A stretch of DNA of 33,168 bases from a virus. Positions 1 to 33,168 of the stretch are shown in pieces; within the stretch, counting starts at the first letter, position 1, and each line of letters opens with the position of its first letter. The translations under genes were made by a program, and so were the position numbers. The stretch covers positions 1 to 33,168 of IMG/VR virus record IMGVR_UViG_3300020195_000108. The stretch is one strand, 5' to 3'. The notes under the pieces are model-generated. The model did no database searches and was not told the origin of the DNA. It was given only the letters and a program-made list of their open reading frames with translations.

Positions 1-144
1 CTGATGAGGACGACCAAGAAAAAAGCAGAGGCGGACGCCGTTGCGGATGGCGGGAAGGTGTGTCCGAATTGCGCGGAGGTCATCAGAGCCGCAGCCAGCG
101 TGTGTCGGTTCTGTGGGCGCGAAGTCCAGAAAGGCCAGCCGTGA
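1..144 (+). CDS. Zinc-ribbon protein, C-terminal fragment (cut by window start)
   Basis: The reading frame is open from base 1 and ends at TGA 142-144. It encodes a basic stretch followed by a compact zinc ribbon of the form CPNCAEVI...CRFCG (two CxxC knuckles). The peptide matches the C-terminus of the complete gene at 1410-1727 except for one residue (Gln for Pro near the end), so the missing upstream part is probably also a two-helix membrane protein. The next gene starts at a GTG overlapping its stop, as elsewhere in this cluster. Function is unknown; such zinc ribbons usually stabilise a small domain or bind nucleic acid or protein. That it is a true gene end is fairly certain; its role is not. 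Confidence 0.7.
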   Translation: MMRTTKKKAEADAVADGGKVCPNCAEVIRAAASVCRFCGREVQKGQP

Positions 145-148
145 GCGC
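1..148 (+). repeat. Direct repeat, copy 1 (second copy at 1584-1731)
   Basis: Bases 1-148 match 1584-1731 at 147 of 148 positions by direct reading. The only difference is A at 128 against C at 1711. Identity stops abruptly at base 149. The left edge cannot be seen because the window begins inside the repeat. It covers the 3' end of a zinc-ribbon gene and a few bases beyond its stop. It could be a recent tandem gene duplication or an assembly effect. Confidence 0.9.
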
Positions 149-302
149 ACGCGAAACGATCATGTTCAGCGCGACGGCCGCGATGTGCTTCTACGTCGGC
201 CTCAACGCCGAGGGGTGGCGTAGGGCGCCTGGACTCGTTGTCGGTGTGCTGACCATCGGCGCGGTCGTCTGTTGTTGGATTGCCAAGTGGAGGCGCGCGT
301 GA
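141..302 (+). CDS. Small single-pass membrane protein
   Basis: A 53-residue ORF starts at GTG 141, overlapping the previous stop. An in-frame ATG at 162 would give 46 residues. The C-terminal half is a clear hydrophobic helix (LVVGVLTIGAVVCCWIAKW) ending in basic residues, which suggests one transmembrane segment with a positively charged cytoplasmic tail. No family is recognised. The stop overlaps an ATG at 302, and the next gene follows closely, so it appears to belong to a compact run of accessory genes. A holin-like or superinfection role is conceivable from size and topology only; nothing in the sequence proves it. Confidence 0.5.
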   Translation: MSARETIMFSATAAMCFYVGLNAEGWRRAPGLVVGVLTIGAVVCCWIAKWRRA

Positions 303-325
303 TGCCTGACCCCGAAGGAGCGAGC

Positions 326-1198
326 ATGAGCACGATCGACGACGGCGGACCGGCGAATGTCCGCCCGATGGCTGTGATCATGGACGCACTCGACCGTACG
401 CACAGACGCGCGTGCGGCCAGAAGGGCATCCATTACATGAGCATCCCCGTCGACCCCAAGCGCGACGCCGACGTGATCCTGATCGACGCGATTGACGAGT
501 TGGGTCGCATGCGTGATTCCGAAGCGCCGCTGCGCGCGGAGGTCAAGCGGCTGCGCGCCCGCATCGCCCTAGCCCGCGAGGCCCTGTACGCGACCGGCCA
601 CTTCCAGCCGCATCAGTGCGACGACGACATCGCGCCGCGCATCACGGAGATGTGGTCGGCCATGCGCGACGCCACCCGCCCGACGCTGACCACCGCGCTC
701 GCGTTCGAGGCCGGGCAGGAGGTCGAGCGGCTGCGCGCCGCCGCGCCGATCATTCACACGCTGGACGTGGACGATCTAGTGCGTGAGGTTGGCAGAAAGG
801 TCGACGCCTGGACGCACGATGGGTCATCACATCACGATCTCAAAGCGGCGTGCGCGGAGGCGATCCGTAAGACGGTCCCCGAGGTCGCGAGCGCTCCGGC
901 ACTCCCGGACAACGCCGACCCCGGCGACGAGGCGCAGCCCGCGCGTTCGACGGACGAGGGTTACGGCATCACGTGCTCTCCTGACGGCGTGTGGATGAGC
1001 GAAGATCGCGCGGCGTACCTCAAGCGTCAGGACGAAAAGGATGCGCTGCTCGAGCGCATCGCGGAGCTGGAGAAGGCGCTTGACTGCATGATCTCGGTTG
1101 TCGGTCTCACCGCATTCAAGTACGAGGCGCAGCGCGCGGTGCTCCAAGAGGCCGTCGATCTGGCCACGCGCGCTCTCGGCGCAGGCGGTGCGAAGTGA
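326..1198 (+). CDS. Coiled-coil accessory protein, function unknown
   Basis: The frame is open further upstream (ATG 302 overlaps the preceding stop), but ATG 326 is preferred because GAAGGAG at 314-320 lies just before it. That gives about 290 residues. Two segments look helical and coiled-coil: around residues 65-85 (RLRARIALAREALYATG) and near the C-terminus (LLERIAELEKALD). The centre is Pro/Ala/Asp rich. The layout of short conserved blocks with alpha-helical linkers resembles the Ea22-type accessory proteins common in phage early regions, but no diagnostic motif is visible. It overlaps the next start by 4 bases (GTGA). Confidence 0.6.
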   Translation: MSTIDDGGPANVRPMAVIMDALDRTHRRACGQKGIHYMSIPVDPKRDADVILIDAIDELGRMRDSEAPLRAEVKRLRARIALAREALYATGHFQPHQCDDDIAPRITEMWSAMRDATRPTLTTALAFEAGQEVERLRAAAPIIHTLDVDDLVREVGRKVDAWTHDGSSHHDLKAACAEAIRKTVPEVASAPALPDNADPGDEAQPARSTDEGYGITCSPDGVWMSEDRAAYLKRQDEKDALLERIAELEKALDCMISVVGLTAFKYEAQRAVLQEAVDLATRALGAGGAK

Positions 1199-1413
1199 GC
1201 TACGCCGACCAGCTCAAGGCGATCAAGCCAAAGTCATGCCCCGCGTGCGGCTCTATCAACCCCCGGAGCCACCCACACGCAGGCAAGGGGACTCGCCTGA
1301 TCTGCCGATGCGGCGCAATCACGGAGTGGTTTGAAGATCCGCGAGACTGCGACATCGCCTGGAACGCATGGGTTGCGAAGTGTCTCCGTATCCGAATGGA
1401 CGTGCCCGAATGA
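1195..1413 (+). CDS. Lar-like zinc protein (putative restriction alleviation family)
   Basis: A 72-residue ORF starts at GTG 1195, overlapping the upstream stop by 4 bases. It begins with a CPACGS knuckle (Cys15, Cys18), has a second CRCG pair (Cys37, Cys39) and then AWNAWV. This order (CPxCGS, a second cysteine pair, then an Ala-x-x-Trp-Asn motif) is typical of the Lar restriction-alleviation family and related phage zinc proteins. Lar from the Rac prophage modulates type I restriction-modification, so an anti-restriction role is possible here. The second knuckle is CxC rather than CxxC, which is slightly unusual. Assignment rests on motif order alone. Confidence 0.6.
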   Translation: MSYADQLKAIKPKSCPACGSINPRSHPHAGKGTRLICRCGAITEWFEDPRDCDIAWNAWVAKCLRIRMDVPE

Positions 1414-1727
1414 CCCCCACCCAACGACTCGAAACAGCTATGAGCGCACTGGTAGTACTGCTTTTCATGGCCATGCTGATCGGCCTGATCCCGGCCACCA
1501 TCGCGCAGAGCAAGGGCCGCAGCTTCATCGTTTTCTGGCTCTACGGCACCCTGTTTTTCATCGTGGCCCTTCCTCACGCTCTGCTGATGAGGACGACCAA
1601 GAAAAAAGCAGAGGCGGACGCCGTTGCGGATGGCGGGAAGGTGTGTCCGAATTGCGCGGAGGTCATCAGAGCCGCAGCCAGCGTGTGTCGGTTCTGTGGG
1701 CGCGAAGTCCCGAAAGGCCAGCCGTGA
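1410..1727 (+). CDS. Two-helix membrane protein with C-terminal zinc ribbon
   Basis: ATG 1410 overlaps the upstream stop (ATGA) and gives 105 residues; an ATG at 1368 is in frame but would run 46 bases into the Lar-like gene. Residues about 11-30 and 38-56 are strongly hydrophobic (SALVVLLFMAMLIGLIPATI and FIVFWLYGTLFFIVALPHAL), consistent with two membrane helices. The tail is basic and ends in a CPNCAEVI...CRFCG zinc ribbon, presumably cytoplasmic. Its last 48 codons duplicate the fragment at 1-144 almost exactly. A role in the host envelope is plausible, but no named family is recognised. Confidence 0.65.
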   Translation: MTPTQRLETAMSALVVLLFMAMLIGLIPATIAQSKGRSFIVFWLYGTLFFIVALPHALLMRTTKKKAEADAVADGGKVCPNCAEVIRAAASVCRFCGREVPKGQP

Positions 1728-1731
1728 GCGC
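1584..1731 (+). repeat. Direct repeat, copy 2 (first copy at 1-148)
   Basis: This copy matches bases 1-148 with one mismatch (C at 1711 against A at 128). It lies inside the 3' part of the complete zinc-ribbon gene and ends a few bases after its stop. The flanking sequences then diverge completely, and different genes follow each copy. Confidence 0.9.
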
Positions 1732-1756
1732 GCGGACGACAAGCTGGAGAAACACG

Positions 1757-1807
1757 ATGCTTGACCCGAAAAACCTGGACTGCTTGCGCCAGGACATCTC
1801 CCAATAA
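1757..1807 (+). CDS. 16-codon ORF abutting the primase gene (possible leader peptide)
   Basis: ATG 1757 follows a GGAGA at 1746-1750 and encodes a 16-residue peptide (MLDPKNLDCLRQDISQ) ending at TAA 1805-1807. The last A of the stop is the first base of the primase ATG. The primase start has no convincing Shine-Dalgarno sequence of its own, so termination-reinitiation from this short frame could set primase translation. It may have no function as a peptide. The arrangement is seen directly; the coupling is inferred. Confidence 0.4.
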   Translation: MLDPKNLDCLRQDISQ

Positions 1808-4368
1808 TGTTGCCCGAAGTCGCAGTCTTGCCGAGCGCCTACGTTGACGGAGCCGACACGATCTATGACAAGGCAGCTCCGTTGCTCCCTCTCGAAGACT
1901 TCGAGATCGCCCTTACGAAGGACTATCCTTACGACGCGCACACTGTTAGCTACGTCGTAGCCGATTCGACCGGGACGGTGATGCCCTTCCCTCGGGTCAA
2001 CAAGCCAGCGTTGCGTGAGATCCGTGCGATGAGCGCCGAGGTTTTCCTGACCTTCATCGCTATCGACATCGATTCGCCTGGGCACATCGCCCTGTCGCAG
2101 GAATCGCACGCCGAGCTGGAAGGACTGGTAGCCAAGGCGCTGCCGCAGCTACCTGATTTCACGGCGTACTACACCACTCGCGCAGGCGTGCGATTCATCT
2201 ACGTTCTCGAAGATCCGATTCCGGTAGACAAGGGAGAGGGCTACATCCTTGCGATCATCCAGAAGTTCAAGAAAGCCGGAATCAGGATCAATCCAGAAGA
2301 GTGCAAGGATTGGACGAGGCTTTTCAGGCTTCCGAAAGTTCTCCGAGAGGGAACAGCTCTCGGGCATAGGGAGTTCGATGAGTGCATCATCAATCACGAC
2401 ACCAGATTAGATCTCTCTGAAATCGAACCAGTCACCGTTTATCGTACTGCCGAGCCGTTGTCGGTCCCCAGCCTTGAGAATCCGCTTCCCGATGATCTTG
2501 CCTTCACAGACTACTGCGAAGATTTCAACGCGAAGGGTAAGGTGGTGGAATCCAGGTTCTTCAAGGAAGCCAAGAAAACCCTCAAGGGTCGGATGTGTTT
2601 CCCGGCGCTCTTCGAAAACAAAGTCCTCGCGCACGCAGGAGCGCGGGACAACACGATCCAGAGACTCGTGGGCGAGGTGTGCTCGCTCCTCGTGCATCAG
2701 CCAGGAGCCGCGCCTGAGGGCGTCTACGCCCTCTTCCTGCCTGCCGTCATCAGACTCGTGCCGGATGGCGAGGATTGGCGCAGAGTTGCTTGGAGGGCCA
2801 TCTGCAAGTATTGGCCGCGAGAGATCGCGAAGCTCCAGATGGAAGAGGATGTCCATGAAGACGTTTGGAATTCCGTGATCGGTGGAATGCGGAAATGGGA
2901 CACGTCTTCGGCAGAGCTGTTCTCGGCAGAGCCGCATGTCGTGCGTGAGTACGTCCTGCGCCACGGGATCATCGCCACCTCGGACAATTATTTCATCCTC
3001 ACACCCAAGGGCACCTACGAGACGACGCCGACCGACCGCAGCCACATCATTGCGCGCATCAGGGAGCTTGGCATGGATCGTGTGCTCCAGACCCACTCAC
3101 TCACCAACCGAGGGCAGGAGGATCGCTCGATCCAGGGGATGCTCAACGCCAACGTGGCTGCGGGATTCGAGCTGGACGGTGTGGTGACCGAGGAGGGTGA
3201 CGGCACGATCAACGGCAACAAGCGCCTGCAACGATGCCTCTTTCGTCGCAAGCACCTGCTGGAGCCCGAGCCGAATACGGACGTGGATGCGTGGCTTCGG
3301 ATCTTCGCAGGAGCGCAGTACGAGAAGCTCTGCCGCTGGATCGGGCTGGCGCTGGCATGGGACGAAGGGCCGATCTGCGCGCTCTCGGTCCGTGGGTCAC
3401 CCGGCTGCGGCAAGAAGCTCCTCGTGCGCGGGCTGGTCGAGACGGTCGATACCGAGAAGTGCTCCGACGCCACCGAGTTCGGGCAGTTCAAGTCGGGCAT
3501 CGGTTACTCGCCCTTCCTAGTCGTGAACGAGGGCTTCCCAGCACGGCACAAGATGCCCGTCCCGCCCGCCGACGCCTTCCGGCAGTTCGTGGGCGGGGAT
3601 CCGATCCGTTTCGAAGAAAAATACAAGGTTCCCATTACCGTTCGCAACCCGTTGCGTGTTATCTTCACCACCAACAACGACGACATCGTGAACGCCCTTG
3701 CTGGCGGGAGAGACCTAACACCCTATGACCGTGACGCGATTGCTCAACGCCTTTTCCACATCGATGTGCCCGACGCTGCGGCGGAGTGGCTCATGGATCT
3801 TGGTGGGCTGGATTTCACGAAGGGCTGGATCGCTGGCGATTCTGGCCGGAAAAGCCGATATGTGGTGGCAAAGCACTTCCTGTACCTGCACTCGATCCGC
3901 AGCCAGCACACACGCGGTCGGTTCCTGATGGAGGGCTCGAACTGCGAGCGGCTCATCAAGGCGATGACGCTGCGCTCGGGCGCGGCACCTGCGGTCTTCG
4001 AGATCCTGACGCGGCTGATCGAGCTGGCGGGCAAGCAAGGTTCGGCAGTCATCGAGGGAGGTGCGATCTTCGTGACCGAGAACATGGTGGAGAAGTACGA
4101 GCAACGCGAGCACGCCAACCGTCCCCCCACCAGTCACCACGTCATCCGCAACGTGATCGCGGCGATGCGGATGCCGGGCACCACTCCGGTCAAGGGAGTG
4201 AAGGGCAGGGGCCAAGATCACGCGCTCGCCGTCTGGCACCAGCTCAACGGGCGACTGATCCTGGAAGAGGCCATCGAGCGCGGCTTGCCGAGCATCCGGC
4301 TCCAGAAGATCCTCGGGATGATCCCTGATTCCTTGCCGCAGTCGATCTTCCACGGGCTCGACGTATGA
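1807..4368 (+). CDS. PrimPol-like primase fused to P-loop NTPase/helicase
   Basis: This 853-residue protein probably primes and unwinds DNA at the phage fork. The N-terminal part has archaeo-eukaryotic primase features: an acidic FIAIDID motif (Asp87, Asp89) for metal binding and a later DWTRLFRLPK segment (168-177) like the conserved basic motif of PrimPol and NrS-1-type enzymes. The C-terminal half has a Walker A loop GSPGCGKK (530-537), a Walker B-like FLVVNEG about 35 residues later and a VIFTTNND sensor-like strand, in the style of SF3/D5-like phage helicases. It starts within the stop of a 16-codon ORF, and its own stop overlaps the next gene's ATG. Exact family membership was judged by eye. 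Confidence 0.8.
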   Translation: MLPEVAVLPSAYVDGADTIYDKAAPLLPLEDFEIALTKDYPYDAHTVSYVVADSTGTVMPFPRVNKPALREIRAMSAEVFLTFIAIDIDSPGHIALSQESHAELEGLVAKALPQLPDFTAYYTTRAGVRFIYVLEDPIPVDKGEGYILAIIQKFKKAGIRINPEECKDWTRLFRLPKVLREGTALGHREFDECIINHDTRLDLSEIEPVTVYRTAEPLSVPSLENPLPDDLAFTDYCEDFNAKGKVVESRFFKEAKKTLKGRMCFPALFENKVLAHAGARDNTIQRLVGEVCSLLVHQPGAAPEGVYALFLPAVIRLVPDGEDWRRVAWRAICKYWPREIAKLQMEEDVHEDVWNSVIGGMRKWDTSSAELFSAEPHVVREYVLRHGIIATSDNYFILTPKGTYETTPTDRSHIIARIRELGMDRVLQTHSLTNRGQEDRSIQGMLNANVAAGFELDGVVTEEGDGTINGNKRLQRCLFRRKHLLEPEPNTDVDAWLRIFAGAQYEKLCRWIGLALAWDEGPICALSVRGSPGCGKKLLVRGLVETVDTEKCSDATEFGQFKSGIGYSPFLVVNEGFPARHKMPVPPADAFRQFVGGDPIRFEEKYKVPITVRNPLRVIFTTNNDDIVNALAGGRDLTPYDRDAIAQRLFHIDVPDAAAEWLMDLGGLDFTKGWIAGDSGRKSRYVVAKHFLYLHSIRSQHTRGRFLMEGSNCERLIKAMTLRSGAAPAVFEILTRLIELAGKQGSAVIEGGAIFVTENMVEKYEQREHANRPPTSHHVIRNVIAAMRMPGTTPVKGVKGRGQDHALAVWHQLNGRLILEEAIERGLPSIRLQKILGMIPDSLPQSIFHGLDV

Positions 4369-6209
4369 TGCCCCTACATTTCTCGGCCACGCGCAAGGAG
4401 AAGTTCGACCGCTGCAAGCGCCTGTGGTGGTTGACCGAGATCAAGAACATCAAGGAGCCGGATCGCGGTTACTTCACCTTCGGCACGGCGCTTCACGCCG
4501 TGATCGAGCGGTACTTGAAAGCTGACGAGACTGAACAGAGCCTCGATTTGTACCCGGAGGGTTGGGACAAGGAGATCACGAAGGGCGAATCGGCGCTCAT
4601 CAAGGAGCTGATCCAGAAGGCGATCGATCAGGGCATCATCGCTCGCTTGCCAGGGCAGCTCGTCGAATACAAGTTCACCGAGGAGCTGATCCCAGGGGAG
4701 GTATTCTTTACAAGCACGATCGATCTCCTGACCGAAGAGGGGATCGAGGATCACAAGACCACTAAGGCGATGAAGTGGGCGAAGTCGCCCGAGGCGCTGC
4801 GGAAGAACGGTCAGCTACTCATGTACGCCATGAAGTACCTGGATCGCAAGCACGAGCGCGGCGAGCCCTTCCCTACCAAGATCAGGTTGACGCACAACGT
4901 TTTCTGCAAGGATCCGAACGACAAGCGAGTCCGGCAGACGGTTGCGTACGTCACCCCGCAAGAGGTCATCGATTACTGGCAGACAGTTCTCTCGGAAACT
5001 ATCCCAGAAATGCTGCTTGTCAGGGAGGCGAAGACCTGGGATAATATCCCCCCGCCCGAGAACACGTCGGAAGCCTGCAACGCCTACGGCGGCTGCACCT
5101 TCCGTGGGCTGTGTGGCGGCCACGAATCGTTCGAAACACTCACCCGGCGGCTGGCACCGAAGCCGCCACCCACCCCAACCAAGAAAGACACACCCTTCAT
5201 GTCCCTCATGGATCGAATCAAGCAAGGCCAGCCGAACCAGCCGAACCAGCCGAACCGACCCCTTTCCATCAACCCCGTGCTGCCCAGCAAGGCGCAGGCG
5301 ATCGAGGTGCGCGCAATGAGGGCGTCCACGATCGGGCAGCCGCCGCCCAAGCCCCCGCCGCCCGAGAGTGACCGCGAAGCCCCGCCGTGGGCGATCGGCT
5401 CCTGCCAAGCGTGCGACGGCGTGGGCTTCAACTCCAAGGGCAGTCCGTGCCGCATCTGCGACAACAGCCGCGCCCAGGCGAAGGGCATCCAGTCCGACAT
5501 GTTCGCCCTGTCCACCACCAAGGAGGGGGAGATCACCTGGAAGCCAAAGAAGGAGTGGCTGATCCAGCTCCAGCAGCTCGGCTACGAGGAGGTCGGTGAG
5601 GGCTCCTACGACGCCACAGGCGACGAGGACGTGGAAGTCGAGTACGACGAGGACCAGCCCGACGCCGTGCAAGCCCCCGAGCCCGCAGCGCCCCTGCTGG
5701 CCCCCCGGCGCGGTCCGGGTCGTCCCAAGAAGCCGACGCCTGCCCCCGAGATCGAAGAGGAGGAAGCGGATCCTGAGCCGGTGCCGGTGCCTGACGAGGA
5801 CGAGGAGGCGGAGGAAGACTTCCGTCTGAGTGAGCCCGAGCCCAAGCGTGGCCGTGGTCGTCCCCGCAAGCCAGAAGTGCTGGGAACGATCGAGCGCAGT
5901 GCTTTCATCATGTTCATGGGCTGCCGCCGCCAAGCGGGGATGAGCAACCCGATCAGCATGGAGGAGATCGTCCAGAAGATCGGTCAAGAGCTGGCCGACG
6001 AGTTGAAGATCCCGACCATGTACGACATGGACGTGTGGAAGCGTCGCGACGCGCTGGGTTCGGCTGCGAAGGAAGTCGCCCGTCGCATGGGCGGCAAGAC
6101 GGTGATCGTGGAGATGATAACGCGCGAGAACCAGGGCCTCGTGGAGGGCCTCATGGCTCGCGCGAAGGATGTCTTCGTCGCGGACGGGTTCTTCACGCGC
6201 ATCGCCTGA
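4365..6209 (+). CDS. Cas4/RecB-family nuclease with zinc finger and two AT-hooks
   Basis: The 614-residue protein begins with a PD-(D/E)XK exonuclease domain of the Cas4/AddB/RecB type: FGTALH (His44), Asp120, EDHKT (Asp129, Lys131) and QLLMY (Gln150, Tyr154). Cys17 with Cys238, Cys244 and Cys250 fits an iron-sulfur cluster. Unlike plain Cas4-like phage nucleases, it continues through a Pro-rich linker, a DnaJ-like zinc knuckle pair (Cys347, Cys350, Cys362, Cys365), an acidic region and two AT-hooks (RGPGRPKK at 449-456 and GRGRP at 496-500). A helical domain of about 100 residues of unknown type ends the protein. ATG 4365 overlaps the primase stop. A likely role is DNA end processing in recombination or replication. 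Confidence 0.8.
   Translation: MMPLHFSATRKEKFDRCKRLWWLTEIKNIKEPDRGYFTFGTALHAVIERYLKADETEQSLDLYPEGWDKEITKGESALIKELIQKAIDQGIIARLPGQLVEYKFTEELIPGEVFFTSTIDLLTEEGIEDHKTTKAMKWAKSPEALRKNGQLLMYAMKYLDRKHERGEPFPTKIRLTHNVFCKDPNDKRVRQTVAYVTPQEVIDYWQTVLSETIPEMLLVREAKTWDNIPPPENTSEACNAYGGCTFRGLCGGHESFETLTRRLAPKPPPTPTKKDTPFMSLMDRIKQGQPNQPNQPNRPLSINPVLPSKAQAIEVRAMRASTIGQPPPKPPPPESDREAPPWAIGSCQACDGVGFNSKGSPCRICDNSRAQAKGIQSDMFALSTTKEGEITWKPKKEWLIQLQQLGYEEVGEGSYDATGDEDVEVEYDEDQPDAVQAPEPAAPLLAPRRGPGRPKKPTPAPEIEEEEADPEPVPVPDEDEEAEEDFRLSEPEPKRGRGRPRKPEVLGTIERSAFIMFMGCRRQAGMSNPISMEEIVQKIGQELADELKIPTMYDMDVWKRRDALGSAAKEVARRMGGKTVIVEMITRENQGLVEGLMARAKDVFVADGFFTRIA
5229..5255 (+). repeat. Three perfect 9-bp tandem repeats (CAGCCGAAC)
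   Basis: Three consecutive copies of CAGCCGAAC encode QPN repeated three times in the linker between the nuclease and zinc-finger parts. The unit is a multiple of three, so copy-number change would not break the frame. A second 9-bp array occurs in the resolvase gene. Confidence 0.9.
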
Positions 6210-8359
6210 TGAACATCTTGGAGAAGCTCCGGCAGAAAACGCCGCTCGCTCAGGTGCAATCGGAAATCAAGTTGAGAGATCAACGGGTTTCCGAGGCCGG
6301 AGCTTCTCTCAAGTCACTGTTCCTCAACCCTTCACCTGCCAAGCCGAAAAGTCTCGCAGACGTTCTCAACGAACGGAAGCGTGGCAAGAATCCGCACGGG
6401 TACTCGGAGATCGATCGGATCTGCAAGCTGCCGGTTTCGTTCCCTCTCACCGATGAAGAGTTCGAAGCCTACAACAAACAGAACATCCTGAGAGCGGCTT
6501 ACGACCGTGGCTTCAGGCTGAAACGATCGCAAGCCGAGGCGCTCATGTGGTACGAATCCACGGGGGTCTTCTGTCCAATCGGCGCTGGTGCCGGGAAGAC
6601 TCTCGTGGACGTTGGCATCGCGCACCGTGCGTACAAGAAGGGGATGCAGAAGATCCTGCTCTTGATCCCGAGCCACGTTTACTACCAGTTCGTCGCGCGT
6701 TCGTTGCCGTGGATCAGAAATCAGATCCCTGTTCAGGTGCCGTTCATCTGCATGGGCAACACGACCGCGCAGAAGCGGCGAGCGATGGCAACCTCGAACC
6801 GTCCGGGCTGCTACGTCCTGCCCTACTCGTGCCTGAGCACGAAGGATTCGGTCGAGATTCTCGAAGCCATCCGCCCCGGCCTCATCATCGCGGACGAGGC
6901 GCACCGAATCTCACAACGCCGTGCTGCGCGTACGCGCCGCGTGGACGCTTACGTCAAGAAGTACGAGCCCGAGTTCGTGCCGCTCTCGGGCACGATCACA
7001 GGCAAGACGGTGATGGAGTATCACCACCTCATCACCTGGGCGTTGCGGAAGAACTCTCCGCTGCCCAGTTCTCCGCAGATGGCATCCGAGTGGGGACAGT
7101 TCATCGATGCCAAAGCCGAATATACCGGAAGCAACGCAGGCCCTATCACAGCGATCATGGATTGGGCACGGCGGAACTTCCCTACCAAGGAGATTCAAAA
7201 TGAAGTATCAGGGTTCCGCACAGCGTATCGACTCAGACTCACTTCCGCTCCCGGTGTTGTTGCTACTTCCGACACTGAAGTTGCTTGCAGTCTGTATCTT
7301 GCTAATCGTCCGGTTCTTTTCGACACCTCCTGCGAAGAACATAGGCGGCTCAACAAGCTGATGGATCAGGTGGTGGATGACTATCTCACTCCAAGTGGCG
7401 ATCAGATTGAGCACGCCATCCATACCTTCAAATGGCTTTACGAGCTATCAGCAGGATTCTACAATGAGCTGGTATGGCCCACAGGAGAAGTTTACGCCAA
7501 GCGAAAGGGCATTGCTCTGGAGGTGGCGGTTGACTACCTGGAAAGAGCCCAGCAACACCACGAGCTACAGCAGATATTCGCTAAAGAACTCCGCAAGTGG
7601 CTGACGACCCACCATCGCGCAGGAATCGACACGCCCCTGCTCGTGCGGAACGACATGGACAAGCATGGCGCGAAGAACGTCGGGCACTCGCTCTACGACG
7701 CTTGGCGCGACATGAAGGAGCTGGAGTTCGTGGGGATGCCCGAGCGGGATTCGAACGCCGTGCGGATCTACGACTACAAGGTCCGGGCTGCCGCCGAGTG
7801 GGCGAAGGCGCTGCCGAAGGGCGAGGGCGGGATCGTCTGGGCGCATAACCAGGAGATCGTCCAGTGGGCTCACGAACTCATGCCGCCGGGGGCGCTCCTG
7901 GCGAACGCTGGTGAGGCCAGCAACCGGCTCATCACCGACCCGGCCAACGTGGGCAGGGTCTTCGTGGCCTCGATCCCGGCCCACGGCGAGGGTAAGGAGC
8001 TGCAACACTTCCAGCACCAGTATTTCATCCAGTGGCCCCGCGCTGCTCGGGCTGCGGAACAGGTGCTCGCTCGCCTACATAGGCTTGGACAAACCGCTGA
8101 CGAGCTGGTAGCCTGCACGAACAACACGACGATGTTCGATCAACTGAACTTCGCTGCGTGCCTGAACGACGCTCTCTACATCCAACAAACCACGGGAAAC
8201 AGGCAACGGATCATCTATGCGGGGTACGATCCCCTCCCGGTGATCTTCCCGCCAAGCGTCCTGCGCGAACGCGGGATGCAACCTCTGCTTCTTCTCCCCG
8301 AGCACCAGCAGGTCCTTACTGACCTGTTTGGCAACTTCGATTCTCAAACCAGAAAGTGA
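6209..8359 (+). CDS. SNF2/DEAH-type superfamily 2 helicase
   Basis: ATG 6209 overlaps the nuclease stop (TGATG) and yields 716 residues; the frame is open upstream but that part is only the antisense-like shadow of the nuclease gene. Walker A is GAGAGKT (125-131, Lys130) and Walker B is IIADEAH (Asp229, Glu230, His232). A motif III-like PLSGT follows. The C-terminal half has FVASIPAHGEGKELQHFQH and then RLHRLGQ, which fits SNF2-like motifs V and VI (arginine finger region QxxxRxxRxGQ). It probably remodels or unwinds DNA during replication or recombination. Position directly after a Cas4/RecB-like nuclease suggests joint action on DNA ends or forks. Confidence 0.8.
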   Translation: MNILEKLRQKTPLAQVQSEIKLRDQRVSEAGASLKSLFLNPSPAKPKSLADVLNERKRGKNPHGYSEIDRICKLPVSFPLTDEEFEAYNKQNILRAAYDRGFRLKRSQAEALMWYESTGVFCPIGAGAGKTLVDVGIAHRAYKKGMQKILLLIPSHVYYQFVARSLPWIRNQIPVQVPFICMGNTTAQKRRAMATSNRPGCYVLPYSCLSTKDSVEILEAIRPGLIIADEAHRISQRRAARTRRVDAYVKKYEPEFVPLSGTITGKTVMEYHHLITWALRKNSPLPSSPQMASEWGQFIDAKAEYTGSNAGPITAIMDWARRNFPTKEIQNEVSGFRTAYRLRLTSAPGVVATSDTEVACSLYLANRPVLFDTSCEEHRRLNKLMDQVVDDYLTPSGDQIEHAIHTFKWLYELSAGFYNELVWPTGEVYAKRKGIALEVAVDYLERAQQHHELQQIFAKELRKWLTTHHRAGIDTPLLVRNDMDKHGAKNVGHSLYDAWRDMKELEFVGMPERDSNAVRIYDYKVRAAAEWAKALPKGEGGIVWAHNQEIVQWAHELMPPGALLANAGEASNRLITDPANVGRVFVASIPAHGEGKELQHFQHQYFIQWPRAARAAEQVLARLHRLGQTADELVACTNNTTMFDQLNFAACLNDALYIQQTTGNRQRIIYAGYDPLPVIFPPSVLRERGMQPLLLLPEHQQVLTDLFGNFDSQTRK

Positions 8360-8367
8360 ACTGAGAC

Positions 8368-8982
8368 ATGAACCTGAACTTCAACAAGAACAAGCCCCAG
8401 CCCCAGCCCCTCGCGGCACCCGCGCGGATCCAACAGGCGGTACAGCCCGCCACGGCATCCTCGATCTTCGCTGGCGTCGAGCAAGCGAGGGTGATGACTG
8501 GATCGAACTACGTCCGCGACGGACGCTACTTCGCACTCGTCAATCGAGTGAAGGAGGGTAAGAACCGCAACAACGTCGGTTTCGTGGCGATCGAGATGAC
8601 GATCCTCGTGATCCTGCCCGGCATGGATGCCATGCACCGTGAGGGCGAAGAGGTCTCGCACCTCCTCAGCTCGAACAAGCCCGTCTACTTCCTGTCAGAC
8701 CTGAAAAAGTTCATCGCGGTCGCAGGCAACGGGACGGTCGATGAGGTGACGCTCGACATCTGTAAGCAAGTCTCCTCGGATGACAATCCGATGGGCGGAA
8801 CGCTGATCGAGTTCGAAGCCAAGACGATCGTGACCAAGGAGAAGAAGCAAGATTTCACCGTCGTCACCTACAGGCGGACGGTCCCGGCAATCGAGGTCGC
8901 GGAGAAGGTGCGTGCGGAGATCGCTGATCAGGTGATGGGCAAGGGCGTCCTCGAAGCCCTCGTCGCCAAGGAAGCGCAGTAG
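8368..8982 (+). CDS. Possible single-stranded DNA-binding protein
   Basis: The 204-residue product begins with a Gln/Pro/Ala-rich flexible tail (about 30 residues). A beta-strand-rich core follows, with RDGRYFALVNRVKEGKNR then FVAIEMTILVIL, and later FEAKTIVTKEKKQDFTVVTY. Alternating strands with basic loops, and placement between a helicase and the DNA polymerase, fit an OB-fold ssDNA-binding protein or a DUF669-like phage protein. No diagnostic motif was found, so this is a context-based guess. An acidic C-terminal tip, usual in bacterial SSB, is absent; it ends VAKEAQ. A strong hairpin follows 15 bases after its stop. Confidence 0.4.
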   Translation: MNLNFNKNKPQPQPLAAPARIQQAVQPATASSIFAGVEQARVMTGSNYVRDGRYFALVNRVKEGKNRNNVGFVAIEMTILVILPGMDAMHREGEEVSHLLSSNKPVYFLSDLKKFIAVAGNGTVDEVTLDICKQVSSDDNPMGGTLIEFEAKTIVTKEKKQDFTVVTYRRTVPAIEVAEKVRAEIADQVMGKGVLEALVAKEAQ

Positions 8983-8997
8983 GAGCCAGTCTCGATT

Positions 8998-9024
8998 GAG
9001 GGGGCGACATTCGGTCGCCCCCTC
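8998..9024 (+). terminator. GC-rich perfect hairpin between ssDNA-binding candidate and polA
   Basis: An 11-bp perfect stem (GAGGGGGCGAC at 8998-9008 with its complement at 9014-9024) encloses a 5-base loop ATTCG. The stem is very stable, but it is followed by CCACTACCC rather than a U-tract, so it is not a standard intrinsic terminator. It could attenuate transcription, stop RNA decay or act with Rho. It is the only non-coding gap in this part of the replication block. Confidence 0.55.
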
Positions 9025-9052
9025 CCACTACCCTCACTGCAAGGAGGTCCGC

Positions 9053-11086
9053 ATGAAGCTACTCGCTCTCGACACAGAAACACACCTGATTGGCCCGTGC
9101 GCCGTCGCGCCGAAGCTGGTCTGCGTCACCCTCGCCTACGACGATGTGACCGAGATTTATTCCCACGTCGATCCCGACTTGGAAGGGCTCCTCCTTTCGA
9201 TCCTCCAAGGCGACTACACGATCGTCGGGCAGAACATCGCCTACGACATGGGCGTGATCGCCAGCTACTTCCCGAACCTGATCCTGCCGATCTTCAAGGC
9301 GTACGACGATCAGCGGATCCACTGCACCAGGATCCGTGAGAAGGAGATCGTCCTGGCGCAGACCGGCAATCTGAAGTTCGAGGTGCTGCCCGATGGTGGC
9401 AACCTGCCCAGGAGGTTCTCGCTGCAAGAACTCGCCATGCGTTACTTGGGCGAGGATCTGTCCGACTCGAAGAACGCCGAGGATTCCTGGCGGCTCAACT
9501 TCTCGATGCTCGACGGTCTCCAGACTTCTGAATACCCCGAGGAGGCCAGACAATACGCCATGCGCGACGCGGCGCTGACCCTGCGGGTCTACGAAGCGCA
9601 GGCATCCGAGTACCCCACGCACGCCTTCCACGCGGCGGTTGACTTCGCGCTGTTCCTCACGACGTGCTACGGCATCGCGATCGATCCCGAGGAACGACAG
9701 AAGATCGAGGACATGCTCACGGTCGAGCTGTCTCCAGAGAAGACGCGCCTTCTCCTGGCAACCGGCATCCTCGATCCTGGGGAGGATCCTCGGCCCAAGA
9801 AAAACGGCGAGCTGACCAAGGGCAAGAAGCCCTCGATCAAGCAAGCGCCGCTGCACGCGAAGATCAAGGAGGTCTGCGAAAAGAACGGCATCGAGGTCAA
9901 ATACACTCCGACCGAGCGGGTGAGCGCCGACGCGGACGTGCTCGATCTGATCGCCCACTTCGATCCGGTGCTAGAGGAGTACGCGCACAGGCAAGCCCTT
10001 CAGAAGCTCGTCACGACAGAGCTGCCCCGGATCAACGCGCCCGTGGTCCACCCGAGCTTCGATGTCTTGAAGGAGTCCGGGCGGGTGTCCTCGATGGCGT
10101 CGGATCTCTACCCCTCGTGCAACATCCAAAATGTCGATCCTCGTGTTCGTCCTTGTTATATCCCGCGCCCTGGTCATCTGTTTCTCTCGGTCGATTACTC
10201 GTCGATCGAGCTGGTGACCCTGGCGCAGAAGCTCCTCGATCTCTTCGGTCGATCGCTGCTCGCGAATCTCATCAACGCGGGGATCAACCCGCACGAGTTC
10301 CTCGGGGCGCAGATGGCCTACGCCTTCGTCCCCCACTTCCAGGAGGCGTGCCAGCAAGCGGACCTGTCGAGCCGCGAGGACATCTACCGCGTCTTCCACG
10401 AGCTGAAGAAATCCGACGTTCAGGAGGAGCGGGAGTTCTTCAAGAAGTACCGCACGTTCGCGAAGCCCACTGGCCTCGGATACCCAGGCGGCCTGGGGGC
10501 CGAGACGTTCGTGACCTACGCGAAGGGCACGTTCGGCGTGGTCATCACGGTGGAGCAAGCGGTCCAGTTCAAGAAGATTTGGTTCGACACCTACCCGGAG
10601 ATGCACGAGTATTTCAAGTGGATCACCTGGAGCTGCAAGGATCCGAACCACCCCGGCGAGTTCGCCTACGTCTCCCCGATGGGAATGCTGCGTTCCAACG
10701 TGGGTTACTGCCCGGCATCCAACGGGGCCGGGATGCAGACCCCGGCAGCCGAGGGCGGGAAGCTGGCCTACTACGAAGCCGTCAGGGCGTGCTTCGATTA
10801 CGTTACTGCCCCAGCCGAGGGCTTGGTTTCACTCTTCGGGTGTCGTCCCCAGGCGTGGATCCACGACGAGATCATGCTGATGATCCCGGACGACGAGTTT
10901 TGTCACGAAAGGGCCTTGGCTCTCTCGAAGGTCATGGTAGACTGTATGCGTCAGATCACACCTGATGTAGCGGTGACGACGGAGGCCAAGCTGATGCGTC
11001 GCTGGTACAAGGAAGCGGAGTCGGTGTTCGACCAAGCCGGTCGGCTGGTTCCGTGGATACCCCAAACGAAGGAGACACACTCATGA
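9053..11086 (+). CDS. polA: Family A DNA polymerase with 3'-5' exonuclease
   Basis: This is the replicative polymerase, 677 residues. ATG 9053 was chosen because a perfect AAGGAGG lies at 9041-9047 and the exonuclease motif starts at once. Proofreading residues are Asp7/Glu9 (LALDTET), Asp65 (QNIAYDMG) and Asp172 (YAMRDAAL). Polymerase motif A is VDYSSIEL (Asp381), motif B contains Arg467 and Lys471, and motif C is HDE (Asp605, Glu606). Counting from Lys471, the position equivalent to E. coli Phe762 is Leu475, and the position of Tyr766 is Gly479. No 5' nuclease domain is present. Its stop overlaps the next ATG. Confidence 0.95.
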   Translation: MKLLALDTETHLIGPCAVAPKLVCVTLAYDDVTEIYSHVDPDLEGLLLSILQGDYTIVGQNIAYDMGVIASYFPNLILPIFKAYDDQRIHCTRIREKEIVLAQTGNLKFEVLPDGGNLPRRFSLQELAMRYLGEDLSDSKNAEDSWRLNFSMLDGLQTSEYPEEARQYAMRDAALTLRVYEAQASEYPTHAFHAAVDFALFLTTCYGIAIDPEERQKIEDMLTVELSPEKTRLLLATGILDPGEDPRPKKNGELTKGKKPSIKQAPLHAKIKEVCEKNGIEVKYTPTERVSADADVLDLIAHFDPVLEEYAHRQALQKLVTTELPRINAPVVHPSFDVLKESGRVSSMASDLYPSCNIQNVDPRVRPCYIPRPGHLFLSVDYSSIELVTLAQKLLDLFGRSLLANLINAGINPHEFLGAQMAYAFVPHFQEACQQADLSSREDIYRVFHELKKSDVQEEREFFKKYRTFAKPTGLGYPGGLGAETFVTYAKGTFGVVITVEQAVQFKKIWFDTYPEMHEYFKWITWSCKDPNHPGEFAYVSPMGMLRSNVGYCPASNGAGMQTPAAEGGKLAYYEAVRACFDYVTAPAEGLVSLFGCRPQAWIHDEIMLMIPDDEFCHERALALSKVMVDCMRQITPDVAVTTEAKLMRRWYKEAESVFDQAGRLVPWIPQTKETHS

Positions 11087-11427
11087 GCACGAAGACCATC
11101 AAGCGTCCCGCCAAGCTGAAGCCCGAAGTTTCGAAGCGTTTCAACGAAGACCATCTCGGGGAGATCATCTCCACGAAGGACGTTGCCTTCAGCCGACGGC
11201 GCACGAGCGAGCACTACATTCCGCTGGTCCAGAAGGTGCTCGGCATGAAGGTCGGGCAGTCGCTTCCGATCAGCGTCCCGGAAGGTTCGAACATCGCGAA
11301 CTTCCGTGCGACGGTCGCCGCGACGCTCCGCAAGCGCACGGCGGGGATGCTCGGCAAGAACCGCCTGACGTTCGGCATCACGGGCGACAACCGCCTCGTG
11401 GTAAGCATCGTGCCGAACAAGGACTGA
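11083..11427 (+). CDS. Small basic protein downstream of polA, unknown
   Basis: ATG 11083 overlaps the polymerase stop (ATGA) and is preceded by AAGGAG at 11069-11074. The 114-residue product is strongly basic at the N-terminus (KTIKRPAKLKPEVSKRF) and has a central segment HYIPLVQKVLGMKVGQSLPI followed by a helix and two strands. The pattern suggests a nucleic-acid-binding protein, possibly a replication or transcription accessory factor, but no family is recognised. A strong terminator follows about 27 bases after its stop, so it closes the polymerase transcription unit. Confidence 0.6.
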   Translation: MSTKTIKRPAKLKPEVSKRFNEDHLGEIISTKDVAFSRRRTSEHYIPLVQKVLGMKVGQSLPISVPEGSNIANFRATVAATLRKRTAGMLGKNRLTFGITGDNRLVVSIVPNKD

Positions 11428-11454
11428 TCTGATCCGTCGAGGACGCTAGATGTG

Positions 11455-11482
11455 AGAGGGCGGTTCTAGACCGCCCTCTTTT
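11455..11482 (+). terminator. Rho-independent terminator after the polymerase unit
   Basis: A perfect 10-bp stem (AGAGGGCGGT at 11455-11464 with its complement at 11470-11479) with loop TCTAG runs directly into TTTTCTCTT. GC-rich stem plus U-run is the standard intrinsic terminator form. It separates the polymerase unit from the DUF6378-like gene. Confidence 0.85.
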
Positions 11483-11511
11483 CTCTTCACCTAACTGCAA
11501 GGAGGCCGAGA

Positions 11512-11808
11512 ATGAGTAAGTGGAACCCAGACCAAGCGCTCGATTGCTTAGGCGAATCGAGCAGTATCGTCAACGGCGATAGGCGAATCGAGTACGGCAC
11601 CCCGCTCGACAATCACGAGCGGACGGCGAAGATGTGGACCGCCTATCTCGGGGCACGCATATCTGCCGAAGATGTCTGCATGATGAACATCCTCCAGAAG
11701 ATCTCTCGCAACGCCTTCAAGGAGAAGCGGGACAACATCGTGGACATCATCGGCTACGCGGCGAATTACGACTTGGTGAAGCGGGAGCGGGAGTATAGGG
11801 GAGAATGA
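11512..11808 (+). CDS. DUF6378-like phage protein
   Basis: A 98-residue ORF follows AAGGAGG at 11499-11505, which decides the start. The segment YGTPLDNHERTAKMWTAYLG, then ISAEDVCMMNILQKISR, then DNIVDIIGYAANYD, is the recognisable pattern of DUF6378 phage proteins (YGxxxxNH, Ala-x-x-Trp-x-Ala-Tyr-Leu, Asp-x-x-x-Asp-x-x-Gly-Tyr). The alpha-helical histidine/aspartate pattern recalls MazG-like all-alpha nucleotide pyrophosphohydrolase folds, but catalytic activity is not established. It overlaps the resolvase start by 4 bases, so the two are probably cotranslated. Confidence 0.75.
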   Translation: MSKWNPDQALDCLGESSSIVNGDRRIEYGTPLDNHERTAKMWTAYLGARISAEDVCMMNILQKISRNAFKEKRDNIVDIIGYAANYDLVKREREYRGE

Positions 11809-12422
11809 GCTACTATCTCGGTATCGACCCGGACCTGCACCACGCCGGGATCGCGTTGCTCAACTCGAAGAGTGGCGAAGGCAGGCTTTGGGTTGCGAAA
11901 GCTCCTAGCAAGCTGAAGGGAGAGGAGGCCAACGTAGCGATGGCGCAGTCCCTACGACATATCGTGCTTGTCTTGGGCTGGGTCGATTCGGTCGATTCGG
12001 TCGATTCGGTCGATTCGGTCGAAATTGTCATAGAGTCCCAGAAGATCCGTCCGGGAACTTCCGTGAATCCTCAAGACATCGTGATGCTTGCTCAAGCTGC
12101 GGGGGTCGCTGTGGGAGTCCTTTCTGGCTTGTCTGACAACATCTCCCTGGTACAGCCGCAGGACTGGAAGGGATCCATCCCCAAGGAGGCCCACCACGCA
12201 GTCATCCGCGAGCACTACCGGATCGAGAAGGGGCAGCTTGGGCCGCACGAGAGCCACTTGCTCGATGCCGTGGGTCTCGCAGCCTGGGGCTGGCTCAGAG
12301 ACTCACTACCGAGGTCTCCCGATCGAAACCCTCAGTCAAGGCTTCTAGGTAGTGTGCTATCGAAACAGCGACTAGCTCGTCTACCACGCCTGAGTCTAGA
12401 ACTTGTTGCCACGCTCGGGTGA
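11805..12422 (+). CDS. RuvC-like Holliday junction resolvase
   Basis: The protein starts MSYYLGIDPDLHHAGIAL, the first strand of an RNase H fold with catalytic Asp8. A second acidic strand, EIVIESQKI, and a late HLLDAVGLAAWG with acidic Asp complete the RuvC-type pattern. It probably resolves branched or concatemeric phage DNA before packaging. Residues 63-75 are a VDS tandem run from a 9-bp DNA repeat. The conserved fold ends near LRDSL; the last 40 or so residues overlap the antisense gene at 12295 and look like accidental extension. ATG 11805 overlaps the upstream stop. Confidence 0.8.
   Translation: MSYYLGIDPDLHHAGIALLNSKSGEGRLWVAKAPSKLKGEEANVAMAQSLRHIVLVLGWVDSVDSVDSVDSVEIVIESQKIRPGTSVNPQDIVMLAQAAGVAVGVLSGLSDNISLVQPQDWKGSIPKEAHHAVIREHYRIEKGQLGPHESHLLDAVGLAAWGWLRDSLPRSPDRNPQSRLLGSVLSKQRLARLPRLSLELVATLG
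11982..12017 (+). repeat. Four perfect 9-bp tandem repeats (GTCGATTCG)
   Basis: Four identical copies of GTCGATTCG, followed by a partial fifth, encode VDS repeated four times in the resolvase, between the first and second catalytic strands. Length change keeps the frame. Replication slippage is the likely origin. Confidence 0.92.
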
Positions 12423-12855
12423 AGAAGAACTCGCCAGCGACCGGACCAACGCTGCGGGTGACCACCATGATCGGTGGGGCACCCGCCTTCTTTCGCACTC
12501 GGTTCTCCTCGCGGAAGAGCTTGTATTCGTCCGTAGATAGCGATTTGCGATCTCCGCGCGTCTTCGGGTAGTTCGTACCGTAGCTCGTGCGCGGATCGTC
12601 CCGACGATCAGGGAAGAAGATCATGTATTTCCCTGCCGGGAGGTCGATCCGCTTTCGTCCATCGTGGACGAACTTGGCCCAGAAGTAGGGCAGCTTCAGC
12701 GTGATCTTCGCCACGCCTCCAGGGACCCCGATGTCCACTTCGAACGTCAGCTCGCGCCGCAGCGTCGCGGAGCCCATGAGCCCCGTGGACTCCAACTGCA
12801 CGATGTCCCCAATCGCCTTGTAGGTGGTCTCCTTGACGCGATCGAGCAGGGTCAT
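12295..12855 (-). CDS. Possible HK97 gp10-like head-tail completion protein
   Basis: A 186-residue ORF on the minus strand starts 2 bases after the portal stop, so it is cotranscribed with the portal. The middle contains LPYFWAKFVHDGRKR, which recalls the conserved YAxxVExGT element of HK97 gp10 and lambda gpZ-type proteins, and the late GEFFFTRAWQQVL resembles their terminal helix (RPFLxPA). An insertion rich in Asp, Arg and Lys separates them. Such proteins sit at the head-tail interface. The match is weak and rests on motif shape and position beside the portal. Its 3' end overlaps the convergent resolvase gene by 128 bases. Confidence 0.4.
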   Translation of the reverse strand: MTLLDRVKETTYKAIGDIVQLESTGLMGSATLRRELTFEVDIGVPGGVAKITLKLPYFWAKFVHDGRKRIDLPAGKYMIFFPDRRDDPRTSYGTNYPKTRGDRKSLSTDEYKLFREENRVRKKAGAPPIMVVTRSVGPVAGEFFFTRAWQQVLDSGVVDELVAVSIAHYLEALTEGFDRETSVVSL

Positions 12856-12857
12856 CC

Positions 12858-14258
12858 TCAGTCCTTCACGCCCGCTGAGAGGTCGCGCCCGCTGGCCGAG
12901 GCAGCGGGCGTCCGCATCCGGCTCATCGTGTCCATCTCCTTGAGCCCTGGGGCAGCGCCGGTCGTCTGCGCGCCCATGCCGAGCGGGATCTCCTCGGTGA
13001 CTTTCTTGAACACGAAGTCAGCCTTCTTGAGCCCGAGGCCGCTGTTGTGCTCCTTGTTGCCCAGGGTCGAGCCGAGGATCGCAGTGAACGTGACTTGCTC
13101 AGGACCGATCACGAGCACCTGGAAGGCCAGGAGCGCGTTCGGCAGCTCGTTGACCGCACCGAGCTTGCCAGGGATCTGAATGCCTGCCAGGAGCGGGGGC
13201 GTCCTGTGCGCGGTCACGATGTCGAGCGAGAGCGCCTCGCGCAGATCCGAGAGCCCGGCGCTGCCTGCGTCCTCCATCGCGAGCTTCTCGACTTGGATCT
13301 TGGCAAGCTCTGAATCGACGTTGATCGCCATCGTCTTGTGCTGGTTACCCAAGCCGATCGTGTTCTGGATCCCGTTCTCGATCTTCTCCCACGTCTTGCC
13401 ATCGATCTTCGCGCCCGAGATGAACAGGATGAACTCAGGCACGCCTCGGTTGAGGAAGAAGTCGTACCGCTCCTGCGTCATCATCTGCACCAGCTCGATG
13501 CTGGCAACCGCCGAGAGCCAGTCAGGGAAGCCGTACCAGCGCGACATCGACGTGCGGCGCGCGAAGTGGATGATCTCGCTGCGCTCCGAAGGTGTGCCGT
13601 AGCTGTTGTAGACGCTTCGATAGTCAACGGTGGTGTCGGGTACGCCGTTGTTGTCAACCGATTCGCCGTTCAAGCGTGCGAGGAATTCTTCCAGCTCCCC
13701 GTAAGGAGCCATGACCCTCGGGGACGATCCTTCGCCTCCGCTCTCTCCTACGATGTAGTGGCGGCGGTACTCGATGTCCTCGATGCACACCTTCACCGTT
13801 GCAGCCGGAACGTGGTGGAGGCCCTTGACCTTGCCGCCATCGTCACGAACGACTTCCATATAACCGTTGCCTACCTGCCAGTAATCCTCAGCAACGCTGT
13901 CCAGCACTTCCATGAACGTGCTGTCGCACAACGGATCCAACAGGTCGGTAGCTTTGTCCGTCGTGAATCCGAGTCCGGTCATCGCTCTCGACTTCGCTTC
14001 GATGCACGTCGAGTGGTGTACGTTCTGGTTCTTGAACGCGATGGCCGCAGCCATGTTGAAGGGGTGCTCCTTCACTCCAAGGTTCACGCCCTGGTCACTC
14101 GCCTGATCGGGCCGGTCCTCGGGAGAGTGCATCTTGAAGAGCACCTCGGCCCAAGTCTTCATTCCCTCCTTGGCAGTCGAATCGAAGATGTCGCGGTGCT
14201 CGCTGTGCCCTCTTACGACCCGGACCTCAGTGGTTTCCGTGCTACCCGTATCACTCAT
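12858..14258 (-). CDS. Phage portal protein
   Basis: The 466-residue protein forms the dodecameric DNA gate at the capsid vertex. The central segment IIHFARRTSMSRWYGFPDWLSAV is the hallmark of portal proteins of the PBSX/HK97-like groups (His-Phe...Tyr-Gly-x-Pro), followed by the wing and clip regions (ERYDFFLNRGVPEFILFISG) and a long helix-rich tail. The start has AGGAAG (complement of 14265-14270) a few bases upstream. It is on the minus strand although the protease and capsid genes beside it are on the plus strand, which is unusual for a head module. The C-terminus is Ala/Ser/Gly rich and probably disordered. Confidence 0.85.
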   Translation of the reverse strand: MSDTGSTETTEVRVVRGHSEHRDIFDSTAKEGMKTWAEVLFKMHSPEDRPDQASDQGVNLGVKEHPFNMAAAIAFKNQNVHHSTCIEAKSRAMTGLGFTTDKATDLLDPLCDSTFMEVLDSVAEDYWQVGNGYMEVVRDDGGKVKGLHHVPAATVKVCIEDIEYRRHYIVGESGGEGSSPRVMAPYGELEEFLARLNGESVDNNGVPDTTVDYRSVYNSYGTPSERSEIIHFARRTSMSRWYGFPDWLSAVASIELVQMMTQERYDFFLNRGVPEFILFISGAKIDGKTWEKIENGIQNTIGLGNQHKTMAINVDSELAKIQVEKLAMEDAGSAGLSDLREALSLDIVTAHRTPPLLAGIQIPGKLGAVNELPNALLAFQVLVIGPEQVTFTAILGSTLGNKEHNSGLGLKKADFVFKKVTEEIPLGMGAQTTGAAPGLKEMDTMSRMRTPAASASGRDLSAGVKD

Positions 14259-14316
14259 CGGTGCTTCCTAGACGCGGGGCCTTGCATTGCAACGCAAACC
14301 CTAACATCCTCAGATC
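14259..14316. promoter_or_regulatory. Divergent intergenic gap with palindrome
   Basis: This 58-bp gap separates the minus-strand portal from the plus-strand protease. It contains a perfect inverted repeat TTGCA-T-TGCAA at 14282-14292, directly followed by a further CGCAA. Promoters for both directions, or an operator, would have to lie here or in the flanking coding sequence. No convincing -35/-10 pair of usual spacing was found on either strand. The portal ribosome site AGGAAG is at 14265-14270 (complement). Confidence 0.35.
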
Positions 14317-15354
14317 ATGCGGCGCATCAAAAAGGTCACGGTCAAGTGCCTGAGCCTGTGCAAGCGCGGGGCCAACCAGCTTCCAGTGCTCTACAAGGCC
14401 GAAGACGGCACCGTGGAGATCCAGACGCTCACGAAAGCCCTCCCTGACTTCGAGGAGCGTGGCGAGCTGCTCGTGGTGGGCTACGCCCCCGAGCACCGAG
14501 ACAGCCAGGGCGACATCGCGGACGCTGCCGTGTGCAAGGAGATGGCCCACACCTTCATGCACGAGGGCGCGAACCTCGACATCCGCCACGACGGCAACCT
14601 GATCTCGCGCGAGCGCGCGTTCGTGGCCGAATCCTTCATCATCCAGAAGGACGATCCCCGCTTCGTTGACTTCAAGGACTACTCCGGCAAGCCGGTAGAC
14701 GTCACGAACGGCTGGGGCGCGCTCATCAAGATCGAAGACAAGGAACTTCGAAAACTCTTCAAGTCCGAAGGGTGGAACGGAGTTTCGTTGAGTGGTCCTG
14801 CCGAACTAGAACCCGACGATTCGGTGCGTAAGGCGCTGGATCACTTCAGACAGTCACAGGAGTATGAAATGAAGCCCGAAGAACTGGCGGAAGTTCTGCG
14901 AAAGAACAACGAGGCGCTCGTAGCGGCTCTCCGTCCCGCGCCTGTCGCGCCCGCCGCACCTACCATCGCTGATCCCTCGGCTCCTTCCTTCACGGGCGAT
15001 CCGCTCAAGAAGGAAGACGTGGAGAAGTACGCGCGCGAGCTGAAGTCGTACCAGCTTCGCAAGAGCGTGGACTGGAAGGACACCAACGCCGTCGATGCGT
15101 ACCTCGCGACGCTCACGAAGGGTCCTGGCGATGACGACGATGACGACGTTGCCGACGATGCGGACGACGACGCACCCGCTCCGAAGGTCAAGAAGGAGCA
15201 ACGTCGCAGCGATCAGCCGACCACGGACGGCGCGCGTCGCAAGTCGAAGGTGCCCGAGGAGATGCAGGGCATGAATCTTTCCAAGGAAGAACTCGAAGGC
15301 TTCGAAATCGGTAAGCGGATGGCTGACTGGGCCAACACGCAAGGAGTGAAGTGA
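14317..15354 (+). CDS. XkdF-like prohead protease with C-terminal scaffold region
   Basis: The 345-residue protein cleaves head proteins during capsid maturation. ERGELLVVGYAPEHRDSQGD, MAHTFMHEG and LDIRHDG (His91) followed by GVSLSG (Ser157, Ser159) match the XkdF family of putative phage serine proteases, which share the HK97 protease fold with a His/Ser pair. From about residue 185 the protein becomes helical, Ala/Pro-rich and very acidic (a run of six Asp), as in scaffolding domains. An in-frame start at 14869 with a strong ribosome site suggests separate production of that part. The 14317 start lacks a good Shine-Dalgarno sequence. Confidence 0.75.
   Translation: MRRIKKVTVKCLSLCKRGANQLPVLYKAEDGTVEIQTLTKALPDFEERGELLVVGYAPEHRDSQGDIADAAVCKEMAHTFMHEGANLDIRHDGNLISRERAFVAESFIIQKDDPRFVDFKDYSGKPVDVTNGWGALIKIEDKELRKLFKSEGWNGVSLSGPAELEPDDSVRKALDHFRQSQEYEMKPEELAEVLRKNNEALVAALRPAPVAPAAPTIADPSAPSFTGDPLKKEDVEKYARELKSYQLRKSVDWKDTNAVDAYLATLTKGPGDDDDDDVADDADDDAPAPKVKKEQRRSDQPTTDGARRKSKVPEEMQGMNLSKEELEGFEIGKRMADWANTQGVK
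14869..15354 (+). CDS. Nested in-frame scaffolding protein (predicted internal start)
   Basis: ATG 14869 lies in the protease frame, is preceded by AGGAG at 14858-14862 with 6 bases of spacing, and would give a 161-residue protein starting MKPEELAEVLRKNNEAL. The product would be helical, with a long acidic stretch and a basic C-terminal end: a composition typical of scaffolding proteins that bind the capsid lining. Lambda makes Nu3 from inside gene C in the same way. The ribosome site is better than that of the full-length gene. The internal start is read from sequence; use in vivo is inferred. Confidence 0.55.
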   Translation: MKPEELAEVLRKNNEALVAALRPAPVAPAAPTIADPSAPSFTGDPLKKEDVEKYARELKSYQLRKSVDWKDTNAVDAYLATLTKGPGDDDDDDVADDADDDAPAPKVKKEQRRSDQPTTDGARRKSKVPEEMQGMNLSKEELEGFEIGKRMADWANTQGVK

Positions 15355-15358
15355 TCCC

Positions 15359-15760
15359 ATGGCATACGCAGTCAACAACCTCGTTTCGGCAGCCACCACG
15401 CGCGGCCCCTCGCTTCGGGTCATCCCGATCTCGATCCACCCGAAGACCCTCGCCAACGTCGCAGCGGCTCCGCTCTATCCGACGCTGACGCCGATGGCGT
15501 TCAACACGGCCACGGGCTTCTGGGTTGTCTGGGCTACCGGCGGCGCGAACGGCACGGGCTCGATCGGCGGCTTCCTCGCGGAACCGACGCAGACGGACGC
15601 CGTGGGCGAAGTGCTCGCCAACATGCTCATGGAAGCCAAGATCCACGCTGGGGACATCCCCACGCCTGCGGGTCAAACGCTCGCCAACCTTCGAATCGCT
15701 CTCCGAGTGGGGATGCGCGCTCTCGGCTTCGACATCAGCGGCCTCGATGATGTCCACTAA
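15359..15760 (+). CDS. Probable head decoration protein
   Basis: The 133-residue product is encoded 4 bases after the protease/scaffold gene and just before the major capsid gene, the place of gpD in lambda. The central GFWVVWATGGANGTGSIGGF then EVLANMLMEAKIHAGDI resembles the decoration-protein pattern: a glycine-rich beta segment that gives way to a late region of the form GxVLxxxLxxxxxHxxDI. It probably trims the outer capsid surface at the threefold axes. No signal peptide or metal site is present. Position supports the call more than the motif does; a small structural protein of another type is possible. Confidence 0.55.
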   Translation: MAYAVNNLVSAATTRGPSLRVIPISIHPKTLANVAAAPLYPTLTPMAFNTATGFWVVWATGGANGTGSIGGFLAEPTQTDAVGEVLANMLMEAKIHAGDIPTPAGQTLANLRIALRVGMRALGFDISGLDDVH

Positions 15761-15791
15761 CCGCACACCCAACTAGGAAACAACAACCAAC

Positions 15792-16847
15792 ATGGCACTC
15801 CCTGTTCCGGCAACGACCTGGACCTCGATGACCTCGGCGGTCAACTTGATGAAGCCGCCGGGGAGGTTCGTTACGAACCTCCTCAACATCTCCGAGGAGA
15901 TCCTCTCCACCGAAACCATCGAGATCGGCACCTACCGCTCGGAGCGCGACGTTGCGCCCTTCGTGCGCGTCCATGCCGAGGCCGAGATGGTCAAAGGTCT
16001 GGGCGAGGAGCTGTACGTCGTCCAGGCTCCCAACATCCGCATCAAGCGGCCCTTCCGCCCGAGCGAACTCCTCTGGGGTCGCCGCGTGGATTCGGTCATC
16101 TACCCGACCTCCAGTCAGGTGACTTCTGCGGTCGAGCGGCACATCGCCAAAGATCTCCAGCACATGGAGAACATGATCGTCAACGCCGAGGAGTGGATGG
16201 CCGCGATGGCCCTTCGCGGCTCGATCACCTACTCGGTCAAGGACCAAGAGGTGTTCACGATCACGTTCCCGCGCGCTGGCTCGCACTCGATTACGCCTGC
16301 GATCTTCTGGGACGACGCCACGCCCGCCAGCATCACTGCGATCACCTCCATCCGCTCGATCCTCGCCCTCGTGGCCGAGGACGTGGGCATGGGCGTCACC
16401 GATGCGATCCTGGGCAGCGAGGCAGCGGCGCAGTTCGTGAAGCTGCCCGAGCTGCTGGCGACGATCAAGACGGACTCCGGCATCACGGCTGGTAACGTCG
16501 ATCTGACCCAGAAGTACCGTGCTGACGGCGCGATCTTCCTGGCGCGCTGGCTCGGCATCAACTGGTGGGAGTACCCGCGCAGTCTGATGATCGACGGCGT
16601 TGCGACGGCCCTGATTCGTCCCAAGTACGTCGAGTTCATCTCGGCTGGCTCGGGCCAGTGGACTCGCTACTACGGTGCGATCCCCGACATGGACGCCCTC
16701 GAAGGTCGTCGCATGGCAGCGAAGCGTTTCGCGAAGAGCTGGAAGCAGCCCGACCCGAGCGCCCTGATCGCCCTCCTCCACAGCCGTCCCCTGGTTGTGA
16801 ACCGTGTTCCTGACAGCACCGTGTCCTTCAAGGCCGTCTCGGGCTGA
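15792..16847 (+). CDS. Major capsid protein, lambda gpE-like
   Basis: The 351-residue protein has the gpE-family layout: an early LMKPPGRFVTNLLN, then ILSTETIEIGTYRSERDVAPFV, and a long helix with KDLQHMENMIVNAEEWMAA. It forms the HK97-fold shell. The start follows AGGAAA at 15775-15780 with an A/C-rich spacer of 11 bases; the CCAACATGGCAC around the start is identical at the tail chaperone gene. It is about the usual length for this family (340-350). A protease, a scaffold candidate and a decoration protein precede it in the standard order. Confidence 0.9.
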   Translation: MALPVPATTWTSMTSAVNLMKPPGRFVTNLLNISEEILSTETIEIGTYRSERDVAPFVRVHAEAEMVKGLGEELYVVQAPNIRIKRPFRPSELLWGRRVDSVIYPTSSQVTSAVERHIAKDLQHMENMIVNAEEWMAAMALRGSITYSVKDQEVFTITFPRAGSHSITPAIFWDDATPASITAITSIRSILALVAEDVGMGVTDAILGSEAAAQFVKLPELLATIKTDSGITAGNVDLTQKYRADGAIFLARWLGINWWEYPRSLMIDGVATALIRPKYVEFISAGSGQWTRYYGAIPDMDALEGRRMAAKRFAKSWKQPDPSALIALLHSRPLVVNRVPDSTVSFKAVSG

Positions 16848-16860
16848 TTGGCTAGATCCC

Positions 16861-17295
16861 ATGCAACACCGCCTCTCTCGATACGAAACCCTGATGCTCC
16901 CGAACGGGCAACCGCTCAAGGGCGGCTCGATCCTCTCAGACGAACTCGTCAAGATCATCGGGCCGAAGAACGTCGAAGATCACGTCCGCAACGGACTCCT
17001 CATCCCGCTCGGAAGCGAGCGAGACACCGAGCAGAACGACACTGGCGTTGATCCCAATCTCAAACCCATCAAGTCAGAAGTCACGGACGACGGACGCACT
17101 CTGCGTACCTTCGACAAGCCCGGAACCCCGAAGCCTCAGCAACCGAAGGGTCGCTGGAACTACGATCCGAAGTTCCTCAAGGGCAAGAGCCTTGAAGACC
17201 TCAACCGTCACGTCATCGAGATCGATCACACGATCGTTCCGTTCCAAACGAAGGAAGAAGCAATCGCTCAACTGAGCACTGACTTCCGAAGCTGA
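16861..17295 (+). CDS. Head-region protein of unknown function
   Basis: ATG 16861 gives 144 residues, 13 bases after the capsid gene; the frame is open upstream but overlaps capsid coding. The N-terminal third contains ILSDELVKIIGPKNVEDHVR and GLLIPLG, looking like a small helical domain. A Pro/Lys/Thr-rich linker follows, and then a short helical C-terminus. Its place is that of lambda gpFI, between the capsid protein and the connectors, but no sequence similarity to FI is claimed. It could help packaging or head completion. The ribosome site is weak, so translation may be coupled to the capsid gene. Confidence 0.6.
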   Translation: MQHRLSRYETLMLPNGQPLKGGSILSDELVKIIGPKNVEDHVRNGLLIPLGSERDTEQNDTGVDPNLKPIKSEVTDDGRTLRTFDKPGTPKPQQPKGRWNYDPKFLKGKSLEDLNRHVIEIDHTIVPFQTKEEAIAQLSTDFRS

Positions 17296-17296
17296 C

Positions 17297-17848
17297 ATGG
17301 CGATTCTCCCCCTCTTCAACGCGACCGTCGAATCGGTGAAGGCACGCCTGCGTTTGCAGGGTGTTGCCGCCACCGATCCGGGGCAACCGTTGATCGAGGG
17401 GGCGGTCCAAGCCGTGCGAGTGGGCTTCTACCGGCAGATCGAGCAGGCGCAGATCAACGTGCTCCTGTCCTATTCGTCGGTAGAAAACCCCACCAACGAG
17501 CAGGAGGTGCTGCGCCAGCTCGCGGAAGTGACCGAGCTGAAGTGGATCCGCTACGAGCTGATGCGCTCGATGCCGATGCTCTTCATGGACTCGGCTGCTG
17601 GTACGCAGCAAGCCTGGAACGACGAAGGGATCTTCCGTGGCATGGGCGTAGCCGAGCGCGACGCGGAGCTGAAGCGCCTGTGGAGCGAGATCGTGCAGTC
17701 GCTCTCGCTTCTGACCGCTGACGAGACGATCCCCGACGAGACGACCATGCGGGTCGATGTTTTCGTCCCCGACTCCGCGCCGATGCGCCCGTTCGGCAGC
17801 CTCATGTTCGGCAGTCCTTGGTACACGGGGATCACGTCGCCGTGGTAG
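17297..17848 (+). CDS. Probable head-tail connector (adaptor) protein
   Basis: The 183-residue product begins MAILPLFNATVESVKARLRL, then a helix LIEGAVQAVRVGFYRQIEQA and a further helical block, the alpha-rich form of gp6/gp15-like adaptors that sit below the portal. The order after the capsid gene and before the tail tube fits. The C-terminus is short and hydrophobic. It overlaps the next gene: GTG 17842 lies within its final codons. No catalytic motif is seen. The name connector is inferred from shape, helical content and position. Confidence 0.5.
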   Translation: MAILPLFNATVESVKARLRLQGVAATDPGQPLIEGAVQAVRVGFYRQIEQAQINVLLSYSSVENPTNEQEVLRQLAEVTELKWIRYELMRSMPMLFMDSAAGTQQAWNDEGIFRGMGVAERDAELKRLWSEIVQSLSLLTADETIPDETTMRVDVFVPDSAPMRPFGSLMFGSPWYTGITSPW

Positions 17849-18240
17849 AGACAGCCGATGTCTACGAGGCGCTCTTGGTTTTCTTCCAGACTGCGACCTA
17901 CCCCGGCGTCACCTACGATCCGGCCACGCGCGAGCGCCTTGTTGGCGCTGTCGTCCTGCCCGGCTCGATCGAACTCAACGAACTGTCCTCTGACTTCGCC
18001 CCTGCGAGAAACCACAGGGATGATCTCAGGGACCACTCAGGATGGCTTTGGAGTGCGATCCTTACCTTCGGTGTGGAAGTGGACTTTTCAACGGTGCGTA
18101 AAGCACTTCAGAAAGTCATCCACATCAACAAGGGACGAATCGCGATCCAAAGGATCCGATACACTCACCCGCCTCGACAAGACCCTAATACTGGATCCAG
18201 AGCAGAGTTCGTGTTGAACGTGCTCGTCCAACCTCTGTAG
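17842..18240 (+). CDS. Probable tail terminator or neck protein
   Basis: The frame is open from TTG 17818, but GTG 17842 is favoured because it overlaps the upstream stop by a few bases in the style of this genome. The product is about 132 residues, beginning VETADVYEALLVFFQTA, with beta strands such as LWSAILTFGVEVDF and a C-terminal strand EFVLNVLVQPL. An alpha/beta sandwich of this size between connector and tail tube is the usual place for tail-terminator or head-tail joining proteins (lambda U, HK97 gp10). No defining motif is present. Confidence 0.5.
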   Translation: MVETADVYEALLVFFQTATYPGVTYDPATRERLVGAVVLPGSIELNELSSDFAPARNHRDDLRDHSGWLWSAILTFGVEVDFSTVRKALQKVIHINKGRIAIQRIRYTHPPRQDPNTGSRAEFVLNVLVQPL

Positions 18241-18253
18241 GAGCTGACCAACC

Positions 18254-19114
18254 ATGCCCGGACTCTCAAGTGGACGAAACGACCCCCGCGACCACATCCT
18301 CGGTCGGGGGGTGCTCTACTTCTCTCAGCACGACATCAACAGCCATCCGACTTCGTATCGAGACCTCGGCAACGCCACGGCGTTCTCGATCACGATGGAC
18401 GCGACGGACCTGGAGCACTTCAGTTCTCGTCGGGGCCTCGCTCTGGCTGACCGCAAGGTCCAACTGACCAAGAGCGCCAACCTCGCGTTCACGCTCGATG
18501 AGTGGAACTCCGACAACATCGCGCTCTGGATGTCGGGCGCGATCTCGTCAGTCTCGGGCTACAGCGGCGTAGCCGTCGCCGCAGCCCTCAACGGCAACAC
18601 GACCGCGAACCCGTCTGTCGGTCGTTGGTACGACCTCGTGAAGACCATTGCCTCGCCTTTCCCTGCCACCCCGTTCGATGACCGCATCTACGACCTCGGC
18701 GTTGTCACCGTCACCTCCACCACTCCGGCTACCTCAGTCGAGGGAACCACCTATCTCGTTGACTACAAGATGGGTCGTATCATGTTCCTGGAGACAACGG
18801 TTCTCACGGGCATTGCCGTCGCTGCGAACGTTGCTGGCGTGGCTCCGTACACCGAAGTCCAGATGTACCAGGGTGTCAACCTCACGGGCAGCCTGAAGTT
18901 CATCCAGGTCAACCCCGCCAACTCCGATCAGCTCATGGAGTACGAGATCCACTCGACGCAGCTCATCTCGACTGGCGAGGCGCAGCTCATCGGAGACGGT
19001 TGGTCCGAGATGCAGTTCACTGGCGGCATCTCGAAGAATCCGGCGCAGTCCGCGGCAAGCCCGTACCTGACCGTCCGCACCTTCCCGCGTGCCCAAGGCT
19101 CCGTGGCTGACTGA
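18254..19114 (+). CDS. Major tail tube protein
   Basis: The 286-residue protein forms the hexameric tail tube. The start region reads GRGVLYFSQHDINSHPTSYR then DLGNATAFSITMDATDLEHF followed by SSRRG, a pattern I recognise from siphophage tube proteins (LYF...RDxGN...F.I.....LEHxSSR). A hydrophobic beta-rich middle follows. A ribosome site of GGAG lies at 18240-18243 with a 10-base A/C-rich spacer. A long hairpin follows within 40 bases of the stop and may lower expression of downstream tail genes, which are needed in far fewer copies. Confidence 0.85.
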   Translation: MPGLSSGRNDPRDHILGRGVLYFSQHDINSHPTSYRDLGNATAFSITMDATDLEHFSSRRGLALADRKVQLTKSANLAFTLDEWNSDNIALWMSGAISSVSGYSGVAVAAALNGNTTANPSVGRWYDLVKTIASPFPATPFDDRIYDLGVVTVTSTTPATSVEGTTYLVDYKMGRIMFLETTVLTGIAVAANVAGVAPYTEVQMYQGVNLTGSLKFIQVNPANSDQLMEYEIHSTQLISTGEAQLIGDGWSEMQFTGGISKNPAQSAASPYLTVRTFPRAQGSVAD

Positions 19115-19147
19115 TCCTCTCTAACGACTCCGGTTGTGGTAGGCTCC

Positions 19148-19177
19148 AGGGCCGGGTGGGACTCCTCACTCGGCCCT
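19148..19177 (+). terminator. Hairpin after the tail tube gene (possible attenuator)
   Basis: An 11-bp stem with one G-U pair (19148-19158 with 19167-19177) and an 8-base loop lies in the 91-bp gap between tail tube and tail chaperone. No U-run follows, so it may be a partial terminator or an RNA-stability element that favours the abundant tube protein. The chaperone ribosome site AAGGAG (19188-19193) lies shortly after it. Confidence 0.55.
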
Positions 19178-19205
19178 CTGCATACCCAAGGAGACACACA
19201 CCAAC

Positions 19206-19844
19206 ATGGCACGAAGTCTAGCATTCCTGAAAAGCAAGCCGACACCCGTTACGGTCAACGGGGAGATCATCAACTTCTATCCTCTGAGCCTCAACGCAGT
19301 CCATCTCCTGAAGGGATTCGTCGGCCCGGTATCTGGCGCGATCAGCACCCTCTTCGCCAAGACCGACACCGACACTGGCAGGCAGTTCGATGAGTTCGCC
19401 AGCAAGGAAGAGGGGATGGCTTCGAGCAAGACGAAGATCGAACCCGTCTCGGTTGACATGGCACGCTTCCGCAGCCAACAGCGCGAGGCAGCCATCAAGA
19501 CCCTGATGGACACGCTGACCGATCCTGGTCGTCACAGGGAACTCATGCTCATCATCACGGACTCGATGCGCGACGAGTTCCCGGTGAAGCCGAACGACAA
19601 CCAGCTCGCGGACTTCATGCTGAACACGGATGTCCCGTCCGCGATCGAACTCTTCAAGGGCGTGCTCAAGGCCAACGGAGGGCTCTTTGACCCTTTGGTG
19701 TCGAGGGTGACGGAGGCCATGAAGGACCAGACCTCGCCGCCGTCGCCGCTGCTTCAATTCCCGGACTCCCAAAGCCGAGCCGAAACGGCAGGCACAAACC
19801 AAAGCCGAAGCGGGAACACCGAACCCCAGAGCAACGCGAGCTAG
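19206..19844 (+). CDS. Tail assembly chaperone, short form (gpG-like)
   Basis: This 212-residue product lies between the tube and tape measure genes and would coat the tape measure during tail assembly. The first part (SKPTPVTVNGEIINFYPLSL) is the beta-rich beginning usual for these chaperones. From about residue 165 it is a low-complexity Ser/Pro/Gln tail. Base 19206 has AAGGAG 12 bases upstream. Within it, a CCCTTTG heptamer (19691-19697) would shift a fraction of ribosomes by -1 into the downstream frame. The unshifted product ends at TAG 19842-19844. Confidence 0.75.
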   Translation: MARSLAFLKSKPTPVTVNGEIINFYPLSLNAVHLLKGFVGPVSGAISTLFAKTDTDTGRQFDEFASKEEGMASSKTKIEPVSVDMARFRSQQREAAIKTLMDTLTDPGRHRELMLIITDSMRDEFPVKPNDNQLADFMLNTDVPSAIELFKGVLKANGGLFDPLVSRVTEAMKDQTSPPSPLLQFPDSQSRAETAGTNQSRSGNTEPQSNAS

Positions 19845-20122
19845 AATACTGGCGGTCACTTCAGTCAGCGATCGTCTACGCAGTAACGAAAGGATTCCAA
19901 CTCGATACCTTGATGGCGATGGACCTCCCGAGCTTCAACAGCCTCCTGAGCACGATCCACAAGGTAACCGTGGCCGAGGCAAGCCGAGACGCTTGGACCT
20001 CTCTCATCGCTGCGGCGGTCGATCAGAAGGCAATGAAGTCACACATCAAACAGATTGTTGGACCTGAACAAGTGGCTGACGGTGCTGAAGTGGCTGCGAA
20101 ACTGAACGAGATGGGCAAATGA
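19206..20122 (+). CDS. Tail assembly chaperone, long form by -1 frameshift (gpGT-like)
   Basis: Zero-frame reading to 19697 (164 codons) followed by the -1 frame from 19697 to TGA 20120-20122 gives about 305 residues. The -1 frame has no stop after TGA 19688-19690, is Pro/Arg/Lys rich at first, and then has a well-formed helical segment RTPEQRELEYWRSLQSAIVY followed by a domain ending AAKLNEMGK. No start codon with a convincing ribosome site explains that frame; a TTG at 19910 would drop the clearly coding upstream part. Lambda G/GT and most long-tailed phages use this layout. The tape measure start overlaps its stop. Confidence 0.75.
19691..19697 (+). promoter_or_regulatory. Slippery heptamer for -1 frameshift
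   Basis: The heptamer C CCT TTG is aligned to the chaperone frame, so tRNAs on CCT and TTG can re-pair with CCC and TTT. It follows the X XXY YYZ rule and begins on the first base after the -1 frame's last stop (19688-19690), which is the earliest place where shifting could give the long product. A short CGAGG/CCTCG stem (19702-19706 with 19732-19736) may lie downstream. Confidence 0.7.
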
Positions 20123-23100
20123 CAAGCGGCGGGTTTGAATACATCATCGAGATTCGCGACCAGTTCGCGAAGCCGATCGCTGAGTTCCAAGCCGCCATTG
20201 CAGAAGCCAAGAAGACAGTAGCCGCGCTCAAGAAGGAACTGGGCGGCCTTGGTGACGCTTCGAAGGAAGCCAAGGCCGCTCTCGGCGGCAACGCGACGGA
20301 GATCAAGGCCGCTACCAAGGCGCAAGAGGACTACGCCGCTGCCATCGGGAAGGCGACTGCCAAGCAGCGCGCCCAGATGACCGAGGACCAGAGGGTCGAG
20401 GACTCCCTCAGCAAGAAGATCGAGCGACGCGCACACGCTGCCCGAGTAGAGGAGCAGGCAGCCGAACAGGGCATCAGCCTCTCCAAGAAGCGCGTCGTCG
20501 CCGCCAAGGAAGAGGCGACGGTCGAGGATCGGGTCAACGCGATCATCGCGCGCCGGGCGGAGCTAGAGGAGACCAACGCCGCGCTGCGCGGGCGCGGCTT
20601 CGATCCCAAGGGCGCGGACACTCGCCAGCGGGTCGAGGAGATCATTGCCGCACGGAAGGACCTCCAGGACACCAACACCGAGCTGCGTAGCCGTGGGGTC
20701 GATGCCAAAGGCGCGACCACCGAGGCGCGCGTCAACGAGATCCTCGCACGTCGGAACGAGCTGCTCGCGCAGAACAACCTGCTGGAGCAGAGGGGATTCG
20801 ATCCGAGAGGCAACGCGCTTCTCTCCGAGAAGGCGACGATCCAGAAGCGGATCAACGACATCATCGCTCGGCAGGCCCAGCTCCTAGCAGTCAATGCTGG
20901 TCTCAAGGCACAGGGGTTCGACCCTCGTGGCAACGCACTTCTCTCTGAAGCTGGGACGATCCAGAAGCGCGTCAACGACATCATCGCCCGACAGAACCAA
21001 CTTCTTGCGGTCAATGAGCGCCTGAAGCGGCAGGGATTCGACCCGCGCGGGAATGCGCTCCTCTCCGAAGAAGCGACGATCCAGAAGAGGATCAACGACA
21101 TCATCGCGCGGCAGACCAAACTGCGTGCGATCAACGCTGGGCTCAAGGCGCAGGGACTCAATCCGCAGGGCAACAAGTTCCTGACGTCCCAGGAGATAGG
21201 TGCCGATCAAGCCGCTGCCAAGTTCCGGAGCCTCCAGATCCGGAAGTTCCGCCAAGAAGCCGAGAGGGCCAACCCGGCGCTGGCGCAACTGCGTCGCGAC
21301 CTGGGCTTGACCGAATCGGCTGCCAACCGCATCAGCTTCACCTTCCGTCGCCTCTTCGGGATCATGGCCGCGTTCACCGTGGCACGGCTGGCATTCGCGA
21401 AGCTCAAGGAAGCGATCGCCAGCTCGGTCGCGTTCAACGCCACGATCGAGACCTCAGCCCTGGGCATCGCTTCCCTGGTAGCCGCCACGGGGCAGATCCG
21501 AACCGCCACGGGGCGCGCGGCAGACGCTACCGAGGGTTGGGGGCTCGCCCAGGCAGAAGCGCGCAGGCAGCTCGTACTGCTCCGCAAGGATGCGCTGACG
21601 ACAGCAGCGACCTTCCCAGAACTCATCAGCGCGTTCCAGACCGCGATCGGTCCGGGTCTCTCTGCGGGCCTGAATCTCGACGAGGTACGGAAGTTCGCAT
21701 CCGTGATCTCGAAGGCGGCTTCGGCGCTGGGCGTGGAGCAAGTCCAGCTCGCAGAGGAGATCCGCTCGATCCTCCAGGGCACGATCACCAAGCGCAACAC
21801 CAGGATCGCCACTTCGCTTGGGATCTCGAACGATGACATCGCCCGAGCGAAGGAGATGGGCGTCCTGTTCGAGTTCCTGGAGACGCGCTTCCAGGCGTTC
21901 AACAAGGCGAGCGAGGACGGTGCCAAGACCTTCACGGTCCTGCTCTCGAACGCCAAGGATGCGATCTCGAACCTTCTGGGACTGAGCTTCACGGGGCTCT
22001 TCAACGAGCTGAAGACGTTCCTGACGGTCATCAACCGAAGCATCGTCAACATCGAAGATGCCTCGATCAATCCGGCGCTGGTGAAAGCGTTCTCGGCCAT
22101 CGGGGAAGTGCTGTCGCTGGCGGTCAGCGAGTCCACGAAGATCATCACCACGCTCTCGGCTGGTGGTGCGGAGAGCACCTTCGAGGGCATCGCGATCATC
22201 CTGAAAGGCGCAGTCATCCTCGCTTCAGACCTGATCCAAGGGATCCTGAAGGGCGCTCGCATCGCGGCAGCGATCCTCTCCCCGATCATCGCCGTGGCAC
22301 GCGCCATCGCAGACGTGCTCGGCCCTACGGTCAACCAGATCCTCATCTGGGGCGTGGCGCTGACGGTGGCGTTCAAGCTCGTGCTGGCTTCGACGATCGG
22401 CCTGTACGGCTATCTGGTGAAGTCGGTAGTCCAGCTCGGCCTGATGCAACTCCTCTCGCTGGGGCTTGCGCGCAACATCTCCGCTGCTGATGCCTCAGTC
22501 GGGAAGATGACCGCTGGTACGTTCACCCTGAGCACGTTGTGGACCGCGATTAGTGCGAAGATCGCAACCGCGTTTACCGCTGTCAAGGCGTTCCTCGCCG
22601 TCTGGGGGCTCACGCTCCTGGGTGTGGCTGCGATCGTCCTGGAGATCAAGCTGCTTGGGGACGAGCTGGAACGCGCGAGCGGCAAGACTGCCTCCCTCGG
22701 TGCGCTGCTAAAGGCGACGATCTATGGCGTAGGAGAAGTTATCCTGTTCGTCGGCAGGACCATCCTCGACTTCTTCGAGACATCCATCCGAACGGTTATC
22801 TCTCACATACTCTCGTTTCAGTTGTCTGTGGGCAAGCTGCTCTCCAGGCTTGCTGACATCGCAGGGAAGATTCCTGGAGGGGAAGTAGCGGCAGCCCTGC
22901 TAAAAGCCAGGATTGCTCAGGTGTCGAAAGCGTTCGAGGACTTCCAGACCAAGGTTGACGCGACCGATGGGTTCAGCGGCTTTGCTGACAGGGCCGATGA
23001 GAACTTCACGAGGGTCGGGCAACGTACCGTAGACTACTACTCGGAGCTGGCTGACGGAGAAGCCGAGGCAGCCGCACGGACGAACTTCTGGGACAACATC

Positions 23101-25455
23101 CCGGCGCTGATCTCCAGCTCCTCGCGCGAGATGGAGTCGATGGTCGCAGGAACACAGAAGCTCAAGGACGAGATTACGGGTGCGAACGAGGAGCTGATCT
23201 CCGGGATCGCCACCCTTCGTGCCCAGGGTGCGATCCAGCAACAGGTGAAGCTCATCACCGAAGCGCGCAGCCGCGTCGAGAAGGAGTCGAAGGTCTTCCT
23301 CGCCGATCGAGTGCAAGCCGAACGCGACCTCGCGCGGGCACAGAAAGACCGCCTGGAGGCCGAGGAGAAGATCGCCAAGGCGACCAAGGAACAGAGGGCA
23401 CAGATAACGAACGTCCTGGATGTCTTCCAGGAGATCGATCGCCTGCGAGGACAGCTAGGTGAAGCCAAGTCGAAGCAAGGGCTCGCGAAAAGCCTCTTCG
23501 ACAGTGGCAAGGGCTCCCTCGGAGAGGTCTCTGCCGCCAACGCGCGCGTGGTCGAGCTGGAGGAGCTGCTAGCCCAGACTGCCGAGAAGGGCAAGGGCAT
23601 CGGCGCTTCCAAGGAGACCGAGGATCTCGCGCTCGCACTGAACGACGCGCTGCGTCGTCGCGAAGACGCCATCCGCCGCAACAACGAGGCGCTGGAGAAC
23701 CAGAAGGAGCTGAGCAAGGAAATCTTCGATCTCTACGAGACCAAGATCGCCCTGGTCGGCGCGCTGGAATTCGCGGAGTCCAAGAAGCGCCAGCGCGAGA
23801 CCAAGATCCAGTTCGACGCAGCGAAGCGCTTGCTCGGTGTCTCCGAGTCGCGTTCCCCGATCGACAGCGCACTCGCGCAGGCAGACAACGAAGTCGCGGC
23901 TGAGCGTGAGAAGCTCGTGCTCCTCCAGGAACAGAACCTCGCCCAGCAGAACGCCCTACGCTTCGTGATCGAGCGTACGAAGGACACGCAGCTCCAGGTC
24001 GCGCTGACGACCCAGTTCACCAAGCTGACTGCCGAAGGTGCTGACGCCGAGGCGCTGGCCGCTGCCAACGTCGCACTCGCCTTGGCTGGCAAGAGGGTCA
24101 TCGTCCGCGACCAAACCGACGCCAACCGCCAAGCTGCGCTTGCTACGAAGGCAGAGCTGGGGGACATGCGGGCGCAGATCGACGCCGAAGGCAAGCTCCT
24201 CGAAGCCAAGCAGAAGGGCACGGCCTTCGACCAACAACGGGTCGAGCTGGAGACGCAGATCGCTCTCTCGAAGATCAAGGACAAGGCCATCCAGGACGGC
24301 TTCCGCGAAGAGGAACAGTCGCTCAACATCCAACTGACGGCCACCAGAGACTCCGACGAACAGGCGAAGATCGAGCAACAACTGACCGATCTCCGCAGCA
24401 AGTCGCTCCTCACCCTCATCCTCCAGAACATCCAGATCGAGAAGCTCAAGGAGAACCTGCGCCAGCTCGGCATCCAGGAGCAGAACCGCAACCGCGAGCT
24501 GTCGGTTTCGACGGCTGCGAGCCGCGATCAGTTCGACGTCGAGCAGGGAGTGGACCGCGAAGCCATCCAACTCACGGCTGTCTCGAACGCACTGAAGCAG
24601 GAGCAAACGATCCTCGACTCGATCCTCGCGCTCCACACGGCGAGCACGGAGGAGATCGCGGCTCAGATCGAGAAGATCCGACAGCTCCAGATCGAACTCG
24701 ACAAGACCAAAGAGAAGATAGAATCGCCCATCAGCTCGGGACTCCTGGACGGTATGAGACGATTCGTCCTCGAAGCGCCGACGATGTTCGAAGCTGCTTC
24801 GGACATCATGCTCAACACTCTCAAGGGCATCACTGATGTCCTTGCCGATTCGCTGACTGGCCTCTTTGATCCGAACAACACTAAGACCCTGAAGGAACGT
24901 CTAGGTCAGCTTTTCCTCGACATCGGCAACCAGATCTTCAAGAAAATCTTCGAGCGACTGATTGCAGATCTGATCTCCAAATTCTCCTTCAGCACCTCCA
25001 GCAGCTTCATCGGACCTCCCGAGGTCGCAGCCAACTCGGGCGGCCTCATCGGAGCCAACTCGGGTGGTCAGATCCCGCGATACTTCGCCTCGGGCGGCTT
25101 GAGGGGCTCTCGCAAACGCCACCCGAAGGACACGGTGCCTGCCTTCCTGACCCCTGGTGAGTTCGTGATCCGCGAACCCGTGGTGAGGGGTCTAGGTACG
25201 GAGTTCTTCGAGGGTCTCAACAGCATGTCCCTGGGCAACGCAGGCGTGCGCGACATCGGCAAGATGGGATTCTCCGGCCCCAGGGTCACACCCCAACGCG
25301 CGGCCCCTGCCGCCGCCGCACAGGCGCAGGCAGCGCCCCTGCGCGCGTACCTCGTCCCATCCGAGGATTCGATGGAGCAACTCCTGGCACAGGGGGATGG
25401 CGCTATGCAACGCTACCTCAGTGAGCGAGGATACCGCCCGGCATGGCGCTCCTGA
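20119..25455 (+). CDS. Tail tape measure protein
   Basis: The 1778-residue protein sets tail length and lies between the chaperone and tail-tip genes. Residues about 139-360 are coiled-coil tandem repeats, followed by a tape-measure core near 395-440 (RLFGIMAAFTVARLAFAKL). Hydrophobic segments lie around 740-790 and 826-850, usual for proteins that enter the host membrane. Long charged helices fill about 1000-1600. The end has GGLIGANSGG and KDTVPAFLTPGEFVIREPVV, the recurrent Gly-rich tape-measure tail signature. By the rough lambda rule of about 0.15 nm per residue, the tail would be near 265 nm. ATG 20119 overlaps the chaperone stop. Confidence 0.92.
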   Translation: MTSGGFEYIIEIRDQFAKPIAEFQAAIAEAKKTVAALKKELGGLGDASKEAKAALGGNATEIKAATKAQEDYAAAIGKATAKQRAQMTEDQRVEDSLSKKIERRAHAARVEEQAAEQGISLSKKRVVAAKEEATVEDRVNAIIARRAELEETNAALRGRGFDPKGADTRQRVEEIIAARKDLQDTNTELRSRGVDAKGATTEARVNEILARRNELLAQNNLLEQRGFDPRGNALLSEKATIQKRINDIIARQAQLLAVNAGLKAQGFDPRGNALLSEAGTIQKRVNDIIARQNQLLAVNERLKRQGFDPRGNALLSEEATIQKRINDIIARQTKLRAINAGLKAQGLNPQGNKFLTSQEIGADQAAAKFRSLQIRKFRQEAERANPALAQLRRDLGLTESAANRISFTFRRLFGIMAAFTVARLAFAKLKEAIASSVAFNATIETSALGIASLVAATGQIRTATGRAADATEGWGLAQAEARRQLVLLRKDALTTAATFPELISAFQTAIGPGLSAGLNLDEVRKFASVISKAASALGVEQVQLAEEIRSILQGTITKRNTRIATSLGISNDDIARAKEMGVLFEFLETRFQAFNKASEDGAKTFTVLLSNAKDAISNLLGLSFTGLFNELKTFLTVINRSIVNIEDASINPALVKAFSAIGEVLSLAVSESTKIITTLSAGGAESTFEGIAIILKGAVILASDLIQGILKGARIAAAILSPIIAVARAIADVLGPTVNQILIWGVALTVAFKLVLASTIGLYGYLVKSVVQLGLMQLLSLGLARNISAADASVGKMTAGTFTLSTLWTAISAKIATAFTAVKAFLAVWGLTLLGVAAIVLEIKLLGDELERASGKTASLGALLKATIYGVGEVILFVGRTILDFFETSIRTVISHILSFQLSVGKLLSRLADIAGKIPGGEVAAALLKARIAQVSKAFEDFQTKVDATDGFSGFADRADENFTRVGQRTVDYYSELADGEAEAAARTNFWDNIPALISSSSREMESMVAGTQKLKDEITGANEELISGIATLRAQGAIQQQVKLITEARSRVEKESKVFLADRVQAERDLARAQKDRLEAEEKIAKATKEQRAQITNVLDVFQEIDRLRGQLGEAKSKQGLAKSLFDSGKGSLGEVSAANARVVELEELLAQTAEKGKGIGASKETEDLALALNDALRRREDAIRRNNEALENQKELSKEIFDLYETKIALVGALEFAESKKRQRETKIQFDAAKRLLGVSESRSPIDSALAQADNEVAAEREKLVLLQEQNLAQQNALRFVIERTKDTQLQVALTTQFTKLTAEGADAEALAAANVALALAGKRVIVRDQTDANRQAALATKAELGDMRAQIDAEGKLLEAKQKGTAFDQQRVELETQIALSKIKDKAIQDGFREEEQSLNIQLTATRDSDEQAKIEQQLTDLRSKSLLTLILQNIQIEKLKENLRQLGIQEQNRNRELSVSTAASRDQFDVEQGVDREAIQLTAVSNALKQEQTILDSILALHTASTEEIAAQIEKIRQLQIELDKTKEKIESPISSGLLDGMRRFVLEAPTMFEAASDIMLNTLKGITDVLADSLTGLFDPNNTKTLKERLGQLFLDIGNQIFKKIFERLIADLISKFSFSTSSSFIGPPEVAANSGGLIGANSGGQIPRYFASGGLRGSRKRHPKDTVPAFLTPGEFVIREPVVRGLGTEFFEGLNSMSLGNAGVRDIGKMGFSGPRVTPQRAAPAAAAQAQAAPLRAYLVPSEDSMEQLLAQGDGAMQRYLSERGYRPAWRS
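20533..21210 (+). repeat. Tandem coiled-coil repeats, 99-bp then 120-bp units
   Basis: Six units start at 20533, 20632, 20731, 20851, 20971 and 21091, each with V/I-N-D/E-I-I-A-R. The first two are 33 residues; the next three are 40 residues; the sixth is degenerate at its end. The 40-residue form has an extra seven residues, one heptad, around GNALLSE. DNA identity is highest among the last three full units, suggesting recent duplication. Confidence 0.9.
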
Positions 25456-26507
25456 TCGCAGAAGGCTTCGAGCACATCCACGGCAGCGTCGATGCTGGGC
25501 GTCGCTTCACCGATTCCGTCACAGGCATTCCTACCTCGCTCGCGTTCCAGGCAGGGCGTCTGCCGAACGGACGCTGCCTGCGCGCACAAAACGGCGAGTC
25601 CTTCACGCTCCGCTCCGGTGCGCTGTCTCCAGGCTCAACGACGGCGATCCTGGGCGTGGCCGTTCGGGCGAACGGCAACAACGCCGTGTCTGCCATCGTG
25701 CGGCTCGTCAACGCCGCCAACGCTGAACAACTCTCGCTCTCGTTCACAGACATCGGCGGCCTGCTCAAGGTGGAGCTGAAGCGCGGCGCTGCTGTGCTCG
25801 CCACCTCGCCTACGTTCCCCCTCGACCAGTTCATCTATGTTGAGCTGTTCGCTACTGTCGATGCGACGCTAGGTGTGTGGGAACTTCGCATCAACGAGAT
25901 GACGATCGCTTCCGGTACTGGCAACACTGCCAATGCCGGTGGTGCAGGCTTCTCGAAACTCCTACTCAACCTCGTAGCGAATGTCGGGGTAACGAACTAC
26001 TTCGACATCGATGACCTCTACCTCCTTAGCTCGACAGGAGAAGCACCGCTCAATCAATTGCTCGGTGCGATCGGCATCGAATCGGTCGTTCCATTCCGCT
26101 TGATTACCGAAGGAACCTTTCCCTGGACACCTAACACCGGAACCAATGAGCAAGCAGTGGATGATGGCGACGCTGGTCCGGTAGACGACGACGCTACCTA
26201 CGTCGCCTACACGCTCCAGGATAAGATGGACCTGTATCAGATGAACAAAATACGATCAGTCAGGTCCTCGATGCTGAACCTGAGACTGTCCGAAGACCTG
26301 ACGAATACCGACCCAGTAGATCAAGAGCCGTTCCACACAGTCTCCTTCAAGGACAAGAAGATCAACCTGGAAGCCCTCCTCATCGCGGCGGCGTCCCCGT
26401 ATGCCCGCTACAAAACCGATGCTCCGCCAGTGACATCCGAAGTCTTTGCTGAGACACTGTACGGGTATGCCAACACCATAGCAGCGCAAGCCATCCCGCA
26501 GCCGTGA
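25443..26507 (+). CDS. Tail-tip protein with LamG-like beta-sandwich
   Basis: ATG 25443 overlaps the tape measure end by 13 bases. The 354-residue protein has a first 190 residues made of alternating strands (FTLRSGALS, TTAILGVAVRANG, FIYVELFATVDATLGVWELRI, FDIDDLYLL), as in concanavalin-like or LamG-like sandwiches found in phage minor tail proteins. The C-terminal part (DKMDLYQMNKIRSVRSS and after) is helix-rich and probably attaches to the tail. It may bind host surface glycan or be part of the distal tail. The first gene after the tape measure usually encodes the distal tail ring; clear Dit motifs are not seen. Confidence 0.6.
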   Translation: MALLIAEGFEHIHGSVDAGRRFTDSVTGIPTSLAFQAGRLPNGRCLRAQNGESFTLRSGALSPGSTTAILGVAVRANGNNAVSAIVRLVNAANAEQLSLSFTDIGGLLKVELKRGAAVLATSPTFPLDQFIYVELFATVDATLGVWELRINEMTIASGTGNTANAGGAGFSKLLLNLVANVGVTNYFDIDDLYLLSSTGEAPLNQLLGAIGIESVVPFRLITEGTFPWTPNTGTNEQAVDDGDAGPVDDDATYVAYTLQDKMDLYQMNKIRSVRSSMLNLRLSEDLTNTDPVDQEPFHTVSFKDKKINLEALLIAAASPYARYKTDAPPVTSEVFAETLYGYANTIAAQAIPQP

Positions 26508-27787
26508 CCATCCGTCTCACCAAGTTCGGAGTCGAAGTTCTCGGGTACGCCTACCCGCCGGTCGTCGTCGATCCGTTCGCCAACACCATCTTCCCATTGA
26601 TCTCGGAGGGCGACTGGCGCGGAGAGTTCTCGATCGAAACCATCTGGCAGACAGCGATCTCGAAGTCCCAGAGCACGGGAGCCGAGGAACGCGAAGGAAG
26701 GGTCTCTCGCCCGACAAGGATCCTCCGCACCCTCTGCACCGGCATGAGCCGTAGTGAGACGACGCGGATGCTCGCCAACGCCTTCTCGCAGGCGGGCACG
26801 CGCTACCCGGCTGCAATCTACCCGGACTTCACGTTCACCACGAACTCGTCCACCACCTCACTGCTCTGCGACACCTCATACAAGCGATTTTTTCCTGGGC
26901 AACGGGTTGCTGTCCTCCCAGAGAACTACTCGCTGTCAGCCACACACCTGCAAGCTCAGCTCGGGATCATCGACTATGTTACCCCAGACGAGATCAAGCT
27001 TCTTTTTCCGCTGGACGTTGCATGTGCTGCTGGCGATATCGTATTTCCCCTGGCTGACTGTCAGATCAAACTATCGCAAGAACTCAACGCTCGTACCGAC
27101 GCCATTGCCGAATGGCTCCAGGAATGCGTCGAACTCTCGGGAACGGCTACTCTCCCAGGACTCTCCGAGGAAGACGTTCACTATCTCGGGATGTCCTACT
27201 ATCAGGGATACCCCATCTTTGACCTTGAGCCAAACTGGCGAGATTCCGTCAGGGTTGGGGTTGCACGCGAAGGTGCGTCCGTCCAGTCCGGGAACACGAA
27301 CATCGTCTCAGCAGACGGAGACCCGTTCCTGACCTTCGGAGGCTCGTTCGAGGAGTACGATCGCGCTGCCATCTGGCGCGCGGGACGGTTCTTCGATTCC
27401 AGAAATGGCCGCCTGCGTCCGTTCTGGGCGGTCAATCCGCTGGTGCTGTTCGACATCGTCAGCATCCCCACCCTCGCCAGCTTCGCAGTCACCACCGCCA
27501 GCGCCTCGGGGCAGCTCACCGATCTGGTGAAGCACGTCGGCATTCGATACACCAGCGGGGCCTTGCAGGTCATCCAAGTCACCTCCATCGTCAACAACGT
27601 GAACGGAACCACCACCATCAACCTGATCGAGGACATGGCAGTCGGAGTCGAATCAGTGACCTCAGCACATCTCTCACGCTTCGATCAGGACAGCTTCAAA
27701 GAAACCTGGCGAACTGATGAGATATGCCAGTTCGATCTCAACTACCGCAGCCTACTGGATGAGGCAACCTACGCTGTGATCCCATGA
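26504..27787 (+). CDS. Minor tail / distal tail protein
   Basis: GTG 26504 overlaps the previous stop (GTGA) and yields 427 residues. The middle and end are beta-rich; WRDSVRVGVAREG, AAIWRAGRFFDSRNGRLRPF and WAVNP recall an RxGRxxPFW element I know from hub-associated tail proteins of siphophages. It lies between the LamG-like protein and the BR0599-like hub protein, and the stop overlaps the next start. It is probably a structural part of the tail tip or hub. The call depends on that motif and on context; no enzyme motif is seen. Confidence 0.6.
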   Translation: MTIRLTKFGVEVLGYAYPPVVVDPFANTIFPLISEGDWRGEFSIETIWQTAISKSQSTGAEEREGRVSRPTRILRTLCTGMSRSETTRMLANAFSQAGTRYPAAIYPDFTFTTNSSTTSLLCDTSYKRFFPGQRVAVLPENYSLSATHLQAQLGIIDYVTPDEIKLLFPLDVACAAGDIVFPLADCQIKLSQELNARTDAIAEWLQECVELSGTATLPGLSEEDVHYLGMSYYQGYPIFDLEPNWRDSVRVGVAREGASVQSGNTNIVSADGDPFLTFGGSFEEYDRAAIWRAGRFFDSRNGRLRPFWAVNPLVLFDIVSIPTLASFAVTTASASGQLTDLVKHVGIRYTSGALQVIQVTSIVNNVNGTTTINLIEDMAVGVESVTSAHLSRFDQDSFKETWRTDEICQFDLNYRSLLDEATYAVIP

Positions 27788-28626
27788 CGGTAATAACCGA
27801 CACAGAGAAGAGCATCGTCGTTCTCCTGGAGATCACCTGGGGGAACTCCTCGATCATCAGACTCAACGATGTCCAGGAACGTCTCGTGCTGCCCATCGGG
27901 ACGTTTGAAGCCAACCCATCTCTGAAGATCAGCCTGCCTCCCTACACGGGAATCTTCGAACGCAAGACGATCGACATCGAGTTTGCCTTCCTGGACACTG
28001 CCTTCCTCTTCGCTGCCGCGATCACCAACGGTCGCGCCTTCTCTCCAGCATTCGTACGAGCATGGCAGTGGATCCGAACCCCAGGCTCAGATCGGCTCAG
28101 AAAACTCTTCGACGGTCGCGTCACCTCTGCCACCCGCAACCCAGGCGGTCGGCAGGACATCCTGAAGCTCCAAGCGATCACGGCCAAGTCGGAAGCTATG
28201 CGCGCATGTGGGATCATAGCCAGCAACGGGTGCGAATGGACGTTCGGAGATCCGAAGACCTGCACCGTCGACCTCGTCCCCCTGCGTGAGACAGGGACAA
28301 TCACTGCCATCGATCGTAACTTCGTCACGATCACCGGACTCGCTGCTCACGCAGATCGCTACTGGCACAAGGGCTACATCGAGGCTGACGGCGTCAGGAT
28401 CAAGGTCCGCGAGTGGATCAGTGGAACGGCGTTCATCCTGTCGAAGCTAGTTCCGAAAGATTGGGAGGAAACAGTTCTAGGAAACGGATTCAAGACGATC
28501 GTAGTTACTCCTGGATGCGATAAGAGACCTGAAACCTGCAAGAACACCTGGAACAACGAACCGAACAACATGACAATCGGCATCGCTATTCCGGCATACA
28601 ATCCGTTCTTTGAGGACGGCTCGTGA
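27784..28626 (+). CDS. Phage BR0599-like tail hub protein
   Basis: The 280-residue protein has the C-terminal cysteine signature of the BR0599/DUF2163 family: CGIIASNGCEWTF then CTVDL in the middle, GCDKRPETCKN later, and the end NMTIGIAIPAYNP (IPxxNP). The N-terminal half carries beta strands (IDIEFAFLD). Family members are the gp13 homologue in gene transfer agents and form part of the tail hub beside a peptidase. The neighbours here follow the same order: hub protein, NlpC/P60 peptidase, large hub. The paired cysteines could bind a metal or an iron-sulfur cluster. ATG 27784 overlaps the upstream stop by 4 bases. Confidence 0.8.
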   Translation: MTVITDTEKSIVVLLEITWGNSSIIRLNDVQERLVLPIGTFEANPSLKISLPPYTGIFERKTIDIEFAFLDTAFLFAAAITNGRAFSPAFVRAWQWIRTPGSDRLRKLFDGRVTSATRNPGGRQDILKLQAITAKSEAMRACGIIASNGCEWTFGDPKTCTVDLVPLRETGTITAIDRNFVTITGLAAHADRYWHKGYIEADGVRIKVREWISGTAFILSKLVPKDWEETVLGNGFKTIVVTPGCDKRPETCKNTWNNEPNNMTIGIAIPAYNPFFEDGS

Positions 28627-29123
28627 TTGCCGTCCTGAGGAAGGAGTGGCGCACCCTGCCATGCAGTGAGCGAGTTGATGAGATCCTGACATCCTGGTCT
28701 GGAACTCCCTACATGGCGCTCCAGGCGCGCAAGGGCAGGGGCGGGGGGATCGACTGCGTGCGGTTCGTATGCTGCGCCGCTGACGAGCTGTACGGCTTCT
28801 CCCGAGGGCCGGTGGAGAGCCTCCCGCCCGATCAGGCGCTCCACGACCGCAAAGGCGCAATCGAAGCCATGCGAGCGATCTGCCGCCGGTACGAGCCACT
28901 GGACGACGCCACCGAGAGTGCCTACATCGAGCCCGGCGACATCTTCGTGGTGGGACCCATCGGCGGGGGTCCTGGGCACGCTATGATCGTCGGCGGCTAC
29001 CGGGGCCACATCTGGGAGTGCCTCCAGGACGGGGGAGTCCGCAGGTCCGGAATGCCTCTGCTCGGGGAGCACACAGAATTGTTCCGCATCTACAGAGTGA
29101 AAGATAAGCACCTGTGGTCGTAA
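28623..29123 (+). CDS. NlpC/P60-type tail peptidase
   Basis: GTG 28623 overlaps the previous stop and gives 166 residues. The N-terminal WSGTPY and GGIDCVRFV place the catalytic Cys at residue 45, and GPGHAMIVGG supplies His119. This Cys...His layout is the NlpC/P60 cysteine-peptidase fold used in tail-tip enzymes (the GTA gp14 position), which cut peptidoglycan stem peptides during DNA entry. It has no signal peptide, as expected for a virion-carried enzyme. It probably serves entry, not lysis. Translation appears coupled to both neighbours; its stop overlaps the large hub start. Confidence 0.85.
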   Translation: MIAVLRKEWRTLPCSERVDEILTSWSGTPYMALQARKGRGGGIDCVRFVCCAADELYGFSRGPVESLPPDQALHDRKGAIEAMRAICRRYEPLDDATESAYIEPGDIFVVGPIGGGPGHAMIVGGYRGHIWECLQDGGVRRSGMPLLGEHTELFRIYRVKDKHLWS

Positions 29124-32100
29124 GCATCCCTCTATTCATAGCGCAAGCGACGGCTGGACTGATCATCTCAGGGATCGCTTCGTCGCTACTCAAGAAGAAG
29201 CAGAAAAATCCGATAGTAGACGAAAAGCCCAACTCTCCGAGCACTCGCGGCGCATACGCGCCCGTCCTACTCGGAAGACGAAGAATCGGACCGCTCATCG
29301 CCTGGGTAGGAGACCGCACCACTGTCCCAGAGAGTCCGGCTGGCGGCAAGGGATCAACAGGAAACGGATCACTCCAGCTCGTCTACAGAGAGAACGCGCA
29401 CCACATCCTCTGTGTCGGTCCTGGGCACGCGCTGCACCGGATCTGGATCAACGGCAAGACGGTCTACGCCCCCGTGGGCGGCATCACGCCGCTCTCTCAC
29501 CCGAGCGGCTCACAGATCGACCTAGTGGGTGTCGGACAGTTCCGCATCTACTGGGGCGAAGTGAACAGCCCAGTTGACTCGTTCATGGGCGCTGGAACGA
29601 GGATGCAGATACAGTCGCGTTGGAAATTCCTCGTGCGCGTGGTCTGGATCGGCTGCCGTCTCGGAGGCTTCCCTACATGGCCCGCGATCGAGTACGAGAT
29701 CCAGGTCAAGCCCTACAAGCCTGGAGATACCATCTCAGTTGACTACGACTCGTTGCCCGAGCGCCTCAATGGGTCCGAAGGCTGGCTCGACAACGAGTTC
29801 GGCTCTCCTGGAACAGTATTCAACATCCTTGATGGCTTCACCTTCGAAGAATCTATTCCGCGTGGAAACATCAAAATTGCTGGCAACCAGACAAGTGCCT
29901 TCCCCCTCGGAGCAAGAGCTAGGGTACTAGGACAGCCCTACCCAGGGTACTCCAACAAGTATTTGAACGTCACCTCGTCCGCACACAACGCAGCCGAGGT
30001 ACGGTTCATTCCAACGGGCTACAACGTCGGAGATGCTCCTGCTCCAGTCACTAGAATATTCAATTCTGAGTGGGTGCGACAAAATACCACCGTAACCAGC
30101 TCTGGCCCCGCTGCCCCCTCTGGGGGGCTTCCGTCTGACGGGATTCTTCACACAGGTAGCGCCCCACACACTGTTACCTGGAACGGAGCCCACGGGAACG
30201 TGAACGGCACGTTTCTCTTGAATAGGTATCGGAATAAATTCGTCTTCTTCGTGTACTTCTTCGGAGCCTTTGGGTTCAGGGACATCACTGTTGGCATCCT
30301 ACCATTCCTGGGAGCAACAACGCACTCTCACACTGTACGGATCGAGTGGATCGACGGTGTGATACGCCTCACCAACTCCAACGGCCTGAAGTCGTCTTGG
30401 TCCCAAGTAGATGCAAACTGGAGACGCTTCGAGCTAGTGTATGTAGCAGAGCACGGAACCACTCCGTCACTGAACAACTACAACATCTCAGTAGTCATAG
30501 ACACCTCCAATACCGACTTCGGAACTGAGATGTATTTCTCGATCGGGACTTTCCATAAGGACAGTGGTACTCCGGTCGTTGGCGTCACCACAGTCGCTTT
30601 CGCGGAACAGATCCAAGCCATCGACGACGCGATAGGAACTCTCACGAACTTCCTGCCTGGATTCGGTCCTGGAGGGCCGAATGCGGCACACGTTCTGGAT
30701 CAACTCATGTTCGAGACCTTCCCGCACGGTGCGGGATTGGATCGCTCGCTATTCGACATCACATCGCTCGAAGAAGTAGGAGCTGACCTTGAAGCCGAAG
30801 GACTTCGTACTCACGTCTATGGTCCTGACGGAGATGAATTCGAAGGAATCATCGCAACAATCTTCCAGGACGTCGGACTCTTCTGTTCCTGGGATAGGGT
30901 CACAGGTAAGTTCGTCTTCGTTCTTATCAGGGAGCCGGTTGGTACAGTCCCTACGATTCCCGAGCAACTCATCTCTGATCCGAAGCCTGAGAGATTCTCT
31001 CAACGAGAAGACACTACCAACGATAAAGCCATTTTTGGCTTCCCCGATTCTGCCATCGGATACCGAGACAACATAGTCGTTGACTTCGACGATGGGCTGG
31101 CCTCCCTCGATCAGAACCAGAAGGGCGACATCGTTCAGCTTCGGACCGTGATCGATGCCGACATGGCTGTCCAGATCGCGGAGCGCCGATCGGCAGAGAT
31201 CCTGACGCCCCTCGACAAGTCAACGGTCACGGTCCTGCGCGACGCGGGCGACTTCTATCCGGGCCAGCGCGTAAGCGTCCACGACTTCGACTCGATCCAG
31301 CGGATCCTCGAATCCAAGGTAGACCCCAAGACGCGCAAGGTCGTCCACGACATCCTCACAGACAACTACGCGATCACGCCCAGCACCCAGAACCTCGGCG
31401 TGGTACTGATCCCGCCGGAATCACCGGAGCCGCTGGCTGACCCCTCGGTCAAGATCGTCGAGCTGCCCGAGGAACTGCGTCTAGCGAGCAGGCGCGCGAT
31501 CTCGATCCTGCGGATCCGCGCTGCCGAACACATCGGACCGGCTGCTGTGTACCTGTCTGGCGACGACCTGACCTACACGCAAGTTTCGGGCGGAATCAAG
31601 CACGTCACAGGAGGCACCCTATTCGACGCCTTTGCTGCCTCGGCTGCGGACATCGCAGACGGTCCTGTGTTCTACGGCCTCGGCCCGGACGTTGCGGCAC
31701 TGTCCCAATCCCTCACAGACGCCAACCGAGACCTGGGCAGGCAGCTCTTGATCGTCAACGACGAGATCATGTTCATCAAAGAGGTGGCTCCTCTTGGAGA
31801 GAATATGTATCAACTCAAGGGAGTCCGACGAGCTAAGTACGGAACAAGCGCACCGGCGCACGCTATCGGAGACATGGTCTACATCGTCGATCCTAAGCGG
31901 CTCGACGCAATCTACGACCCATCGGTCCAGGCGCTCGACACAATCTACGTCAAGACACAACCAAGGACCTCTTCCAGGGCGATCTCACTATCCCTGGTAA
32001 CTCCTGTTGACCGGATCATCTCAGCCACACCCCCTACCCCGGTCACGGAGTTCTTCGCGGAAACCCCTACCGGGGCGATCAATGGATCCAACGCTGTATT

Positions 32101-32278
32101 CGTTCTCGTGAACGCACCTAACCCTCCAGAGAGCCTCATCATGGTCAAGAACGGAATAGACCAAAGAGAGGGAGTTGGGGACGACTACACAATCTCAGGG
32201 AACACCATCACCTTCGAGGCGGGCAACGTCCCTCAAACAGGTGACTCTCTCGTTGCTAGAAGGTATCTCTCGCTATGA
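29114..32278 (+). CDS. Large tail hub / host-specificity protein (GTA gp15-like)
   Basis: GTG 29114 overlaps the peptidase gene and yields 1054 residues. The N-terminus is a hydrophobic helix (PLFIAQATAGLIISGIASSL) and then NSPSTRGAYAPVLLGRRRI, as in phage hub proteins of the gp15/gpJ type. The middle (about 285-490) is a beta-rich segment with many Asn, Thr, Phe and His and lower GC than its surroundings, likely a carbohydrate-binding insertion. Later strands (EERSAEIL type helices and beta) form the hub. The last 78 residues are a fibre module (AINGSNAVF...DYTISGNTITF) that recurs in the following gene. It probably contacts the receptor. Confidence 0.8.
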   Translation: MVVSIPLFIAQATAGLIISGIASSLLKKKQKNPIVDEKPNSPSTRGAYAPVLLGRRRIGPLIAWVGDRTTVPESPAGGKGSTGNGSLQLVYRENAHHILCVGPGHALHRIWINGKTVYAPVGGITPLSHPSGSQIDLVGVGQFRIYWGEVNSPVDSFMGAGTRMQIQSRWKFLVRVVWIGCRLGGFPTWPAIEYEIQVKPYKPGDTISVDYDSLPERLNGSEGWLDNEFGSPGTVFNILDGFTFEESIPRGNIKIAGNQTSAFPLGARARVLGQPYPGYSNKYLNVTSSAHNAAEVRFIPTGYNVGDAPAPVTRIFNSEWVRQNTTVTSSGPAAPSGGLPSDGILHTGSAPHTVTWNGAHGNVNGTFLLNRYRNKFVFFVYFFGAFGFRDITVGILPFLGATTHSHTVRIEWIDGVIRLTNSNGLKSSWSQVDANWRRFELVYVAEHGTTPSLNNYNISVVIDTSNTDFGTEMYFSIGTFHKDSGTPVVGVTTVAFAEQIQAIDDAIGTLTNFLPGFGPGGPNAAHVLDQLMFETFPHGAGLDRSLFDITSLEEVGADLEAEGLRTHVYGPDGDEFEGIIATIFQDVGLFCSWDRVTGKFVFVLIREPVGTVPTIPEQLISDPKPERFSQREDTTNDKAIFGFPDSAIGYRDNIVVDFDDGLASLDQNQKGDIVQLRTVIDADMAVQIAERRSAEILTPLDKSTVTVLRDAGDFYPGQRVSVHDFDSIQRILESKVDPKTRKVVHDILTDNYAITPSTQNLGVVLIPPESPEPLADPSVKIVELPEELRLASRRAISILRIRAAEHIGPAAVYLSGDDLTYTQVSGGIKHVTGGTLFDAFAASAADIADGPVFYGLGPDVAALSQSLTDANRDLGRQLLIVNDEIMFIKEVAPLGENMYQLKGVRRAKYGTSAPAHAIGDMVYIVDPKRLDAIYDPSVQALDTIYVKTQPRTSSRAISLSLVTPVDRIISATPPTPVTEFFAETPTGAINGSNAVFVLVNAPNPPESLIMVKNGIDQREGVGDDYTISGNTITFEAGNVPQTGDSLVARRYLSL

Positions 32279-32661
32279 CCGTCACAAAGATCCGTCAACC
32301 CCAGATCGATTCCGACTCCGTTGGCACTCCTCAGATCATCGCTACCTCCGTAGTAGCAGCTTCCTACACCCTCGCCTCGATCACAGTCGATGCGGATGGT
32401 CGCCTCACTGCGGCCTCAAACGGCTCGGTTGCGGCTGTCCCTACCTTCGTGGACAACGAGGTCCCGGCAGGAGCCATCGACGGTACGAACGCTTCCTTCA
32501 CCCTGGCTACCACCCCGACTGCTGGTTCCACACACGCCTACCTCAACGGTGTGCGGATGTTCCCCGGAGCCGGAAACGACTACACGATCTCTGGTCTGAC
32601 CATCACAATGCTCGTCATCCCTAAAACTGGTGACCGGCTTACTACTGACTACCGCTACTAG
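32275..32661 (+). CDS. Fibre-like protein with repeated hub C-terminal module
   Basis: The 128-residue product overlaps the hub stop (ATGA). The first part is short, with a tail-like ITVDADGRLTAASNGS. Residues about 56-128 (PAGAIDGTNASFTLATTP, then GNDYTISGLTITMLVIPKTGD) match the last 78 residues of the hub in order and spacing: G-A-I-x-G-x-N-A-x-F, then DYTISG, TIT, GD. This beta-sandwich module is frequent in phage tail fibres. The protein may extend or cap the tail tip or bind receptor. Its small size and place make it a likely adapter for the next fibre. Confidence 0.75.
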   Translation: MTVTKIRQPQIDSDSVGTPQIIATSVVAASYTLASITVDADGRLTAASNGSVAAVPTFVDNEVPAGAIDGTNASFTLATTPTAGSTHAYLNGVRMFPGAGNDYTISGLTITMLVIPKTGDRLTTDYRY

Positions 32662-32667
32662 GAAACG

Positions 32668-33168
32668 ATGGCAACAACGCAAGTACGAACGGGCCAGATA
32701 GGTGACGGGGGGGTCACCCTGGCCGACATGGCTGATCTGGCACAGGACCAGTTCATCGGGCGCACCTCGGCAAGCACTGGAGTTCCGCAGACTGCCACGA
32801 TCACCGCATTCGCACGCACGTTCCTAGACGACGTAGATGCTGCTGCCGCTCGCACGACGTTGGGTGCTACGGCGACAGGGCACACGCACGACGGCGCCGA
32901 CATCGTGACCGGCACGGTCGGGACCGACGTCGGCGGAACCGGGCAAGACCTGAGTGGCGGAGCGGCCGAGGGCGCGCTCGTGTGGCTCGCTGGCGTAGCA
33001 TCACTCGCTGCTCCGGGCACGTCTGGCTGGGTTCTCACGGCACAGGGCATCGGCGTAGCCCCCGCCTTCGCGGCAGCAGGCGGCGTCTCAGACGGCGACA
33101 AGGGCGATATCACCGTCTCGGCCAGCGGAGCGACGTGGACGGTAGACACCGCGGCGATCACCCTCGCC
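32668..33168 (+). CDS. Tail fibre protein, N-terminal part (runs off the window)
   Basis: ATG 32668 follows AGGAA (32660-32664) and the frame stays open for 167 codons to the window end. The text has fibre features: FIGRTSASTGVPQ, AAARTTLGATATGH, GTGQDLSGG and KGDITVSASGATWTVD. These are short beta repeats, Gly/Ala/Thr-rich, typical of trimeric tail fibres. The C-terminus, which normally carries the receptor-binding tip or chaperone, lies outside. It is next to the hub and module genes, as expected. Repeat-rich composition is clear; the exact fibre type is not. Confidence 0.75.
   Translation, partial: MATTQVRTGQIGDGGVTLADMADLAQDQFIGRTSASTGVPQTATITAFARTFLDDVDAAAARTTLGATATGHTHDGADIVTGTVGTDVGGTGQDLSGGAAEGALVWLAGVASLAAPGTSGWVLTAQGIGVAPAFAAAGGVSDGDKGDITVSASGATWTVDTAAITLA

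Follow-up and report, generated by a model that had tools for sequence, protein, structure and literature searches.

The tail chaperone locus

The window, a 33,168-nt stretch of viral DNA (positions 1 to 33,168 of IMG/VR record IMGVR_UViG_3300020195_000108), carries two overlapping open reading frames (ORFs), G and T, flanked by a major tail protein gene upstream and a tape measure gene downstream. The features of this locus are as follows.

18254 to 19114, plus strand: major tail (tube) protein gene with an Ig-like domain (phrog_807, E 1.8e-40)
19206 to 19844, plus strand: G-like gene, tail assembly chaperone, frame 0 (called from the ORF, its neighbors, and homologues in 17 related contigs)
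19677 to 19682, plus strand: Shine-Dalgarno (SD)-like GGAGGG, candidate stimulator, 8 nt upstream of the heptamer (anti-SD duplex, -10.0 kcal/mol)
19691 to 19697, plus strand: putative slippery heptamer C_CCT_TTG, in phase and kept as C_CCT_TTN in 15 lineages
19691 to 20122, plus strand: T-like frame (-1), 143 codons plus stop (called from codon use after 19845, 45% identity to the T of relative L115, and conserved motifs)
19706 to 19747, plus strand: predicted stem-loop, weak candidate stimulator, 8 nt downstream of the heptamer
20119 to 25455, plus strand: tail tape measure gene (phrog_24, E 2.1e-5)

The G ORF runs from an ATG at 19206 to a TAG at 19842-19844 and encodes 212 amino acids. The stop codon of T overlaps the ATG of the tape measure gene (ATGA), and the capsid protein of the window is of the Phage_cap_E type. 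AlphaFold confidence was too low for a fold search with either G (pLDDT 41) or T (pLDDT 57). At the 5' end of the tape measure gene (20480-21170), the translation contains near-tandem repeats of the form R-G-F-D-P-[RK]-G ... I-x-x-I-I-A-R, and the DNA contains a 44-bp match (20509-20552 versus 21067-21110).

The heptamer and its conservation

A preliminary description of this DNA had placed CCCTTTG in the chaperone frame as C CCT TTG, directly after the last stop of a -1 frame that then stays open to 20122. The frame assignment and the open -1 frame were both confirmed: the heptamer lies within ORF 19206-19844 and is read as GAC CCT TTG, with X at codon position 3; immediately before it, the -1 frame is closed by a TGA (19688-19690), after which no stop occurs in that frame until TGA 20120-20122. 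The position relative to the last -1 stop is likewise correct (a gap of 0 nt), but the significance attached to this abutment did not hold up. The gap ranges from 3 to 498 nt in relatives; thus, the exact placement has no visible function, and the abutment is a coincidence.

The overlap between the slip site and the G stop spans 154 nt. CCCTTTG is the sole in-phase XXXYYYZ heptamer anywhere in G, and the only other heptamer that the overlap contains (CCCAAAG at 19768) is not in phase. The chance expectation is 0.05 in-phase heptamers for the 51 codons of the overlap and 0.19 for G as a whole. The other genes of the window contain nine in 9,875 codons, with no CCCTTT among them.

Relatives were retrieved by scanning IMG/VR with a two-member and then a five-member capsid alignment. 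With near-identical contigs counted once, 18 independent lineages of one uncultured phage group had the region intact (the window and 17 others). C_CCT_TTN occurs at aligned codons in 15 of the 18 (the window and 14 others), in the context N-x-x-x-[FLA]-[DG]-P-[LF], and in these 15 lineages the -1 ORF continues for 72 to 114 codons beyond the G stop. This comparison, proposed earlier as a check on the heptamer, strongly favors a frameshift. The bases CCCTTT are invariant across the 15 lineages, while Z is G (window, L124, L135, and L136), A (L117, L118, L125, L126, L128, and L134), T (L115 and L129), or C (L133, L145, and L146), with the encoded residue switching between Leu and Phe. A fixed set of six re-pairing bases followed by a free seventh is the pattern expected of tandem -1 slippage.

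The codons of the slip site are disfavored in the genomes of the group, where CCT accounts for 14.5% of Pro codons, TTA and TTG for 10% of Leu codons (TTA, 4/702), and TTT for 12% of Phe codons. Synonymous choice alone would produce the conserved site with a probability of ∼1e-29 if the 15 lineages are treated as independent, a figure that shared ancestry raises. Despite this ancestry, the low identities of the relatives to the G of the window (24 to 41%) indicate that third codon positions have had time to change.

The three remaining lineages carry, slightly downstream and instead of CCCTTT, the heptamers GGGAAAC (L138), GGGAAAG (L140), and GGGAAAA (L143). In a capsid tree with many weak branches, L138 and L140 group together beside L146 (CCCTTTC), with L143 elsewhere. 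Two lineages contain both types of site in phase, with CCCTTTA followed 9 nt downstream by GGGAAAG and the same -1 frame entered from either (L118:11774-11789 and L125:10915-10930); the second site could do the work in these phages. L118 and L125 occupy different places in the same weakly resolved tree.

Translation of the -1 frame

The predicted translation through the heptamer comprises 164 plus 141 residues, matching the 305-residue G/GT fusion that had been forecast. The predicted peptide across the G/T junction reads ANGGLFDPLGVEGDGG..., and the predicted tryptic peptide over it is ANGGLFDPLGVEGDGGHEGPDLAAVAAASIPGLPKPSR. The earlier statement that the -1 frame lacks a good start of its own also agrees with our analysis: the earliest ATG, GTG, or TTG in the window is TTG 19910, located 66 nt beyond the G stop, and both conserved residues and coding signal occur before it. 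Two adjacent columns of the T alignment are Arg in 15/18 and 16/18 lineages. In every one of the 18 lineages, these R-R columns lie 27 to 132 nt ahead of the G stop, and in 17 they precede every -1 start codon; a Trp conserved in 15/18 lineages is found near the G stop in the -1 frame. In the window, the R-R columns are 54 nt before the G stop and the Trp is 6 nt after it. The 63 nt preceding the first start codon (19847-19909) also display -1-frame codon use (log-likelihood ratio [LLR], 12.3), with only 10 of 3,688 wrong-frame windows scoring equally well. Conserved -1 residues and coding-type codon use ahead of any start codon argue for T as part of a fusion and against a gene of its own, and we predict that T is produced only as the 305-residue G-T protein.

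For T to be a separate gene, translation would have to start inside the -1 frame, coupled to the G stop, with the heptamer being incidental. There is precedent for such an arrangement, as the two chaperone ORFs of some Microbacterium phages in cluster EA are reported to be expressed separately, with no evident frameshift (PMC7302621), and TTG 19910 is joined in frame by ATG 19913. However, the R-R pair, the Trp, and the coding signal would all be left ahead of the first start codon, and the conservation of the heptamer would be left unexplained. We regard separate expression as very unlikely.

Within the overlap (19698-19842), codon statistics prefer frame 0 to the -1 frame, as expected where most ribosomes remain in frame 0, and give no independent location of the slip point. 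The best switch point by these statistics falls at ∼19732-19864, which could be taken to indicate a -1 shift at another, noncanonical place in the 154-nt overlap. Such statistics are biased, however, because frame 0 is also translated in the overlap. Furthermore, the overlap offers no second in-phase XXXYYYZ, and conservation across lineages is confined to the CCCTTT stretch, making a shift elsewhere equally improbable.

A frameshift introduced by assembly or sequencing error, or a decayed gene, is a general possibility for metagenomic contigs, but the probability here is close to negligible: a 39-kb sister contig is identical in this region, although it differs from the window by ∼20 mismatches and a small number of gaps across 12.6 kb, and 17 other lineages share the two-frame layout. 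Transcriptional slippage was set aside, as the overlap contains no long homopolymer run, and a +1 shift was rejected, as T lies in the -1 frame.

Relation to known chaperones and candidate stimulators

The frameshift mechanism and the G/T gene pair are known from lambda and most long-tailed phages. The lambda gpG/gpGT system (G_GGA_AAG) resembles that of the window in its slot between the tail-tube and tape measure genes, in the -1 direction of the shift, and in yielding two products with a common N-terminal part; the T part of lambda, at ∼140 residues, is similar in length to that of the window. In contrast to lambda, the window has the heptamer C_CCU_UUG and a 154-nt overlap from slip site to G stop, with no detectable sequence match between the two systems.

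To place the locus among its relatives, an alignment of the tail-tube protein was used to fetch 94 loci from IMG/VR and bacterial genomes, with a usable G-like ORF present at 84 of them. At 77/84 of these loci with a related tail-tube gene, the -1 frame extends for 45 codons or more beyond the G stop, and most of the 77 contain an in-phase heptamer 54 to 141 nt ahead of that stop. The heptamers across the survey were AAAAAAG (n = 29), AAAAAAA (n = 13), AAAAAAC (n = 9), GGGAAAC (n = 8), TTTTTTG (n = 5), and others. In-phase CCCTTT was found among the 84 loci only in the near-identical sister contig of the window; the initial remark had called CCCTTTG a less usual choice than the GGGAAAG of lambda.

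For phages Chi, Suzuki, JC01, and FoX4, this frameshift is present in the annotation. Casjensviridae (Chi and its kin) share with the window related tail-tube proteins (only 24 to 28% identity) and capsid proteins (only 21 to 25% identity), and they likewise carry a heptamer before the G stop, mostly by 54 to 141 nt. The heptamers themselves differ, being A_AAA_AAN, G_GGA_AAN, C_CCA_AAA, or T_TTT_TTG in Casjensviridae and C_CCU_UUG in the window; T_TTT_TTG of Marinobacter phage PS6 has the same A-site codon as the window. A profile comparison of G and T with their Chi-like counterparts detected no significant homology and performed no better than shuffled sequences. A MAFFT alignment that placed the slip sites of the window and of Chi-like phages together was forced and was not used as evidence.

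Neither G nor T significantly matched a described protein family; the weak PHROG matches were to phrog_10551 (E 0.016) and, in one relative, phrog_1442 (E 0.0059). Searches of cultured phages at the DNA and protein levels likewise returned nothing significant for G or T and no cultured relative with this chaperone, and single-sequence scans of IMG/VR with the G, T, tail-tube, and tape measure proteins retrieved only the near-identical sister contig.

The slot between the tail-tube and tape measure genes, together with the -1 layout at 77/84 related loci, points to a chaperone frameshift of the lambda G/GT type. Judged from sequence comparison, a programmed -1 ribosomal frameshift at C_CCT_TTG is very probably how T is expressed. 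Most ribosomes would stay in frame 0 and produce the 212-residue chaperone G. In a minority, tRNA-Pro on CCU and tRNA-Leu on UUG would move one base backward to pair with CCC and UUU, and translation would continue in the -1 frame to give the 305-residue fusion, with its basic linker and helical T domain. If lambda is a guide, G would coat the tape measure protein and T would recruit the tail-tube protein. We infer the slippage itself, its efficiency, and the function of both products. In lambda, the G and GT products are made in a ratio of 30:1 (PMC5009743).

In Escherichia coli reporter constructs, as opposed to the phage chaperone gene considered here, C_CC.U_UU.A,.G, and.U gave >0.10% frameshifting without stimulators, and C_CC.U_UU.C gave high-level frameshifting; the first three occur in E. 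coli genes less often than expected (Sharma et al. 2014, PMC4066793). The same study sought SD-like stimulators 6 to 17 nt upstream. The GGAGGG of the window probably stimulates the slip; only 1.6% of in-frame G positions pair as well with the anti-SD sequence. Over the 15 lineages, the SD-like position scores above average (Fisher 0.0003, on the assumption that lineages are independent). The four strongest SD-like elements belong to the four lineages with Z = G (-10.0 to -11.8 kcal/mol versus -9.5 to +1.2 in the others), all of which use the Gly codon GGG, while the remaining Gly-bearing lineages use GGT or GGC. This association (exact one-sided p 0.0007) holds for four window definitions, although the comparison is post hoc and ignores the tree, with three of the four Z = G lineages falling in one weakly supported group. 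For these reasons, we offer only as a hypothesis what the association suggests, namely, that a strong SD-like element compensates for a Z = G slip site. The fold of the downstream stem-loop (-22.4 kcal/mol) depends on the folded length, with a z score of -1.78 for 51 nt and +0.46 for 73 nt, and no robust pattern of downstream hairpins was found across lineages.

Our literature searches for CCCTTTN in phage chaperones, or for a phage group relying on C_CCU_UUN, found no report. According to the authors of PRFect, the chaperone sites annotated in actinophages include every base at each of the positions X, Y, and Z (PMC10885494); thus, CCCTTT may also occur in those phages. Frameshifting of this kind is well known and the slip sequence unusual; what is new is the predicted group-wide C_CCU_UUN site, which is absent from the related Chi-like phages surveyed. 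With 15 lineages, and not one genome, in support, C_CCU_UUN would enlarge the slippery set known for phage tail chaperones, and annotation that seeks just A_AAA_AAG or G_GGA_AAG would miss the T half of such chaperones.

A possible, though tentative, history is that the chaperone frameshift of the group operates on C_CCU_UUN with Z drifting freely and that the UUG lineages gained an SD-like stimulator (GGAGGG, AAGGGGG, or CAGGGGG) that holds the G:GT ratio. Some branches may then have moved the site a few codons to G_GGA_AAN, with the phages that carry both CCCTTTA and GGGAAAG as possible intermediates. If true, the group represents a natural experiment on recoding-site turnover under fixed output. 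The four Z versions, with their different upstream elements, provide ready constructs for studying the balance of slip strength and stimulator for one protein ratio.

Elsewhere in the window, a portal-like gene (named from its position and size) and a small neighbor lie on the minus strand at 12295-14258, flanked by plus-strand genes for replication on one side and for capsid and tail on the other. Two ORFs close to the beginning of the record (60-302 and about 1640-1770) share the peptide SELRGGHQSRSQRVSVLWARSPERPAVSAR, which reflects either a local duplication or, at this end of the contig, an effect of assembly.
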